Positions 1 to 64,000 of a stretch of DNA of 64,000 bases are shown piece after piece. Made by a program: the position numbers and the translations under genes. Below the pieces are notes generated by a model. The model was not told the DNA's origin. It saw only the letters and a program-made list of their open reading frames with translations, and did not search any database. Position 1 is the stretch's first letter. Each line of letters begins with the position of its first letter. The DNA is from Verrucosispora sp. NA02020 (GTDB taxonomy: Bacteria > Actinomycetota > Actinomycetes > Mycobacteriales > Micromonosporaceae): positions 5,146,001 through 5,210,000 of the forward strand of contig NZ_CP054923.1 of the NCBI RefSeq assembly GCF_013364215.1. Reading direction: 5' to 3'.

Positions 1-142
1 ACGAGAAGCTGTACGTGTCGGCGACCACCAACCCCGGCAGTGCGTAGCAACCGGCGATCGCGGGCAGGTCGCCGACGGTCAGGGCCACGCCGTACCGGTC
101 GAAGAACTCGGTGAGCGTGTCGAGATCGGTGGAAGCATTCAC
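1..142 (-). CDS. SnoaL/NTF2-like family protein, N-terminal fragment (partial)
   Basis: The first 47 residues of a minus-strand protein run off the left edge. The readable part begins at a GTG and includes the segment LTEFFDRYGVALTVGDLPAI followed by AGCYALPGLVVADTYS. This is the helix-turn pattern that opens small cone-shaped SnoaL/NTF2-like domains (a helix, then a residue run describing a 'dose' strand). Such proteins are often uncharacterised hydrolases, isomerases or binding proteins. No clear ribosome-binding site precedes the GTG, so the start is tentative. It lies 37 bp downstream of the NlpC/P60-like gene on the same strand and may share its transcript. The catalytic half is outside the window, so no reaction can be assigned. 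Confidence 0.55.
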   Translation of the reverse strand, partial: MNASTDLDTLTEFFDRYGVALTVGDLPAIAGCYALPGLVVADTYSFS

Positions 143-179
143 GTCGCATGCAATTGCCGCCGCGCCGGCCGGCGAAACC

Positions 180-869
180 TCAGCGCGTCGGGATGCGTAC
201 CTCGATCTCGCTGCCCAACTGGGCACCGCCCTGCAGGCCGAGGTCGTCACCGCTCCAGAACCGACCCGGGTCGTACCAGTTCGGCCGCTTTCCCGGGGGC
301 AGCAGGCCCATCGCCTCGTAGGTGACCGCCACGACCTCGGCGCAGTACGCCGTCTCCAGTGTCCGATCGCGCTCCACGGTCCGCTCGCGGGCGGTGGTCG
401 CCCGCTGCCGCTGCGGCACCGGCAACCGCACCGCCGGCAACCGCACCGCCGGTACCCGTCCCCGCACCCACCGCCAGGCGAGCTGCGCGGTCGACGGGAA
501 CGGCGTGCCGTCCAGCCGGGCGATGGTCCGCAGCACCGACCCCTCCATCTCGGCGTCCGCCGGTGGGTCGAGCTGACGCAGCCAGGCCCGCTGGCCGTAC
601 CGGTTGGCCCAGACGCAGACCGCGTCGCGCAGGTCGTGCAACTGCACCCCGCGCTGGTGGGTGCCGGTCCACATGTCCGGCAGCGACCGGCCCAACTCGG
701 CGTGCCACATCAACGGCGGCATGTCGTCCAGCACGACCGCCATACCCACGTGGTTGACCGGGCTGTTGGTGATCGACTGGATGGCACGGTCGGGCACGCT
801 GCGGCCGCGGAAGACCCACACGTCACCGGTACGCGTCAGCTCCACCGCCTCGTCCAGGCTGATGCTCAT
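180..869 (-). CDS. Permuted NlpC/P60-like (YiiX/C92-type) putative amidase or peptidase
   Basis: A 229-residue soluble protein. Near the N-terminus it has a GDVWVFRG motif, then NSPVNHVGMAVV (candidate catalytic His around residue 40). Near the C-terminus it has AYCAEVVAVTYEAMGLL (candidate nucleophile Cys). His before Cys is the order of circularly permuted NlpC/P60 papain-like enzymes such as YiiX/YaeF, which act on amide or ester bonds. No signal peptide is visible, so a cytoplasmic location is likely. A short internal duplication, PAVRLPAVRLP, sits just before the Arg-rich linker leading to the Cys segment. It starts 20 bp from the divergently transcribed small membrane protein. The fold assignment rests on motif order and the substrate is unknown. 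Confidence 0.65.
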   Translation of the reverse strand: MSISLDEAVELTRTGDVWVFRGRSVPDRAIQSITNSPVNHVGMAVVLDDMPPLMWHAELGRSLPDMWTGTHQRGVQLHDLRDAVCVWANRYGQRAWLRQLDPPADAEMEGSVLRTIARLDGTPFPSTAQLAWRWVRGRVPAVRLPAVRLPVPQRQRATTARERTVERDRTLETAYCAEVVAVTYEAMGLLPPGKRPNWYDPGRFWSGDDLGLQGGAQLGSEIEVRIPTR

Positions 870-888
870 GGGGGACTACCCTAAGCGG

Positions 889-1068
889 ATGCGGCAAGGA
901 ATGCGGTGGTGGAAGGTCCTCGGGATGGCCGGACTGGCCGGGGTGGCGGCCTCCGGCGTGGTCATCGCCCGGGCGGAACGGCGACGGCGCGCGTACACCC
1001 CCGAGGAGATCCGGGCCCGGCTGCGTGACCGCCACGCCGAGGCCGCAGCACCCGACGACGCGGCCTGA
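889..1068 (+). CDS. Small single-span membrane protein, unknown function
   Basis: A 59-residue protein starting at the ATG that encodes MRQGMRWWKVLGMAG. It has a short basic/aromatic N-terminus, one hydrophobic span (about residues 10-28, VLGMAGLAGVAASGVVIA), a very basic stop-transfer segment (ERRRRAY) and an acidic, Ala-rich cytoplasmic tail beginning TPEEIRARLRDRHAEA. The topology suggests a type I-like inner-membrane anchor with a helical tail. The gene is divergent from the NlpC/P60-like gene and convergent with the beta-helix gene, whose stop lies 8 bp away. The ATG was preferred over the longer open frame, which would run antisense through the upstream gene. I recognise no family with an assigned function. 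Confidence 0.65.
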   Translation: MRQGMRWWKVLGMAGLAGVAASGVVIARAERRRRAYTPEEIRARLRDRHAEAAAPDDAA

Positions 1069-1075
1069 GACCCGC

Positions 1076-2749
1076 TCAGTCGATCTCCACGTGGTTGCGG
1101 TCCCATCGACCGCCCACCGGCGGGCTGTCCAACCGCAGCGCGCTCTCGGCATTGCCGGCGAGGTCGTTCTCCTCGACCCGGCAGGACACGCAGGAGCCCC
1201 GCTCGGTGATCCACAGGCCGTGCGTCTGCGTCGGCTCCTCACGGTTGTCCCAGATCCGGTTCCCGCGCACCGAGGCGGAGTCGAAGTGCGCGTTGACGAC
1301 GATGCCGGCGCGCACCGGAGCCGCCGCCGACAACTCGTACGCCGTACCCGGCTCCGGGACGTCCTCGTTCCACGCGGTGGCCGCGTCCGGTCGCAGCTCG
1401 GCCAGGTCCAGGTCGGTGTCGCTGTTGCCGACCACCACCGCCACCCGGGAGCCCACCCGCAGCACCTTGCCCCGGTGCCCGTTCGTCGGCCAGTTCGCCG
1501 ACCGGTCGGTCATCGCCCGACGGGCGTAGCGCACCGACTCGCCGGAGCCGGTCGACGCCGGGGCGCACTGCCGGCCGTTGTTGCGGATCCGGTTGTCCAG
1601 GACGGCCGCGTCGACCATCGGCCGGTCGATCCGGATTGCGTCCAGGCCGTTGTCCCAGAACTCGTTGTCGCTGATCACCACGTCCGACGACGGGCCCTGA
1701 TAGCCGGCGCCCAGATCGTGCTGGTGATAGCCGTACCAGCCGTTGCCACTGATCCGGTTGCCCCGGATGGCGTACGGCCCGGGGGTGTTTCCCATGCTGA
1801 TCCCGTCGCGGACGTTGCGGTCGATCACGCAGTTGCTGAGGATGCCGCCCCGGCCGGCGATGCCCGCCGTGCCGTTGGCGGAGACGTCGAAGCCGGCCTC
1901 CAGGTTGCCGGTGATGGTGCAGGCCGAGACGATCAACCCGTCGGCACCCCAGTCGGAGATGCCGAACCGGTTGGCCTGGCTGTGGCAGCCGATGATGCGG
2001 TAGCCGCGCGGGGGCGTCCAGTACGGCTTCTGCAACTCCAGGAAGATCCCGTTGGTGCCGTTGCCGAGGGTGGTGCAGTTGGCGATCGTGCAGCGTTCCA
2101 CCTCGCCCCAGCCGCCGATGCCGATGCCGATGCCCGCGCCGCCCATCTCCTCGCCGTTGTCCAGCCGGCCGCAGCCGACCACCACCACACCGTCGATCAG
2201 GCTGTCCTGCAGGAAGTCGCACCCCAGGCCGGTGGCGCCGGTGTGGTGGATGTAGAGGTTGCGGAACACGCCCCGCACCACGTACTGGAGACCGAGTCCC
2301 TTGGCGAGGTAGCTGTACTCGGCCATGGCCACACCCGAGCCGTCGATCTCGAAGTCGGCGAAGGTGCAGTCGGCGATGTGCCGGTCCCGGTCCGCACCGT
2401 GCTGCACGGTGGTCCAGAAGGCCAACGGCGTCGGGTCCGCCCGGTTGCCCTCGTTGCTCAGCAGGAACCGGGTCGCGCCCGGCCCGGCTCCGATCAGTGA
2501 GACACCGCTGCGCCAGACGGTGCCCGCGTCCCGGATCGAGTAGATCCCCGGCGGGCAGTAGATGACCCGGACCCGGCCGTCGGCGGCGTACCCCTCGCCG
2601 AGCCGGTCGACCAGGGCGGACAACGCGGGTTGGTCATTGGTGACACCGTCACCTCGGAGGCCGAATTCGTGCGCGTCGCACCAGAGCGGCGCCCCGGCGA
2701 CCGGGGACAGCCGCTCCCGGGTGGCGATGTACCGGCTCTCCTGCCACAC
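1076..2749 (-). CDS. Right-handed parallel beta-helix (pectate lyase-like) protein
   Basis: A 557-residue protein. The N-terminal segment has GLRGDGVTNDQPAL, the hallmark 'G-x-x-x-D-G-x-x-D' entry of Pectate_lyase_3/GH28-type beta-helices and phage tailspikes, followed by VIYCPPGIYSI. The remainder is a series of coils rich in Asn and Gly (for example RIIGCHSQANRFGISDWGA and VISDNEFWDNGLDAIRID). The start is a GTG with a GGGGGAG ribosome-binding site 7 nt upstream. No Sec or Tat signal is visible, so either it stays in the cell or it leaves by another route. Beta-helix proteins of this type bind or cleave acidic polysaccharides, but no catalytic residues can be assigned with certainty. It is convergent with the small membrane protein. 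There is no phage context, so a tailspike role is unsupported. Confidence 0.75.
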   Translation of the reverse strand: MWQESRYIATRERLSPVAGAPLWCDAHEFGLRGDGVTNDQPALSALVDRLGEGYAADGRVRVIYCPPGIYSIRDAGTVWRSGVSLIGAGPGATRFLLSNEGNRADPTPLAFWTTVQHGADRDRHIADCTFADFEIDGSGVAMAEYSYLAKGLGLQYVVRGVFRNLYIHHTGATGLGCDFLQDSLIDGVVVVGCGRLDNGEEMGGAGIGIGIGGWGEVERCTIANCTTLGNGTNGIFLELQKPYWTPPRGYRIIGCHSQANRFGISDWGADGLIVSACTITGNLEAGFDVSANGTAGIAGRGGILSNCVIDRNVRDGISMGNTPGPYAIRGNRISGNGWYGYHQHDLGAGYQGPSSDVVISDNEFWDNGLDAIRIDRPMVDAAVLDNRIRNNGRQCAPASTGSGESVRYARRAMTDRSANWPTNGHRGKVLRVGSRVAVVVGNSDTDLDLAELRPDAATAWNEDVPEPGTAYELSAAAPVRAGIVVNAHFDSASVRGNRIWDNREEPTQTHGLWITERGSCVSCRVEENDLAGNAESALRLDSPPVGGRWDRNHVEID

Positions 2750-3178
2750 GACGCGCTCCCCCTGAAAGTCGACGGCCTCCTCGCGAGCCGGGCGCTTTCC
2801 CGCTCCGATGTGCCGGAAACGCGCCCTCTGTGCGGGACGTCGGGCGGGCCGGCGCGGGCTAGGGCGGCCGACCCGGAGGTTCGTACCCGCGTGTCCGGTT
2901 TGCCGGCTGCCCGCCGGGTGGCCGTGGCCGCGGCGATCGCGGAATCATCGGGCCGGGCCGGGGGTTGTACATGGCATGACCGCGACGCCTCCCCCGGCGC
3001 CGCACCCCCCGGGACCCGGGTCGGAATGACGCCGCACCCCCCGGCGTTACACCTGGCTCGGACGTCGTGAGCGGCCCCCGGCCCCCGACGGTTCCGATCC
3101 GCACATCCCCCCTTTCGCACGGCCCCGGCACACCCCCACGTGGGCCGCGCGCACCCCCGACGAAAGGTTCAGATCATC
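2750..3178. other. Intergenic region between two divergent genes
   Basis: About 430 bp separate the beta-helix gene (minus) from the secreted C39 peptidase (plus), so promoters for both must lie here. The DNA is extremely G/C-rich, with short direct repeats of GCCGCACCCCCC (2999-3010 and 3031-3042). No convincing -35/-10 pair or conserved open frame was recognised. A GAAAGG sequence near 3162-3167 serves as the ribosome-binding site of the peptidase. Confidence 0.4.
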
Positions 3179-3838
3179 ATGCGTACCGCTATCTTCCGCA
3201 AGGCCGCCCTGACCGCTGCCGGCCTCGCCTTCACCGGCGGCGCCATCGCCGGCCCCATCACCACCGCGTACGCCGCGCCGGCCGGTCAGCCCGCCGCCGT
3301 CGTGCAGGCCGACCGCAAGGGCCACGGCGAACGTCAACTCGACGTCCGCTACGAAGCCCAGCCCAACTTCTACTACTGCGGCCCCGCCGCCGCCCGCAAC
3401 GCCCTCAGCGTCCAAGGCAAGAACATCGACGTCCACACCATGGCCACGCAGATGGGCACCACCGAGAACGGCACCGACAGCATCAACGACATCACCCCCG
3501 TCCTCAACCGCGAAACCGGCAAGGACGCCTACAAGTCCGTCGAAATCAACACCCCCACCGCCGACAACCACCAGACCGACAAGCTCCGCGACGACATCAT
3601 CCGCACCATCGACGAAGGCCGCGCCGTCGTCGCCAACATCGCCGGCACCACCACCGACACCACCGGCACCACCCACAGCTTCGAAGGCGGCCACTACATC
3701 AGCGTCACCGGCTACACCGACAACGGCAACACCGTCACCATCGCCGACTCCGCCAACCCCGACCACGCCCGCTACGACCTCCACATCAACGACCTCGCCA
3801 ACTGGATCGCCACCCGCGGCTACGCCACCACCCACTGA
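3179..3838 (+). CDS. Secreted C39-family papain-like cysteine peptidase
   Basis: A 219-residue precursor. Residues 1-33 form a Sec signal peptide: basic MRTAIFRK, a hydrophobic core, and AYA before the likely cleavage site. The mature part matches Peptidase_C39_2-type domains, with the nucleophile in NFYYCGPAAARNALS (C67), the catalytic His in GGHYISVTGY (H172) and an Asp in IADSANP (D190). Such domains cleave peptide bonds and are often found in extracellular or cell-wall contexts. The ATG at 3179 was chosen over an in-frame upstream start because it directly precedes the signal peptide and has GAAAGG about 11 nt upstream. The stop is followed by a G/C-rich hairpin. From residue 54 to the hairpin, the gene is duplicated exactly downstream (see repeat entry). 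Confidence 0.8.
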   Translation: MRTAIFRKAALTAAGLAFTGGAIAGPITTAYAAPAGQPAAVVQADRKGHGERQLDVRYEAQPNFYYCGPAAARNALSVQGKNIDVHTMATQMGTTENGTDSINDITPVLNRETGKDAYKSVEINTPTADNHQTDKLRDDIIRTIDEGRAVVANIAGTTTDTTGTTHSFEGGHYISVTGYTDNGNTVTIADSANPDHARYDLHINDLANWIATRGYATTH

Positions 3839-3847
3839 CACCCCAAC

Positions 3848-3874
3848 GGCCGGCCCCCCACACGGGGGCCGGCC
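3848..3874 (+). terminator. Hairpin terminator after the C39 peptidase
   Basis: An 11-bp perfect G/C stem (GGCCGGCCCCC pairing with 3864-3874) with a 5-nt loop, 10 bp after the stop codon. No T-tract follows, as is common in actinobacterial terminators. Confidence 0.6.
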
Positions 3875-4375
3875 CTCGACGTCCGCTACGAAGCCCAGCC
3901 CAACTTCTACTACTGCGGCCCCGCCGCCGCCCGCAACGCCCTCAGCGTCCAAGGCAAGAACATCGACGTCCACACCATGGCCACGCAGATGGGCACCACC
4001 GAGAACGGCACCGACAGCATCAACGACATCACCCCCGTCCTCAACCGCGAAACCGGCAAGGACGCCTACAAGTCCGTCGAAATCAACACCCCCACCGCCG
4101 ACAACCACCAGACCGACAAGCTCCGCGACGACATCATCCGCACCATCGACGAAGGCCGCGCCGTCGTCGCCAACATCGCCGGCACCACCACCGACACCAC
4201 CGGCACCACCCACAGCTTCGAAGGCGGCCACTACATCAGCGTCACCGGCTACACCGACAACGGCAACACCGTCACCATCGCCGACTCCGCCAACCCCGAC
4301 CACGCCCGCTACGACCTCCACATCAACGACCTCGCCAACTGGATCGCCACCCGCGGCTACGCCACCACCCACTGA
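3875..4375 (+). pseudogene. Duplicated C39 peptidase catalytic domain lacking signal peptide
   Basis: The second copy of the catalytic domain (codon 54 to stop). It has no signal peptide and no start codon at its 5' edge. The first ATG inside (3977) would make a 132-residue product that lacks the Cys nucleophile, so as written it cannot encode an active secreted enzyme. It is in frame with copy 1. Read-through of the copy 1 TGA (3836-3838) would add a 12-residue linker and a second complete domain, but nothing in the sequence shows that read-through happens. A gene fragment from a recent duplication is the simplest reading. Confidence 0.65.
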
Positions 4376-4384
4376 CACCCCAAC

Positions 4385-4411
4385 GGCCGGCCCCCCACAC
4401 GGGGGCCGGCC
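4385..4411 (+). terminator. Duplicate of the C39 terminator hairpin
   Basis: Identical to the hairpin at 3848-3874, carried in the second unit of the tandem duplication. Confidence 0.5.
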
Positions 4412-4425
4412 ACTGGTGCAAGCAC

Positions 4426-4463
4426 GGGCCCCCTGCTAACGCCTCGCGCATAGCAGGGGGCCC
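4426..4463. repeat. Palindromic intergenic element, copy A
   Basis: A 13-bp perfect inverted repeat (GGGCCCCCTGCTA with 4451-4463) around a 12-nt loop containing ACGCCTCGCG, followed by TTCCTAAC. It belongs to a family seen again near 21.2, 26.9 and 56.7 kb. All copies sit close to gene ends. Confidence 0.65.
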
Positions 4464-4505
4464 TTCCTAACGTCCACTCCGTGATCGACGGGTTGCACTC
4501 ATAGC

Positions 4506-4531
4506 AAGACGGACGTACGGTTTTGTTGACA
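4506..4531 (+). promoter_or_regulatory. Putative AcnR operator and -35 element upstream of acnA
   Basis: The 18-nt AAGACGGACGTACGGTTT (4506-4523) shares its right half-site GTACGGTTT exactly, and most of its left half, with a better palindrome upstream of acnR (18243-18260). A consensus -35 TTGACA follows at 4526-4531. The -10 is not clear (TAAGTG at 4547 is a weak candidate). A repressor bound here would abut the -35. Assignment to AcnR is inference. Confidence 0.5.
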
Positions 4532-4633
4532 GCGCGTATTCGGCGGTAAGTGTTGCCTAACCACGGCGGCCCTCCGGCCGGTGCGACAGACTGCTCAGGA
4601 CTACTCACGGTCGCTGGTGTGAAGGAGTACGAC

Positions 4634-7474
<2,841 letters not shown>

Positions 7475-7485
7475 GCGACGAACGT

Positions 7486-7522
7486 CGAAGGGCTCCCTCC
7501 CCGACGGGGAGGGAGCCCTTCG
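7486..7522 (+). terminator. Strong hairpin terminator after acnA
   Basis: A 17-bp perfect stem (7486-7502 with 7506-7522) around a 3-nt loop, between acnA and the convergent cvnD. It probably works in both directions. Confidence 0.8.
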
Positions 7523-7552
7523 TTCGTCCGACCGAGGGCGCTGGGCCCGCCG

Positions 7553-8158
7553 TCACCCGACGGCGCGACCACGGGCCTCCCGGATCTTCATCGCGTGCTC
7601 CACCACGGTGATCAGCACCTCCTTGACCGACTCCCGGTTGCGGGCGTCGCAGAGCAGCACCGGCACCTCGGGATCGAGGTTCAGCGCGGCCTGCACCTCG
7701 TCGAGGCGGTACGAGCGCGACCCCTCGAAGCAGTTCACCGCGACCAGGAACGGCGTACCCCGCCCCTCGAAGTAGTCGATGGAGGGGAAGCAGTCGGCCA
7801 GCCGGCGGGTGTCCGCCAGCACCACCGCGCCGATGGCACCGAGCGCCAGTTCGTCCCAGACGAACCAGAACCGGTCCTGACCCGGTGTGCCGAACAGGTA
7901 CAGCACCAGGTCCTCGCTGACCGTGATCCGGCCGAAGTCCATCGCCACCGTGGTGGTCTGCTTCGCCTCGACGCCGGAGAGGTCGTCGATGCCGACCCCC
8001 GTCTCGGTCAGGACCTCCTCGGTCCGCAGCGGGCGCGTCTCGCTGACCGCCCCGACCAGCGTGGTCTTGCCGACCCCGAAGCCGCCGGCGACCAGGATCT
8101 TGATCGCTGTGGGCAGGGCGACCGCTCCCGGCGGCCGCTCAGAGTGCCCGTAGTCCAT
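7553..8158 (-). CDS. cvnD: Conservon Ras-like GTPase CvnD
   Basis: A 201-residue P-loop GTPase. The G1 motif is GGFGVGKTT (about residues 26-34), a G3-like motif lies in LFGTPGQDRFWFVWDEL, and the specificity segment reads VAVNCFEGS. This matches CvnD of the actinobacterial conservons, where it is the GTPase partner of a membrane-associated complex with CvnA (sensor), CvnB (roadblock) and CvnC (DUF742). Conservons affect development and secondary metabolism in Streptomyces. It is the last gene of the operon, starts 20 bp inside the end of cvnC (translational coupling) and ends before the acnA terminator. Confidence 0.92.
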   Translation of the reverse strand: MDYGHSERPPGAVALPTAIKILVAGGFGVGKTTLVGAVSETRPLRTEEVLTETGVGIDDLSGVEAKQTTTVAMDFGRITVSEDLVLYLFGTPGQDRFWFVWDELALGAIGAVVLADTRRLADCFPSIDYFEGRGTPFLVAVNCFEGSRSYRLDEVQAALNLDPEVPVLLCDARNRESVKEVLITVVEHAMKIREARGRAVG

Positions 8159-8525
8159 TGATAACCGCCTCGAAAATGCTGTGATCGGGTATGCCGACGG
8201 TGGTGTGCGGCTCGCGAATCCGCACCAGGCTGCGCGCCACCAGATCGCCGAGCAGGACCCGCACGGTGCCCACCGGCAGGTCCAGGTGTGCCGCGATCTC
8301 GGCCACGGACTGAATCCGCTGACACAGGCCGACGATCGCCAGGTGTTCCGGGCCGAGCCCGATCTCCGGGGAGACGTCCGTGCGGGTCGCCGTCACCAGG
8401 GAGATCAGGTCGAACGTGCCGGTGACCGGACGGGCCCGGCCGCCGGTCACCGCGTACGGACGGACAACCGGACCGGCGTGGTCGTCCACCCACTGGTGGT
8501 CCGCGGACTCTCCCTGCACCGTCAT
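8139..8525 (-). CDS. cvnC: Conservon DUF742 protein CvnC
   Basis: A 128-residue DUF742 protein starting at the ATG that encodes MTVQGESADHQWVDDHAG. It has the conserved VVRPYAVTGGR segment, followed by a winged-helix-like region (VAEIAAHLDLPVGTVRVLLGDLVARSLVRI) and the family ending FEAVINGLRAL. In conservons this protein couples the roadblock subunit and the GTPase, and the helix-turn-helix-like part may contact DNA or protein. It lies 5 bp after cvnB and overlaps cvnD by 20 bp, so the order A-B-C-D is canonical. A longer open frame upstream is antisense noise. Confidence 0.92.
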   Translation of the reverse strand: MTVQGESADHQWVDDHAGPVVRPYAVTGGRARPVTGTFDLISLVTATRTDVSPEIGLGPEHLAIVGLCQRIQSVAEIAAHLDLPVGTVRVLLGDLVARSLVRIREPHTTVGIPDHSIFEAVINGLRAL

Positions 8526-8530
8526 CCGGG

Positions 8531-8992
8531 TTACTTCTCCCCGCCGGTCTGTTCGACGGACCGGGACGGCGACGCGACGTACTTGCCGACCCTGGTGACC
8601 AGCATCGCCATCTCGTAGGCGATCAGACCCACGTCGGCGTCCTCGGTGGCCAGCACCGCGAGACAGGCGTTGCGGCCGGCGGCTGTGACGAACAGGAAGG
8701 ACGACTGCATCTCGATGATTGTCTGCTGGACCTGCCCGCCACCGAACCGCTTGCCCGCGCCGCGGGCCAGGCTCTGGATGCCGGCCGCCATCGCCGCCAG
8801 GTGCTCGCCGTCGTCGCGGCTGAGCCCCTGCGACGAGGCCATCAGCAGACCGTCGGCGGACAGCGCCACCGCATGTTCGGCCTGCTTGACCCGGCCGACG
8901 AGGTCGTCCAGCAACCACGTCAGGTCGGCACTCGAAGCCGTCTTCTGCGCCACTTCGTCGTCCTCTTCTCCCCGGCTCTTCGCCGTGCTCAT
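8531..8992 (-). CDS. cvnB: Conservon roadblock/LC7 protein CvnB
   Basis: A 153-residue roadblock/LC7-domain protein. The core runs from DLTWLLDDLVGRVKQAEHAV through ALSADGLLMASSQGL to SFLFVTAAGRNACLAVLA. This is the typical five-strand roadblock pattern that binds small GTPases and often acts as their regulator. The N-terminus (about 20 residues) and the C-terminal SVEQTGGEK tail look disordered. It lies 47 bp downstream of cvnA and 5 bp upstream of cvnC. Its expected role is to link the CvnA sensor kinase-like protein to CvnD at the membrane. Confidence 0.92.
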   Translation of the reverse strand: MSTAKSRGEEDDEVAQKTASSADLTWLLDDLVGRVKQAEHAVALSADGLLMASSQGLSRDDGEHLAAMAAGIQSLARGAGKRFGGGQVQQTIIEMQSSFLFVTAAGRNACLAVLATEDADVGLIAYEMAMLVTRVGKYVASPSRSVEQTGGEK

Positions 8993-9039
8993 CTGGGCCT
9001 GATCAGCGCTGACCTGGTATGACGGGCCAGCGACACGGA

Positions 9040-11571
9040 TCAGGTCGCCTGTTGGTCGGCGCCGTCGGACCCGTCCTCGGCACGCCGGCCCCCATCGAGC
9101 AACCTAGCGGCGTCGGAGCGTCCGCGCCGGGTGCCCGTCTGGTACGAACTCATCATGCGGCGAACCTGTTCTGGTTCGCGGATCACGTCCTCGCCGGCGT
9201 CGGCCGCCCCGGGCTCGTCGCGCAGCGCCGGGGCGAGACTGGCCTGCCGTACCCGGACCGGCAGGCCCGACTCGGTACGCCCCAGGTCGGACTCGGCCGT
9301 CGTCGACGTACCCGGCTCGGGCGGGGTCGCCGCCGTCTCGGGCGGGCCCGCCGGCGTACCGGGCGCGACCGCGCCGTCGGCCGGCGGGTGTGGCGGCCGG
9401 GCCGGGCTCTCACCCGGTGCCGAGGTCACCGGCACCTCGATCGGGATGGTCGGTCCGTCCAGGGCGGACTGACCGGGCCGGCGGCGGGACCTGGTCGGCA
9501 GGCCCGTGCTCTCCTCGGCGGGCTCCGCCGAGGACGACGCGAGCGGTTCGGCCGCCCGGGTCTCCGTCCGGGGTGCGGTGGGTGCCGCCACCGCCACCGG
9601 TGCGGGTGACCGCTCGTCCGGGGTGGGGGCCGCGTCGGCGGGCAGTTCCGGGGTCTTGCTCCGGGTGGTCGACTGCGACACCGCCGGCTGTGCGCCGTCC
9701 ACGATGATCAGGTCACCCGGGATCAGCACCACGGCGGTCGTCCCGCCGTACGGCGACTCCTTGAGGTGTACCCGCACCCCGTGCCGATCGGTCAGCCGGC
9801 TCACCACGTAGAGGCCCAGCCGGGACGCGTCGGCGAGGTTGAGCTCGGAGCGGTCCACGATGCGGTGGTTGGCGGCGGCCAGGTCCTCCTCGGTCATGCC
9901 GAGTCCTCGGTCCTCGATCTCGAGGGCGAACCCGTTGCCGACCAGCTGCCCGCGCACCTCCACCGTGGTGTGCGGTGGCGAGAACGACAGCCCGTTCTCG
10001 ATCAGCTCGGCGAGCAGGTGGATGACGTCACCGACGGCCCGCCCGGCCAGCGACACCCCGCTGATCGGAAGCACCTGGACGCGGGTGTAGTCCTCGACCT
10101 CACCGACCGCGCCACGGACCACGTCGACCATCGGCACGCTGCGGCGCCAGGCCCGGCCGGGCGTGGAACCGGAGAGCACGATCAGGTTCTCCGCGTTACG
10201 CCGCATCCGGGTGGCCAGGTGGTCGACGCGGAACAGGTCCTCCAGTTCCTCCGCGTCCTGCTCCCGGCGCTCCATCGAGTCCAGCAGGGTGAGCTGCCGG
10301 TGCACCAGGGCCTGGGTACGCCGGGCCAGGCTCAGGAAGACGTCGCGTACCGCGCGGCGCAGTTCCGCCTGCTCCACCGCGGTCCGGATGGCCGTCTCCT
10401 GCACCACGGTGAACGCCTTGCCCACCTGGCCGATCTCGTCGTCACCGAACTGCAGCGGCGGCGCCTCCTTGGCCACGTCCACCTGCTCGCCCCGGCCGAG
10501 CCGATCCACCACATCGGGCAGTCGTTCGTTGGCGAGCTGGAACGCGGCGTCCCGCAGGCGTTGCAGTTGCTGCACCAGGGCACGCGCGGTGGTGACCGAG
10601 ACGATCACCGAGGCGATGACGGCGAGCAGGCCGAGACCGGCGGCGAGCACCAACCGGATGATGACGCCGACGGCCACAGGGGTGGCCCGTTCGACCACGT
10701 CGTCACCACCGGCCAGCACGACGTCGCCGATCTCGATCAGCGCCGGCCCGGTGGCGTCGGTCCACCCCTCGACGCTGAACGGCAGCCGCGTGTTGTTGCC
10801 GGCCAGCATCACCTGGTTCTCCAGGTCGGCCAGCCGGCGGAAGTTGGGCCCGGAGGACATCTGCTGGTAACGGGCCTGATCCGCCTGCGGCAGCCGGACG
10901 ACCGCCTGCTCGGCGACGAAGTGGCGGGCACCGACGATCCGAGTGAACTCCGCGCGCTCGCTCACGGTGATCCGGCCGGCGGCCAGCACCCCGGCGAGCA
11001 GGGCGTCCTCCTGGGACAGCAGTTCCCGGGCCCGGTTGAGCTGAATGAGTTGGGTGGTGTCCTCGGCGACCTGGTCGTCGTCGAGGTTGCCCAACTCGTC
11101 GTAGACCTGATAGATCGACTCGATCACCCGGGTGAACGCACCGCCGGCCTCGCTGCGGCCGATGTTGCGGTCGTCCACGGCGGCCCGGGTGTCCGACAGC
11201 GCGGCGATCCTACGGTTCAGGTCACTGATCCGTTGCTGCAGGGCGTCGCTGCCGAGCAGGCCGACCTGCCAGTGCCTGGCCGACTCCTCGAACTCGGCGG
11301 CCAGTTCGTCGGTACGCTGACGCACCTGCACGAGTTCGCCGCGCCTGCGGTCCTCGGGCCGCCCGAGGTAGGCCAGCGAGGTCCGGCGTTCCAACTGCAA
11401 CTGCAACAGCAGCGGCTCGGTGGGGTCGAACACCCGGACGTCGAGGGCCTGCACGCCGACGAGGTTGACACCCTCCCGGATGGTCACCCAGGCGGTGAAG
11501 CTCCAGAGTGCCACCAGCGAGGCCAACAGGGCCACGACCTTGGTACGCAGATTCGAACTGCGGGAACCCAT
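9040..11571 (-). CDS. cvnA: Conservon sensor histidine kinase-like protein CvnA
   Basis: An 843-residue membrane protein. Residues about 10-30 form a first transmembrane segment. An extracellular NIT-type (nitrate/nitrite-sensing-like) helical domain follows, then a second membrane span around residue 310 (VIIRLVLAAGLGLLAVIASVIV), a HAMP region, a dimerisation segment with RRTQALVHRQLTLLDSMERREQD, and an ATPase domain with ELIENGLSFSPPHTTVEV and DRGLGMTEEDL. The last 220 residues are Pro/Ala/Glu-rich and probably disordered. The expected phospho-acceptor His is degenerate, as is common in CvnA. It lies 95 bp downstream of the diterpene synthase operon on the same strand and could be read through from it. 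Confidence 0.92.
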   Translation of the reverse strand: MGSRSSNLRTKVVALLASLVALWSFTAWVTIREGVNLVGVQALDVRVFDPTEPLLLQLQLERRTSLAYLGRPEDRRRGELVQVRQRTDELAAEFEESARHWQVGLLGSDALQQRISDLNRRIAALSDTRAAVDDRNIGRSEAGGAFTRVIESIYQVYDELGNLDDDQVAEDTTQLIQLNRARELLSQEDALLAGVLAAGRITVSERAEFTRIVGARHFVAEQAVVRLPQADQARYQQMSSGPNFRRLADLENQVMLAGNNTRLPFSVEGWTDATGPALIEIGDVVLAGGDDVVERATPVAVGVIIRLVLAAGLGLLAVIASVIVSVTTARALVQQLQRLRDAAFQLANERLPDVVDRLGRGEQVDVAKEAPPLQFGDDEIGQVGKAFTVVQETAIRTAVEQAELRRAVRDVFLSLARRTQALVHRQLTLLDSMERREQDAEELEDLFRVDHLATRMRRNAENLIVLSGSTPGRAWRRSVPMVDVVRGAVGEVEDYTRVQVLPISGVSLAGRAVGDVIHLLAELIENGLSFSPPHTTVEVRGQLVGNGFALEIEDRGLGMTEEDLAAANHRIVDRSELNLADASRLGLYVVSRLTDRHGVRVHLKESPYGGTTAVVLIPGDLIIVDGAQPAVSQSTTRSKTPELPADAAPTPDERSPAPVAVAAPTAPRTETRAAEPLASSSAEPAEESTGLPTRSRRRPGQSALDGPTIPIEVPVTSAPGESPARPPHPPADGAVAPGTPAGPPETAATPPEPGTSTTAESDLGRTESGLPVRVRQASLAPALRDEPGAADAGEDVIREPEQVRRMMSSYQTGTRRGRSDAARLLDGGRRAEDGSDGADQQAT

Positions 11572-11666
11572 TACACCGTCCCTGGCCCGGAGCGAGTTGA
11601 TCGGTCAGTCAGGCGGGCGACACACGCACCGACCCCGGCGCACGCTAACAGCGTCACCGTTGCAAC

Positions 11667-13292
11667 TCAAGCGCTCGTGATCATGCCCTGGTGGGGGGCC
11701 GCGGGGCCCTTACCGCCACGGCGTGCCGCGCCCTCGGTGAGCGCCAGACGCCGCGCCGCGAGGACCGCCGCGCGCACCACGAGGAGCGGCGTGTAGAGGT
11801 CCTTGTCATGCCACAGTGGAGGGTCGGTGGTGACGCCGACCTGCAGGTGTGGCAGCGCCAGACCGGCCGCCGCCACCGCCTCGGGCCGCCGCCGACCGCC
11901 TGCGCCGAGCAGCACGTGCACCGCGTACGCCGTCTCCTCCGTGGTGGTCGACCATCGCCCCCAGCCCCCGTCGTCGCGCTGGGTGGCGAGCACCCACCCG
12001 ACGGCCCGGTCGACGGCTTCCGCGGCGACCTCCGGCGGTGCGTGCCCGGCCAGCGCCAGGGCGGCGCAGGAGGTGGCGTAGTAGGGCGAGGCGTGCCAGC
12101 GGTCCGTCCAGTGACCGTCCGGCTGCTGCACCTCCCGCAACCAGCCACCGAGGGCCGCGACCCGGGCGCCGTACCGGTTCGCTCCCTCACGGGTGTGCCG
12201 GGCGTGCCAGCCCAGCGCCTCCAGCACGTGCGCGTTGGTGGTGACCGAGTCGCCGTCCTCCCCGCGCCAGGTGCAGAAGTGGCTGCCGAGGTCGTAGCGG
12301 AACAGACTCGCCGGGTCGACCGGCCGGCCCAGCCGGGCCAGGGCGTACAGGGTGGCCGAGGTGGTGTCCGCGTCGGCCGGTAGCCCCGGTCCGGTCGCCG
12401 CACCGTCCGGGCCGAGCGCGGCGACCAGTCCGGCCACCAGCGCGGGCGACGGTCGGACCGGCACGCCCGCCCGGATGAGCGTGCCGAGCGTCCAGGACCG
12501 TTCGAACACGGTGATCGGGGTGCAACACGGCACCGGGCCCTCGTAGCGGGCCACCACCTCGTCCAGGTACGCCCGCGCAGCCCGGTCCGGCGTTCGCCGA
12601 TGGTTGAGCCACCGGGCCGTGGCGGCGGGCGAGGCGCCCACCGCACCGTCGACGGGACCTACCTCGTCCCGGGTGGCGGCGTTCGGTCCGAGCACCTCGT
12701 AGGCGTGCCAGAGCTTGCGCGGCATCGGACGGTCGGTGGCGAGCAGCGCGGAGACCGCGTCGAGGCGCCGCCGGTCCACCCGGGGCAGCGGATGGGTGGC
12801 GAGCAGTGTCGGGGTGTCCCGGTCGCGGAGCCGGGCCAGGTGCGTGTCGATGCGACCGGTCAACGCCGGCACGATCAGATCGGCCGCCGGGGTGTCCGGC
12901 AACGGCGCGCCGGCCCCCAGCCCCCGGGCCAGCGCGGTCAGCCCACGAGCGGCGGCGGCCTCCAGAGTGGACCGTGGTGGGCCGGTGAGGTCGGCCGGCT
13001 CGTCCCGGCCGAGGACGGTGACCATGGCCTCCACCGCGCTCGCCGTCGGCACCAGGCCGTACCCACCGGGCAGACCCCAGGCGCCGTCCGGTCCCTGCTC
13101 GCCGAGCAGGTACGTCAGTCGCCGGCCATGACCGCCGAGCCACGGCGCGTCGGCGACCAGGCGACCCGTCTCGTAGACCGAGGCGCTCACCCGCCCGGCC
13201 GGTTCCCGCTCAAGGTCCACGACCAGGTCGGCGGCGGCGTCGGCGACGGTCTGCGCCGTCTCGGGCAACGCGGTCACGCCGGCGGCCGTCAC
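11667..13292 (-). CDS. Class II diterpene cyclase (copalyl diphosphate synthase-like)
   Basis: A 541-residue alpha-barrel protein of the class II terpene cyclase family, which protonates geranylgeranyl diphosphate to give a bicyclic copalyl-type diphosphate. It shows family features: LLGEQGPDGAWGLPGGYGLVPTASAV near the N-terminus, VTTNAHVLEALG, and QW-like repeats (LREVQQPDGHWTDRW and LATQRDDGGWGRW). The acid motif, normally DXDD, reads DADT (D307-A-D309-T310). The central Asp that acts as general acid is kept, but the last Asp is Thr. The GTG at 13292 overlaps the stop of the class I synthase gene as GTGA, which fixes the start. It is the third gene of a coupled P450/class I/class II operon. 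Confidence 0.88.
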   Translation of the reverse strand: MTAAGVTALPETAQTVADAAADLVVDLEREPAGRVSASVYETGRLVADAPWLGGHGRRLTYLLGEQGPDGAWGLPGGYGLVPTASAVEAMVTVLGRDEPADLTGPPRSTLEAAAARGLTALARGLGAGAPLPDTPAADLIVPALTGRIDTHLARLRDRDTPTLLATHPLPRVDRRRLDAVSALLATDRPMPRKLWHAYEVLGPNAATRDEVGPVDGAVGASPAATARWLNHRRTPDRAARAYLDEVVARYEGPVPCCTPITVFERSWTLGTLIRAGVPVRPSPALVAGLVAALGPDGAATGPGLPADADTTSATLYALARLGRPVDPASLFRYDLGSHFCTWRGEDGDSVTTNAHVLEALGWHARHTREGANRYGARVAALGGWLREVQQPDGHWTDRWHASPYYATSCAALALAGHAPPEVAAEAVDRAVGWVLATQRDDGGWGRWSTTTEETAYAVHVLLGAGGRRRPEAVAAAGLALPHLQVGVTTDPPLWHDKDLYTPLLVVRAAVLAARRLALTEGAARRGGKGPAAPHQGMITSA

Positions 13293-14191
13293 GGCGTACC
13301 CCAGAAGTCGGTGGACCGGTAGAAGCCGCTGCTGAAGCCGATCTGCCGGGACAGGTAGTCGGCCGCCACCGGGCAGTCGACGCGCAGCGCCGCGAGCTGA
13401 TCCCGGGCCTCGGCGACCAACTCGGCGATCCGCTTCTCCACCTCGGCGCGGGACACCAGCAGCAGTGCGTTGAGGTCCCCCCAACGCAGGTCGCGTTCGT
13501 AGCTGCCGAGGTCGTTGACCAGGCGCAGGATCCGCTGCACCTGGTCGCTCGCGGCGAGCAGCGCGTCCAGGTGCGCCAGGGTCGCCGGGTCGTCGGCGTG
13601 GATCCAGTGCACGACGTTGACCACGGTGCAGGCCAGGTTGGCGGCGTTGTCCAGGTACTCCGCGAACCCGGGCAGTGTGTCCGGCGTCTGCTTCCAGTCC
13701 CACTCCCGGGCCATCGCGGCGAGCACCTTGCGGGTCTCCTCCCGCCAGCGCTCGCGGTGCGTCGCGAAGGCCGGCACGGCGGCGAGTTCGTCGCGCAACT
13801 CGGCGAGGAAGGCACCGAGTTGGTCGCCCTCCTCCGGCGTACCGCCGTCGACAACCGCCAGGCAGCGGGCGGCCAGCCGGTCGATCTCGTCGCGCGAGTG
13901 GGCCTCGTGGTCGACGAGCCAGTCGATGGCGAAGCCCCACAGCACCGCCCGGTTGGTGACCCGGAGCCGGTCGAGGTCGCACCACGGCGCGCCGAAGGCG
14001 ATCGCCATGGCCACGGTGCCGAACAGGGTGGCGTCGAAGGGCCGGGGCGGGAACAGTTCGGGGTACGCGGCGGCGACCGCCGCCAGGTCACGCTGGCCCT
14101 TCGCAGCGAGGGCACAGATCCGGCCCTGTTCTGCGGCGTCGGTCATCTGGTCCCCGGGGCCGCCCGGCGACACCTCGGTCCGGTAGCTCAT
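13289..14191 (-). CDS. Class I terpene (diterpene) synthase
   Basis: A 300-residue all-helical terpene synthase. It contains AIDWLVDHEAHS (D90 and D94, in place of a canonical DDXXD) and a full NSE/DTE motif NDLGSYERD (N226, D227, S230, D234) for binding the Mg-diphosphate cluster. The tail GFYRSTDFWGTP is typical. Its expected job is to ionise the copalyl-type diphosphate made by the neighbouring class II cyclase and finish the hydrocarbon skeleton. The ATG at 14191 overlaps the P450 stop as ATGA, and the gene ends in a GTGA overlap with the class II cyclase, so all three genes are translationally coupled. A longer upstream open frame is antisense to, or out of frame with, the P450. The product skeleton cannot be predicted from the sequence. 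Confidence 0.88.
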   Translation of the reverse strand: MSYRTEVSPGGPGDQMTDAAEQGRICALAAKGQRDLAAVAAAYPELFPPRPFDATLFGTVAMAIAFGAPWCDLDRLRVTNRAVLWGFAIDWLVDHEAHSRDEIDRLAARCLAVVDGGTPEEGDQLGAFLAELRDELAAVPAFATHRERWREETRKVLAAMAREWDWKQTPDTLPGFAEYLDNAANLACTVVNVVHWIHADDPATLAHLDALLAASDQVQRILRLVNDLGSYERDLRWGDLNALLLVSRAEVEKRIAELVAEARDQLAALRVDCPVAADYLSRQIGFSSGFYRSTDFWGTP

Positions 14192-15558
14192 GCCGCGACA
14201 CCCTGTACGGGGCGCAGGACCACCTCGACCGGCTCCAGGGGACGCAACGCGGCGGCCACCTTGATGCCGGGTACGGCCGGCCGGCACAGCCGGAACCGGA
14301 ACCGGCTCAGCAGGCTGGCCACGATCAGCATCGCCTCCAGATAGAACAGGTGCATGCCCAGGCACTGGTGGGGGCCACCACCGAACGGGAAGTGCGTGTA
14401 CCGGTGCCGCTGCTGGGCCCGCTCCGGCCGGAACCGGTCCGGGTCGAAGACCTCGGGTCGCTCCCAGAACATCGACATGCGGTGGGTGATCAGCGGGCTG
14501 ACCACCACAGTGGAACCGGCCGGGATCCGGACCCCACCGATGACGTCTTCCTCGACCGCGTTGCGGGGGAAGAGCCAGCCGATCGGATAGAGCCGGAGCA
14601 ACTCGTCCAGCACCTGCCGGGTGTACCGCAGGTCGCGCAGGTGCTCCTGGCGTACCGGCTGGCCGCCGACCACCTCGTCGATCTCGGCGTAGAGCCGGGC
14701 AGCGATCTCGGGGTTGCGCTCGATGTGCGGCCACAGCCAGGTCAGCACACTGATCGTGGTCTCGGTGGTGGTGGCCACCATCGCCACCGTATCGTTGCGG
14801 ACCTGCTGCTCGTCGAGTCGGCCACCGCCCTCGGTGCGGCCCCGCCACAACGTGCTGATGATGTCGTCGGCGTCGTCGGCGGTCTCGTGGCGGGCGGCCC
14901 GCACGGTCGGCAACAGCAGGTCGTCGATGAGTTGCACGGCCCGACGGAACGTCCGGTCACCCGGCATGGGCGCGGCGAGCGGCGCCCAGGGCATCAGGAT
15001 CCTCGGCATCACCGACCGGGCGATGTCGTCCTGTGCCTGCATGATCCGCATCGCATCGGGCACCGAGATCCGGTCGGCGAAGAAGACCCGCATGATCGCG
15101 GAGCAGACGATTCGGGCCTGTACGGTGCCCATGTTCACGGGTCGACCGGTGCGTGCCGGTTCCGCCAGTTCGTCGACAGCCTCCTCGATCGCCACGGCGA
15201 GACGGTCGACCATCGCGTCGATGCGACGGGCGGTGAACAGCGGCTGGAGGATCTGTCGGCTGTCGGCCCAGTACTCGCCGTCGCTGAGGATGCCCTCGCC
15301 GAAGAGGCGTTTCAGCGGGCGCCACTGCAGACCGTCGCCGGCGCGCACGTAGTTGTCGGACCGTTCGCGCAGGACCCGTTGCAGGTGCTCAGGATGGGTG
15401 ACCAGGTACGGGCGCAGCGAACCGAGATTGAGCCGGACCACCTCACCTGCCGAGCGTTCGCCGAACTCGACGAGGGCGCTCGCCGGATCACGCAGCAGAC
15501 TCGGTAACGTGTGCCGCAAGGGAATCGATGCCGGTCTCCGGGTTCGGGCGCAGTTCAC
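14188..15558 (-). CDS. Cytochrome P450 of the diterpenoid operon
   Basis: A 456-residue P450. The heme-binding loop is FPFGGGPHQCLG (Cys399), the K-helix ExxR is in LDELLRLYP, and the I-helix reads VATTTETTISVL. The HRMSMFWERPEVFDPDRF stretch is the usual pre-heme region. It probably hydroxylates or oxidises the diterpene made by the two downstream synthases. Salinispora arenicola has a comparable operon of a class II cyclase, a class I synthase and a P450 giving an isopimaradiene-type alcohol. The GTG at 15558 was chosen because GGGAG lies 8 nt upstream. Its stop overlaps the class I synthase start. No ferredoxin or reductase gene is nearby. Confidence 0.9.
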   Translation of the reverse strand: MNCARTRRPASIPLRHTLPSLLRDPASALVEFGERSAGEVVRLNLGSLRPYLVTHPEHLQRVLRERSDNYVRAGDGLQWRPLKRLFGEGILSDGEYWADSRQILQPLFTARRIDAMVDRLAVAIEEAVDELAEPARTGRPVNMGTVQARIVCSAIMRVFFADRISVPDAMRIMQAQDDIARSVMPRILMPWAPLAAPMPGDRTFRRAVQLIDDLLLPTVRAARHETADDADDIISTLWRGRTEGGGRLDEQQVRNDTVAMVATTTETTISVLTWLWPHIERNPEIAARLYAEIDEVVGGQPVRQEHLRDLRYTRQVLDELLRLYPIGWLFPRNAVEEDVIGGVRIPAGSTVVVSPLITHRMSMFWERPEVFDPDRFRPERAQQRHRYTHFPFGGGPHQCLGMHLFYLEAMLIVASLLSRFRFRLCRPAVPGIKVAAALRPLEPVEVVLRPVQGVAA

Positions 15559-16055
15559 GTCGTCGGCTCCCAGTTGCACGGGCCCCGGGGGTGAGGGGCG
15601 TTACTCTTCGAAATGCCACGATTGCGATGAGCATGACATTGCCGTAGCGCTCCTTACTAGTCACGCAACGAGAAATCTTCATGGCCGGCATTCCCGCCGT
15701 CCACAAAGAAGATCGCGGCCGGGCACGTCGTGGTCCGGCCCGACCACAGCCGGCCCGGTCCGCGACGGGTCGGCGTCCGACGTCGACTGACGGCACATCG
15801 TCCCTGCCCACAAGGGGTTCTGCCGACCGGGCGAGGCAGCCGACAGACCTACCGGCCCACCCCACGCGTCGGCGGGCCGCCGGCCTGCCAGGTGATCTTT
15901 GTCATGACGGCCTGACCTCGTGAGAAAGCCGAGCGCGACCGTCCGGTGACCGGGCGACGCGTCGTCGGCGGGCGCGACGATCGGCCGCACCGCACCGACG
16001 GACTCCGCCCGGAGAATGCGGGCACGACCCGTCTCGCTGTGCCAGGCTCAGGGGC
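15559..16055. other. Divergent intergenic region with possible short leader ORF
   Basis: About 500 bp lie between the P450 operon (minus) and the DUF2630 gene (plus). On the minus strand, AAGGAG (15655-15650) lies 10 nt before an ATG that opens a 12-codon frame, MSCSSQSWHFEE (15639-15601), ending 42 nt before the chosen P450 start. This could be a leader peptide, or the Shine-Dalgarno match could be chance. The stretch around 15600-15680 is less G/C-rich than the surroundings, which fits a promoter for the terpenoid operon. Nothing else was recognised. Confidence 0.35.
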
Positions 16056-16304
16056 ATGGACGACACGACGATCCTGAGCCGGATCTCCGATCTGGTCGAC
16101 GAGGAACACCGGCTGCGCGCCGAGGCGCAGGCCCACGAGGCGGGCACCGACGACGATGCCCGTACCCGGCTGCGTGAGCTGGAGGAGTCCCTCGACCAGT
16201 GCTGGGACCTGCTCCGCCGTCGGCGCGCCGCGCGGCAGGCACACGGCGACCCCGACGCTCAGGGCGCACGCCCGGTGCCCGAGGTCGAGCGGTACCTCCA
16301 GTAG
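16056..16304 (+). CDS. DUF2630 family small protein
   Basis: An 82-residue acidic, helical protein that begins MDDTTILSRISDLVDEEHRL and contains LEESLDQCWDLLRRRRAARQA and the ending VPEVERYLQ. These are the signature segments of DUF2630, a family found mainly in Actinobacteria with no assigned function. It is probably a short helical hairpin or coiled coil. It stands alone between the terpenoid operon and the convergent RIO kinase, and no partner is suggested by context. Confidence 0.88.
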   Translation: MDDTTILSRISDLVDEEHRLRAEAQAHEAGTDDDARTRLRELEESLDQCWDLLRRRRAARQAHGDPDAQGARPVPEVERYLQ

Positions 16305-16386
16305 GGCACCTGTCGGGCTCCGGGTGGCGGCGGGACCGCCACCCGGAGTCCGTCGTCCGTCCCGGCCGACGGCCGGGTTCGGACCG

Positions 16387-17313
16387 TCAACGCAGGCCGG
16401 CCTCGCGGGCCAGCATGTCGGTCAGGGCGTCCGGTTCCGAGGGCAGGCCACGGGCGGTGAACCAGGTGGCGACGACCCGGACGTCCCGGGCCAGGAAGTC
16501 CCGCCCCTGCGGGTTGGCCACCACGTCGACCACCTGCGGCAGGTCGATCAGGACCAGCCGCCCCTCGTGCACCAACAGGTTGTACGGCGACAGGTCGCCG
16601 TGGGCGTACCCGGCGCGGGCCAGCACCACCAGGGCGTCGACGAGTTGCTCCCACAGCCTGCGCAGCTCACCCGACTCGGGACGCAGCTCGGCCAGCCGGG
16701 GCGCGGCCTGCCCCTGGTCGGGGTCACCGAGGAACTCCAGCATCAGCTCGGTGCCGCGCAACTGCACCGGGTACGGCACGGCGACGGTGCCGTACCGTTC
16801 GCCGATCTCCCAGAGCCGGGCCAGGGCGGCGAACTCGGCGGCCGCCCACTGCCCGGCGATCATCTGCCGGCCGAACGCGGTCCGCCCGGTCATCGCCCGC
16901 ATCTCCCGGGAACGGCGGACCCGACGGCCTTCGAGGTATCCGGCGTCGCGGTGGAAGAGCCGGTGCCGGGGATCGCGGTAGCGCTTCGCGGCCAGCAGGC
17001 AGGACCGGCCGGTCTCCGGCACGGCCCGGCGGACCAGGTGGACGTCGGCCTCCTTGCCGGTCTTGAGCACCCCGAGTTCGGTGTCCTTCGCGGCCAGGTC
17101 GGTGACCAGCCACGCCGGGTGGGGTTGCGGACCGTGGAGCGCGTCGTCCCAGGAGGACCAGACCTCGCCGGTCACCGGGTCGGGCCCGTCGTCCGGGTCG
17201 GTCGGGGCGGGGCCGGACGGCCGCCCCCGCTTCAGGAAGTGTGGTTCGTCGTCGTCGAAGCGGCGTTTGCCGCGGGCTCGATGCTCCGGCACCGAGAAGT
17301 CGTGATCGCGCAC
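16387..17313 (-). CDS. RIO-type serine protein kinase
   Basis: A 308-residue kinase-fold protein of the RIO1-like group. It contains the nucleotide-binding segment LGVLKTGKEADVHLVRR, the catalytic Lys region CLLAAKRYRD, the catalytic loop AGYAHGDLSPYNLLV (HGDLSxxN) and the metal-binding motif VLIDLPQVVD. The N-terminal 60 residues are charged and probably flexible. Bacterial RIO proteins are uncharacterised relatives of eukaryotic ribosome-biogenesis kinases. The GTG at 17313 (MRDHDFSVPEHRARG) is the best in-frame start, with AAGGGA about 13 nt upstream. A much stronger Shine-Dalgarno/ATG pair lies upstream in another frame (see findings). It is downstream of the HAD hydrolase on the same strand. 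Confidence 0.85.
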   Translation of the reverse strand: MRDHDFSVPEHRARGKRRFDDDEPHFLKRGRPSGPAPTDPDDGPDPVTGEVWSSWDDALHGPQPHPAWLVTDLAAKDTELGVLKTGKEADVHLVRRAVPETGRSCLLAAKRYRDPRHRLFHRDAGYLEGRRVRRSREMRAMTGRTAFGRQMIAGQWAAAEFAALARLWEIGERYGTVAVPYPVQLRGTELMLEFLGDPDQGQAAPRLAELRPESGELRRLWEQLVDALVVLARAGYAHGDLSPYNLLVHEGRLVLIDLPQVVDVVANPQGRDFLARDVRVVATWFTARGLPSEPDALTDMLAREAGLR

Positions 17314-17471
17314 TGCGCTGGTCGTCCCTTGTTCGAGGCGGATGGAGGCAGGAGTTGACCTGCGAAGACGGCCATGACCGACCTCCTCTCCTCGACCGGA
17401 CCCAGGCCCGGTAGCACGATGCGCGGACCATGTTGGTCGCGTCGGCGCGGCGCGGCAACCGGTTTTCCGCG

Positions 17472-18146
17472 TCAGGCGCGGGTACGCCCCGCAGCGCCAC
17501 CCGTGGCACCCATGATCGCGGCGATGGCGGCGATCACGGTGTCGACGGTGACCGTCGGGGCGAACCGGGCGTCCGTCCACGGCCGGCCCCGATGCAGCCA
17601 GATGCTGGGCAGGCCGACCGCGGTGGCGCCACCGATGTCGGCCTCCGGGCCGTCGCCGATCACCCAGGCTCCGCGCAGCGGCATCCGGGCCCGCTGCGCG
17701 GCCAGCGCGAAGATCCGCGGGTTGGGCTTGCTGACCCCGGCCTCCTCGGAGATCACCCAGTCGGCCACGTACCGGTCCAGGCCGGTCCGCCGGATCTTGG
17801 TGTCCTGCTGGCGGACCGCACCGTTGGTGACCACCACCGGCATCCAGCCGGCGTCGTCGGCGATCCGCAGCGCGCAGGCGACCAGTGGATCGAGCCGGGT
17901 GAACTCCACGACGCCGTCGTGCAACTCCTCGACCAGGTCGATGGAGGGGATCCGCAGCCGATAGCGGTCCCGGATGGCGTCCGCGACGTCCCACCGGTCG
18001 GTCAACCCGTCGGCGTCTATCGACAAGAGCCACTCGATGTCATGCGCGGGCGCGCCGATGCCGTCGAGGAAGCGCTCTGCCCAGGTACGGAACGGCCCGG
18101 CTCGATCGAGCAGGGTGTTGTCCAGATCCAGCAGGAGCAGCGGCAC
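17472..18146 (-). CDS. HAD-superfamily hydrolase
   Basis: A 224-residue haloacid dehalogenase-fold phosphatase. Motif I is LLLDLDNTLLD (nucleophile Asp and the Asp two residues later), motif II is VVVTNGAV, the conserved Lys is in GVSKPNPRIF, and motif III is GDGPEADIGGA. The helical cap between motifs I and II (about residues 15-85) places it in the subfamily I group that hydrolyses small phosphorylated metabolites. The substrate cannot be told from the sequence. It is divergent from acnR across about 150 bp and upstream of the RIO kinase gene. Confidence 0.9.
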   Translation of the reverse strand: MPLLLLDLDNTLLDRAGPFRTWAERFLDGIGAPAHDIEWLLSIDADGLTDRWDVADAIRDRYRLRIPSIDLVEELHDGVVEFTRLDPLVACALRIADDAGWMPVVVTNGAVRQQDTKIRRTGLDRYVADWVISEEAGVSKPNPRIFALAAQRARMPLRGAWVIGDGPEADIGGATAVGLPSIWLHRGRPWTDARFAPTVTVDTVIAAIAAIMGATGGAAGRTRA

Positions 18147-18242
18147 TCGGGCACCTTACGGGAATTCGGTACCCGCCCGACAGGGCCGGAGGTTACGCGG
18201 TGATGTCGTACCGGCACTGGCCCCGACCGGAACCACATATCC

Positions 18243-18260
18243 AAGCCGTACGTACGGTTT
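18243..18260. promoter_or_regulatory. Putative AcnR autoregulatory operator
   Basis: AAGCCGTACGTACGGTTT is an 18-bp inverted repeat with 8 of 9 matching half-site positions, 33 bp before the acnR GTG. It shares its right half-site with the element upstream of acnA (4506-4523). TetR repressors commonly bind such palindromes and regulate themselves. Confidence 0.55.
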
Positions 18261-18293
18261 GCGTTACCCCGGGTGAGCTGACACGATCGAGAC

Positions 18294-18866
18294 GTGCCCA
18301 GAGTAAGTCAGGACCAGCTCGACGCTCGCCGACACGAGATCCTCACCGCCGCGCGTGCCTGCTTCGCCCGGCACGGCTACGAGGGCGCCACCGTGCGCCG
18401 GCTCGAAGAGGCGACCGGGCTGTCCCGAGGGGCCATCTTCCACCACTTCCGGGACAAGGACTCGCTCTTCCTGGCCGTCGCCGAGGACGACGCGGCGGTG
18501 ATGGTGGAGACGGTCGCCCGCAACGGTCTGGTCCAGGTCATGCGGGACCTGCTCGCCCGCGCGGTCTCCCCGGACACCACCGGATGGCTCGGCAGTCAAC
18601 TGGAGGTCTCCCGACGCCTGCGCACCGATCCGGCCTTCGCCAGACGGTGGGCCGAGCGGTCGGCGGCCATCGCCGAGGCCACCCGCGACCGCCTGTCCCG
18701 GCAACGCGAGGCCGGGGTGCTGCGCGAGGACGTACCCATCGACGTGCTGGCCCGCTTCCTCGAACTCGCCTACGACGGCCTGGTCCTGCACCTGGCCATG
18801 GGGCGACCCGCCGGTGACCTCGGGCCCGTCCTGGACCTGGTCGAGGAAGCCGTGCGCCGCCCCTGA
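18294..18866 (+). CDS. acnR: TetR-family repressor, AcnR-like
   Basis: A 190-residue TetR regulator. The N-terminal DNA-binding domain includes ARACFARHGYEGATVRRLEE and ATGLSRGAIFHHFRDKDSLF (helix-turn-helix about residues 27-50). These segments, and the C-terminal stretch LRTDPAFARRW through VPIDVLARFLELAYDG, closely resemble AcnR of Corynebacterium, which represses the aconitase gene in response to citrate and iron status. In many actinobacteria acnR is next to acn. Here it is 11 kb away, but both genes carry a related palindrome upstream. The GTG start follows the pattern MPRVSQDQLDARR. Assignment comes from remembered family sequence plus the shared operator. Confidence 0.8.
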   Translation: MPRVSQDQLDARRHEILTAARACFARHGYEGATVRRLEEATGLSRGAIFHHFRDKDSLFLAVAEDDAAVMVETVARNGLVQVMRDLLARAVSPDTTGWLGSQLEVSRRLRTDPAFARRWAERSAAIAEATRDRLSRQREAGVLREDVPIDVLARFLELAYDGLVLHLAMGRPAGDLGPVLDLVEEAVRRP

Positions 18867-18968
18867 ACGATCGGTAACGGCCTGGTAACCCCACCGCCCC
18901 GGCCTCGGCACGGTGGCAGCCGCGCTCCACAATGAGTACGCGTCCCCTTCGCGCGACAGGAGCAGGCC

Positions 18969-19892
18969 ATGAAGGATCCCGTGGCGGACTTCCACACCTG
19001 GGGCATTCCCAGCCGTACCTTCCTGTTTCTCTACCTGGCGGCGGCGCTCGTCCTCGTCGTCGGCACCCTGATCCAACGCCGGGCGCTGCTGTCCGGCCGC
19101 TCCGCGCCCCCCGCCGCCCAGCTCGGCCCGCAGCAGGTCGCCTACCTCAACGGCGGCGAGAACCTGGCGGTCTGGACCGCCATCGGCGCGCTGCGCGGCC
19201 AGGGTGTCATCGGGGTGGACCAGCACCACCGGCTGACCGTCGACGCCCCCCTTCCGCCCGGCGCGACCCCGCTCGACCGCGCCGTCCACCACGCCGCCAG
19301 CCAGCGCTGCCCCGCCCGCCAGGTCATCACGACCGAGTGGGTGAGCCGGGCGCTCACCGAACTCCGGGAGGGGCTGGACCGGCACGGGTTGCTGGTCACC
19401 CCGGAGCAGCGGGCGGCCCTACGGATCGGCCCGCTGCTGATGGCCGTGCTGGCGGCGGTCGGGATCGCGCGCATCTTCGCCGGCGTGGCCAACGGGCGGC
19501 CCGTCTGGTATCTCGTGGCCGTCGTACTCGGGCTCCTGGTGGTGACCACGCTGCTGTTCGCCCTGGTGCCCCGACGGACCCGGGCCGCCGACGCGGCGCT
19601 GGGGCTCCTCCGCATGCGCAACCACCACCTGGCGCCCCACAGCAACCCGTCGTACGCCACCTACGGCGCTGCCGGCACCGCCATGGCGGTGGCCCTCTAC
19701 GGCAGCGCCACGATCTGGGCCATGGACCCCACCTTCGCCCAGCAGGCCGAACTCCAGCGCCAGGCGGCCACCAGCACCGGCGGCACCACCGCCTGTGGCG
19801 GTGGCAGCACCGCAGGCGCCAGCGACAGTGGCGGTGGCTGCGGTGGTGGAGGCGGCGGCGGATGTGGCGGCGGCGGTGGGTGCGGCGGATGA
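18969..19892 (+). CDS. TIGR04222-type membrane protein with Gly/Cys-rich tail
   Basis: A 307-residue membrane protein. It has spans at about residues 15-37 and 150-170, a strong one at 178-200 (WYLVAVVLGLLVVTTLLFALV), and possibly 235-250. The soluble domain between the first and second spans (LNGGENLAVWTAIGALRGQGVI) matches the TIGR04222 'near uncomplex' family, named for its adjacent low-complexity region. The last 35 residues are almost only Gly, Ser and four Cys (CGGGGGGGCGGGGGCGG at the end). AGGAG lies 6 nt before the ATG. Its stop overlaps the start of the DUF692 oxidase as ATGA. The Cys-rich tail is a plausible substrate of that enzyme or a metal-binding tail. This is inference. Confidence 0.85.
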   Translation: MKDPVADFHTWGIPSRTFLFLYLAAALVLVVGTLIQRRALLSGRSAPPAAQLGPQQVAYLNGGENLAVWTAIGALRGQGVIGVDQHHRLTVDAPLPPGATPLDRAVHHAASQRCPARQVITTEWVSRALTELREGLDRHGLLVTPEQRAALRIGPLLMAVLAAVGIARIFAGVANGRPVWYLVAVVLGLLVVTTLLFALVPRRTRAADAALGLLRMRNHHLAPHSNPSYATYGAAGTAMAVALYGSATIWAMDPTFAQQAELQRQAATSTGGTTACGGGSTAGASDSGGGCGGGGGGGCGGGGGCGG

Positions 19893-20704
19893 CCGGCCCG
19901 TACGGGGTCGGCATCGGCTGGCGACCGGAGATCGCCGGATTCGTCGCGGAGCTGCCCGGCCTGCGCTTCGTCGAGGTGGTCGCGGAGGGCGTGTCCCCCA
20001 CCGACCCACCGGACGGGCTGGTCGAGCTGCGACGGCGCGGCGTGACCGTGGTGCCGCACGGGGTACGGCTCTCCCTCGGCGGCACCGATCCGGTCGAGCC
20101 GGCCCGGGTCGGCCACCTGGCGGCGGTCGCCGAACTGCTGGCGGCACCCCTGGTCAGCGAGCACATCGCCTTCGTCCGGGCCGGTGGGCTGGAGGCCGGA
20201 CACCTGCTGCCGCTGCCCCGTACCCGCGAGGCGGTCGACGTGGTCTGCGCCAACGTCGCCCGGGCCCGGGCCGACCTGCCCGTGCCGATCGCGCTGGAGC
20301 CGATCGCCGCGCTGTTCGACTGGCCGGACGACGAACTCGACGAGGCCACCTTCCTCACCGAGATCCTGGACCGCACCGACGCCCTGCTGCTGCTCGACAT
20401 CGCCAACGTGCACGCCAACGCCCGTAACCGGGGCACCGACCCGCTCGCCCTGCTGGACCGACTGCCGTTGGACCGCGTCGCGTACGTACACGTCGCCGGC
20501 GGCGCCGACCACGGCGGCTTCTACCACGACACCCACACCGACCCGGTCAGCCAGGACGTCCTCGACCTGCTCGCCGAGCTGTGCGCGCGACACCGGCCAC
20601 CGGCGGTCATGCTGGAACGCGACGGGCACTACCCGCCCGCCGCCGACCTGCGCGCCGAGTTGGACGCCATCGCCACCGCCAGCGGCTTGCCGGTGGTGAC
20701 GTGA
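19889..20704 (+). CDS. DUF692 multinuclear non-heme iron oxidase (MNIO)
   Basis: A 271-residue TIM-barrel protein of the DUF692/MNIO family (MbnB, TglH, ChrH). All expected metal-ligand motifs are visible: H57 (VVPHGV), H92 (SEHIAFV), E137 (ALEPIA), D170/N173/H175 (LLLDIANVHANA), H201 (YVHVAGG), D214/H216 (YHDTHTDP) and E243 (MLERDGHYPP). Characterised members use two or three irons and O2 to rearrange Cys, Asp or Asn residues in ribosomally made peptides, usually with a partner protein. Here the upstream gene encodes a Cys-rich tail and the downstream gene a small partner-like protein, each with a 4-nt start/stop overlap. The true start is ATG 19889. The longer open frame upstream runs through the TIGR04222 gene in another frame. 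Confidence 0.93.
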   Translation: MTGPYGVGIGWRPEIAGFVAELPGLRFVEVVAEGVSPTDPPDGLVELRRRGVTVVPHGVRLSLGGTDPVEPARVGHLAAVAELLAAPLVSEHIAFVRAGGLEAGHLLPLPRTREAVDVVCANVARARADLPVPIALEPIAALFDWPDDELDEATFLTEILDRTDALLLLDIANVHANARNRGTDPLALLDRLPLDRVAYVHVAGGADHGGFYHDTHTDPVSQDVLDLLAELCARHRPPAVMLERDGHYPPAADLRAELDAIATASGLPVVT

Positions 20705-21168
20705 GCACCGACGCCCACGAGCCACCCGCGCCGGGTGGCACGCTGGCCGAGCGGCAGGCACGACTGGTGGCCGCGCTGGTGGCCGGTGGCGCACCGCCAC
20801 CGGGGTTCGCGCCCGCACCGCTGGCCGCAGCCCGCGCGGCGTTGCTCCGCAAGCGGGCCGGCGAGGTCGCCCGACACTGGCCGCTGCTCACCGCCGCACT
20901 CGGCCCACACTGGCCGTCGGCCTTCCTCACCTGGGCCGCCGACCGGCCCACCGGCGGCGGCCTGCGCGACGGCTGGGATCTGGCCCGCGCGCTCCGCGAC
21001 CGCGCCGAGCTGCCGCCGCTGGGCGCCGAGGAACTCGCCGTGCGCGAAGTCAGCCTGCGCTACGACGGCCGCCGGGCGCCACGCCCCCGCCGGTCCCCCG
21101 CGCTCGCGCACGTCGACGGCGCCGTAGCGATCCAACTCGCCGGCCGCACATACCTCCTGCGGAGGTAA
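20701..21168 (+). CDS. Putative MNIO partner protein (SCO6045-like)
   Basis: A 155-residue protein starting with GTG in a GTGA overlap with the oxidase gene. The first half is a helical segment (LAERQARLVAALVAGGAPPPGFAPAPL), then RKRAGEVARHWPLLTAALGPHWPSAFLTWAAD. The second half is basic and ends AHVDGAVAIQLAGRTYLLRR. It resembles the third gene of the Streptomyces TIGR04222-DUF692 loci (SCO6045-like). In other MNIO systems the gene after the oxidase encodes a partner that binds the precursor peptide (MbnC, TglI, DUF2063). A similar role is inferred here from position and size, not from a recognised domain. A palindromic element follows its stop codon directly. Confidence 0.7.
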   Translation: MSTDAHEPPAPGGTLAERQARLVAALVAGGAPPPGFAPAPLAAARAALLRKRAGEVARHWPLLTAALGPHWPSAFLTWAADRPTGGGLRDGWDLARALRDRAELPPLGAEELAVREVSLRYDGRRAPRPRRSPALAHVDGAVAIQLAGRTYLLRR

Positions 21169-21217
21169 GGAAGGGCACCTTGTTAACGCCTGCGGTAGAG
21201 CAGGGGTCCCCTCCTAA
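21167..21217. repeat. Palindromic intergenic element, copy B
   Basis: A degenerate member of the palindromic family: AAGGAAGGGCACCTTGTTAA, then a CGCCTGCGG loop region, then GCAGGGGTCCCCTCCTAAC. It begins at the stop codon of the MNIO partner gene and could act as its terminator. Confidence 0.55.
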
Positions 21218-21287
21218 CATCAGCGGTCGGCCGAGCGGACGGACCCGGGGATGCCGGACCCGCACCGGCTGCGGCAGGATCGGTGGC

Positions 21288-22049
21288 ATGGATCTAGGAC
21301 TCACCGAAAGGGTGTACGTGCTCACCGGCGCCTCGCGCGGCCTCGGTCACGCCACGGCGCGGTGCCTGGTCGCCGACGGCGCCCGGGTCGTGCTCTCGGC
21401 CCGGAACGCCGACACCGTGGCCGCCGCCACGGCCGATCTCGGCGGCCCGGAGCACGCCGTCGGCATCACCGCCGACCTCACCGACCCGGACACGCCCGAA
21501 CGGCTGGTGCACGCCGCCCACGAGCACTTCGGCCGACTCGACGGCGCGCTGGTCTCGGTGGGCGGACCGACCCCCGGCAGCGCCGCCTCGGTCGACGACG
21601 AGCAGTGGCGACGTGCCTTCGAGACCATCTTCCTGGGCAGCGTACGGACGGTGCGGACAGTGGCCGGGGCGCTGCCCGACGGAGGCGCCATCGCGCTGGT
21701 GCTGTCCACCTCGGTACGAGGACCGGTCACCGGGCTGGGCATCTCCAACGGGCTGCGCCCCGGCCTGGCCGGGGTGGCGAAGGACGTCGCCGACGAGTAC
21801 GGCCCCCGGGGCGTACGGGTGGTCGGGCTGCTGCCGGGGCGGATCATGACCGACCGCAACCGGGAGCTCTTCGCCGCCAGCGGCGACCCCGAACAGGCCC
21901 GCGCCGAAGCCGAGGCCGGCATCCCGCTGCGCCGCATCGGTGCCCCCGACGAGTTCGGGAAGGTGGCCGCGTTCGTGCTCTCCCCGGCCGCGAGCTACCT
22001 GACCGGGGTCACCATCCCGGTCGACGGCGGCGCGCTACGCGGCCTGTGA
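21288..22049 (+). CDS. SDR-family oxidoreductase with altered active site
   Basis: A 253-residue short-chain dehydrogenase/reductase. The Rossmann motif is LTGASRGLGHATAR (TGxxxGxG), the cofactor specificity region includes VVLSARNADTVAAA, and the C-terminus is YLTGVTIPVDGGALRG. The catalytic Ser is kept in LVLSTSVRG, but the Tyr of the YxxxK motif is not visible. The segment reads GLGISNGLRPGLAGVAK, with Ser-Asn where Tyr is expected. Divergent SDRs with this SN-R pattern are known in bacteria, and their substrates are unclear. The ATG at 21288 was chosen because it opens directly on MDLGLTERVYVLTGAS. The gene's stop overlaps a GTG that may start the mug gene. Confidence 0.85.
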   Translation: MDLGLTERVYVLTGASRGLGHATARCLVADGARVVLSARNADTVAAATADLGGPEHAVGITADLTDPDTPERLVHAAHEHFGRLDGALVSVGGPTPGSAASVDDEQWRRAFETIFLGSVRTVRTVAGALPDGGAIALVLSTSVRGPVTGLGISNGLRPGLAGVAKDVADEYGPRGVRVVGLLPGRIMTDRNRELFAASGDPEQARAEAEAGIPLRRIGAPDEFGKVAAFVLSPAASYLTGVTIPVDGGALRGL

Positions 22050-22798
22050 CCAGGCAACCGAAGGGCGGCGCTGACCGTCCGGCGACCAGGCGACCGGAAG
22101 GCAGCCCCGCCCGTCCGGAGACCGGGCGACCGGAAGGCGGCGCTGCGTGGCCGGTGAACGGGCAAGCAGAGGGCGGCCCGGCGCGAAGCGTCCGTGGCGC
22201 GGCGGTGCCGGGTCCCGGACCCGCCGCGCGGACCGACAGCGTGGATCGGGGGTACCGGCCGACCCGGGAGGAGATGTCGGCGGCCGTGGACCGGCTGCTG
22301 CCGGACGTCGTCGCCCCCGGATTGGACGTCCTGTTCGTCGGGATCAACCCCGGGCTCTGGTCGGCCGCGACCGGATGGCACTTCGCCCGCCCCGGCAACC
22401 GATTCTGGCCGGCACTGCACCGGGGCGGGTTCACCCCACGCCTGATGCACCCCAGCGAGCAGGACGAACTGCCCGGACTGGGACTGGGCATCACCAACGT
22501 GGTGGCCCGGGCCAGCGCCCGCGCCGACGAACTGTCCGCCGCCGAACTGGTCGACGGGGCACGGGAGCTGGCCGGCAAGGTCGCCGCGTACCGGCCGCGC
22601 TGGGTGGCGGTCGTCGGGGTGACCGCGTACCGGATCGGGTTCGCGCGGCCGAAGGCCACCTTCGGCCGGCAGCCCGAGCCGCTGGGCGGCGCCCACCTCT
22701 GGGTCCTGCCGAACCCCAGCGGCCTGAACGCGCACTACACCCCGCAGACGCTGGGTGCCGCCTTCGCCGAACTGCGCGAGGCGACGACCCGGGAGTGA
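22046..22798 (+). CDS. mug: G/U mismatch-specific uracil-DNA glycosylase (Mug-like)
   Basis: The catalytic domain (from about residue 77) has all Mug hallmarks: LFVGINPGLWSAATGWHFARPGNRFWPAL (active-site Asn in GINPG), LGITNVVARASARADEL and the C-terminal LPNPSGLNAHYT loop. It removes uracil or etheno-C from mismatches with G. The start is uncertain. The 22046 GTG overlaps the SDR stop as GTGA and gives a 250-residue protein with a 65-residue basic, low-complexity N-terminal tail built from four 12-residue repeats. GTG 22241 or ATG 22274 would give family-length products, but neither has a well-spaced ribosome-binding site. I prefer the coupled start with moderate confidence. It is convergent with the ABC exporter, 6 bp apart. 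Confidence 0.8.
   Translation: MTRQPKGGADRPATRRPEGSPARPETGRPEGGAAWPVNGQAEGGPARSVRGAAVPGPGPAARTDSVDRGYRPTREEMSAAVDRLLPDVVAPGLDVLFVGINPGLWSAATGWHFARPGNRFWPALHRGGFTPRLMHPSEQDELPGLGLGITNVVARASARADELSAAELVDGARELAGKVAAYRPRWVAVVGVTAYRIGFARPKATFGRQPEPLGGAHLWVLPNPSGLNAHYTPQTLGAAFAELREATTRE
22048..22191 (+). repeat. Four tandem degenerate 36-bp repeats
   Basis: Units start at 22048, 22084, 22120 and 22156 with exact 36-bp spacing. Each begins like GACCAGGCGACCGGAAGG. They lie between the SDR stop and the mug domain, and are in frame with mug, where they would encode repeats of the type RRPEGSPARPET. Confidence 0.8.
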
Positions 22799-22804
22799 CC
22801 GCCG

Positions 22805-24793
22805 TCAGTTGGCGGCGGCGGGCGGCATCGCCTCGTCGGCGAGGTACTCCCGCGACGGGATGATCACCGGCTCCACCATGGCCTGGTCGGTGTGCGGGGT
22901 CGGCGAGTCGGCCACCGCGAACTGGGTGCGGTACAACTCGGCGTAGAGGCCACCGACGGCGACCAGTTCATCGTGCCGACCGCGCTCGACGATGCGCCCC
23001 TCGTCGAGGACGAGGATCTGGTCGGCGTCGCGGACCGTGGAGAGCCGGTGCGCGATCACCAAGGCGGTACGCCCGGTCAACGCCACCGACAGCGCGCGTT
23101 GCACCGCCGCCTCGCTCTCCGAGTCGAGGTGCGCGGTCGCCTCGTCGAGGATCACGATCGACGGTGCCTTGAGCAGCAGCCGGGCGATCGCGATGCGCTG
23201 CTTCTCACCGCCGGAGAAGCGGTAGCCGCGCTCGCCGACGGTGGTGTCGAGCCCGTCGGGCAGCGACCGGACCAGATCGGCGACCTGGGCACCGGCCAGT
23301 GCCGCCCAGAGTTGGTCGTCGGTGGCGTCCGGCTTGGCGTACCGCAGGTTCTCGGCGATCGTCTCGTGGAACAGGTGCGAATCCTGGGTGACCACACCGA
23401 TCTCGTCCCGCAGCGATTCGAGGGTGGCGTCCCGGACGTCGACACCGCCGACCAGAACCTGACCGTCGGTGACGTCGTAGATGCGGGAGATCAGCATGGA
23501 CAGCGTGGACTTGCCCGCGCCGGAGGGCCCGACCAGGGCGACCATCTGCCCGGGATCGACCCGGAAGGAGACGCCCTTGAGCACCGGCTCGTTGACCGTA
23601 CGGTCCAGCGTGGCGACCTCCTCCAGCGACGCGAGGGAGATCTCGGCGGCGCTCGGGTAGCGGAAGCGCACGTCGCGGAACTCGACCCGGCCCGCGTCCC
23701 GGGGCACCGGGACCGCGTCGGACCGCTCCTTGATCGCCGGATCGAGGTCGAGCACCTCGAAGACCCGGTCGAACGAGACCAGCGCGCTCATCACGTCGAC
23801 CCGGACGTTGCTCAGCGCGGTGAGCGGACCGTAGAGCCGGGTGAGCAGCAACGCGAGCGTCACGACCGTGCCGGCGCTGACCTCGCCGGTGACCGCCAGC
23901 CAACCGCCGAGCCCGTAGGTGAGCGCCTGGGCCAGCGAGGCGACCAGCAGCATCGCCACGAAGAACGTCCGCGAGTACATCGCGGAGGTGATGCCGATGT
24001 CACGGACCCGCTCGGCACGGGCGGCGAACCGGCCGGCCTCGGCATCGGGGCGCCCGAAGAGCTTCACCAGCAGGGCGCCCGCGACCCCGAACCGTTCCGT
24101 CATGGTCGCGTTCATCTTGGCGTCGAGGTTGTACGACTCGCGGGTGATCTCGGCCAGCCGCCGGCCGACCCGCCGGGCCGGGATGATGAACACCGGCAGC
24201 AGTACCAGCGACAGCGCGGTGATCTGCCAGGAGAGGGTGAGCATCACGGCGGCGGTGAGCAGCAGTTGGATCACGTTGCTGACCACGCCGGAGAGCGTCG
24301 AGGTGAAGGCCCGCTGGGCCCCCATCACGTCGTTGTTGAGCCGGCTGACCAGCGCACCGGTCTGGGTGCGGGTGAAGAACTGCAACGGCATCCGCTGCAC
24401 GTGGTCGTAGACCCGGGTGCGCAGGTCGAGGATGATGCCCTCGCCGATGCGTGCCGAATACCACCGCTGGGCGAGGGAGAGCATCGCGTCGGCGACGGCC
24501 AGGCCGGCGATGAAGAACGCCAGCCGGATCACCAGTGCGCCGGCCTCGTCGCCGCCCCGGGTGATCGCGTCGATGACCTGGCCGGCGAGCAACGGGGTGG
24601 CCACCCCGATCACCGCCGCGACGACCACGGTCAGCAGGAACACGACGATGTCGCGACGGTACGGCCGGGCGAACGCCACGATCCGCCGGGCGACACCGCG
24701 CTGCAACCGGTGACTGGAGATCTCGTCACCGTTGCGCATCGACCGCAGCATGCTCCAACCGCCCATGCCGCCGGCGGCCATCGGGTTCGACAC
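22805..24793 (-). CDS. ABC exporter (fused membrane and ATPase domains)
   Basis: A 662-residue half-transporter of the type IV (MsbA/LmrA-like) exporter fold. Six membrane spans lie in the first 340 residues (for example IVVFLLTVVVAAVIGVATPL). The nucleotide-binding domain has Walker A GPSGAGKST, a Q-loop in VVTQDSHLFHE, signature FSGGEKQRIAIARL, Walker B IVILDEATAHLDSES and the switch His in VIAHRLSTVRDAD. It probably works as a homodimer, exporting lipids, peptides or drugs. The second GTG (24793) was preferred because GGAGG lies 5 nt upstream; the first GTG (24799) overlaps that site. No regulator is adjacent. It is convergent with mug. Confidence 0.9.
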   Translation of the reverse strand: MSNPMAAGGMGGWSMLRSMRNGDEISSHRLQRGVARRIVAFARPYRRDIVVFLLTVVVAAVIGVATPLLAGQVIDAITRGGDEAGALVIRLAFFIAGLAVADAMLSLAQRWYSARIGEGIILDLRTRVYDHVQRMPLQFFTRTQTGALVSRLNNDVMGAQRAFTSTLSGVVSNVIQLLLTAAVMLTLSWQITALSLVLLPVFIIPARRVGRRLAEITRESYNLDAKMNATMTERFGVAGALLVKLFGRPDAEAGRFAARAERVRDIGITSAMYSRTFFVAMLLVASLAQALTYGLGGWLAVTGEVSAGTVVTLALLLTRLYGPLTALSNVRVDVMSALVSFDRVFEVLDLDPAIKERSDAVPVPRDAGRVEFRDVRFRYPSAAEISLASLEEVATLDRTVNEPVLKGVSFRVDPGQMVALVGPSGAGKSTLSMLISRIYDVTDGQVLVGGVDVRDATLESLRDEIGVVTQDSHLFHETIAENLRYAKPDATDDQLWAALAGAQVADLVRSLPDGLDTTVGERGYRFSGGEKQRIAIARLLLKAPSIVILDEATAHLDSESEAAVQRALSVALTGRTALVIAHRLSTVRDADQILVLDEGRIVERGRHDELVAVGGLYAELYRTQFAVADSPTPHTDQAMVEPVIIPSREYLADEAMPPAAAN

Positions 24794-24892
24794 GCTCACC
24801 TCCGGGAAAGGGCCTCAGGATGCCGTCGGGTCAATTCTCCCGACAGCTACGACAACCTCGTGAGTAACCCGGATCTTCCCGAACGGTCCTTA

Positions 24893-25660
24893 CTATTCTG
24901 CGTACCCGGCGAGATCGCGGATCCGCCGGGTCTGTGCTTCCCGCTCGGCCCGCTGCTGCTCGGCGTGGGTCCGCCCGGAGGCACCCGCGAGCAGTGCCTT
25001 GATCTCCACCACCGCGTCGCGCTGGTGGGCGACCAACCCGGCGGTGAGGTCGCGCACCGCGTCCTCCAGCTCCGCGTTCGGCACCACCAGGGTGGCCAGG
25101 CCGAGCCGGTCCGCCTCGGCGGCGTCCATCCGCCGGGCGGTGGTGCAGATCTCCAGCGCACGGGCGTAGCCGACCAACTCGACCAGACGCTTCGTGCCGG
25201 CCAGGTCGGGCACCAGACCCAGCGTGACCTCGGCCATGGACAGCTTCGCGTCCTGCGCCAACACCCGCAGGTCGCAGGCGAGGGCGAGTTGGAACCCGGC
25301 GCCCATGGCATGCCCCTGCACGGCCGCGACGGAGATGATGTCCGGTCGGTGCAGCCAGGTGAAGCCGCCCTGGAGGGCGGCGATCCGGTCGGCGCACTCC
25401 GCTTCCGGCAGTGCGGCCAGCTCGGCGAACGAGCCCGGCCCGGTGGCGCTCACGACCGCCAGGTCGAGGCCGGCGGAGAACGCCCGCCCCTCACCCCGGA
25501 CGACCACGACACGTACGTCACCGGGCAGGTCTCGGGAGAAATCACTCATCGCGCGCCACATCGACGGGGTCTGCGCGTTGAGCACCTCGGGCCGACACAG
25601 CGTGACCGTGGCGATCGGCCCGTCACACTCCAGCCGGACCCCGGTCGCCTCGGTGGTCAC
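24893..25660 (-). CDS. Enoyl-CoA hydratase/isomerase family protein
   Basis: A 255-residue crotonase-fold protein. The oxyanion-hole segments GEGRAFSAGLDL (about residue 57) and QGHAMGAGFQLALACDLRV (about 110) are present. The position of the second catalytic Glu is kept in LSMAEVTLGLVPDLAGTKRL, where E is followed by a Pro-Asp in place of the usual second Glu, so hydratase activity is not certain. Crotonases act on acyl-CoA thioesters in beta-oxidation and related steps. The GTG at 25660 (MTTEATGVRLECDGP) starts the domain cleanly; a longer open frame upstream runs through the HTH gene in another frame. It lies 46 bp downstream of the small HTH gene. Confidence 0.88.
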   Translation of the reverse strand: MTTEATGVRLECDGPIATVTLCRPEVLNAQTPSMWRAMSDFSRDLPGDVRVVVVRGEGRAFSAGLDLAVVSATGPGSFAELAALPEAECADRIAALQGGFTWLHRPDIISVAAVQGHAMGAGFQLALACDLRVLAQDAKLSMAEVTLGLVPDLAGTKRLVELVGYARALEICTTARRMDAAEADRLGLATLVVPNAELEDAVRDLTAGLVAHQRDAVVEIKALLAGASGRTHAEQQRAEREAQTRRIRDLAGYAE

Positions 25661-25706
25661 CGGGCGGCCCGGGTCACGGTGGTGGTGTACGACGCTGACG
25701 GGCGGG

Positions 25707-25934
25707 TCACGCCTTCTTGCGGCGCCGGGCGCCGCCGCGCTGCCGCAGCTGCACCCCGGACTCGGTGAGCACGCGGTGGATGAACCCGTAGGATCGGCCG
25801 GTCGAGGCCGCGAGAGCACGGATGCTCTCTCCTCCGGTATACCGCTTGACGAGGTCCTTGGCGAGCGTCTGACGCTCGGCTCCGACGATCCGGCGACCCT
25901 TCTCAGTGCTGGTGGCTGTGCCAGTGGCTGCCAT
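25707..25934 (-). CDS. Small helix-turn-helix protein
   Basis: A 75-residue basic protein with a single helix-turn-helix: LAKDLVKRYTGGESIRALAA then STGRSYGFIHRVLTESGVQL, ending RQRGGARRRKKA. It looks like the very conserved actinobacterial family of stand-alone HTH proteins related to resolvase/terminase-like HTH domains. The arginine/lysine tail suggests tight, perhaps nonspecific, DNA contact. The role is unknown. It lies upstream of the enoyl-CoA hydratase gene and next to a 345-bp gene-free region. Confidence 0.85.
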   Translation of the reverse strand: MAATGTATSTEKGRRIVGAERQTLAKDLVKRYTGGESIRALAASTGRSYGFIHRVLTESGVQLRQRGGARRRKKA

Positions 25935-26279
25935 GCTGTGTCCTCACGTCCCAGACTGTGCGGTTCGGATACGGTCCCACCTATTAGACCGCCTCGAACG
26001 ATCATGCGCCAGATATCAACTATTCGCCAACCGACACGCTATGCAATGTCAGCTTCCCGATAGGTGACGACATCCGGGACCCGACTGCGGGACACCGCGT
26101 CGGACCGGCCCGGAGCTGGCCCTCGACGAACCGCCGCCACCCACACGCACGGTGCCGCCGACACCACCGTCCGCCACCGATCCTCACCGCCGGTATAGAT
26201 GGCGGCCACCGCCCGCCACCGGAGTCGCCCTCGGCCTCCGTGATGCTCCGGTCGGCCCGGTGCCCGTACGCTGCCGGCC
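25935..26279. other. Gene-free divergent intergenic region
   Basis: 345 bp between the small HTH gene (minus) and the Cad-type transporter gene (plus). The part next to the HTH gene (25980-26060) is relatively A/T-rich and probably holds its promoter. No open frame, repeat or RNA structure was recognised. Confidence 0.4.
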
Positions 26280-26876
26280 ATGCTCGACCTGCTCGGCCCC
26301 GCGACCGTCGCCGCGGTGGTCTTCGCCGCCACCAACATCGACGACATCGTCGTCCTGACGGTGTTCTTCGTCGCCGCCCGCACCACCGGCCGTCCCCGCG
26401 TCGGGCAGATCGTCACCGGTCAGTACCTCGGCATCGGCGCCCTGGTGCTGGTGAGTGCCGTGGTCGCGGCCGGGCTCCTGGTGGTGCCCGACGAGTGGAC
26501 CGGTCTGCTCGGACTGCTGCCGATCGCCCTCGGCCTCCGCGCGCTGCGGCGACGCGACGACGAGCCGCCCCCGGTGGTCGCCGGTGTGGTCGGCGTGGCC
26601 GCCGTGACCGTCGCCAACGGCGCCGACAACGTGGCCGTCTACGTGCCGGTGCTGCGCACCCTCGGTGTCGCCGACGCCGCCGTCTTCGGAGTGGTCTTCG
26701 CGGCCCTGGTCGCCGTCTGGTGCGTCGCCGGTGCCTGGCTCGGCGGCCACCCGAGGGTGACCCGGCTGGTCGAACGCACCGGCCACTGGCTGGTGCCGGC
26801 GATCTTCATCGGCGTCGGCGTGGTCATCCTGGCCAGCTCCGGCGTCGTCGGTCACCTGCTCGACCTCGCCCGCTGA
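26280..26876 (+). CDS. CadD-type cadmium resistance/transport family membrane protein
   Basis: A 198-residue membrane protein with five to six predicted spans. The first segment LLGPATVAAVVFAATNIDDIVVLTVFF carries the family's NIDD motif, and the internal repeat-like segment VVGVAAVTVANGADNVAVYVPVL carries the second conserved Asn/Asp pair. This two-fold pattern is typical of the Cad (CadD) family within the LysE-like exporters, linked to cadmium resistance or export of cations. No metal-responsive regulator is adjacent. The substrate is therefore a family-level guess. A 14-bp tandem repeat and a palindromic element follow its stop. Confidence 0.85.
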   Translation: MLDLLGPATVAAVVFAATNIDDIVVLTVFFVAARTTGRPRVGQIVTGQYLGIGALVLVSAVVAAGLLVVPDEWTGLLGLLPIALGLRALRRRDDEPPPVVAGVVGVAAVTVANGADNVAVYVPVLRTLGVADAAVFGVVFAALVAVWCVAGAWLGGHPRVTRLVERTGHWLVPAIFIGVGVVILASSGVVGHLLDLAR

Positions 26877-26883
26877 CGTCGGC

Positions 26884-26924
26884 GCGCGTGTTAGGACGCG
26901 CGTGTTAGGACGCGCGTGTTAGGA
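26884..26924. repeat. Three tandem 14-bp repeats
   Basis: The unit GCGCGTGTTAGGAC occurs at 26884, 26898 and 26912; the third merges into palindromic element C. Its TTAGGA part equals the edge of the element, so the repeats may be reiterated element ends. Confidence 0.75.
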
Positions 26925-26972
26925 GGGGACCCTTCCTATACGCCTGGCGTTAGTAGGGGGCCCTTCCTTACA
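26918..26972. repeat. Palindromic intergenic element, copy C
   Basis: GTTAGGAGGGGACCCTTCCT, then ATACGCCTGGCG, then TTAGTAGGGGGCCCTTCCTT. The two arms are each near-palindromic and also pair with each other. It lies between the convergent Cad and ABC-F genes and ends 14 bp from the ABC-F stop codon. Confidence 0.75.
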
Positions 26973-26986
26973 CCCGGTGCAAATGG

Positions 26987-28591
<1,605 letters not shown>

Positions 28592-28627
28592 GTCGGGGTA
28601 CTCGCTCTCGGGATCCGCAGGGCTGAC

Positions 28628-28673
28628 TCAGGGCACACGAAAGCGCCGGCGGATCATGGTGACCCGTCGGCGC
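28628..28673 (-). promoter_or_regulatory. Possible leader peptide and attenuator hairpin of the ABC-F gene
   Basis: On the minus strand, ATG at 28657 opens MIRRRFRVP and stops at 28628, 36 nt before the ABC-F start. A 14-bp imperfect stem (28643-28656 with 28660-28673, one G-U and one mismatch) overlaps its first codons, followed by TTTCGTG. A ribosome on the leader would disrupt the stem. There is no good Shine-Dalgarno sequence before this ATG. Confidence 0.4.
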
Positions 28674-28821
28674 GGGGCGTTCAGCCTTCGCAGAGCAGCA
28701 CGGGTCGATTGTACCGGGCCCCGGTGAACGGCGAACGCGGATTACCGACCAAGATCGTCGGGTACCGATTCGCCGTCCGGACCGGTTCCGGCCCGCGAGC
28801 CACCGACTGATCGGGGTCATC

Positions 28822-29730
28822 ATGGAGCTGAACGAGAATGCGCGGATCGACACCAGCCAGGTGGAGGACCGGCGAGGTGGTGGTGGAGGGGGAGGCGGGC
28901 TGGGCATCCCCATCCCGATCGGCGGTGGTCGCGGCGGCATCGTCGGAATCGTCATCGCCGTGCTGGTGGCGCTGGTGGGCGGCGGCTTCGGGCTGAACGC
29001 CATGACCGGCGGCGAGCAGGGCGACAACACCGCGTTGGAGCAGCGCTGCGAGGCCCCGGACGCCCTGGAGCAGCTCGACTGCCGCAACAGCCTCTACGTC
29101 AACTCGATCCAGGCGTACTGGCGGACCGCCCTGCCGGAGGCGTTCGGCGAGCAGTACCGGCCGACCCGTACCGTCTTCTTCGACCAGGCCGTCAACACCG
29201 CGTGCGGCCAGGCCGACTCGGGCGTCGGCCCGTTCTACTGCCCGGCCGACTCGCTGGTCTACATCGACCTCTCCTTCTACGAGGTGCTCGCCACGCAGCT
29301 CGGCGCCACCGGTGAGTTCGCCCAGCCGTACGTGCTGGCCCACGAGTACGGCCACCACGTGCAGAACCTGCTCGGCACCAACGAGCAGGTCCGCCGCCAG
29401 CAGCAGCGGGACCCGGGCAACGCCAACGACCTGTCGGTCCGCCTGGAGTTGCAGGCCGACTGCTTCGCCGGCGCCTGGGCCAAGAACGCCACCGGCACCG
29501 CCGACGACCGCGGCCAGAAGATCTTCACCAGCATCACCGAGCAGGACATCGCCGAGGCCATCGACACCGCCGAGGCCATCGGCGACGACGCCATCTCCCG
29601 GCGCGCCGACCGGCCGGTGAACCCGGAGGAGTTCACGCACGGCTCCTCGGCCGACCGCAAGCGCTGGTTCAACCGTGGCTACGAGTCCGGCACCCCGGCC
29701 TCCTGCGACACCTTCAGCGGCGCGATCTGA
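28822..29730 (+). CDS. Neutral zinc metallopeptidase (YpfJ family), membrane-anchored
   Basis: A 302-residue protein with a poly-Gly stretch near residues 19-27, one membrane span (GIVGIVIAVLVALVGGGFGL, about 38-58) and an extracytoplasmic catalytic domain. The zinc motif is VLAHEYGHHVQNLLG (HExxH), and the downstream LELQADCFAGAWA supplies the Glu/Asp region typical of the YpfJ family. Conserved Cys pairs (CEAPDALEQLDC and FYC) suggest disulfides. The function of the family in cells is unknown. It is monocistronic and ends in a strong terminator shared with the convergent acVLRF1 gene. Confidence 0.92.
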   Translation: MELNENARIDTSQVEDRRGGGGGGGGLGIPIPIGGGRGGIVGIVIAVLVALVGGGFGLNAMTGGEQGDNTALEQRCEAPDALEQLDCRNSLYVNSIQAYWRTALPEAFGEQYRPTRTVFFDQAVNTACGQADSGVGPFYCPADSLVYIDLSFYEVLATQLGATGEFAQPYVLAHEYGHHVQNLLGTNEQVRRQQQRDPGNANDLSVRLELQADCFAGAWAKNATGTADDRGQKIFTSITEQDIAEAIDTAEAIGDDAISRRADRPVNPEEFTHGSSADRKRWFNRGYESGTPASCDTFSGAI

Positions 29731-29738
29731 CGCGGTGC

Positions 29739-29785
29739 GGACGGGCCCCGGTCGACGCCTGGAAGGGCGTCGACCGGGGCCGTCC
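29739..29785. terminator. Bidirectional hairpin terminator
   Basis: A stem of about 20 bp (29739-29758 with 29766-29785) around a short loop, between the convergent zinc peptidase and acVLRF1 genes. Confidence 0.8.
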
Positions 29786-29805
29786 GTGTCCGACGTGACG
29801 ACGCC

Positions 29806-30456
29806 TCAGGCAGGATCGCGGATCAGGATGTGCACGGCGCGGGCGGCGGTGATCGCGGCCAGCAGCACCGCGTACCGGGGCTCGGGTACGTCGAGCAGCC
29901 GGTCGGCACGCAGTGCGGCCAGTGGGGCGAGTCGGCGCTCGGCGAGCACGGTGTCCACGGCCCGCCGGTCGCCACCGGCGACCACCGCGTCCAACCGCTC
30001 GGCCTGCGGCAGCAGCAGCCGGGCCGCCAGGTCGACGGCGTCGGCGAGGGCGGCCTTGGCCTGGTTGTCGCGCCGCCGGGCGAACCGCTGCTGGGACCAG
30101 CCACCGGCGGCGGTGCGCCCCTGCACGTACCGTGTGTCGACCTTGTGCACCGGCAGCTTCTCCCCCTCCGCGACGCCGACCGCCACCGCGCCCTTGCGCG
30201 CCAGCAGCAGTCCGATCCGGCGGGACACGACGGCCTCCGCCGCGAAGGTGTCCAGGTCTGCGGTGGCCGGCGAGCCCGGTGGGGTGTGCAGTTCGGCGGT
30301 GGCACCGTCCGGGGCGGTGAGCAGGAGTCCGTACTCCTGCGCGGTGGTGGTGGGTGGACCGTGCCGGTCGGCGAAGCCGGCCACCCAGCGTTCGGTCCGG
30401 GCCGGGTCGATCTCGACCCACCGGCCTCCCCCGGCGGCGGGTCGGCTGCTCATCAC
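29806..30456 (-). CDS. acVLRF1-family peptidyl-tRNA hydrolase
   Basis: A 216-residue protein of the actinobacterial Vms1-like release factor 1 group. The diagnostic loop is GRTAAGGWSQQRFARRRDNQ (about residues 113-132), where the second Gln after the Trp-Ser takes the place of the GGQ glutamine of release factors. Vms1-like proteins cleave peptidyl-tRNA on stalled 60S or 50S particles in ribosome quality control. The N-terminal part is a mixed alpha/beta domain and the C-terminal part (LAERRLAPLAALRADRLLDVP) is helical. The gene starts with two consecutive ATG codons. It lies upstream of no obvious partner, and no RqcH homologue is in the window. Confidence 0.85.
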   Translation of the reverse strand: MMSSRPAAGGGRWVEIDPARTERWVAGFADRHGPPTTTAQEYGLLLTAPDGATAELHTPPGSPATADLDTFAAEAVVSRRIGLLLARKGAVAVGVAEGEKLPVHKVDTRYVQGRTAAGGWSQQRFARRRDNQAKAALADAVDLAARLLLPQAERLDAVVAGGDRRAVDTVLAERRLAPLAALRADRLLDVPEPRYAVLLAAITAARAVHILIRDPA

Positions 30457-30522
30457 CCGACCTTACGGCAGACGGACGGGGCGGTACCGTCCGGCGGAAG
30501 CGGATCGGCGGCGCCGGGTCCC

Positions 30523-31170
30523 TCAGTCGCTCGGCGCGAGGTGGACCAGCAGGTCGGCGCAGCGGCGCGATTCGGCGATGACCGCCGCGTTGGCCTGGTC
30601 GCTGCCCTGTGCCCAGGCGCGGGCCGCGTCGGGTGTCCTGCCGAAGGCGACGTGGCGGGCGACGAGCCGGTCGAGGCGGACCTCCTCGGCCACCTCCAGA
30701 TACCAGGTGGTGTCGAGCAGGTCGCGGACGAACTTCCACGGATGCGAGTCGAGCAGCAGGTAGTTGCCCTCGGTGACCACGATCGGGGTGCTGCGGGGCA
30801 CCGGGATGCTGGAACCGATCGGCTCCTCGATGTCGCGGCGGAACGTCGGCGCGTAGACGACCTCGTCGGTCTGGTCGCGTAGCCGGCGGAGCAGGGCGAG
30901 GTAGCCGTCCGCGTCGAAGGTGTCCGCAGCGCCCTTGCGGTCGGCGCGGCCGAGTGCGCCGAGGACCTCGTTGCTCAGGTGGAAGCCGTCCATCGGCACC
31001 AGGACGGCGTCCGGGCCGAGCTGCCGGACAAGGGCCTCCGCGACGGTGCTCTTGCCCGCGCCGGGCGGCCCGACGATCCCGATGAGCGTACGGGCGGCGC
31101 CCGCCGACATCGCCCGGGCGCGGTCGGCGAGTCCGCCGAGCGTCAGGGTGTCAGCCGGCGGCCAGGACAC
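30523..31170 (-). CDS. Nucleoside/sugar kinase-like P-loop protein
   Basis: A 215-residue P-loop protein related to pantothenate/uridine kinases and YggC/FrcK-type fructose kinases. Walker A is IGIVGPPGAGKSTVAEAL, the substrate segment is VPMDGFHLSNEVL, and VVTEGNYLLLDSHPWKFVRDLLD and YLEVAEEVRLDRLVARHV are the usual lid and base regions. The gene starts 20 bp inside the end of lacI, so the two are translated together. The context (LacI repressor and a divergent carbohydrate operon) suggests it phosphorylates the imported sugar or its ketose product. Confidence 0.85.
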   Translation of the reverse strand: MSWPPADTLTLGGLADRARAMSAGAARTLIGIVGPPGAGKSTVAEALVRQLGPDAVLVPMDGFHLSNEVLGALGRADRKGAADTFDADGYLALLRRLRDQTDEVVYAPTFRRDIEEPIGSSIPVPRSTPIVVTEGNYLLLDSHPWKFVRDLLDTTWYLEVAEEVRLDRLVARHVAFGRTPDAARAWAQGSDQANAAVIAESRRCADLLVHLAPSD

Positions 31171-32206
31171 TGTCCACGCTCCCCTGTGTCTGGTGCGGCA
31201 CGGCGCCGCAGCCGCACGAGTCCCGGTGCCGGAAGGTGGCCGGCACCACCACGGACTGCGGGGCGCGGTCCGGTCGCCGGATCCGGGCGAGCAGGAGTTC
31301 GACGGCGGTCGAGGCGAGTCGGGCGGCGTCCTGCGCCATCGCCGAGATCTGCGGGTCGAACAGGTCGGCCCATTCGAAGTCGTCGTAGCAGACCAGGGCG
31401 ATGTCGTGCGGCACCTTCAACCCGGTACGCCGGATGGCGCGGAGCGCGCCCAGGGTCATCTGGTTGTTCGAGACGACCAGGGCGGTGGCCGGTTCGTCCG
31501 AGGCGAGGTGCTCGACGAGGCGCTGCTCCGTGGTGCGTTCGTCGGACTCACCGGCGATGACCAGCCCCGGGTCGTCCGCCAGCCCCAGTTCCGCGACGGC
31601 CCGCTGGTATCCGGCGAGCCGGTCCTGGGCCGACATCTCCCGCATGGCGCCCCGGACGTAGCCGATCCGGTGGTGCCCCTGCGCCGCCAGGTGGGCCGTG
31701 AGGTGGTGGATCGAATCCAGGCACTCGGAGTAGACCTGGTCGCCCGGCAGGGTCGACCGGCGGTCGAGGAAGATCGTCGGCAACTGCTCGTCGAGCAGCT
31801 TCTGCAGGCACTGGGTGAGTTCGCCGTGGCCTTCGAGCGGATTCACGATCAGGCCGCTCACCCGCCGCGCCAGCAGGTGGTTGATCACGTCCAACTCGAC
31901 CTCGGGGTCGTCGTTGGTGTCGGCCAGGATCAGGGTGTACCCGGCCCGTCGCAGGTGCCGCTCGATGTCCCGGATGAGCGCGGCGAAGTACGGGTTGGTG
32001 ACCACGGACATCGCCAGCCCGATGGTGTCCGTGGACTGCGTGGCCAGGGCCCGGGCGGCGAGGTTGTGCCGGTAACCGGTCGACTCCAGCGCCTTGCGCA
32101 CGAGTTCCTCGGTCTCCGGGGCGACCTTGCGCGTCTTGTTGAGCACGTGCGACACGGTCGTCGTCGACACTCCGGCGATCCGTGCTACCTCGGCCATCGT
32201 CGCCAC
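31151..32206 (-). CDS. LacI-family transcriptional repressor
   Basis: A 351-residue LacI regulator. The N-terminal helix-turn-helix (MAEVARIAGVSTTTVSHVLN) and hinge helix (YRHNLAARALATQST) are followed by a periplasmic-binding-protein-like sensor domain (TIGLAMSVVTNPYFAALIRD). The C-terminus contains PATFRHRDSCGCGAVP. It is divergent from the sugar uptake operon and probably represses it by binding two GCAAGCGGTTGC palindromes in the intergenic region. The inducer is presumably the transported sugar or a phosphorylated intermediate. The kinase gene downstream overlaps it by 20 bp. Confidence 0.93.
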   Translation of the reverse strand: MATMAEVARIAGVSTTTVSHVLNKTRKVAPETEELVRKALESTGYRHNLAARALATQSTDTIGLAMSVVTNPYFAALIRDIERHLRRAGYTLILADTNDDPEVELDVINHLLARRVSGLIVNPLEGHGELTQCLQKLLDEQLPTIFLDRRSTLPGDQVYSECLDSIHHLTAHLAAQGHHRIGYVRGAMREMSAQDRLAGYQRAVAELGLADDPGLVIAGESDERTTEQRLVEHLASDEPATALVVSNNQMTLGALRAIRRTGLKVPHDIALVCYDDFEWADLFDPQISAMAQDAARLASTAVELLLARIRRPDRAPQSVVVPATFRHRDSCGCGAVPHQTQGSVDSVLAAG

Positions 32207-32299
32207 TCGTTTTGCACCCTTTCCCCCGGCTCGCCACCTGTCCTACGGCTGCCGGGACCACGGCGAGAAGGAGCTCAATCTAACCAAAAGCAAGCCCTT

Positions 32300-32315
32300 G
32301 CGCAAGCGGTTGCGC
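32300..32315. promoter_or_regulatory. LacI-type operator 1
   Basis: GCGCAAGCGGTTGCGC, nearly a perfect palindrome with the LacI-family core GCAA-x-CG-x-TTGC, about 95 bp before the lacI start codon. Its core is repeated exactly 44 bp away. Confidence 0.75.
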
Positions 32316-32343
32316 GGGGGTAAAGTTCCGCCATCTTCACGGT

Positions 32344-32360
32344 ACGCAAGCGGTTGCGCA
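32344..32360. promoter_or_regulatory. LacI-type operator 2
   Basis: ACGCAAGCGGTTGCGCA has the same GCAAGCGGTTGC core as operator 1, centred 44 bp from it (about four helical turns). It is about 110 bp upstream of the binding-protein gene. Paired operators suggest DNA looping or control of both divergent arms. Confidence 0.75.
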
Positions 32361-32469
32361 TCTGATGAAGTGCTGGTGGGGATGCCCGACGACGCAACAC
32401 GGCCCGGCAGGACGACGGTAGGCGGAACTCCCCTGATGTGGTCTGACTAGTCGACAAGGATCTGGTGGC

Positions 32470-33453
32470 ATGAAGAGGACACTCCGGACAGTAATCGGTG
32501 TAGCCATGGCCGGCGCGCTCGCCTTCTCGGTGGCCGCCTGTGGCAACGACTCCGCCGCGGAGGGCGGCGAGGAGCAGTTGACCATCGGGTTCGTCCCGGG
32601 CATCGCCTCCGACCCCTTCTTCCGCGCCATGCAGGTCGGCGCCGAGGCGAAGGCCCAGGAGCTGGGCATCAGGCTGCTGTGGCAGGGCGCTCCGGACGAG
32701 TACTCGCCCCAGTCGCAGATCCCGTTCGTCGACTCGATGCTCACCCAGCAGGTGGACGGGCTCGTCCTCGTCCCCACCGACCCGGACGCGCTGCAGCCCA
32801 GCGTCACCAAGGCGCAGTCGGCGAACATCCCGGTCGTCACCGTCGACACCACGGTCACCGACCAGAGCTACCTCACCTCGGCGATCACCGGTGACAACCG
32901 TGAGGGCGGCCGGCAGGCGGCCCAGACCCTGGCCGAGCAGATCGGGGAGTCCGGAGAGGTCTTCCTGATGTCCGGCTCGCCGACGGCGACCACCAACCAG
33001 CTCCGCGAGGAGGGCTTCACCGAGGAGCTGAAGAAGTACCCGGGCATCACCCTCGTCGGCAAGGAGTACGCCAACAGCCAGCCGGCCAGGGCGACCTCGG
33101 CGGTCAACACGATCCTGCTGAAGCACCCGAACCTCAAGGGCATCTTCGCCGTGGACGGCACCTCCGGCTCCGGCACCGTGGCGGCGCTGCGCAACGCGGG
33201 CAAGGCCGAGCAGGTCAAGCTCATCGGCTACGACGCGTACGACAACCAGGTGGCCGACCTCAAGGCCGGCATCTACAGCGCTCTCGTCGCCCAGAAGCCC
33301 GGCGACCAGGCCGCGCTCGCCCTGCAGAACCTGGTGGACACGATCCGCGGCCAGAACGTCGACAGCATCGAGAAGGACGTCGTGATGACGAACGTCGTGA
33401 TGACCAACGACAACCTGGCCGAGACCGAGCAGTACCAGTACCCGACCCAGTAG
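32470..33453 (+). CDS. Sugar ABC transporter substrate-binding lipoprotein
   Basis: A 327-residue lipoprotein. The signal peptide ends in a lipobox (FSVAACGND, Cys about residue 24), so the mature protein is anchored to the outer face of the membrane. The rest is a periplasmic-binding-protein type 1 domain (RbsB-like): IGFVPGIASDPFFRAMQVGA, LVLVPTDPDALQPSVTKAQ and FAVDGTSGSGTVAALRNAG. Clusters of this type bind pentoses, hexoses or polyols. The C-terminus carries a short duplication, VVMTNVVMTN. It is the first gene of the import/catabolism operon and follows the LacI operators. Confidence 0.93.
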   Translation: MKRTLRTVIGVAMAGALAFSVAACGNDSAAEGGEEQLTIGFVPGIASDPFFRAMQVGAEAKAQELGIRLLWQGAPDEYSPQSQIPFVDSMLTQQVDGLVLVPTDPDALQPSVTKAQSANIPVVTVDTTVTDQSYLTSAITGDNREGGRQAAQTLAEQIGESGEVFLMSGSPTATTNQLREEGFTEELKKYPGITLVGKEYANSQPARATSAVNTILLKHPNLKGIFAVDGTSGSGTVAALRNAGKAEQVKLIGYDAYDNQVADLKAGIYSALVAQKPGDQAALALQNLVDTIRGQNVDSIEKDVVMTNVVMTNDNLAETEQYQYPTQ

Positions 33454-33497
33454 TCGGCGGCGATCAGGGGAATGCGGATCTCAGGAGGAGGAGCACC

Positions 33498-34523
33498 ATG
33501 ACGGCCGACACCACACAGGCGGCGACCGAGACGCGCGCCAGCCGCCTGATGGCGACACTGCTACGGCAGGACGTGATCCTGCTCGGCGTCCTCATCGTCA
33601 TGGTGGTCTTCTTCACGGCGATGAACCCGCTGTTCTTCAGCCGGTTCGCCTTCGCCAACATCCTGCAGGACTGGGCCCCGGTCATGCTGTTGGCGATCGG
33701 GCAGACGTACGTCATCATCACCGGCGGCATCGACCTGTCGGTCGGATCCACGCTCGGATTGAGCGGCGTGGCCTGTGCGATGACGATGAGGTCCCTGAAC
33801 GAGGGTGGAACGGCCACCGCCACGACCATCGCCGTCGGCGTGGTGGTGGCCCTCGCCACCGGTCTCGCGGTCGGCCTGGTCAACGGGCTGCTGATCACCC
33901 GGGCCAAGTTGGCGCCCTTCATCGCCACGCTGGCCACCATGGGTGCCGCCGCCGGTCTGACGCTGGTGCTGACCGGCGGCGTCCAGATCGCCGGCGGCCC
34001 GGCCGAGGTGATCCGGCTCGGCAACACGCAGTACCTCAACCTGCTGACCGTCCCACTGATCATCGTGCTCGGTGTGCTGGCGGTCGCGTGGCTGACGCTC
34101 AGTTTCACCCGGTTCGGCCGCTGGACGTACGCGGTGGGGTCGAACGGATTCGCCGCGCGGGGTGCCGGGATCAACGTCGAACGGCACCTGCTGAAGGTGT
34201 ACATGCTGGCCGGGTTGATGGCCGGCCTGGCCGGGTTGTTCGTCTACTTCCGGCTCGGCTCGGGCTCGCCCACCTCCGGCCAGGGCCAGGAGCTGGCGGC
34301 GATCGCCGCGGCGGTCATCGGCGGCACCAGCCTGGCGGGCGGCGTCGGGCGGATGTCCGGCACCGTGCTCGGCGCACTCATCACGACGGCGGTCCTCAGC
34401 GGCCTGATCCTGATCGGCGTCGCACCGAACTGGCAGCAGGTCGTCATCGGCGTCCTGATCGCCGTCGCGGTCGGGGTCCAGCAGATCAACATCCGTACCA
34501 GGAGGGGAGCCGGCCGTGGCTGA
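33498..34523 (+). CDS. Sugar ABC transporter permease (RbsC-like)
   Basis: A 341-residue membrane protein of the BPD_transp_2 family with eight to ten spans. Family landmarks are FFSRFAFANILQDWAPVMLLAIGQTYVIITGGIDLSVGS near residue 50 and GGTSLAGGVGRMSGTVLGALI near residue 275. It forms the channel through which sugar from the lipoprotein enters the cell. AGGAGGAGGAG lies 4 nt or more before the ATG. Its end overlaps the ATPase gene start by 8 bp. Confidence 0.94.
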   Translation: MTADTTQAATETRASRLMATLLRQDVILLGVLIVMVVFFTAMNPLFFSRFAFANILQDWAPVMLLAIGQTYVIITGGIDLSVGSTLGLSGVACAMTMRSLNEGGTATATTIAVGVVVALATGLAVGLVNGLLITRAKLAPFIATLATMGAAAGLTLVLTGGVQIAGGPAEVIRLGNTQYLNLLTVPLIIVLGVLAVAWLTLSFTRFGRWTYAVGSNGFAARGAGINVERHLLKVYMLAGLMAGLAGLFVYFRLGSGSPTSGQGQELAAIAAAVIGGTSLAGGVGRMSGTVLGALITTAVLSGLILIGVAPNWQQVVIGVLIAVAVGVQQINIRTRRGAGRG

Positions 34524-35286
34524 CGCACCCATCTACGAGGCCCGCGAGGTCACCAAGTCCTACGGCAGCGTCCGGGCGCTGACCGACGTCAACCTGTCCC
34601 TGCGGGCCGGAGAGATCATCGGTCTGGTCGGCGACAACGGGGCCGGCAAGTCGACGCTGGTGAAGGTGCTCTCCGGCGTGCACCGGCCGGACACCGGCGG
34701 CGTGTATCTCGACGGCGTGGCACAGGAGTGGAAGTCGCCGCACGACGCGCTCCAGGCCGGCATCGAGACGCTGTACCAGGACTCCGGGCTCTGCCCCGAC
34801 CTCACCATCAGCGGCAACGTCTTCCTAGGCCGGGAACGCCGTCGGCCGGGGCTGCTCGGCAAGCTCGGATTCCTCGACAACAAGGCCATGGCCCGCGTCG
34901 CGCACGAGGAGTTGGAGCGTGCCGGGATCGGCCTGACGACCGGCGTACGGCGCAACGTCAACCAGCTCTCCGGTGGGCAGCGGCAGGCCGTCGCCATCGG
35001 CCGCGCCGTCGCCTGGGCCCGCAAGGTGATCATCCTGGACGAGCCCACCAACCACCTCGGCGCCCGGCAGTCGGGCGAGGTGCTGAAGGTGATCGCGGGA
35101 GCCCGGGAACGGGGTCTGGGCGTCATCTTCATCTCGCACACGCTGCCGCACGTGCTCCAGGTGACCGACCGCATCGTCGTGCTGCGCCTCGGCCGGGTCG
35201 TGGCCGACGAGCCGACGTCGTCGTTCACCCCGGACTCGCTGCTGAAGGTGATCACCGGTCTGCACACTCCCGAGCCGAGGAGCTAG
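34516..35286 (+). CDS. Sugar ABC transporter ATP-binding protein (single domain)
   Basis: A 256-residue ATPase with Walker A GDNGAGKST, signature LSGGQRQAVAIGRA, Walker B VIILDEPTNHLG and the switch His in IFISHTLPH. It powers the neighbouring permease. Unlike RbsA/XylG-type ATPases, which have two fused domains, it has one, so the transporter must use two copies, as in the FrcA-type systems. GTG start with GGAGGGGAGCC upstream; overlaps the permease gene by 8 bp. Confidence 0.93.
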   Translation: MADAPIYEAREVTKSYGSVRALTDVNLSLRAGEIIGLVGDNGAGKSTLVKVLSGVHRPDTGGVYLDGVAQEWKSPHDALQAGIETLYQDSGLCPDLTISGNVFLGRERRRPGLLGKLGFLDNKAMARVAHEELERAGIGLTTGVRRNVNQLSGGQRQAVAIGRAVAWARKVIILDEPTNHLGARQSGEVLKVIAGARERGLGVIFISHTLPHVLQVTDRIVVLRLGRVVADEPTSSFTPDSLLKVITGLHTPEPRS

Positions 35287-35289
35287 GCC

Positions 35290-35937
35290 GTGACGGTCCG
35301 TCTGCAACTCGCCATCGACGCGCCGGAGCACTTCGCGCTCATCCCGCGAGTCGGCCGCTACTTCGACATCATCGAGGTCGGCACGCCCGTGCTCAAGCGC
35401 TTCGGGCTCGCCGCCATCAGCACCGTCCGGGAACTCGGCGCGGACACACCGGTGCTCGCCGACACCAAGACGGCCGACGGCGGCAGCCTGGAGGCCGAGA
35501 TGGTCTTCGCCGCCGGGGCCGCCATGATGACCGTGCTCGCGCACGCCTCCCCCGCCACCCGACGCGACACCGACGAGGTGGCCCGACGGTACGGGCGGGA
35601 GGTGGTGCTCGACACCATCCTCGACGGCGAACTGGACGTGGAGCCGCTGCTGGACGGCCGCGCACCGCAGGACGTCTGGCTGGCCCTGCACTCCCCGTCC
35701 GACGCCCGGCGGGCCGGTCTCGGCAACGAGGACCACATCGACCGGGTGGCCCAGCGCCGGGAACGCGGATTCCGCGTCTCCCTGGCCGGCGGCATCGGGC
35801 GCGCCAACCTGGCCCGCGCCCTGGAGGCCGCCCCCGACATCGTCGTGATCGGCTCGGGAGTCACCGAGGCCACCGACCCGGAAGGAGAAGCGGCATGGAT
35901 CAGGGCACAGGTCGACCTGTCGACTCCTGGCACCTGA
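35290..35937 (+). CDS. Hexulose-6-phosphate synthase-like (OMPDC-suprafamily) enzyme
   Basis: A 215-residue TIM-barrel protein resembling 3-hexulose-6-phosphate synthase and 3-keto-L-gulonate-6-phosphate decarboxylase. The active-site signature reads VLADTKTADGGSLEAE (compare DxKTxDxGxxEA in HPS). Strand 1 is LQLAIDAPEH and strand 2 DIIEVGTPVLKRFG. The phosphate-binding end is SLAGGIGRANL and IVVIGSGVT. Known relatives join formaldehyde to ribulose 5-phosphate or decarboxylate 3-keto acids. In this sugar import operon a lyase, decarboxylase or epimerase step on a 3-ketose phosphate is more plausible. It lies 3 bp after the ATPase gene and overlaps the isomerase gene by 43 bp. Confidence 0.82.
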   Translation: MTVRLQLAIDAPEHFALIPRVGRYFDIIEVGTPVLKRFGLAAISTVRELGADTPVLADTKTADGGSLEAEMVFAAGAAMMTVLAHASPATRRDTDEVARRYGREVVLDTILDGELDVEPLLDGRAPQDVWLALHSPSDARRAGLGNEDHIDRVAQRRERGFRVSLAGGIGRANLARALEAAPDIVVIGSGVTEATDPEGEAAWIRAQVDLSTPGT

Positions 35938-36446
35938 GCGGCACCGAACTGAGGTCGGTGCTCGCGGCGCTGCCCGTCGAGGAGTACGACCGGTTCGTCT
36001 CCTGCTTCGACGGCGTGGCCGAGGGCCGCCTCTTCTTCTCCGGGCAGGGCCGCTCCGGGCTCGCCGCGCAGATGGCCGCGATGCGTTTCATGCACCTCGG
36101 CCTGGCGGCGCACGTCGTCGGCGAGGCCACCGCGCCGTCGGTGCGATCGGGCGACACGTTGGTGATCGTGTCCGGCAGCGGGCAGACCCCCGTCAGTGTC
36201 GGCTTCGCACGGATCGCCCGCGCGGAGGGCGCGAAGGTGCTGCTGGTGACCCACCAACGGGAGAGCCCGCTGCGGGATCTCGCGGACGGTTCCATCGTCC
36301 TGCCGGCGGACGCCAGCCGACAGTTCGGCGGCACGCTCTTCGAGCAGTCGGCGCTGATCCTGCTCGACTCCGTGGTGCTGGAGCTGATGCGGGCGCTGCC
36401 GGACCCGGACGCCACGATGAGCTACCACCACACCAATCTCCAGTGA
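35895..36446 (+). CDS. 6-phospho-3-hexuloisomerase-like SIS-domain protein
   Basis: A 183-residue SIS-fold protein. The first sugar-phosphate loop is RLFFSGQGRSGLAAQMAAMRFMHLG, then SGDTLVIVSGSGQTPVSVGFARIA, and the C-terminus ends ATMSYHHTNLQ, all as in 6-phospho-3-hexuloisomerase (PHI). PHI converts D-arabino-3-hexulose 6-phosphate to fructose 6-phosphate. Together with the HPS-like enzyme it forms the classic RuMP pair, but here the pair sits in a carbohydrate uptake operon. ATG start with GAAGGAGAAG upstream, inside the end of the HPS-like gene; the stop overlaps the PfkB gene as GTGA. Confidence 0.85.
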   Translation: MDQGTGRPVDSWHLSGTELRSVLAALPVEEYDRFVSCFDGVAEGRLFFSGQGRSGLAAQMAAMRFMHLGLAAHVVGEATAPSVRSGDTLVIVSGSGQTPVSVGFARIARAEGAKVLLVTHQRESPLRDLADGSIVLPADASRQFGGTLFEQSALILLDSVVLELMRALPDPDATMSYHHTNLQ

Positions 36447-37378
36447 CCGCGTCGACCGGAGCCGGGGTGGCGCCCTCCGGCGTGGTCGTGGTGGGCGACC
36501 TCCTCGCCGACATCATCGAGCACGAGGACGGGACCCGTACCCGCCACCCCGGCGGTGCCGGGCTCAACCTCGCCGTCGGCGTACGGCGGCTCGGGACACC
36601 GGCGGCACTGGTGTCACCGGTCTCCGCCGACCGCCTCGGCGCGTGGTTGCGGGACGCGGTCACCGCCGAGGACGTCGCCCTGGTGCCACTGACCTGCGCG
36701 CTGCCGACCGGAACAGCGACGTCCCGGCGGGTGGCGGGAGAGCCTGCCTACGAGTTCTCCGAGGCGATCCAGAACCGGCGGTACGCGTACCCGGAGGCGG
36801 AGGTCGCGGCCATGGGCAGCGGTGCCGTCCTGGTCGTCAACTCGTACCCGATGGACGACCTAGGCCAGGTGCAGGCGCTCGTCGACGTCGTCCGCCGGAC
36901 CGGACGGACCTTCGTCGTCGACCCCAACGTGCGGCCCACGCTGGTGCGGGACGTCCCGGCGTACCGGTCGGGACTCCGCCGGCTCGCCACCGTCGCCGAC
37001 GTGGTCAAGCTGAGCCTGCAGGACATCGCCGACCTGCACGTCGAGGACCCCGAGCAGTTCGTGGCCGAGCTGCTGCGATCGGGGGTACGGGTGGTCGTGC
37101 TGACCCGGGCCGCCGACGGCGTGTCGGTGCACACGGCTGACGGGGTCGTGGCGACCGTACCCGTACCGGACCGACCCGGACCCGTCGTCGACACGATGGG
37201 CGCGGGCGACGCCACCCTCGCCCGCCTGGTGTGCGGCGTCGCCGAGGACGGCGTCGACCTGGACGCGGCGCGGTGGCGCGATCTTGCCCGCGAGGCGATG
37301 GACCTCGCGGCCGACATCTGCCGGATCTCCGGCGGCAACCTGGCCGCGCTGCGGCCCACAGGACGGAAAGAGCGATGA
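36443..37378 (+). CDS. PfkB-family carbohydrate kinase
   Basis: A 311-residue ribokinase-fold kinase. The N-terminal sugar-binding part has HPGGAGLNLAVGVRRLG, and the C-terminal ATP/catalytic motif is VVDTMGAGDATLARLVCGV (catalytic Asp in GAGD). It would phosphorylate the ketose released by the polyol dehydrogenase or the imported sugar. Start GTG overlaps the isomerase stop; its own stop overlaps the dehydrogenase ATG as ATGA, so the three genes are coupled. Confidence 0.92.
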   Translation: MTASTGAGVAPSGVVVVGDLLADIIEHEDGTRTRHPGGAGLNLAVGVRRLGTPAALVSPVSADRLGAWLRDAVTAEDVALVPLTCALPTGTATSRRVAGEPAYEFSEAIQNRRYAYPEAEVAAMGSGAVLVVNSYPMDDLGQVQALVDVVRRTGRTFVVDPNVRPTLVRDVPAYRSGLRRLATVADVVKLSLQDIADLHVEDPEQFVAELLRSGVRVVVLTRAADGVSVHTADGVVATVPVPDRPGPVVDTMGAGDATLARLVCGVAEDGVDLDAARWRDLAREAMDLAADICRISGGNLAALRPTGRKER

Positions 37379-38859
37379 GGGAACTGAGCAACGCGAGCCT
37401 GACCTCGCTGCCCAGCGAGGTCGAGGCGCCCCGCTACGACCGGGCGGCACTGCGCGGCGGGATCGTGCACTTCGGTGTCGGGCACTTCCACCGCTCGCAC
37501 CAGGCGATGTATCTCGACGAACTCATGCGCCGGGGGCAGGGCATGGACTGGGCGGTGCACGGCGTGGGCGTCCGCCCCGCCGACGAGGGCACCCGCAACC
37601 GGCTCGCCGCGCAGGACCATCTCTACACGCTGACGGTGAAGGAGCCGGACGGCAGCCGACGCAACCGGGTGATCGGCTCGCTGCTGAGCACCGGGTACGC
37701 CCCGCAGGACCCGACCGGCGTCGTGGAGCGCATCGCCGACCCGGCCACCCGCGTCGTGTCGCTGACCATCACCGAGGGCGGGTACGGGATCGACCAGGTG
37801 ACGGGCGAGTTCACCGGCGACTCCGCCCCGATCCGCGCGGACCTGGACGCCGACGTGCCGAACGCGACACCGTTCGGGTTGGTGCTCCAGGCGATGCGAC
37901 TGCGGCGCGCCCGGGGCCTGGGCGGGCTGACCGTGATGTCCTGCGACAACATCCAGGAGAACGGCGTGGTGTCCCGCGCCGCGTTCCTCGGCTTCGCCGG
38001 GATGAAGGACCCCGAGCTGGCCCGGTGGATGGCACAGGAGGTCTCCTTCCCGAACTCGATGGTGGACCGGGTGACCCCGGCGACCGTGGACGCCGACCGG
38101 GCGTACCTGGAGCGGACCTTCGGCTACCGGGACCGCTGGCCGGTCACCGCCGAGCCGTTCCACCAGTGGGTGCTGGAGGACACCTTCGTCGCCGGCCGCC
38201 CACCGCTGGAGGACGTCGGCGTGGACATCGTCGGGGACGTCGAGCCGTACGAGCTGATGAAGCTGCGGTTGGCGAACGGCACCCACCAGGCGCTCTGCTA
38301 CTTCGGTTTCCTGCTGGGGCACCGGTACGTGCACGAGGCCATCACCGACCCGGACGTCCAGGCGCTGCTGCTGCGGTACATCGACGAGGAGGCCGTACCG
38401 ACGCTCAAGCCGATCGCCGGGGTCGACTTCCGGGCGTACGGCCGCACGGTGGTCGCGCGCTTCGGCAACCCGGAGATCCAGGATCCGTTGACCCGGATCT
38501 GCGCCGACACCTCGGACCGGATCCCGAAGTTCCTGCTGCCCGTGGTGACCGCACAGCTCGCCGACGGCGGGCCGGTGGGCATCTGCGCCGCCGTCGTGGC
38601 GGCCTGGGCGCGGTACGCCGAGGGCACCGACGAGCAGGGCCAGCCGATCGACGTGGTGGATCCGCGTCGGGACAGCCTGATGGCCGCCGCGCGGCGCAAC
38701 GGGGACGACCCGACCGCCTTCATCGCGGACCGGTCGCTCTTCGGCGCTCTCGCGGACTCCCCCCGGTTCGTCGAGGCCTACGTCGAGGCCCTGCGACTGA
38801 TCCGGACCGGCGGCGTGCGCGCCGCCCTGCGGCAGATCGTGGCGACACCGTCCCACTGA
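37375..38859 (+). CDS. Mannitol dehydrogenase-family polyol oxidoreductase
   Basis: A 494-residue long-chain polyol dehydrogenase. The nucleotide-binding start is GGIVHFGVGHFHRSHQAMYLD, and the catalytic region shows LTVMSCDNIQENGVVSR, SFPNSMVDRVTP and KLRLANGTHQALCYFG (catalytic Lys near KLRLANG). Family members oxidise mannitol, arabinitol, fructuronate or similar polyols with NAD. It is the last gene of the operon, so the imported compound is likely a polyol or hexuronate that is first oxidised to a ketose. The gene ends in a run of 29-bp repeats. Confidence 0.92.
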   Translation: MRELSNASLTSLPSEVEAPRYDRAALRGGIVHFGVGHFHRSHQAMYLDELMRRGQGMDWAVHGVGVRPADEGTRNRLAAQDHLYTLTVKEPDGSRRNRVIGSLLSTGYAPQDPTGVVERIADPATRVVSLTITEGGYGIDQVTGEFTGDSAPIRADLDADVPNATPFGLVLQAMRLRRARGLGGLTVMSCDNIQENGVVSRAAFLGFAGMKDPELARWMAQEVSFPNSMVDRVTPATVDADRAYLERTFGYRDRWPVTAEPFHQWVLEDTFVAGRPPLEDVGVDIVGDVEPYELMKLRLANGTHQALCYFGFLLGHRYVHEAITDPDVQALLLRYIDEEAVPTLKPIAGVDFRAYGRTVVARFGNPEIQDPLTRICADTSDRIPKFLLPVVTAQLADGGPVGICAAVVAAWARYAEGTDEQGQPIDVVDPRRDSLMAAARRNGDDPTAFIADRSLFGALADSPRFVEAYVEALRLIRTGGVRAALRQIVATPSH

Positions 38860-38955
38860 GCCGGGACCAGTCGGCACCGTCCCGCTGAGCCGGGACCAGT
38901 CGGCACCGTCCCGCTGAGCCGGGACCAGTCGGCACCGTCCCGCTGAGCCGGGACG
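38843..38955. repeat. Tandem 29-bp repeats after the polyol operon
   Basis: Three exact units begin at 38857, 38886 and 38915, with a truncated fourth at 38944 and a degenerate half-unit before the first, inside the gene's last codons. Each unit carries an inverted repeat CGGGAC...GTCCCG that could fold into a small hairpin. There are no spacers, so this is not a CRISPR array. Confidence 0.85.
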
Positions 38956-38974
38956 TGTCAGACGCCGTACAGCT

Positions 38975-39011
38975 TTCCGGCCCGCCGCGCTGTCGCGCTG
39001 GCGGGCCGGAA
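38975..39011. terminator. Hairpin terminator between convergent genes
   Basis: A 12-bp perfect stem (TTCCGGCCCGCC with 39000-39011) and a 13-nt loop, between the polyol dehydrogenase and the sulfurtransferase. Confidence 0.75.
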
Positions 39012-39033
39012 GGCCTACGGGGGTGGGACGCGC

Positions 39034-39909
39034 TCAGCCGACCTCGACGGGCAGCGACGGGTCGCTGGTCCACTCGCGCAGCGAGCCGTCGTACACGGCC
39101 ACGTCGGTCTCCCCGATCAGGCGCAGTGCCAGGGCGTCGCCGGTGGCCGCGATGCCTCCGCCGCAGTAGGTGACCTTCCGGCCCGGCTGGGCCTGCACCT
39201 CCTGGAAGATCTCCCGCAGCTCCGGCACCGGCCGGAAGGTCCCGTCGGCCGGGTCGAGCAGCGCGGCGACGAAGACGTTGCGGCTGCCGGGGATCCGGCC
39301 GGGGCGGGCGTAGTTGATCGTCTCGGTGGCGTGGTGGTCCTCGGGCGACAGCGAGTTGATCAGGCAGGCTCCGCTGACGTTCTCCACCACCTGCTTGACC
39401 TCGTCCAGATCGGCGAAGAGTTCCGGCCGGGGCGTGCCGACGAACTGCGCGGGCGGGTAGCTCTCCTCGCCGTCGCGGGTCGGCCGGCCCTCGGCGGTCC
39501 ACTTGCCGAACCCGCCGTCGAGGACGGCCACGTTGTCGAAGCCGTTCGCGAGCAGCAGCCACCACACCCGGGTGGCCCAGAAGACGTTGGCCGCGTAGAC
39601 CACGACCGCCGTGTCCGGGCCGATGCCCAGTCGGCCCGCCGCCGCGGCGAAGCGCTCCGGAGAGGGCTTGGTGAACCAGCCGCCGTCCGGCTCGGAGAGG
39701 TCGTCGATGATGTCGGCGAACGCCGCCGACGGGATGTGCGCGGTCAGGTACTCGGGGCGACCGGACGTCTGGGACCAGTCCTGACCGGCCTCGCTCGGCG
39801 GGGCCAGGTGCACGGTCGCGTCGAGGATCCGCAGGTCCGGGTGGTCGAGGTGCTGGGCGAGCCACTCGGTGGACACGAGCGGGGTGGGCAGGTCGAGGGT
39901 GCGTGCCAT
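39034..39909 (-). CDS. sseA: Thiosulfate/3-mercaptopyruvate sulfurtransferase (rhodanese)
   Basis: A 291-residue two-domain rhodanese. The N-terminal inactive domain contains TPLVSTEWLAQHLDHPDLRILDA and the HIPSAAFAD linker; the C-terminal domain has the active-site loop VTYCGGGIAATGDAL with the persulfide-forming Cys. It transfers sulfur from thiosulfate or 3-mercaptopyruvate to acceptors in the cytoplasm. The loop sequence CGGGIAA differs from the classic CRxGx[RT], so the preferred donor is unclear. It is monocistronic. The intergenic DNA before it (39910-40041) is relatively A/T-rich and should hold its promoter. Confidence 0.9.
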   Translation of the reverse strand: MARTLDLPTPLVSTEWLAQHLDHPDLRILDATVHLAPPSEAGQDWSQTSGRPEYLTAHIPSAAFADIIDDLSEPDGGWFTKPSPERFAAAAGRLGIGPDTAVVVYAANVFWATRVWWLLLANGFDNVAVLDGGFGKWTAEGRPTRDGEESYPPAQFVGTPRPELFADLDEVKQVVENVSGACLINSLSPEDHHATETINYARPGRIPGSRNVFVAALLDPADGTFRPVPELREIFQEVQAQPGRKVTYCGGGIAATGDALALRLIGETDVAVYDGSLREWTSDPSLPVEVG

Positions 39910-40041
39910 GAGTCCTCCTGTCGCCGGGATTCCCTATCTTGGCAATCGGGATTACCTTCGCGACAATACGGCCCCGACCTGCGGATATTTCGGCGAGTGG
40001 TGGAGCTCACCCGCCGCTTGCGGGGGTAGCCATCGACGGAC

Positions 40042-40076
40042 GGCAGGCCGGGGAGGACGGGCCTCCCCGGCCTGCC
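40042..40076 (-). terminator. Hairpin terminator of the metzincin gene
   Basis: A 15-bp perfect stem (40042-40056 with 40062-40076) and a 5-nt loop, 6 bp after the stop codon of the minus-strand metalloprotease gene. Confidence 0.85.
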
Positions 40077-40082
40077 CGCCGG

Positions 40083-43000
40083 TCAGTGCACGGTGAGGTT
40101 GCCGCCGGTCAGCGCCACCTCGCCGGTCCCGCCTCCCGTCCAGTCGGACGAGAAGACCAGGGTGCCGCCCTGCCAGAGGGTGATGCCGACGGTGTCGTGA
40201 CGTCCCGGCGCGCCCCGGTCGGTCACCGTCACCGCCAGCGTCAGCCCGGCGGCCACCAGCTTGCCCCGGCCGTCGTAGAGACCGGCCTGGTAGCGCACCG
40301 ACGCCGACCTACCGGCCGAGGTGATGCCGAGACCGTCGACGGCGGTGGTCCGGACCTTGTAGTCGGTGCCGTCGGAGCGGTACGTGATCTCCGCGTGGCC
40401 CGACGCCGCCTTCTTCGCGGTGGCCGGCTTCGCGTTCAGGTTCACCGAGACCTTCGACGCCCGGTCCGCCGGGTGGGTGCCGGCCGGCCGGGTGGCGGTC
40501 AGGTGGCCGCCCCCGGTGAGGAATCCGCCGTCGGACCGCGCGACCGTCACCGTGGCGGTGGTGCCACCGGTGTAGGTGCCGCCGACCGTGGCGGTCACCG
40601 TGTGCGCGCCCGCCGGCAGGGTCGCCGTGCAGGCCGCCGTACCAGTGGTGGTGGCCGGGGCGACCAGGTCCACGCGGGCGGTGCAGAGCGTGGCCCCACC
40701 CGCGGTGAAGGTCACCGTGGCGGTACGCAGGTCGCCGCCGGTGGTGTCGGCCGACGACGGCAGCACGGAGCTGTCCCGAACCACGGCCCGCAGCAGGGCC
40801 CGACCGGCGGCACCGGCGGTCGCGGTGCTGACCAGGGTGTCACCGGCCCAGGTCAGGGCCGCGTTCTCCGGGCTGACGGTGACGGTGAACGTGGTGCTGC
40901 CGACCAGCCCGGTGCCGTCGGTCACCGTGACGGTGACCGGATACGTGCCCGGGGCTGCCGACGTGGTGCCGGTGACGGTCCAGCTCCGGGCGCCGGGGCG
41001 GGTGTCCGCTCCGGAGGTGCCCGCGACGGTGAGCGCCAGACCGGCCGGCAGACCGGTGGCGGTCGCGGTCAGCGTCGACCCGGCGCCGTCGGCGTCGGTC
41101 GCCCGGACGGTCACCGTCGGCGAGAGGGCGTCGCTGTACTGCACGTCGACTCCCGCCGCCGGGGCGTCGGTGGAGACCTCGGGGGCGGCGCGGACGCCGA
41201 ACTCGGCGTCGTTGACGGCGAAGAAGACGTTGCCGACCGCCTCGATCCTGATCCGTGCCTCGTCGGTCGCCACGTTCGGCAGGGTCACCGTCGCACTACC
41301 GGTGTTCGGCGTGCTCTGGGCCAGCACGTACGGGAAGGTCCCGCCACCGTTGACCGAGAGCGTGATCTTCACGTGGCCGACGTTCACCGGCGCCACGTCG
41401 GTGCCGGCGACGTCCCAGGTGACGGTCTGGGCCGTACCACCGTCGAGCACGGCGGCCTCGGCCTGCGAGGTGACCAGGAACGGTCCGGCGTCCGGGGCCA
41501 GCCGCAGCGCGACGTCGGCACTACCGATCCCGCCCCCGCCCGGCCGACCGTCCCGGGCGGTGAGCTTGAAGTTCAGGGTCCGGTCGTTGTTCACACCGAC
41601 CCAGTCCCGGGTGGGCAGGAACTCCGAGTAGCAGTCCAGGATCTCCGGCGGGACGTTGGAGGCGCTGCCGCTGGCCGGGGGTGCCGGCGGGGTGGGGCAG
41701 GCACCCGTACGGGCGTTGGTGTTGCCGACCAGCACCTGCGCGAGGTCCGGGAAGACCCGGGTGGAGTCGGTGGTGACGGCGTTCTGACCCGGCGAGTGGT
41801 ACTTCAGGGCGTCCTCGGGCGACACCCACGCCGGTTCGCCGAAGACCCGGAACAGCGGCCCGTTGGTCTTGGTGTTGTTCACCAGCGCGGTGCCGGCGCT
41901 GCCACCCCGGTCGTTCTGCTCCCACAGGTAGGTCAGCGTGTCGCCGTCGACGTCGGTGGCGCTGCCGGTGAGCGCGAACGGCGTACGCACCGGGATGGTC
42001 AGACCGTCCGGCACGGTGACCACCGGGGCGTGGTTGGTGGTCTGCTCGACCAGGTGGCCGCCGTTGTCGACGGCACCTCCCTTGGCGGTCTCGCCGACGA
42101 AGCCGGTGGCCCCGGTGAGATCGCCCAGGGTCAGCGGGGCCACGTCGGTGGCGGCCAGGGTGCCGCCGAAGGTGACCTGGAATCCGGTGTCGTTGAGCGT
42201 GCCGCTGCCCCCGAAGGCGGCCACGGTGACCGTCGCGCCGGCCGGCCAGCCCGCGATCGACTCGACGGCGGCCTTGATCCCGGCGGTGGTGTAGTTGGCC
42301 CCGCGCACGATCGGCGCCGAGGTCGCGTCGCCGTAGCCGAGGGTGAACGAGTCACCGGCGGTGTCGAAGTCGCGCAACGAGACGGTCTGCACCTCGTTGA
42401 TCGCCGGCCGGCTCGACGTGACGAAGTTCGTGATCTCGGTGAAGGTCCGGTGCGACCAGTACGGGTCGGTGTGCGGCTGGAGGTTGTCCTGCTGGCAGAT
42501 GCCCGCGTACGCCATGATCGACGAACCGCTGCCCGGCTCGTACGAGTTGGCCGCGCTGCGGTTGCCGCCCGAGCAGTTCCACTGGTTGCCGTTGAAGGTG
42601 TGGTTGCCGGCGAACTGGTGCCCGATCTCGTGTGCCACGTAGTCGACGGCGAAGTAGTCGCCGACCGGGTTGGGCAGGCCGGTGCAGCCGCGCGCCTTGC
42701 CGTCACCGCCGACCACGCCGAGGCCGGCGATGCCGCCGCCGCTCAGTCCGAGACCGATGTGGCCGACGTCGTAGTTGCCCGCGCCGACGAGTTGGCCGAG
42801 CACGATCCGGTTGCGGTTGAGCAGCCCGCTGCTGCACCCGGTCAGCTGCGCCGGGGTGTAGCAGCCGGCGCTGCCACAGGGGCCGTTCGGCTCGGTGGCC
42901 AGCGCCGGGGTGTTCAGGTTCGTCTTCTCGGTGTCGTTGACCAGGACGAGCCGGATCGCGGTCTCGTCCTCGTAGATCTGGTTCACCCGGTTGATCAGCG

Positions 43001-43790
43001 TGACCTTCGCGGCCGTCACGTTCTCCACGCCGAAGAAGGTGGCGTACGACGGGTCGGTGACGAACGCGAGACGGTAGGTGCGCAGCGTCACCAGTGGGCC
43101 GACCACCGGCTCGTCGTGCGCCTCCTCGATCTCGTCGTGCAGGTGGTGCGCCGCCGACTCGACGTCCTCCCGCTCCACGAACTCACCGTTCTGGTTCGTC
43201 AGGTCGCGGGCGAAGTAGCTCGCGTACAGGCTCTGGTCGCGGTGGTAGTAGGGGTCGATGTACCACGCGCCGTCAGCGGACCGGACCGAGGCGTGGAAGC
43301 CGAGCGGAGTGAGATCGGCGCGGATCGTCGCGGTCGGGTCGTCCAGGCCCGTGCCGGCGTACGTGCTGATCTCCGGGTGGGCGGCGGCCAGTTCCGGCTC
43401 CATCACCGGCGACTCCGCCAGCGCGAAACGCTGGAAGGTCCCGTCGGGGGCGGGCAGGGACACCACCTGCTGGGGCTGGCCCGCCGCGCGGCGCTGCTCC
43501 GCCGGTGCCCTCTCCAGCAGGCGCTGCATGCCGCCCCGGTCCAGTGTGTAGGCGGACAGGTGCGCCGCCTCGATGGCGGCCGGACGGCCTGCTTTGGTGG
43601 CGGCGGGTGTGCCGTCCACCTTGCGCCACGGGCCGTCGGCCGAGGGGGCGGCGGCGGCCGGGGTGGAGGTCAGCAGGATCGGTGACATCGTCGCCACCAA
43701 TGCCATGGCCAGCACGGCGGCCAGGCGGGGTCGGTGTGACCGGGTGTGTCCGGACCGTCCGCCCGGTCGAGGGGTGCGGAAGCGCCTCAA
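40083..43790 (-). CDS. Large secreted metzincin (M12B reprolysin-like) with Ig-like repeats
   Basis: A 1235-residue secreted protein. The signal peptide has a basic start, a hydrophobic core (AAVLAMALVATMSPILL) and AxA sites. A propeptide follows, then a reprolysin-like domain with DYVAHEIGHQFAGNHTFNG (H387, E388, H391, H397) and the Met-turn SSIMAYAGIC. After this come PKD/HYR-like and Ig-like modules rich in Thr and Val (GLPAGLALTVAGTSG and TVTATVGGTYTGGTTATVTV), ending in a beta-rich domain. It probably degrades extracellular protein. The TTG start (43790) has GGGAG 6 nt upstream; ATG 43823 is an alternative that adds 11 residues. Monocistronic. Confidence 0.88.
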   Translation of the reverse strand: MRRFRTPRPGGRSGHTRSHRPRLAAVLAMALVATMSPILLTSTPAAAAPSADGPWRKVDGTPAATKAGRPAAIEAAHLSAYTLDRGGMQRLLERAPAEQRRAAGQPQQVVSLPAPDGTFQRFALAESPVMEPELAAAHPEISTYAGTGLDDPTATIRADLTPLGFHASVRSADGAWYIDPYYHRDQSLYASYFARDLTNQNGEFVEREDVESAAHHLHDEIEEAHDEPVVGPLVTLRTYRLAFVTDPSYATFFGVENVTAAKVTLINRVNQIYEDETAIRLVLVNDTEKTNLNTPALATEPNGPCGSAGCYTPAQLTGCSSGLLNRNRIVLGQLVGAGNYDVGHIGLGLSGGGIAGLGVVGGDGKARGCTGLPNPVGDYFAVDYVAHEIGHQFAGNHTFNGNQWNCSGGNRSAANSYEPGSGSSIMAYAGICQQDNLQPHTDPYWSHRTFTEITNFVTSSRPAINEVQTVSLRDFDTAGDSFTLGYGDATSAPIVRGANYTTAGIKAAVESIAGWPAGATVTVAAFGGSGTLNDTGFQVTFGGTLAATDVAPLTLGDLTGATGFVGETAKGGAVDNGGHLVEQTTNHAPVVTVPDGLTIPVRTPFALTGSATDVDGDTLTYLWEQNDRGGSAGTALVNNTKTNGPLFRVFGEPAWVSPEDALKYHSPGQNAVTTDSTRVFPDLAQVLVGNTNARTGACPTPPAPPASGSASNVPPEILDCYSEFLPTRDWVGVNNDRTLNFKLTARDGRPGGGGIGSADVALRLAPDAGPFLVTSQAEAAVLDGGTAQTVTWDVAGTDVAPVNVGHVKITLSVNGGGTFPYVLAQSTPNTGSATVTLPNVATDEARIRIEAVGNVFFAVNDAEFGVRAAPEVSTDAPAAGVDVQYSDALSPTVTVRATDADGAGSTLTATATGLPAGLALTVAGTSGADTRPGARSWTVTGTTSAAPGTYPVTVTVTDGTGLVGSTTFTVTVSPENAALTWAGDTLVSTATAGAAGRALLRAVVRDSSVLPSSADTTGGDLRTATVTFTAGGATLCTARVDLVAPATTTGTAACTATLPAGAHTVTATVGGTYTGGTTATVTVARSDGGFLTGGGHLTATRPAGTHPADRASKVSVNLNAKPATAKKAASGHAEITYRSDGTDYKVRTTAVDGLGITSAGRSASVRYQAGLYDGRGKLVAAGLTLAVTVTDRGAPGRHDTVGITLWQGGTLVFSSDWTGGGTGEVALTGGNLTVH

Positions 43791-44001
43791 CTCGTCTCCC
43801 TGGTGATGAGGGGTGCGACCCATCGCGCCGTCCGGGTCGACGGGCAGCGCGAGTGATCGATGGATGGGCCAGACCCTAACCGGACGGCGGAGGACGAACA
43901 TCAGCCGAACAGGGGAAGATCCTCTGGAAGGGAACCGCCGCCGCCGGTCGCAACGCGACTGTCACCGGATCGTCACACCGTCGACCGTCCCGTTCGGAGG
44001 G

Positions 44002-44658
44002 TCAGCCGCCGATCAGCAGGGCGACGGCGAGTGCCGCGATGATGGCGCTCGACAGCAGGGCCGTGACCAGGCGTCCCCGCGCACCGGTGAGCGTCCGGCC
44101 GAGCAGCGTGCCACCGGCCGCGATCACCAGTTGCCAACTGGCCGAGGCCAGGAACACCCCGAGGGTGAAGAGGGTCGCCGCGCCGGCCCCGGACCCGTAC
44201 CGGCCGCCGCGACCGAGCACCAGTGCGGTGAAGTAGACGACGGTGGCCGGGTTGAGCAGGGTCAGCGCGAGGATGCCGGCGTACGCCCGCAGTGGGGTGT
44301 CCAGCCCTCGCCGCACGGCACCGGGGGCCGGACGGCCGTCGGCGTCCACGGCGGGCCGGGTCGGGCCGGTGGGGCGCAGCGCCCGCCACGCGCCGTGTGC
44401 GGCGAGGGCGAGCAGCACCGCGACGGCGACCAGCCGCAGTGGTGTGGCGAGCGGGGCGAGCCAGCCGACCACGACCGCGCCACCGAACGCCGCGAGCGCG
44501 GCGTAGAGGCCGTCGGCGCTGGCCACCCCGAGCGCGGCGGAGGCACCGACCCGGAACGAGGTGCGGGCGGTGAGCCCCACGATGAGCACCGCGATGGCGC
44601 CGACCGGAATGGCGACGCCGTAGCCGGCGACCACGCCGGCCAGGAACGCGCCGGTCAC
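44002..44658 (-). CDS. LysE-family amino-acid exporter
   Basis: A 218-residue membrane protein with six predicted spans. The first contains GYGVAIPVGAIAVLIVGLTAR, and the central LAYAGILALTLLNPATVVYFTALV carries the NP signature of the LysE/RhtB family. These proteins export amino acids or similar solutes. No regulator of the LysG type is adjacent and the substrate is unknown. The gene lies between the metzincin (same strand) and a gene-free A/T-richer region. Confidence 0.85.
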   Translation of the reverse strand: MTGAFLAGVVAGYGVAIPVGAIAVLIVGLTARTSFRVGASAALGVASADGLYAALAAFGGAVVVGWLAPLATPLRLVAVAVLLALAAHGAWRALRPTGPTRPAVDADGRPAPGAVRRGLDTPLRAYAGILALTLLNPATVVYFTALVLGRGGRYGSGAGAATLFTLGVFLASASWQLVIAAGGTLLGRTLTGARGRLVTALLSSAIIAALAVALLIGG

Positions 44659-45228
44659 GACAGCGGATCAGGTGGCGGGGACCCGGGCGCGACCGGCTGT
44701 CGGCCCGTGGCGACGGGCACGGCGACCGGGCGGGGCATCATCGGGTACGTTCGCACGCCGCCATCCTGCGTCCCCCGCCCGACGGGTGCCACGCATTTAC
44801 GGGCGGCTCCCACCGGGTGTCCCGGCGGACGCGTCACGGCCATCTATCCACGCGTCTCGTCAATGGGACCGAATTGCGAACATCCCCCGCGACGAATTGC
44901 CGCCCGACAATCGTTCCTGGTCGAATCATGTGGATCAGTAGCGGACACACCCGACTCGCCAACCGGAACAAGTCCTGACCACGGAACGTCGAAGACCATC
45001 CACAACGGACAAGCTCTGCCACCCACCAATGACCGACGTTTCCGGCTTGTTTCGGGTAAATGATTCAAGATCGTGGATGCTGAAATCCACCATGCTACGC
45101 GATTCGCGGGACGAATTATATCTCTCAACTTCGATGCGTTGAGGTCCTACCATCTGTGTCAGTCCGTTCCACGGTCACCGGTCGGCCCGTCACAAACGGT
45201 CCGGCTGCGCATCGAAAGGAGGCGGGAG
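44659..45228. other. Gene-free, relatively A/T-rich intergenic region
   Basis: 570 bp between the LysE-type gene (minus) and the S8 protease gene (plus). The part 44860-45170 is clearly poorer in G/C than its neighbours and includes GAATTATATCTCTC (45113-45126), a good -10 candidate for the protease. A short palindrome, GTGGAT...ATCCAC, lies near 45075-45092. An open frame reaching upstream of the protease start is not supported by codon bias. No RNA gene was recognised. Confidence 0.45.
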
Positions 45229-47097
45229 ATGCTCCTCTCCCAGCCGTCCCGGCGTCCCTGGCGCCTCGCCCTCACCGCCGCGGCCACACTCGCCCTGGTG
45301 GCGGTCGCCGCACCTGCCCAGGCCGCCCCCGCGGAGGGTGCGATCGTGCACGCCGGCGACGCCGCCGCCGTCGCCGACTCGTACATCGTCGTGCTCAAGG
45401 ACTCGGCGGTGAGCCGGGCACAGGTCGGGGCCACCGCCAAGACCCTCGCCGGGCGGCACGGCGGCAGCATCGCCCGCACCTACCAGGACGCCCTGCGCGG
45501 CTTCGAGGCCCGACTGACCGAACGAGCGGCCAAGCGGCTGGCGGCCCACCCGTCCGTCGAGTACGTCCAGCAGAACCGCACCGTCAGCATCGCCGGCACC
45601 CAGTCCCCCACCCCGTCCTGGGGACTGGACCGCATCGACCAGCGCTCGCTGCCGCTGAACAACAGCTACGCCTACCCCAACGACGGCACCGGCGTCACCG
45701 CGTACATCATCGACACCGGCATCCGCTTCTCCCACACCGACTTCGGCGGGCGTGCCGTCTCCGGCTTCGACGCCATCGACGGCGGCAGCGCCGACGACGG
45801 CAACGGTCACGGCACCCACGTCGCCGGCACGGTCGGCGGCACCGCGTACGGCGTGGCCAAGGGCGTGACCCTGGTCGGCGTACGGGTGCTGGACAACGGC
45901 GGCGGCGGCACCTACGCGCAGGTCATCGCCGGCATCGACTGGGTCACCGCGGATCACCAGCCGGGCGAGCCGGCGGTGGCGAACATGAGCCTCGGCGGTG
46001 GCCGCGACCAGGCCACCAACGACGCGGTCGCCCGCTCCATCGCCGACGGCGTGGTGTACGCCGTCGCCGCCGGCAACAGCGGCGCCAACGCCTGCAACTA
46101 CTCGCCGGCCAGCACCCCCGAGGCGATCACCGTCGGCGCGACCACCAGCACCGACGCCCGCGCCAGCTACTCCAACTTCGGCACCTGCCTGGACGTCTTC
46201 GCCCCCGGCAGCACGATCACCTCGGCCTGGATCGGCAGCGACACCGCCACCAACACCATCAACGGCACCTCGATGGCCTCCCCGCACGTGGCCGGCGCCG
46301 CCGCCCTGGCCGTGGCCGCCAACCCCGGCTACAGCCCGCAGCAGATCCGCGACCTGCTGGTCGCCGACGCCACCGACAACGTGGTCACCAACCCGGGCGT
46401 CGGCTCCCCGAACAAGCTGCTCTACACCGGCAACATCGTGCCGCCCACCCAGGACTTCGCCCTCACCCTCACCCCGGCGGCCGGTGCCGTCGACCCGGGC
46501 AGCTCCACCACGACCACGGTCGGCACCACCACCACGGTCGGTACTCCGCACAGCATCGCGCTCGGCGTCAGCGGCCTGCCGGCCGGAGTGACCGCGAGCT
46601 TCAGCCCGACCACGGTCACCTCCGGCGACACCGCCACGTTGACCCTGAGCGCCGCCGCCGGCACCGTGCCCGGCCTCTACACGGTGACCGTGCTGGGCAC
46701 CGGGCCGGAGACCACCCAGGGCGCCACCTTCACGCTCACCGTCAACGGCCCGCCCGGCTGCACCCAGGGCAACGCCACCGACTACCCGATCAACGACAAC
46801 AGCACCGTGGAGAGCACGATCGTCATCCACGGGTGCGGACGCGCCGCCAGCGCGGCCAGCACGGTCGAGGTGCGCATCTTCCACACCTGGATCGGTGACC
46901 TGACCGTCTCGCTGATCGCCCCGGACGGCACCGCGTACGTGCTGCACAACCGCACCGGCAGCAGCGCCGACAACATCTTCCAGACCTACACCCGCGACCT
47001 GTCCGGCAAGGCCGCCGACGGCGCCTGGAAGCTCCGGGTCCAGGACTCCGCCAGCGCCGACACCGGCTACCTGGACAGTTGGACGCTGAGCCTGTGA
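45229..47097 (+). CDS. Secreted S8 (subtilisin/kexin-like) serine protease with P-domain
   Basis: A 622-residue preproprotein. The signal peptide is LALTAAATLALVAVAAPAQAA; an inhibitor I9-type propeptide follows (SYIVVLKDSAVSRAQVGATA to SVEYVQQNRTV). The catalytic domain is proteinase K-like with D162 (AYIIDTGI), H194 (NGHGTHVAG) and S348 (GTSMASPHVAG). Then comes a Thr-rich linker with an Ig-like domain (LGVSGLPAGVTASFSP) and a P/Homo B domain at the C-terminus (STVEVRIFHTWIGDLTVSL). AAAGGAGG lies 6 nt before the ATG. Its role is extracellular protein degradation. Confidence 0.93.
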   Translation: MLLSQPSRRPWRLALTAAATLALVAVAAPAQAAPAEGAIVHAGDAAAVADSYIVVLKDSAVSRAQVGATAKTLAGRHGGSIARTYQDALRGFEARLTERAAKRLAAHPSVEYVQQNRTVSIAGTQSPTPSWGLDRIDQRSLPLNNSYAYPNDGTGVTAYIIDTGIRFSHTDFGGRAVSGFDAIDGGSADDGNGHGTHVAGTVGGTAYGVAKGVTLVGVRVLDNGGGGTYAQVIAGIDWVTADHQPGEPAVANMSLGGGRDQATNDAVARSIADGVVYAVAAGNSGANACNYSPASTPEAITVGATTSTDARASYSNFGTCLDVFAPGSTITSAWIGSDTATNTINGTSMASPHVAGAAALAVAANPGYSPQQIRDLLVADATDNVVTNPGVGSPNKLLYTGNIVPPTQDFALTLTPAAGAVDPGSSTTTTVGTTTTVGTPHSIALGVSGLPAGVTASFSPTTVTSGDTATLTLSAAAGTVPGLYTVTVLGTGPETTQGATFTLTVNGPPGCTQGNATDYPINDNSTVESTIVIHGCGRAASAASTVEVRIFHTWIGDLTVSLIAPDGTAYVLHNRTGSSADNIFQTYTRDLSGKAADGAWKLRVQDSASADTGYLDSWTLSL

Positions 47098-47162
47098 CCT
47101 GACTGTCGCGTCGGGCGGGTCACACCGCCCGACACCACAGAAGGCACGGCGCACACACGACA

Positions 47163-47200
47163 GCGCCCGGAGTTCCGGCCATCGGCCGGGCTCCGGGCGC
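47163..47200. terminator. Hairpin terminator between S8 protease and suf operon
   Basis: A 10-bp outer stem (GCGCCCGGAG with 47191-47200) and a 6-bp inner stem, between two convergent transcripts. Confidence 0.75.
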
Positions 47201-47212
47201 CGTGTCGTCAGG

Positions 47213-47614
47213 TCAGACGTTGAAGCCGAGCGAGCGGAGCTGGTCGCGCCCCTCGTCGGTGATCTTGTCCGGCCCCCACGGGGGCAGCCAGACCCAGTTG
47301 ATCCGGATGTCGTTGACCAGGCCACCACCCGGACCGGTGGTCAGCGCCTGGCGGGTCTGGTCCTCGATCACGTCCGTGAGCGGGCAGGCCGCCGAGGTCA
47401 ACGTCATGTCCAGGGTCGCGACGTTGTCGTCGTCGACGTGGACGCCGTACACCAGGCCCAGGTCGACCACGTTGATGCCCAACTCCGGGTCGACGACGTC
47501 CTTCATCGCCTCCTCGATGTCGGCGGCGGCGGCCTTGCCGCCGGTCGCCGCGACCGGCGCGGCAGCCTCGGTGGCCACGCCCCCGTTCTCCGGCGTGCTG
47601 GTTTCCTCGGTCAT
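47213..47614 (-). CDS. sufT: SufT-type DUF59 iron-sulfur assembly protein
   Basis: A 133-residue MIP18/DUF59 protein. After a flexible Ala/Thr-rich N-terminus (about 30 residues) it contains EAMKDVVDPELGINVVDLGLVYGV and the conserved Cys in LTSAACPLTDVIED, ending INWVWLPPWGPDKITDEG. SufT helps mature Fe-S proteins when demand is high. GGAGGTG lies 5 nt before the ATG at 47614. The ATG overlaps the sufU stop as ATGA. It is the last gene of the suf operon, followed by a shared terminator. Confidence 0.93.
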   Translation of the reverse strand: MTEETSTPENGGVATEAAAPVAATGGKAAAADIEEAMKDVVDPELGINVVDLGLVYGVHVDDDNVATLDMTLTSAACPLTDVIEDQTRQALTTGPGGGLVNDIRINWVWLPPWGPDKITDEGRDQLRSLGFNV

Positions 47615-48087
47615 GCCTTCACCTCCGTCGGGCTCGCGCCCACACCGGCGCGTGCCGCGGCGTCCTTGAACGCCATCCACGGCAACAGCGCGCACTTGAC
47701 CCGGGCGGGATAGCGGGCGACACCCTCGAACGCCACCCCGTCGCCGAGCACCTCCTCGTCCGCCGTGACCTGGCCACGGCCGGACACCAACGCCACGAAC
47801 GCCTCGTGCACCTCGAACGCCGCCGCCGCGTCGCGGCCGGTCAGCAGCTCGTGCAGCACGCTCGCCGACGCCTGGCTGATCGAGCAGCCCATGCCGTCGT
47901 ACGACACGTCGTGCAGCACGGTACCGTCGGTGGCCACCCGGACGGTCACCTCGTCGCCGCAGGTCGGGTTGACGTGGTGCGCCTCGCCGACCTGCGCCGC
48001 CGGGTCGGCGGCGTCCCGCAGGCCACGGCCGTGCGGGTGCTTGTAGTGATCCAGGATGATCTCCTGGTAGAGCGACTCAAGCTGCAT
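47611..48087 (-). CDS. sufU: SufU zinc-dependent sulfurtransferase
   Basis: A 158-residue SufU/IscU-fold protein. The three conserved Cys lie in NPTCGDEVTVRV, DGMGCSISQASAS and ARVKCALLPWMA. In Gram-positive bacteria SufU binds zinc and takes persulfide from SufS, stimulating the desulfurase and passing sulfur to SufBCD. The N-terminal LYQEIILDHYKHPHGRG is typical. The gene starts 39 bp after sufS and overlaps sufT by 4 nt. Confidence 0.95.
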   Translation of the reverse strand: MQLESLYQEIILDHYKHPHGRGLRDAADPAAQVGEAHHVNPTCGDEVTVRVATDGTVLHDVSYDGMGCSISQASASVLHELLTGRDAAAAFEVHEAFVALVSGRGQVTADEEVLGDGVAFEGVARYPARVKCALLPWMAFKDAAARAGVGASPTEVKA

Positions 48088-48126
48088 CGGGCCGACCTCC
48101 CGTCGACTCGCCCGGCGTGGCCCGGC

Positions 48127-49431
48127 TCACCGGAACACCGTCCGCACCTGTTCCAGACCCGCGACCAGGGCGTCGATCTCCTCGGTGGTGGTGTACAGGT
48201 AGAACGAGGCCCGCGTCGTCGCCGGCACCCCGAAGCGCCGGCAGACCGGACGGGCGCAGTGGTGACCGACCCGCACCTGCACGCCGAGCGAGTCGAGCAC
48301 CTGCCCCACGTCGTGCGGGTGCACGTCGGCCAGGTCGAACGAGATCGTGCCACCCCGACCCACCGGCACCTCCGGACCGAAGATCCGCAGGCCCGGCACG
48401 GTGGCCAGAGCGTCCAACGCGTACGCGGTCAGCCGCTTCTCGTGCCACTGGATCGCCCGCATGCCGAGGCCGGTCAGGTAGTCCACGGCCGCACCGAGCG
48501 CCACCGCCTCGGCGATCGGCGGCGTACCCGCCTCGAAGCGGGCCGGCGGCGGCGCGTACGTCGAGCCGTCCATCGACACCGTCTCGATCATCGAACCGCC
48601 ACCGAAGACCGGCGGCATGGCCGCCAGCAGCTCGGCCCGCCCCCACAGCACCCCGATGCCGGTCGGGCCGCACATCTTGTGCCCGGTGAAGACGATGAAG
48701 TCGGCGTCCAGGTCGACCACGTCGATCGGCATGTGCGGCACCGACTGCGAGCAGTCCAGCAGCAGCAGCGCACCCACCTCGCGCACCCGCGCGGTGATCC
48801 GCGAGGTGGCGTTGACCGTGCCGAGGATGTTGGACATGTGCACCAGCGAGACGATCTTCGTCCGCTCGTTGACCAGGTCCGCCAGCCCCGACTCGTCCAG
48901 CCGGCCGTTGTCGGTGACCGGGAACCAGCGCAGCGTCGCACCGGTCCGCTCGCAGAGCAACTGCCACGGCACGATGTTCGAGTGGTGCTCCATCTCGGAG
49001 ATCACCACCTCGTCACCGGGCCCGAGCCGGAACCGCGGGTCGCCGTCGGCGCGCAGCGAGGCGTTGGAGAAGGCGTACGCCACGATGTTGATCGCCTCGG
49101 TGGAGTTCTTGGTGAACACCACCTCGTCCACGCTCGGCGCGTTGACGAACGCGGCGATCCTCGCCCGGGCCCCCTCGTACGCCTCGGTCGCCTCGGTGCC
49201 CAGGGTGTGCACCGACCGGGACACGTTGGCGTTGTGCCGGCGGTAGTGCTCGTCCAGCACGGCGAGCACCTGGCGCGGCTTGTGCGAGGTGTTGGCGCTG
49301 TCCAGGTAGACCAGCGGATGCCCGTTGACCTCCCGATCGAGGATCGGGAAGTCGGCGCGTACCGCCGCCACGTCGTAGCCGGGCACGTCGTCGTACTGCG
49401 GCATCCCGGACGGGATCGCGATGGTGGTCAT
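48127..49431 (-). CDS. sufS: Cysteine desulfurase SufS
   Basis: A 434-residue PLP enzyme of group II. The PLP-binding Lys is in FIVFTGHKMCGPTGIG, and the active-site Cys is in RVGHHCARPVCRRFGVP. It removes sulfur from cysteine as a persulfide for Fe-S assembly and hands it to SufU. The N-terminus contains YDVAAVRADFPILDREVNG and YLDSANTSHKPRQVL. It lies 25 bp downstream of sufC and 39 bp upstream of sufU on the same strand. Confidence 0.96.
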   Translation of the reverse strand: MTTIAIPSGMPQYDDVPGYDVAAVRADFPILDREVNGHPLVYLDSANTSHKPRQVLAVLDEHYRRHNANVSRSVHTLGTEATEAYEGARARIAAFVNAPSVDEVVFTKNSTEAINIVAYAFSNASLRADGDPRFRLGPGDEVVISEMEHHSNIVPWQLLCERTGATLRWFPVTDNGRLDESGLADLVNERTKIVSLVHMSNILGTVNATSRITARVREVGALLLLDCSQSVPHMPIDVVDLDADFIVFTGHKMCGPTGIGVLWGRAELLAAMPPVFGGGSMIETVSMDGSTYAPPPARFEAGTPPIAEAVALGAAVDYLTGLGMRAIQWHEKRLTAYALDALATVPGLRIFGPEVPVGRGGTISFDLADVHPHDVGQVLDSLGVQVRVGHHCARPVCRRFGVPATTRASFYLYTTTEEIDALVAGLEQVRTVFR

Positions 49432-49456
49432 CGTGGTGACCGGCCCTTCCCTCGGC

Positions 49457-50230
49457 TCAGGCCCGCGCCGACCCGGCCCCGGCGACGTACCGCTCGTAGC
49501 CCTCTTCCTCGAGCTTGTCGGCCAGCTCCGGGCCGCCTTCCTCGACGATCCGGCCGGCCACGAAGACGTGCACGTAGTCGGGCTTGATGTAGCGCAGGAT
49601 GCGGGTGTAATGGGTGATCAGCAGCAGGCCGGTGTCACCGGTGTCGCGGACCCGGTTGACGCCCTCGCTCACCACGCGCAGCGCGTCCACGTCGAGGCCG
49701 GAGTCGGTCTCGTCGAGGATGGCGATCTTCGGCTTGAGCAGTTCGAGCTGCACGATCTCGTGCCGCTTCTTCTCACCGCCGGAGAAGCCCTCGTTGACGT
49801 TGCGCTGGGCGAAGGCCGGGTCCATGTGCAGACGCTCCATGGCACCGCGCAGCTCGCCACCCCAGGTACGCAGCTTCGGCGCCTCGCCGTCCAGCGCGGT
49901 CTTGGCCGTCCGCAGGAAGTTCGCCACCGACACGCCGGGCACCTCGACCGGGTACTGCATGGCGAGGAACAGACCGGCGCGGGCCCGCTCGTCGACCGAG
50001 AGTTCCAGCACGTCGACGCCGTCGAGGGTGACCGACCCGCCGGTGATCTCGTACTTCGGGTGACCGGCGATCGAGTACGCCAGGGTCGACTTGCCGGAGC
50101 CGTTCGGGCCCATGATCGCGTGCGTCTCACCGGAGCGCACGGTCAGGTCGACACCGGCCAGGATCGGCTTGAGCTCACCCTCGGGCAGCTTGACCGACAC
50201 CTGCAGGTCACGGATCTCCAAGGTGCTCAT
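49457..50230 (-). CDS. sufC: Fe-S assembly ATPase SufC
   Basis: A 257-residue ABC-type ATPase without a membrane partner. Walker A is MGPNGSGKSTLAYSIAG, the signature is GFSGGEKKRHEIVQLELL and Walker B is IAILDETDSGLDVDAL. SufC forms the scaffold complex with SufB and SufD and drives cluster assembly. Its ATG shares one base with the stop of the Rieske-type gene (TAATG), so it is strongly coupled. Confidence 0.96.
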   Translation of the reverse strand: MSTLEIRDLQVSVKLPEGELKPILAGVDLTVRSGETHAIMGPNGSGKSTLAYSIAGHPKYEITGGSVTLDGVDVLELSVDERARAGLFLAMQYPVEVPGVSVANFLRTAKTALDGEAPKLRTWGGELRGAMERLHMDPAFAQRNVNEGFSGGEKKRHEIVQLELLKPKIAILDETDSGLDVDALRVVSEGVNRVRDTGDTGLLLITHYTRILRYIKPDYVHVFVAGRIVEEGGPELADKLEEEGYERYVAGAGSARA

Positions 50231-50556
50231 TATCGGGTCACTCCATTACTCGGCGTCAGGCTGACGTAGATGTCGCCGTCGCGGACTTCGACGGGATAGA
50301 CGGGTACGGGTTCGGTCGCCGGCAGCCCGCTCGGCTCGCCGGTACGCAGGTCGAAGCGGGAGCCGTGCAGCCAGCACTCCAGGGTGCAGCCGGACACCTC
50401 CCCCTCGGAGAGGGCCACCGCGGCGTGCGAGCACTCATCGTGCACGGCGTAGAACACGTCGTCCTCGGCGTGCACGAGCGCGATCGCGGTGCCGTCGACG
50501 TCGGCGCTGACCGCGGTGCCCTTCGGCACGTCCTCGACGGCGCAGACACGGATCAT
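50230..50556 (-). CDS. Rieske-type ferredoxin of the suf operon
   Basis: A 108-residue Rieske [2Fe-2S] protein. The ligand motifs are DECSHAAVALSEG (C-x-H box 1) and CTLECWLHGSRFDLRTG (C-x2-H box 2; Cys of CWLHGS and the His), as in dioxygenase ferredoxins and NirD-like subunits. A Rieske gene between sufD and sufC is a usual actinobacterial arrangement, and it may supply electrons or be an early client. It overlaps sufD and sufC by 1 nt on each side (TGATG and TAATG). Confidence 0.93.
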   Translation of the reverse strand: MIRVCAVEDVPKGTAVSADVDGTAIALVHAEDDVFYAVHDECSHAAVALSEGEVSGCTLECWLHGSRFDLRTGEPSGLPATEPVPVYPVEVRDGDIYVSLTPSNGVTR

Positions 50557-51701
50557 CAGGCGCCGGCCTTGGTCAGGCGGGCCTCGATCGTCTCCCCGAG
50601 CCGCTCGCGCAGCTCCTCGACCGGGATCTTGTTGAGCAGCTCGGCGAAGAAGCCGCGTACCACCAGGCGACGGGCCTCGGCCGCCGGGATGCCCCGGGCC
50701 ATCAGGTAGAACAGCTGCTCGTCGTCGAAGCGGCCGGTGGCGCTCGCGTGCCCGGCACCGGCGATCTCGCCGGTCTCGATCTCCAGGTTCGGCACGGAGT
50801 CGGCCCGGGCACCGTCGCTGAGCAGCAGGTTCCGGTTGATCTCGTACGTGTCGGTGCCGGTCGCCTCGGCGCGGATCAGCACGTCGCCGACCCAGACCGT
50901 CCGGGCGCTGTCACCCTGCAACGCGCCCCGGTAGCCGACGTAGCTGCGGCAGTCCGGCACCGTGTGGTCGACCAGTTGGCGGTGCTCCAGGTGCTGGCCG
51001 GAGTCGGCGAAGTAGACGCCGTACAGCTCGGCCTCGCCGCCCCGGTCGGTGTACTCGACGGTGGTGAACTGGCGCACCAGGTCGCCGCCGAGCGTGGCCT
51101 GGACGTGCACCACACGGGCGTCCCGGCCCAGCTTCACCTTGAGGTGCTGCGCCTGCACCGCGTCGTCGGCCCAGTCGGAGACGGTGACCAGCGTCAGCTT
51201 CGCGCCGTCGGCCACGGTCACCTCGACGTTGTCGGCCAGCGTCGCCGAACCGACGTGCTCCAGCACCAGGGTCGCCTCGGCGAAGCGCTCCACCTGCACG
51301 ACGGTGTGCCCGAAGGCCACCCCCTCGGCGCTCTCGCCGACCACCCGTACGGTCACCGGCCCGGCCGGGACGGCCTCCCGGGCGACCCGCACCAGCAGCG
51401 CCTGGCCGGCACCGCCGTACGCCAGCGCGCTGATCCGGTCGAACGGGGTCAGCACGCTGCCGACCCGCTCGTCGTCCCGGTCGACGCGCTCCACCGTCAC
51501 GCCCTCGGGCAGGTCGGCGTACTCGTGCCGGACCGTGCCGGTCGCGGTGCGGCCGTCACCGACCAGCCCGCGCAACCGCTTGAGCGGGGTGAAACGCCAT
51601 TCCTCCTCCAGGCCGGTCAGGGCCGGGAAGTCGGCGACGTCGTACGAGCGCAGCGCCTGCGACTTGGTGCTCGGCGGCGGTGCGGAAGCCTGGGTAGTCA
51701 T
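50556..51701 (-). CDS. sufD: Fe-S assembly scaffold protein SufD
   Basis: A 381-residue beta-helix protein of the SufB/SufD family. The core includes YGVYFADSGQHLEHRQLVDH and ALQGDSARTVWVGDVLIRAEATGTDTYE, ending in GHASATGRFDDEQLFYLMARG with the family helix bundle. It pairs with SufB on SufC. The gene lies 82 bp after sufB and shares one base with the Rieske gene. No catalytic residue is expected; the conserved His needed at the SufB-SufD interface is in GHASATG. Confidence 0.94.
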   Translation of the reverse strand: MTTQASAPPPSTKSQALRSYDVADFPALTGLEEEWRFTPLKRLRGLVGDGRTATGTVRHEYADLPEGVTVERVDRDDERVGSVLTPFDRISALAYGGAGQALLVRVAREAVPAGPVTVRVVGESAEGVAFGHTVVQVERFAEATLVLEHVGSATLADNVEVTVADGAKLTLVTVSDWADDAVQAQHLKVKLGRDARVVHVQATLGGDLVRQFTTVEYTDRGGEAELYGVYFADSGQHLEHRQLVDHTVPDCRSYVGYRGALQGDSARTVWVGDVLIRAEATGTDTYEINRNLLLSDGARADSVPNLEIETGEIAGAGHASATGRFDDEQLFYLMARGIPAAEARRLVVRGFFAELLNKIPVEELRERLGETIEARLTKAGA

Positions 51702-51783
51702 CTCGTCCTTGGTCTGTTCTCACGACGACGGTCTGTGGTGCGAGGGTGGCGGGCCGACGCGAGCCGGCCCGCCGGTGGGCGGG

Positions 51784-53214
51784 TCAGCCGACCGCGCCCT
51801 CCATCTGCAGCTCGATCAGGCGGTTGAGCTCCAGGGCGTACTCCATCGGCAGTTCCTTGGCGATCGGCTCGATGAAGCCGCGCACGATCATCGCCATCGC
51901 CTCGTCCTCGCTCAGGCCCCGGCTCATCAGGTAGAAGAGCTGGTCCTCGCTGACCTTGGAGACGGTCGCCTCGTGCCCCATCGACACGTCGTCCTCGCGG
52001 ATGTCGACGTACGGATAGGTGTCGGAGCGGGAGATGGTGTCCACCAGCAGGGCGTCGCACTTGACCGTGCTGGCGCTGCTGTGCGAGCCCTCCAGGACCT
52101 GCACCAGACCCCGGTAGGAGGTCCGGCCGCCGCCCCGGGCGATGGACTTCGACACGATCGTGCTGCTGGTGTGCGGCGCGGCGTGCACCATCTTGGCGCC
52201 GGCGTCCTGGTGCTGGCCCTCGCCGGCCATGGCCACCGAGAGCACCTCGCCCTTGGCGTGCTCGCCGGTCATGTAGACCGCCGGGTACTTCATGGTCACC
52301 TTGGAGCCGATGTTGCCGTCGATCCACTCCATGGTCGCGCCCTCGTGGCAGACCGCGCGCTTGGTGACCAGGTTGTAGACGTTGTTCGACCAGTTCTGGA
52401 TGGTCGTGTAACGGCACCGGGCGTTCTTCTTGACGATGATCTCCACCACGGCGCTGTGCAGCGAGTCCGAGGAGTAGATCGGCGCGGTGCAACCCTCGAC
52501 GTAGTGCACGTACGCGCCCTCGTCGACGATGATCAGCGTCCGCTCGAACTGGCCCATGTTCTCGGTGTTGATCCGGAAGTACGCCTGCAGCGGGATCTCC
52601 ACGTGCACGCCCTTCGGCACGTAGATGAACGAGCCGCCGGACCACACGGAGGTGTTCAGGGCGGCGAACTTGTTGTCGCCGACCGGGATCACCGTGCCGA
52701 AGTACTCCTTGAAGACGTCCTCGTGCTCCTTGAGGGCGGTGTCGGTGTCCAGGAAGAGGACACCCTGCTCCTCCAGGTCCTCACGGATCTTGTGGTAGAC
52801 CACCTCGGACTCGTACTGGGCGGCCACACCGGCGACGAGACGCTGCTTCTCCGCCTCCGGGATGCCCAGCTTGTCGTAGGTGTTCTTGATGTCCTCCGGC
52901 AGGTCCTCCCAGCTGGCGGCCTGCTTCTCGGTGGAACGCACGAAGTACTTGATGTTGTCGAAGTCGATCCCGGTGAGGTCGGCGCCCCAGGCCGGCATCG
53001 GCTTGCGCCCGAACAGCCGCAGACCCTTCAGCCGCAGGTCGAGCATCCACGCGGGCTCGTTCTTCTTGGCCGAGATGTCCCGCACCACCGCCTCGCTGAG
53101 GCCACGCTGGGCGACCGCCCCGGCGACGTCCGGGTCGGCCCAGCCGTACTCGTAGTTGCCCAGGGCGGCGAGCTGCTCCTCCTGGGTCAGGGGCTGGACG
53201 ATCTGCTCGGTCAT
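51784..53214 (-). CDS. sufB: Fe-S assembly scaffold protein SufB
   Basis: A 476-residue protein with the full SufB signature: [41 protein letters not shown] (candidate persulfide Cys) and [20 protein letters not shown]. Together with SufC and SufD it builds the nascent cluster. The length is normal and no intein interrupts it, unlike many mycobacterial SufB proteins. Its ATG overlaps the sufR stop as ATGA, so repressor and scaffold are coupled. Confidence 0.96.
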
Positions 53215-54014
53215 CTATCTGTCCTCACAGTGGTGACGGTCTTACCGGACTGGGCAGGCGACGAGCCCGGAATGTGCGTGGTGCACACCCCGTCGCCGTG
53301 CGCGATGGTGGCCAGGCGCTGCACGTGGGTGCCGACCAGGCGAGAGATCACCGTGGTCTCGGCCTCGCACAACGCAGGGAACTCGGCGGCCACGTGCGCC
53401 ACCGGGCAGTGGTGCTGGCAGAGCTGGCCGCCGGAAGCGATCGTGGACGCACTGGCAGCGTATCCCTCGGCGGTCAACGCCGCGGCGAGTGCCTCGGCAC
53501 GCGCCATCGGATCGTCCCCGGCGTCGCTCAGGGCGGCCTGACAGCGCGCCTCCAGCGCGGCCACCTGCTCGGCGGCGAAGTCCTCCACCGCGCGGGAGCC
53601 GCCGGTACGGGCGATCCACCGCAGCGCCGCGGTGGCCATGTTGTCGTAGTGGTGGGTGCCGCAGCGGCTGCGGGCGGCGTCGGTCAGCAGGAACACCTTG
53701 GCCGGGCGACCCCGCCCCCGGTGGCCGCGGACGGTCTGCTCACGGGCGACCACGTCGCCGTCGGCGAGCATCGCGTCCAGATGCCGACGGATCGCCGCCG
53801 GGCTGAGCCCCAGCGCGTCGCCGAGTTGGGCGGCGGTGGCGGCGCGACGCTCCAGCAGCAACTGGGTGACCCGATCCCGGGTCGACAGGTCGGCGGCGGG
53901 CGCCACTTCCGAGCTGGGCGGAAGTTCCGTGGCAGGCGGCACCGGGCCACCGGCGGCCGAACCGGCCGTCGGCGGGTACCCGGGGAACCCTGCCGCCTTT
54001 TTCACAACGCCCAC
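53211..54014 (-). CDS. sufR: Fe-S-sensing repressor SufR
   Basis: A 267-residue DeoR/ArsR-like regulator heading the suf operon. It has a Pro/Ala-rich N-terminus, then a winged helix ([20 protein letters not shown] and [15 protein letters not shown]). The C-terminal Fe-S binding region has [21 protein letters not shown], with three Cys as expected for SufR. It represses the operon while its cluster is present. Start choice is uncertain: GTG 54014 or GTG 54005 fit best, and neither has a strong ribosome-binding site. A TTACGTAA palindrome lies just upstream (54016-54023) in the shared promoter region with cox15. Overlaps sufB by 4 nt. Confidence 0.9.
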
Positions 54015-54121
54015 GTTACGTAATTCGCCAGACGCCTGCAAACGCGGGGTCCGGTGATCCGAACCACCGAGCGGGCGGAGTCACCCGATCAGCGTCAACT
54101 ACGGTGCGTAGGATTCGCTCC

Positions 54122-55075
54122 GTGAAGCGACCCGCCCGGTTCTCGGTCTCCACCACCCTGCTGCGCCGACTCGCGTACGCCAACATCGTCGCGAACACGG
54201 TGATCGTCGTCACCGGCGGGGCGGTCCGGCTCACCGCCTCGGGACTCGGCTGCCCCACCTGGCCCCGGTGCACCGACGACTCGTACACCACCACCGCCGA
54301 GATGGGCGTGCACGGGGTGATCGAGTTCGGCAACCGGCTGCTCACGTTCGTGCTGGTGCTGATCGCGGGCGCCATGCTGCTGGCCGCGCTGGCGCACCGG
54401 CCGCGTCGCCGAGGGGTGGTGCCGCTGGCCCTGGCGGTGGTCCTCGGGATCGTGGCGCAGGCGGTGATCGGCGGGATCACCGTCCGCACCCAGTTGCACC
54501 CTTCGGTCGTCGGCATCCACTTCGTGGTCTCGATGGCGCTGCTGCTCGTCGCGTACGCCCTCTGGCGTCGGGTGACCGAGCCGGACGGGCCGAAGGTGCC
54601 GGTCGTGCCCTCCGCGCTGCGCACCCTGACCTGGCTGACCGTGGTGGTCAGTGCGGCGGTGATCGTGGTCGGCGTGGCGGTCACCGGCAGCGGCCCGCAC
54701 GCGGGCGACGCGAACGCCGTCCGCAACGGCCTCGATCCGCAGACCATCTCCCAGGTGCACGCCGACCTGGTCTTCCTGCTGATCGGTCTCACCGTCGGCC
54801 TCTGGCTGGCGCTCCGCGCGGTCGGCGCGCCGGCCCGCGCCGTGCGGGCGGCCGGGGTGCTGCTCGCCGTCGAACTGGCGCAGGGCGTGATCGGCATCGT
54901 GCAGTATCTGACCAACCTGCCGGTGCTGCTGGTCGGCGCGCACATGCTCGGTTCCTGCCTGGTCTGGCTGTCGACGTTGGCGGTACTCTGGTCGATCCGG
55001 GAGCGCCGCCCGGTGGACCCGGCGCCGGACGAGAGCGCCGTCCCGGCCGCGCAGCCGGTCTCCGCGCACGCCTGA
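54122..55075 (+). CDS. ctaA: Heme A synthase (COX15/CtaA)
   Basis: A 317-residue membrane protein with eight spans. The first carries NTVIVVTGGAVRLTASGLGCPTWPRC (typical heme A synthase loop) and the internal repeat lies near LVFLLIGLTVGLWLALRAVG. It oxidises heme O to heme A for cytochrome aa3 oxidase. Conserved His ligands are visible in VHGVIEFGNRLL and LHPSVVGIHFVVS. The GTG at 54122 was chosen because AGGA lies 8 nt upstream. It is divergent from sufR and ends at a terminator facing the ATP-grasp gene. Confidence 0.92.
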   Translation: MKRPARFSVSTTLLRRLAYANIVANTVIVVTGGAVRLTASGLGCPTWPRCTDDSYTTTAEMGVHGVIEFGNRLLTFVLVLIAGAMLLAALAHRPRRRGVVPLALAVVLGIVAQAVIGGITVRTQLHPSVVGIHFVVSMALLLVAYALWRRVTEPDGPKVPVVPSALRTLTWLTVVVSAAVIVVGVAVTGSGPHAGDANAVRNGLDPQTISQVHADLVFLLIGLTVGLWLALRAVGAPARAVRAAGVLLAVELAQGVIGIVQYLTNLPVLLVGAHMLGSCLVWLSTLAVLWSIRERRPVDPAPDESAVPAAQPVSAHA

Positions 55076-55089
55076 GGCGACGACCCACC

Positions 55090-55120
55090 GGTTCCGGCCG
55101 ACAGGTCACCGGCCGGAACC
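55090..55120. terminator. Hairpin terminator between heme A synthase and ATP-grasp gene
   Basis: A 10-bp perfect stem (GGTTCCGGCC with 55111-55120) and an 11-nt loop between two convergent genes. Confidence 0.7.
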
Positions 55121-55126
55121 CGACGA

Positions 55127-56038
55127 TCAGCCCATCCGGGCGATGATCGCCTCCGCGAGCCGCTCGGCGGCACCCTCGGCGTGCCCGAGGAACAGCGACG
55201 GCTCGGTCAACTCCAACTCCACCAGCACCGGTGCGCCGTCCGGGCCCGGGATCAGGTCCACCCGGGCGTAGAGCAGGTGCTCCGGGCCACCGGGCACGGC
55301 CGCGAGGGTCCGCTGCGCCACCGCGAGTTCGTCGGGTCCGGCGGTACGCGGGCTGATCTCCTCGGCCCGGTACAGGCCGCCCACCCCGAGGTCGGGCCCG
55401 GCGAGCATCGGGCCCTTGCGGATGGCGTGGCTGAACGCCGGCCCGTCCGGACCGGCGAAGTAGAGCAGCGCGGTCTCGCCGGCCGAGTCCACCGCGCGCA
55501 GGTACGGCTGGATCATGGCGACCCGGCCGGCCGCGCCCAGTCGGCGCACGTGGGCCACGGCGAGGTCCCGGTGTTCCGGGTCGGCCAGGTCGTAGCGGCC
55601 GGTGTCCTGGCTGCCCGCGCTGACCGAGGGCTTGATCACGTACTCCCCCGTGTCGGCGGGCGGTCGCCACTGCTCGCCGGGGAGCACCCAGGCGGTGGGC
55701 ACCGTCGGCACACCGGCGGCGGACAGCTCGTCGAGGTAGCGCTTGTCGGTGTTCCAGCGCACCACATCGGCCGGGTTGGCCAGCCGGGGCACCCGGGTCG
55801 CCCAGGCGACGAACTCGTCGCGGCGGGACATGTAGTCCCAGGGCGAGCGGAGCATCGCCAGGTCGTAGTCGGACCAGTCGACGGCCGGGTCGTCCCAGAC
55901 GACCGGCTCGGCGGTTACCCCACGGGCGGCGAGCGGGCCGACCACGAGGCGGTCGTCCGGCTCCAGATCCGCCAGTTCGGTGCAGGTGACGAGAGCGACC
56001 CGGGGTTTCCCCCGGGTCGACTGGTGGTGGTTAGTCAA
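55127..56038 (-). CDS. ATP-grasp family ligase, unknown substrate
   Basis: A 303-residue ATP-grasp protein related to the glutathione synthetase/RimK-like fold. It contains YVIKPSVSAGSQDTGRYD (ATP-binding Lys and loop), AMIQPYLRAVDSAGETALLYFAG, and the metal-binding end LLYARVDLIPGPDGAPVLVELELTEPSLFL (E-x-E). It joins a carboxylate to an amine or thiol through an acyl phosphate. The TTG at 56038 is the only usable start before the domain; GAGATAGAGACAGA upstream is the nearest ribosome-binding site. A short TCTATC/TCTGTC microsatellite lies directly upstream. The substrate is unknown. Confidence 0.78.
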   Translation of the reverse strand: MTNHHQSTRGKPRVALVTCTELADLEPDDRLVVGPLAARGVTAEPVVWDDPAVDWSDYDLAMLRSPWDYMSRRDEFVAWATRVPRLANPADVVRWNTDKRYLDELSAAGVPTVPTAWVLPGEQWRPPADTGEYVIKPSVSAGSQDTGRYDLADPEHRDLAVAHVRRLGAAGRVAMIQPYLRAVDSAGETALLYFAGPDGPAFSHAIRKGPMLAGPDLGVGGLYRAEEISPRTAGPDELAVAQRTLAAVPGGPEHLLYARVDLIPGPDGAPVLVELELTEPSLFLGHAEGAAERLAEAIIARMG

Positions 56039-56076
56039 TCTGTCTCTATCTCTATCTGTCTCTGGTGCGGATTGAT

Positions 56077-56412
56077 CTAGCGGGCCATGGTGCGGCGGGC
56101 CATCGAACGCCAGAGGTCGTTGCTGGGCCGCATCTGGTCCATCAGCTCCCGCTCCCAGGCATTCTCCACGTCGACGCCGGCCGCCGCGCAGGCATCCCGG
56201 GCGACGCCGGTGTCCTCCGCGAACTGGTCGCCCCACGCACCGTCCGAACCCACCAGGACGATCCGCGCCCCACGCTTGCCGACGTACTCGATGACCGCCT
56301 TCGCCCCGCCGTGTCCGGCGGCGAACGACTTGATACCCGCGACCAGCCCGCTCGGGGCCGTGCCGGAGGCGGTCTGATCAGCCGTCAGCGTCGTATCGGA
56401 ACCATCTGCCAT
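56077..56412 (-). CDS. Small uncharacterised actinobacterial protein
   Basis: A 111-residue protein with no recognised family. A disordered Thr/Ala-rich N-terminus (about 25 residues) is followed by a compact alpha/beta core, GHGGAKAVIEYVGKRGARIV through LVGSDGAWGDQFAEDTGVARDA, and an Arg/Met-rich tail (SNDLWRSMARRTMAR). It is codon-typical for the genome and lies 38 bp upstream of the ATP-grasp gene on the same strand, so the two may be cotranscribed. No function is proposed. Confidence 0.7.
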   Translation of the reverse strand: MADGSDTTLTADQTASGTAPSGLVAGIKSFAAGHGGAKAVIEYVGKRGARIVLVGSDGAWGDQFAEDTGVARDACAAAGVDVENAWERELMDQMRPSNDLWRSMARRTMAR

Positions 56413-56713
56413 AACGCGAAGCCTAAGCAGAGAGGCAAGCGAAAGTGCGAGAACCGGCGGGCTTTTGTGATACCGATTACCTGCTGGTTTACGACAGCAC
56501 CCAGGAGTTTTGACCTAATTTATCCGGCCAAAACGCCCTAATCGACGCCGCAGATCGCCATCAATGCCCTCGCTCGCGGGCGGACGAGATTGATACCGAA
56601 GTCGCTGTCAATAGTCCGACAAAGCAGACAAATCGCATTCGCTCGCCCTTGCCCGATTGTTAGGAAGGGACCCTTCCTATACGCGAGGCGTTAGGAAGGG
56701 TCCCTTCCTTGCA
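56413..56713. other. Gene-free intergenic region with A/T-rich part
   Basis: About 300 bp. The part 56440-56640 is the most A/T-rich in the window and probably includes the promoter of the small minus-strand gene. Palindromic element D occupies the last 55 bp. No open frame or RNA gene was recognised. Confidence 0.5.
56659..56713. repeat. Palindromic intergenic element, copy D
   Basis: The best-preserved copy: TTAGGAAGGGACCCTTCCTA, then a TACGCGAGGCG centre, then TTAGGAAGGGTCCCTTCCTT. Each arm is itself a palindrome. It abuts the ctaB stop codon. Confidence 0.8.
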
Positions 56714-57670
56714 TCAGATCAGGGCGTCGAGCGCGGCGGCGGCGAAGACGATCGTCAGGTACGTGGTGGACCAGTGGAACAGCCGCATCGGCTTGACCGG
56801 CTCGCCCCGGCTGGCCCGACCGGCCAGCTTGTGCGACTCGACCAGGAAGATCGCGCCCACCACCAGCGTCGGCACGCCGTAGATCGGGCTCAGGCCCAGC
56901 GCCCAGACGGCCAGCGAGGTGAGCACCGTGAGCCAGGCGAACAACACGATCTCGGTGTTGACCCGCCGCACCGACGCCACCACCGGCAGCATCGGGATAC
57001 CCGCCCGGGCGTAGTCGTCCTTGTACTTCATGGCCAGCGGATAGAAGTGCGGCATCTGCCAGAAGAAGACCACCGCGAACAACGCCCAGGCGATCGGCGA
57101 CAGCGACCCGGTGACCGCCGCCCAACCGATCAGCACCGGAGCCGCCCCGCACGCGCCGCCCCAGAAGGTGTTCGCCGTGGTGGTCCGCTTGAGCCAGAGC
57201 GTGTAGACCACGTCGTAGTAGACGATGGCCGCCAGCGTCAGCCCGGCGGCGAGCAGGTTGGTGAAGGCCGCCATCAGCGCGACCGAGACCACCGCCAGCA
57301 CCAGACCGAAGACCAGCGCGTTACGCGGCGTCACCGTGTGCGCCGGCAGCGGGCGACGCTTGGTGCGCCGCATCACCTGGTCGATGTCCCGGTCGATGTA
57401 GCAGTTCAGGACGCTGGCCGCACCCGCGGCGAGCGACCCGCCGACCAGCACCACCGCGACCAGCCACAGCGACGGCATGCCGCCGTGCGCGAGCATCATC
57501 GCCGGCACCGTGGTGACCAGCAGCAGCTCCACGATCCGCGGCTTGGTCAGCGTCACGTACGCCGCCACCACCGTCCGCAGGTCACGCGAACGGACCGGCA
57601 CCTCCTCCGTGACGCGCACCGGCGTCTGCCCGGCAGGGTTGCTGACGGGGCGCTCGGTGATCATGCTCAC
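56714..57670 (-). CDS. ctaB: Protoheme IX farnesyltransferase (heme O synthase)
   Basis: A 318-residue membrane prenyltransferase of the UbiA family with eight to nine spans. The first Asp-rich motif is [20 protein letters not shown], and the second region is [18 protein letters not shown]. It attaches farnesyl to heme B, giving heme O, the substrate of CtaA. GGAAGGTGG lies 6 nt before the GTG at 57670. The gene is divergent from tkt. Having ctaA and ctaB in the same 4-kb region fits assembly of the aa3-type oxidase. Confidence 0.94.
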
Positions 57671-57937
57671 GGATTGCCACCTTCCGGCTTCGGCAGGGGA
57701 GGTCACGACGGCGGGGACCCGTCTCGGGTCCACACACCGACCCACACACTACGCGTTGTCGTTTTGGCTGCCCGGGCGACCCGGTAACGGTGCGGGCCGT
57801 CACACCCGCGACTGAACCGCCGGGCGGAACGGAAACGTACAGACCAGCATGCTGAGATCCTCGGGCGCACGTTTAGCCGCGCTCGATAGGGTCACCTGTG
57901 AGGGTTCCGCCCATCTCGCCGAGGAGCACAAACCACC

Positions 57938-60076
57938 GTGGCTGCCAACCGACCTGCGCACCCCGCACTTGACTGGTCCGACCTCGACCGCCGTGCCGTG
58001 GACACCGTCCGCGTCCTGGCCATGGACGCCGTGGAGAAATCCGGCAACGGCCACCCGGGCACCGCGATGAGTCTCGCCCCCGCGGCGTACCTGCTGTTCA
58101 ACCGGGTGATGCGACACAATCCCGCCGACCCGAACTGGCCCGGCCGGGACCGCTTCGTGCTCTCCGCCGGTCACTCCAGCCTGACGCTCTACATCCAGCT
58201 CTTCCTCGCCGGCTACCCGCTGAGCCTGGAGGACCTCAAGTCGCTGCGGCAGTGGGGCTCGCTCACTCCGGGTCACCCCGAGCACGGGCACACCCCGGGT
58301 GTGGAGACCACCACCGGCCCGCTCGGGCAGGGCCTGGGCAACGCCGTCGGCATGGCGATGGCGGCGCGCCGGGAGCGCGGCCTGTTCGACCCGGAGGCCG
58401 AGGCGGGCGAGTCCGCCTTCGACCACCACATCTGGTGCATCGCCTCCGACGGTGACATCGAGGAGGGCATCACCCACGAGGCCAGCGCGCTCGCGGGGCA
58501 CCAGCAGCTGGGCAACCTCTGCGTGATCTACGACGACAACGAGATCTCGATCGAGGACGACACCCGGATCGCGCTGAGCGAGGACGTCGCGGCCCGCTAC
58601 GAGGCGTACGGCTGGCACGTGCAGACGGTCGACTGGCGCACCGGCGACGCCGACCAGGGCGACTACCACGAGAACGTCGAGGAGCTGTACCAGGCGCTGC
58701 TGGCTGCCAAGGCCGAGACCGGCCGCCCGTCGTTCGTGCGGCTGCGCACCATCATCGGTTGGCCCGCGCCGAACAAGCAGAACACCGGCAAGATCCACGG
58801 CTCGGCGTTGGGCGCCGACGAGGTGGCCGCCACCAAGGAGATCCTCGGCTTCGACCCGGCCGGATCGTTCGAGGTCACCGAGGAACTGCTCGCCCACACC
58901 CGTAAGACGCTCGCCCGCGGCGACGCCGCCCAGCAGGAATGGACCACCGCCTTCGGCACCTGGTCCGAGGCCAACCCCGAGCGCCGCGCCCTCTACGACC
59001 GGCTGGCCGGGCGGATCCTGCCCGACGGCTGGACCGAGGCGCTGCCGGAGTTTCCCGCCGACGCCAAGGGCATCGCCACCCGGGCCGCCTCCGGCAAGGT
59101 CCTCGCCGCGCTCGCGCCGGTGCTGCCCGAGCTCTGGGGCGGCTCCGCCGACCTGGCGGAGAGCAACAACACCACGATGAAGGGCGAGCCCTCCTTCGTG
59201 CCCAGCCAGTTCGCGACCAAGGAGTTCCCCGGTCACGAGTACGGCCGGACGCTGCACTTCGGCATCCGCGAGCACGCCATGGGCGCCATCCTCAACGGCA
59301 TCGCCCTGCACGGCGGCACCCGCCCGTACGGCGGCACGTTCCTGGTCTTCAGCGACTACATGCGTCCCGCCGTGCGGCTGGCCGCGCTGATGAAGCTGCC
59401 GGTGGTCTACGTCTGGACGCACGACTCGATCGGTCTCGGCGAGGACGGACCGACCCACCAGCCGGTGGAGCACCTGACCGCGCTGCGGGCCATCCCCGGC
59501 CTGGACGTGGTCCGGCCGGCCGACGCCAACGAGACGGCGTGGGCCTGGCGGCAGGCCCTGGAGCACACCGACCGGCCCACCGCGCTGGCACTGAGCCGGC
59601 AGGCGCTGCCCACGCTGGACCGGACGCAGGTCGCCGGGGCCGAGGGGACCGCCAAGGGCGGCTACGTGCTGGCCGAGGCGTCCAACGGCAAGCCTCAGGT
59701 GATCATCGTCGGTACCGGTTCCGAGGTGCAGCTCTGCCTGACCGCGCGGGAGCGGCTGGAGGCCGACGGCACCCCCACCCGGGTCGTCTCGATGCCCTGC
59801 CAGGAGTGGTTCTTCGCGCAGGACGAGGCGTACCGGGAGTCGGTGCTGCCGCGCGGGGTAAAGGCCCGGGTGAGCGTGGAGGCGGGCATCGCGATGTCCT
59901 GGCGGGCCATCGTCGGTGACTGCGGCGAGAGCGTCAGCCTGGAGCACTACGGCGCGAGCGCCCCGCACTCCGTGCTCTTCGAACAGTTCGGCTTCACCCC
60001 CGACCGGATCGTCGCCGCCGCGCACGCGGCGCTGACCCGGGTCGGTGACATCACCGGTTTCACGACCGGCAACTGA
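57938..60076 (+). CDS. tkt: Transketolase
   Basis: A 712-residue thiamine diphosphate enzyme of the pentose phosphate pathway, moving two-carbon units between sugar phosphates. It has GNGHPGTAMSLAPAAYLLF, the ThDP motif CIASDGDIEEGITHEASALAG...YDDN, and the substrate-binding HDSIGLGEDGPTHQPVEHL. The start is a GTG with GAGGAG about 11 nt upstream. It is the first gene of tkt-tal-pgi-zwf; tal follows after 13 bp. A long open frame on the opposite strand is a coding shadow. Confidence 0.96.
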   Translation: MAANRPAHPALDWSDLDRRAVDTVRVLAMDAVEKSGNGHPGTAMSLAPAAYLLFNRVMRHNPADPNWPGRDRFVLSAGHSSLTLYIQLFLAGYPLSLEDLKSLRQWGSLTPGHPEHGHTPGVETTTGPLGQGLGNAVGMAMAARRERGLFDPEAEAGESAFDHHIWCIASDGDIEEGITHEASALAGHQQLGNLCVIYDDNEISIEDDTRIALSEDVAARYEAYGWHVQTVDWRTGDADQGDYHENVEELYQALLAAKAETGRPSFVRLRTIIGWPAPNKQNTGKIHGSALGADEVAATKEILGFDPAGSFEVTEELLAHTRKTLARGDAAQQEWTTAFGTWSEANPERRALYDRLAGRILPDGWTEALPEFPADAKGIATRAASGKVLAALAPVLPELWGGSADLAESNNTTMKGEPSFVPSQFATKEFPGHEYGRTLHFGIREHAMGAILNGIALHGGTRPYGGTFLVFSDYMRPAVRLAALMKLPVVYVWTHDSIGLGEDGPTHQPVEHLTALRAIPGLDVVRPADANETAWAWRQALEHTDRPTALALSRQALPTLDRTQVAGAEGTAKGGYVLAEASNGKPQVIIVGTGSEVQLCLTARERLEADGTPTRVVSMPCQEWFFAQDEAYRESVLPRGVKARVSVEAGIAMSWRAIVGDCGESVSLEHYGASAPHSVLFEQFGFTPDRIVAAAHAALTRVGDITGFTTGN

Positions 60077-60089
60077 GGGAGGCGCGTGA

Positions 60090-61271
60090 ATGACGACCGA
60101 CAGGCTGGGTGAGCTCTCCGCCGCGCAGGTGGCGGTGTGGCTCGACGACCTTTCCCGGGTACGACTGAGCTCCGGCGGGCTCGACCAGCTCCGCCGGGAG
60201 AAGCACGTCGTCGGGGTGACCACCAACCCGACGATCTTCGCGAAGGCGTTGAGCGACGCCGACGAGTACGACTGGCAGCTTCGTGACCTGGCCACCCGGG
60301 GCGTCGAGGTGGAAGAGGCCGTCCGCATGCTCACCACGTACGACGTGCGGTGGGCCTGCGACGTGATGCGCCCGTCGTACGACGCCAGCGGTGGCGTCGA
60401 CGGCCGGGTCTCCATCGAGGTGGACCCGCGCCTGGCCCACGAGAGCGCGAAGACGGTCGCCGAGGCCAAGGCGCTGTGGTGGCTGGTCGACCGGCCCAAC
60501 CTCTTCATCAAGATCCCGGCGACCGAGGCCGGCCTGCCGGCGATCACCGCCGCGCTCGCCGAGGGGATCAGCGTGAACGTGACGCTGATCTTCGGGTTGG
60601 ACCGCTACTCGCAGGTGATGGAGGCGTTCCTCGCCGGTCTGGAGCAGGCGAAGGCGAACGGGCACGACCTGTCCACGATCACGTCGGTGGCCTCGTTCTT
60701 CGTCTCCCGGGTCGACAGCGAGGTGGACAAGCGGCTGGAGAAGATCGGCTCGGAGCAGGCCAAGGCCCTGCGCGGCAAGGCGGCCGTGGCCAACGCCCGA
60801 CTGGCCTACGAGCGGTACGCCGAGGTCTTCTCCGGTGACCGGTGGCAGGCGCTGGCCGCCGCCGGGGCGCACCCGCAGCGTCCGCTGTGGGCTTCCACCT
60901 CGACGAAGAACCCGGACTACCGGGACGTCATCTACGTCGAGGAACTGATCGCGCCGGGCACGGTCAACACCATGCCGGAGTCGGTCGTCCACGCGTACGC
61001 CGAGCACGGGGAGACCCGGCCGGACACGGTCACCGGCGCGTACGACGACGCCCGGCAGGTCTTCGCCGACCTCGGTGAGGTCGGTGTGGACCTGGCCGAC
61101 GTGATCGACACGCTGGAGCGCGAGGGCGTCGAGAAGTTCGAGACGAGCTGGAACGAACTGCTCGACGGTGTCCGCAAGTCGCTCGACGCCGCCGGGCGGG
61201 GCAGCGGCCACCCGAGCGACGCCGCCAGCGACAACGCCGACGCCGCCGTGCGCGCCGGAGGCAATGCGTGA
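60090..61271 (+). CDS. tal: Transaldolase
   Basis: A 393-residue class I aldolase-fold enzyme that moves dihydroxyacetone units in the pentose phosphate pathway. The Schiff-base Lys is in [37 protein letters not shown] is the usual N-terminal motif, and [15 protein letters not shown] follows. A Gly/Ala-rich tail of about 25 residues extends beyond the fold. GGGAGG lies about 9 nt before the ATG. It is 13 bp after tkt; pgi follows on the same strand. Confidence 0.95.
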
Positions 61272-61319
61272 CCCTGCGACCAGAAGTCCCCCGCGCCGCC
61301 GCCCCGTCCGGGTGGCGGC

Positions 61320-62924
61320 GTGGGTGACCTGCTGGCCGCACCCGCCGAGTCGGCGGGAGGTCTCACCGTGCACGGCGCACGGGCCGTGGACGGCAGCACC
61401 CCGGCCTCGACCCGGCAGGCTCTGGTCGACGCCGACGTCCCGGGCCGGCTGGCCGCCCAGGACCCACCCCTGTGGGATCCCCGGGCGGCGGCCGGCCGGG
61501 GCGACGGCGGGGCCGATCTACTCCCCCGCCTCGCCGAACTGGCGGCGGAACTGGCCGACCTCGACCACGTGGTGCTGCTCGGCATGGACGGCACCGCGCT
61601 CGCGGCGCAGGCCGTCGCCCGCACCACCGGTCACCCGCTGACCGTGCTCGACACCACCGACCCCGGCCGGATCCGGGCCGCCCTGGACGACCGGCTCGCC
61701 CGCACCGTCGTGGTCCTGACCGGCGCCGCCGAGGCGACGCCGGAGGTGGACGATCTCCGACGCGCCTACCGGCAGGCGTTCCTCGACGCGGGGCTGAGCG
61801 AGGCCGAGGCGGGTCGACACGTCGTGGTGGTCACCGAGCCGGGTTCACCGCTGGCGGCAGCCGCCGCCGAGTGGGAGGCGATCACCGTGCCCGCCGACCC
61901 GCCGGTGAGCGGAGGCTCCTCGGCGCTGAGCGCGTACGGGTTGGTGCCCTGCGCGCTGGCCGGCGTCCCGGTGGCCGACCTGCTCGACCAGGCCGACACG
62001 TTCGCGGCCTCGCTGTCGCGCCCACAGGACAACCCCGCCCTGACGCTCGGTGCCGCGCTGGCCGCCGCCGCGACGACGGGGCGGGACACGGTCGCGCTGG
62101 TCGCCGACGGCACCGGCGTCGAGGGACTGGGCGACTGGGTGGAGCACCTGCTCGCCGGTGCCACCGGCAAGGACGGCCAGGGCATCCTGCCGGTGGCGGT
62201 CGGGTCCCCGGACGAACCCGGCCTGACCGGGCCGGGCGTACTCACCGTCAGCTACGGCGGCGCGCTCGCCGCTCCGGCGGTGCCGACCTCCGACGTGGCG
62301 GTCAACGGCCCCCTCGGCGCGCACTTCCTGGCCTGGGAGTACGCCGCTGCCGTCGCCGCCACCGTGCTCGGTGTCGACCCGGCCGACCGGCCCGACGCCG
62401 CCGAGTCCGCCCGGCACACCGAGGCGGCCCTGGCCGACCCGACGCCGACGCCGTCGTCCACCACCGACGCGATCCAGGTGTACGCCCCGACCGGCACCCC
62501 GGACGACCTGTCCGACGCCCTGCGCCACCTGCTCGCCGGTCTCGGCGACCACGGCTACCTGGCGGTCACCGCCTTCCTCGACCCGCACGCCGAGGCCGCC
62601 GCCGCACGGCTGCGCCCGCTGCTGGCCGCACTGACCCGACGACCGGTGACCTTCGGTTGGGGACCCCGTTACCTGCAGTCCACCGGGCAATACCACAAGG
62701 GCGGCCCGCAGGCGGGTAGCTTTCTTCAGATAACCGGTACGGTCACAGTTGATCTGCCGGTACCCGGCAAGCCGTACACCTTCGGGGAACGACAGGCGGC
62801 GCAGGCCGCCGGCGACCGGCGCGCCCTGGCCGGTCGTGGACGCCCGCTACTGCACCTGCACCTGACCGAGCGGTCGGCGGGCCTGACCCGGTTGATCGAC
62901 GCGGTCGGGTCGCTGCGGGCATGA
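61320..62924 (+). CDS. pgi: Glucose-6-phosphate isomerase (actinobacterial form)
   Basis: A 534-residue protein with two SIS-like subdomains, in the position of pgi in actinobacterial tal-pgi-zwf clusters. It contains [36 protein letters not shown] and the C-terminal [22 protein letters not shown], with conserved His and Lys for ring opening and isomerisation. It is divergent from the E. coli type. The GTG start at 61320 lacks a good ribosome-binding site. A GTG overlapping the tal stop opens a short frame in another register that stops early, so it was not used. Confidence 0.82.
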
Positions 62925-62961
62925 CGATGGACGACGTGGACGAGCGGAGCGAGGAGGCGGC

Positions 62962-64000
62962 GTGAACCCGCTGCGCGACCCGCAGGACCGGCGGCTGCCG
63001 CGGATCCCGGAGCCCTGCGCTCTGGTGATCTTCGGAGTCACCGGTGACCTGGCCCAGAAGAAGCTGCTGCCCGCGGTCTACGACCTCGCCAACCGGGGGC
63101 TGCTGCCGCCCGGTTTCGTGGTCGTCGGCTTCGCCCGGCGGGACTGGCGCGACGGCGACTTCGCCTCGCTGGCCCGCGAGGCGGCCAAGGCACACTCCCG
63201 CACCCCGTGGCGGGAGGAGGTCTGGTCCCGGCTGGAGCACAACATCAAGTTCGTCGGCGGCTCGTTCGACGACGACACCGCGTTCGACAACCTCGCCTCC
63301 TGCCTGGAGGGGCTGCGCGACAGCCACGGCATCCACGGCAACGCGGCGTTCTACTTCTCCATCCCCCCGGCGGCCTTCCCGGTGGTGCTCAAGCAACTCG
63401 CCCGCACCGGCATGGCCGACAACGAGAAGTGCGGCGGCTGGCGGCGGGTCGTGGTGGAGAAGCCGTTCGGGCACGACCTGCCCTCGGCCAAGGCGCTCAA
63501 CGACCTGGTCGACGACGTGTTCACCCGCAAGGACGTCTTCCGCATCGACCACTACCTGGGCAAGGAGACGGTCCAGAACATCCTCGCGCTGCGGTTCGCG
63601 AACAGCCTCTTCGAGCCACTGTGGAACTCGCAGTACGTCGACTCGGTGCAGATCACCATGGCCGAGGACGTCGGCATCGGCTCCCGGGCCGGCTTCTACG
63701 ACTCCGTCGGCACCGCCCGCGACGTGCTGCAGAACCACCTGCTGCAACTGCTCGCCCTGGTCGCGATGGAGGAGCCGACCAGCTTCGACGCCGACGAGAT
63801 CCGGGCCGAGAAGCTCAAGGTGCTCAAGGCGATCACCCTGCCGCACGACGTCGCCGACGGCACCGTACGCGGGCAGTACCTGCCCGGCTGGGTCGGCGGC
63901 CAGCGGGCCAAGGGATACCTGGAGGAGGACGGCGTCCCGCAGACGTCGACCACCGAGACGTACGTCGCGGTGCGGCTGGGCATCCAGAACCGCCGCTGGG
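62962..64000 (+). CDS. zwf: Glucose-6-phosphate dehydrogenase (partial, right edge)
   Basis: The first 346 residues of Zwf, cut by the end of the window. The NADP-binding motif is [23 protein letters not shown] (GxxGDL), and the substrate motif is [21 protein letters not shown] (catalytic His/Lys). It oxidises glucose 6-phosphate to 6-phosphogluconolactone, feeding NADPH and pentoses. GAGGAGG lies 5 nt before the GTG at 62962. It is the fourth gene of the pentose phosphate operon. Confidence 0.96.

Follow-up and report, generated by a model that had tools for sequence, protein, structure and literature searches.

A three-gene unit at 18969-21168 of the window (the whole 64,000-nucleotide stretch of DNA that we analysed) encodes, on one strand, a TIGR04222 membrane protein ending in a Gly/Ser tail with four cysteines, an MNIO (DUF692) oxidase and a small partner protein. 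The trio is confirmed as a conserved system, and its basic interpretation has already been published as a prediction. On balance, we favour the reading that its product is a tethered tail of thiooxazoles, made by the oxidase-partner pair and perhaps binding copper.

The three genes and their relatives

The unit and its parts, all on the forward strand, are as follows.

18969..19892, +: gene 1, TIGR04222 membrane protein of 307 aa (NCBIfam TIGR04222, 161.5 bits, cut-off 43), proposed carrier and substrate
19011..19091, +: helix of residues 15-41 in the structural model, transmembrane span 1, N-terminus predicted outside
19128..19382, +: residues 54-138, soluble loop domain, predicted cytosolic, weakly GPP34/GOLPH3-like by hhalign
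19401..19562, +: helices 145-174 and 180-198 of the model, transmembrane spans 2 and 3
19653..19745, +: residues 229-259, the 'fourth segment', modelled as helices 229-244, 247-252 and 254-259, probably not transmembrane
19785..19889, +: residues 273-307, disordered Gly/Ser/Cys tail (from the sequence; pLDDT 41-50 by block) with Cys 276, 291, 299 and 305, proposed modification site
19889..20704, +: gene 2, MNIO (DUF692) oxidase of 271 aa (PF05114, 266.4 bits, cut-off 25), its ATG inside the ATGA overlap
20621-20623, +: D245 of the oxidase, match to the proposed catalytic base by alignment to solved relatives
20701..21168, +: gene 3, partner protein of 155 aa if started at GTG, PME-type 2 like by its position after the MNIO gene and its homologues

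The sequence-only reading had described the genes as joined by 4-nt overlaps, and we confirmed these as ATGA at 19889 (genes 1 and 2) and GTGA at 20701 (genes 2 and 3); an AGGAG lies a few bases upstream of the ATG of gene 1. Such overlaps are more than chance, since 50 of 70 Cys-tail TIGR04222 genes in a sample of named relatives overlap by 4 nt with a start codon in the MNIO frame. This named sample is the best 80 of 575 loci and was retrieved with the MNIOs from TIGR04222 loci, so its rates are not independent; the oxidase has its closest named relatives in Micromonospora. Flanking genes for HAD, TetR, SDR, ABC and enoyl-CoA hydratase proteins were considered as members of the system and rejected for their narrow recurrence: in the named sample these families recur almost only in genera that we take to be Micromonosporaceae, plus one MAG. 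TIGR04222 and MNIO genes also occur in Actinomadura, Pseudonocardia, Nakamurella, Dermacoccus and others. A profile search of the window neighbours scanned found no copper gene, and the source genome (7.28 Mb, two contigs) contains one TIGR04222 match and one MNIO match.

For a wider view we surveyed 394 actinomycete-class genomes, in which a profile search found TIGR04222 in 135 (106 over the cut-off) and MNIO in 94. Reading 120 stretches together with the window gave 131 TIGR04222 places among the matches listed; at least three further places over the cut-off lie outside the 131 (the second places of genomes G133 and G242, and one of G102). Reading frames were taken stop-to-stop, the tails of loci L061 and L155 reaching the end of the examined stretch. 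A TIGR04222 protein was called linked if an MNIO frame was centred at most 3 kb away, and its tail Gly/Ser-rich if the last 45 residues held at least 45% Gly+Ser. The 92 survey MNIO genes of at least 200 bits, tallied by eye, comprise 68 MNIO-TIGR04222 loci, the single locus L075, three loci (L032-L034) that we call bufferin-type from their scores (366-370 bits) and from the DUF2063 partner encoded after the MNIO gene in L032 and L034, and 20 loci without TIGR04222.

The partner is a constant presence in these loci. A homologue adjoins the MNIO, or forms a fusion with it, in all 68 survey MNIO-TIGR04222 loci (37 as C-terminal fusions) and is present in 80/80 named loci (best 80 of 575); none was found in the 52 TIGR04222 loci without MNIO, nor in the bufferin-type L032-L034. 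Because a simple gene caller caught the partner in only 6 named loci, this constancy rests on homologue searches of the survey and named loci. The same partner family also occurs in 19 of the 20 MNIO loci without TIGR04222. PME-type 2 partners are defined as encoded directly after the MNIO and without DUF2063, with a helical N-terminal domain, after which some have an RRE-like or truncated RRE-like part. Gene 3 directly follows the MNIO gene and its product has no DUF2063 (PF09836) match, nor any NCBIfam or Pfam family match at E 0.1; its model (pLDDT 93.2) has MbnC (7dz9) as best solved match.

Cysteine tails and their carriers

In the window tail a Gly follows each of the four cysteines, and the protein terminates in CGG. 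Gly/Ser-rich tails were found on 76 of the 131 TIGR04222 proteins, and at least two cysteines were present in all 57 that lie within 3 kb of an MNIO, compared to 9 of 19 elsewhere (Fisher p 1e-7, a statistic that ignores kinship). Seven of these nine unlinked Cys tails come from genomes with an MNIO elsewhere. Among the 55 proteins lacking a Gly/Ser-rich tail, none of the 20 beside an MNIO had two cysteines in this region, and 4 of the 35 others had at least two. Three genomes (G340, G385 and G216) carry both kinds, the linked copy having many cysteines and the unlinked Gly-rich paralogue none. A kinship-aware test on 100 of the 131 proteins (score at least 60, match at least 150 aa) agreed in direction for linkage, with 2.8-3.1 of 6 supported pairs going the same way, at most 0.1 the opposite way and about 3 showing no difference (median p 0.25), six pairs being too small a number; for 'MNIO anywhere in the genome', 0.6 went the same way and 5.3 showed no difference. 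The association has exceptions on both sides: (i) two Cys-bearing low-complexity tails (L150, L155) come from genomes in which MNIO had no match, and genome G249 has a Cys-rich tail unlinked to MNIO (L122); (ii) 14 of the 68 MNIO-TIGR04222 loci are without a Cys tail, and in G100, G111 and G356 a tail-less MNIO locus coexists with a Cys-tail TIGR04222 protein elsewhere in the genome.

The sequence-only reading had proposed the tail as the substrate of the oxidase and suggested checking whether cysteine number and spacing stay constant beside the oxidase as the remainder of the tail drifts. The substrate role is well supported, by association, and every linked Gly/Ser-rich tail carries cysteines (57/57), but the count varies from 3 to 7 over the last 45 residues and the spacing from 3 to 26. 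Conservation is instead seen in the Gly that comes after the Cys and, among close relatives, in the CGG end; CGG as a universal C-terminal signal was rejected, as it ends 61/70 tails in the named sample but 22/57 in the survey. The 66 survey tails with at least two cysteines (57 linked, 9 not) hold 298 cysteines, followed by Gly (251), Ser (41), Ala (5) or Glu (1), and the resulting 84% Cys-Gly compares to a mean of 49% in shuffled tails (maximum 56% over 300 shuffles). In the named sample, Gly follows 264 of 306 tail cysteines and Ser the other 42. No Pro was found within two residues of any tail Cys in either the survey or the named sample, and a charged neighbour stands beside 2 and 1 cysteines in the two sets.

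Such tails are not confined to TIGR04222 proteins. We scored as a tail frame any frame of at least 45 aa, on the same strand and within 3 kb of the MNIO, whose last 45 residues hold at least 3 Cys, at least 20 Gly+Ser and at most 4 Arg+Pro. Tail frames were found in 54/54 Cys-tail loci, in 0/14 other TIGR04222 loci and in 10/20 loci without TIGR04222, where a profile search found no TIGR04222; L075 gave none. In the control, 52 TIGR04222 places without MNIO searched on either strand yielded one tail frame besides the TIGR04222 proteins themselves. The ten other carriers are eight single-span proteins (83-119 aa) and two soluble proteins (438 and 447 aa) that lack any hydrophobic span; comparison of five of them to NCBIfam and four to Pfam gave no family above the cut-off. 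The single-span gene sits between the MNIO and partner genes in seven loci and comes last in L280. All 48 tail cysteines of these carriers precede Gly, and a quick MNIO tree, many of whose branches are weak, requires three carrier switches.

Some MNIO genes have no tail nearby. The 88 partner-bearing MNIO genes divide into 54 with a Cys-tail TIGR04222 protein, 8 with a single-span and 2 with a soluble carrier, and 24 without a tail within 3 kb; 20 of these 24 are in one genus (g27, presumably Streptomyces), in which 15/35 have a tail, compared to 49/53 elsewhere. With the metal ligands intact in the 14 tail-less loci examined and no tail nearby, another or a more distant substrate is needed there. 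Clustering the Cys frames of 13 g27 loci that encode an MNIO, a partner and a tail-less TIGR04222 protein gave long genes and probable shadow frames, and no clear small Cys-rich candidate; likewise, no Cys/Gly tail was found in Rhodococcus L255 and L256 or in Virgisporangium L216. Very small proteins encoded after MNIO genes (adjamnio-V), with no assigned function, are mentioned in PMC12452194 and may be counterparts of the single-span carriers.

These 24 loci, with ligands intact in the 14 examined, are what speaks for an alternative in which the oxidase has a different target and the Cys tail, made from the same operon, binds metal through unmodified thiols. However, Cys tails are found with the MNIO on carriers of three kinds and their cysteines precede Gly far more often than expected by chance, and we regard this alternative as quite improbable. 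Harder still to credit is that the tail cysteines are a functionless by-product of slippage in GC-rich repeats (GGC to TGC): although Gly and Cys codons are one base apart and the tails are repeat-like, fewer than two cysteines occur in 10 of 19 Gly/Ser-rich tails away from MNIO but in 0 of 57 near it, and the Gly codons of 70 tails are mixed (GGC 57%, GGT 16%, GGG 14%, GGA 14%), unlike the outcome of fresh slippage.

Oxidase chemistry and carrier topology

The sequence-only reading had listed ten metal ligands in the oxidase, and all ten residues are present in the window. Nine of them (H57, H92, E137, D170, N173, H201, D214, H216 and E243) are invariant in 68/68 homologues, as are D245 and R12; these positions are taken as the MNIO ligands from that list and from background on the family. 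The tenth, H175, is His in 42/68 homologues (29/54 and 13/14) and otherwise Tyr, Trp or Arg, and therefore does not stand as an obligatory ligand. Compared to the NCBIfam equivalog models, the oxidase scores under every cut-off (bits/cut-off: BufB 181.8/310, HvfB 151.5/360, ApyH 112/400, ChrH 55.6/600, MbnB 24.7/325), the highest score being that of the bufferin maturase model, and for this reason no characterised reaction can be transferred to it. The E-R-D motif of the window oxidase aligns with the E-R-D of 3bww, which in our own mapping makes D245 the likely equivalent of Asp249 of FonBC. The residue after E-R-D is Phe in 3bww, Gly in the window and variable in the set, and the aligned 8hci chain (TglH, by its entry 8hi7) has Gln at the position of the base Asp.

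FonBC makes 5-thiooxazoles, with 8 Da lost from a two-site substrate; it favours a small residue after the Cys, although a variant with Cys-Tyr was modified as well. Pro is not tolerated, and the base Asp is needed, the exchange of Asp249 for Ala leaving the peptide unmodified (PMC12668002). Peptides with 5-thiooxazoles bind copper (PMC12668002, PMC12538549). As judged from sequence, the Cys-Gly context of the tails and the base Asp of the oxidase would fit thiooxazole-forming MNIOs.

Gene 1 has no Pfam family match, and its AlphaFold model has a mean pLDDT of 86.5. In an alignment of 93 TIGR04222 proteins (score at least 70) used for hydropathy, span 1 reaches the threshold in 94% of the 52 linked Cys-tail members scored, span 2 in 96% and span 3 in 100% of 54; the earlier description as a multi-span membrane protein was right, with three clear spans and a doubtful fourth. 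The loop domain resembles GPP34/GOLPH3 (PF05719) by a weak profile similarity (hhalign probability 61-72%, E 3e-5 to 8e-5; two control profiles gave <1%), a domain that is cytosolic in eukaryotes. A net positive stretch follows span 3 in 98% of the 54 linked Cys-tail members, and the loop joining spans 2 and 3 is net positive in 26%; by the positive-inside rule, these flanking charges put both the C-terminus and the loop domain on the cytosolic side. The other carriers likewise point to a cytosolic tail, because the seven single-span carriers measured have 4-7 Lys/Arg directly past the span and before the tail, and the soluble carriers have no span to cross. A cruder scan of 57 members found the stretch past the last hydrophobic block to be net positive in 35 and net negative in 19, and some members (L130, L111) have a plausible further span before the tail. 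The topology thus favours the cytosolic face as the likely site of the tail, though not in every member.

The published reading differs on this point and places the modified tail outside the membrane, akin to a bufferin, beyond a further transmembrane span. This placement was inferred from predicted spans (PMC12452194), and the fourth segment is indeed hydrophobic in some members. However, that segment reaches the hydropathy threshold in 13% of the 54 linked Cys-tail members and has 2.4 charged residues on average, and the model breaks it at G245 and D253 into helices of 16, 6 and 6 residues; the Lys/Arg of the single-span carriers and the two span-less carriers argue in the same direction, and we consider an outside tail unlikely. 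We hold equally doubtful that the tail undergoes a different MNIO reaction, be it oxazolone-thioamide formation, beta-carbon removal or another. The diversity of MNIO chemistry (PMC12452194, PMC12668002) and the position of the oxidase under all equivalog cut-offs leave room for it, but BufB heads the score ranking with MbnB at its bottom, the base Asp is present where the TglH chain has Gln, and the Cys-Gly context fits the 5-thiooxazole enzymes.

A proposed tethered tail and its known counterparts

In the mechanism that we propose, the three genes would be a minimal modification unit in which oxidase and partner act in the cytosol on the cysteines of the Gly/Ser tail, reading the tail and not its carrier; since the enzyme pair is assumed to be cytosolic, the modification would take place there under any reading. 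The cysteines would most likely become 5-thiooxazoles (-4 Da each), the TIGR04222 part would act as their carrier and keep the tail anchored at the inner membrane face, and the mature tail would present an anchored set of ligands for soft metals, Cu(I) being the likeliest. That the tail is modified at all appears highly probable from the associations above. It likely remains in the cytosol, and the modification is probably a thiooxazole; binding of copper, suggested by analogy, is a plausible but tentative addition. More speculatively, the Cys-Gly tail may be transplantable among three-span TIGR04222, single-span and soluble carriers, with one enzyme pair turning each into a cytosolic thiooxazole array, mostly at the inner membrane face, that would act as a protein-bound, never-released copper buffer or sensor.

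If this is true, an MNIO would modify a resident protein and not a secreted peptide, extending RiPP-type chemistry, usually tied to small and often exported peptides, to anchored proteins across a large phylum and suggesting that metals may be handled by a tethered route. Judging from the swaps between carriers, a short Cys-Gly tail may also be all that the enzyme pair needs for its recruitment, and such a tail could be used as a tag.

Methanobactin genes follow the order MbnA-MbnB-MbnC and the precursor is a short peptide; the MbnB model is the lowest scoring of the five MNIO models for the window oxidase. Closer are the captophorins and bufferins (FonABC, PMC12668002), which share with the present system the Cys followed by a small residue, the base Asp, the oxidase-partner pair and a flexible Cys-rich substrate, whereas their precursor is a peptide and their partner a DUF2063 protein, compared to the tail of a membrane or soluble protein and a partner without DUF2063 here. 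A Sec signal peptide on the precursor is a further hallmark of bufferins and captophorins.

Closest are the TIGR04222-MNIO-PME-type 2 clusters of Antoine and others (2025; PMC12452194), with which the three families, the kind of tail and the proposed substrate role are shared. The sequence-only reading had taken the membrane-protein tail for a new substrate class, but it is already in print as a prediction: TIGR04222 proteins account there for 40% of more than 1,000 Cys-containing proteins without a predicted Sec signal peptide encoded upstream of MNIO genes, subsets of them were proposed as MNIO substrates, and a Micromonospora example was shown. Full-text literature searches, judged from their listings, found no experimental work on TIGR04222 proteins. 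PMC12452194 names the partners PME-type 2, predicts their genes for at least 10% of the TIGR04222 clusters and finds many TIGR04222 and MNIO clusters to be apparently partner-less; there the tail is placed outside and the partner often appears absent, whereas here the tail is read as cytosolic, the partner is found in 68/68 loci and other carriers occur. What our analysis adds is the constant partner with its many fusions, the carrier swaps, the match of the Cys-Gly context to thiooxazole enzymes and the predicted cytosolic topology.

Tailed proteins beside MNIO genes

Outside the TIGR04222 family, Cys-rich tails were found on the following proteins at MNIO (DUF692) loci (L-numbers):

L274, 4348-5706, minus strand: soluble protein with a C-terminal Cys-Gly tail, upstream of an MNIO-partner fusion
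L276, 2016-3446, plus strand: soluble protein with a C-terminal Cys-Gly tail, upstream of an MNIO-partner fusion
L262-L264, L266, L270, L272, L275, L280: small proteins of one membrane span that bear Cys/Gly/His tails, adjoining MNIO and partner

The tails of the two soluble proteins resemble those of other carriers, and no curated domain was found in either protein; scanned members of the single-span set likewise gave no curated family match.

The TIGR04222 protein and the oxidase

The TIGR04222 loop domain (window, 19128-19382) shows weak profile similarity to GPP34/GOLPH3. At L190 (4076-7129), from a Verrucosispora relative, a frame break, either real or an assembly error, interrupts the tail repeat. 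H175 (window, 20411-20413), named as an MNIO ligand in the sequence-only reading, is indeed present, but of the 68 homologues from MNIO-TIGR04222 loci, 26 have Tyr, Trp or Arg at this position, so the His is not obligatory as a ligand.

Loci without a tail and DUF2063 loci

Genus g27 (presumably Streptomyces) carries:

L077, L079, L080, L085, L089-L093, L097, L099, L104, L107: MNIO-partner fusions

Their active-site residues are intact, no Cys/Gly tail lies within 3 kb, and the TIGR04222 protein downstream is tailless. True DUF2063 partners, the family of bufferin-type loci, occur at actinomycete MNIO loci L032 (2288-3133) and L034 (2318-3136); the gene that follows each appears ferritin-like by eye.
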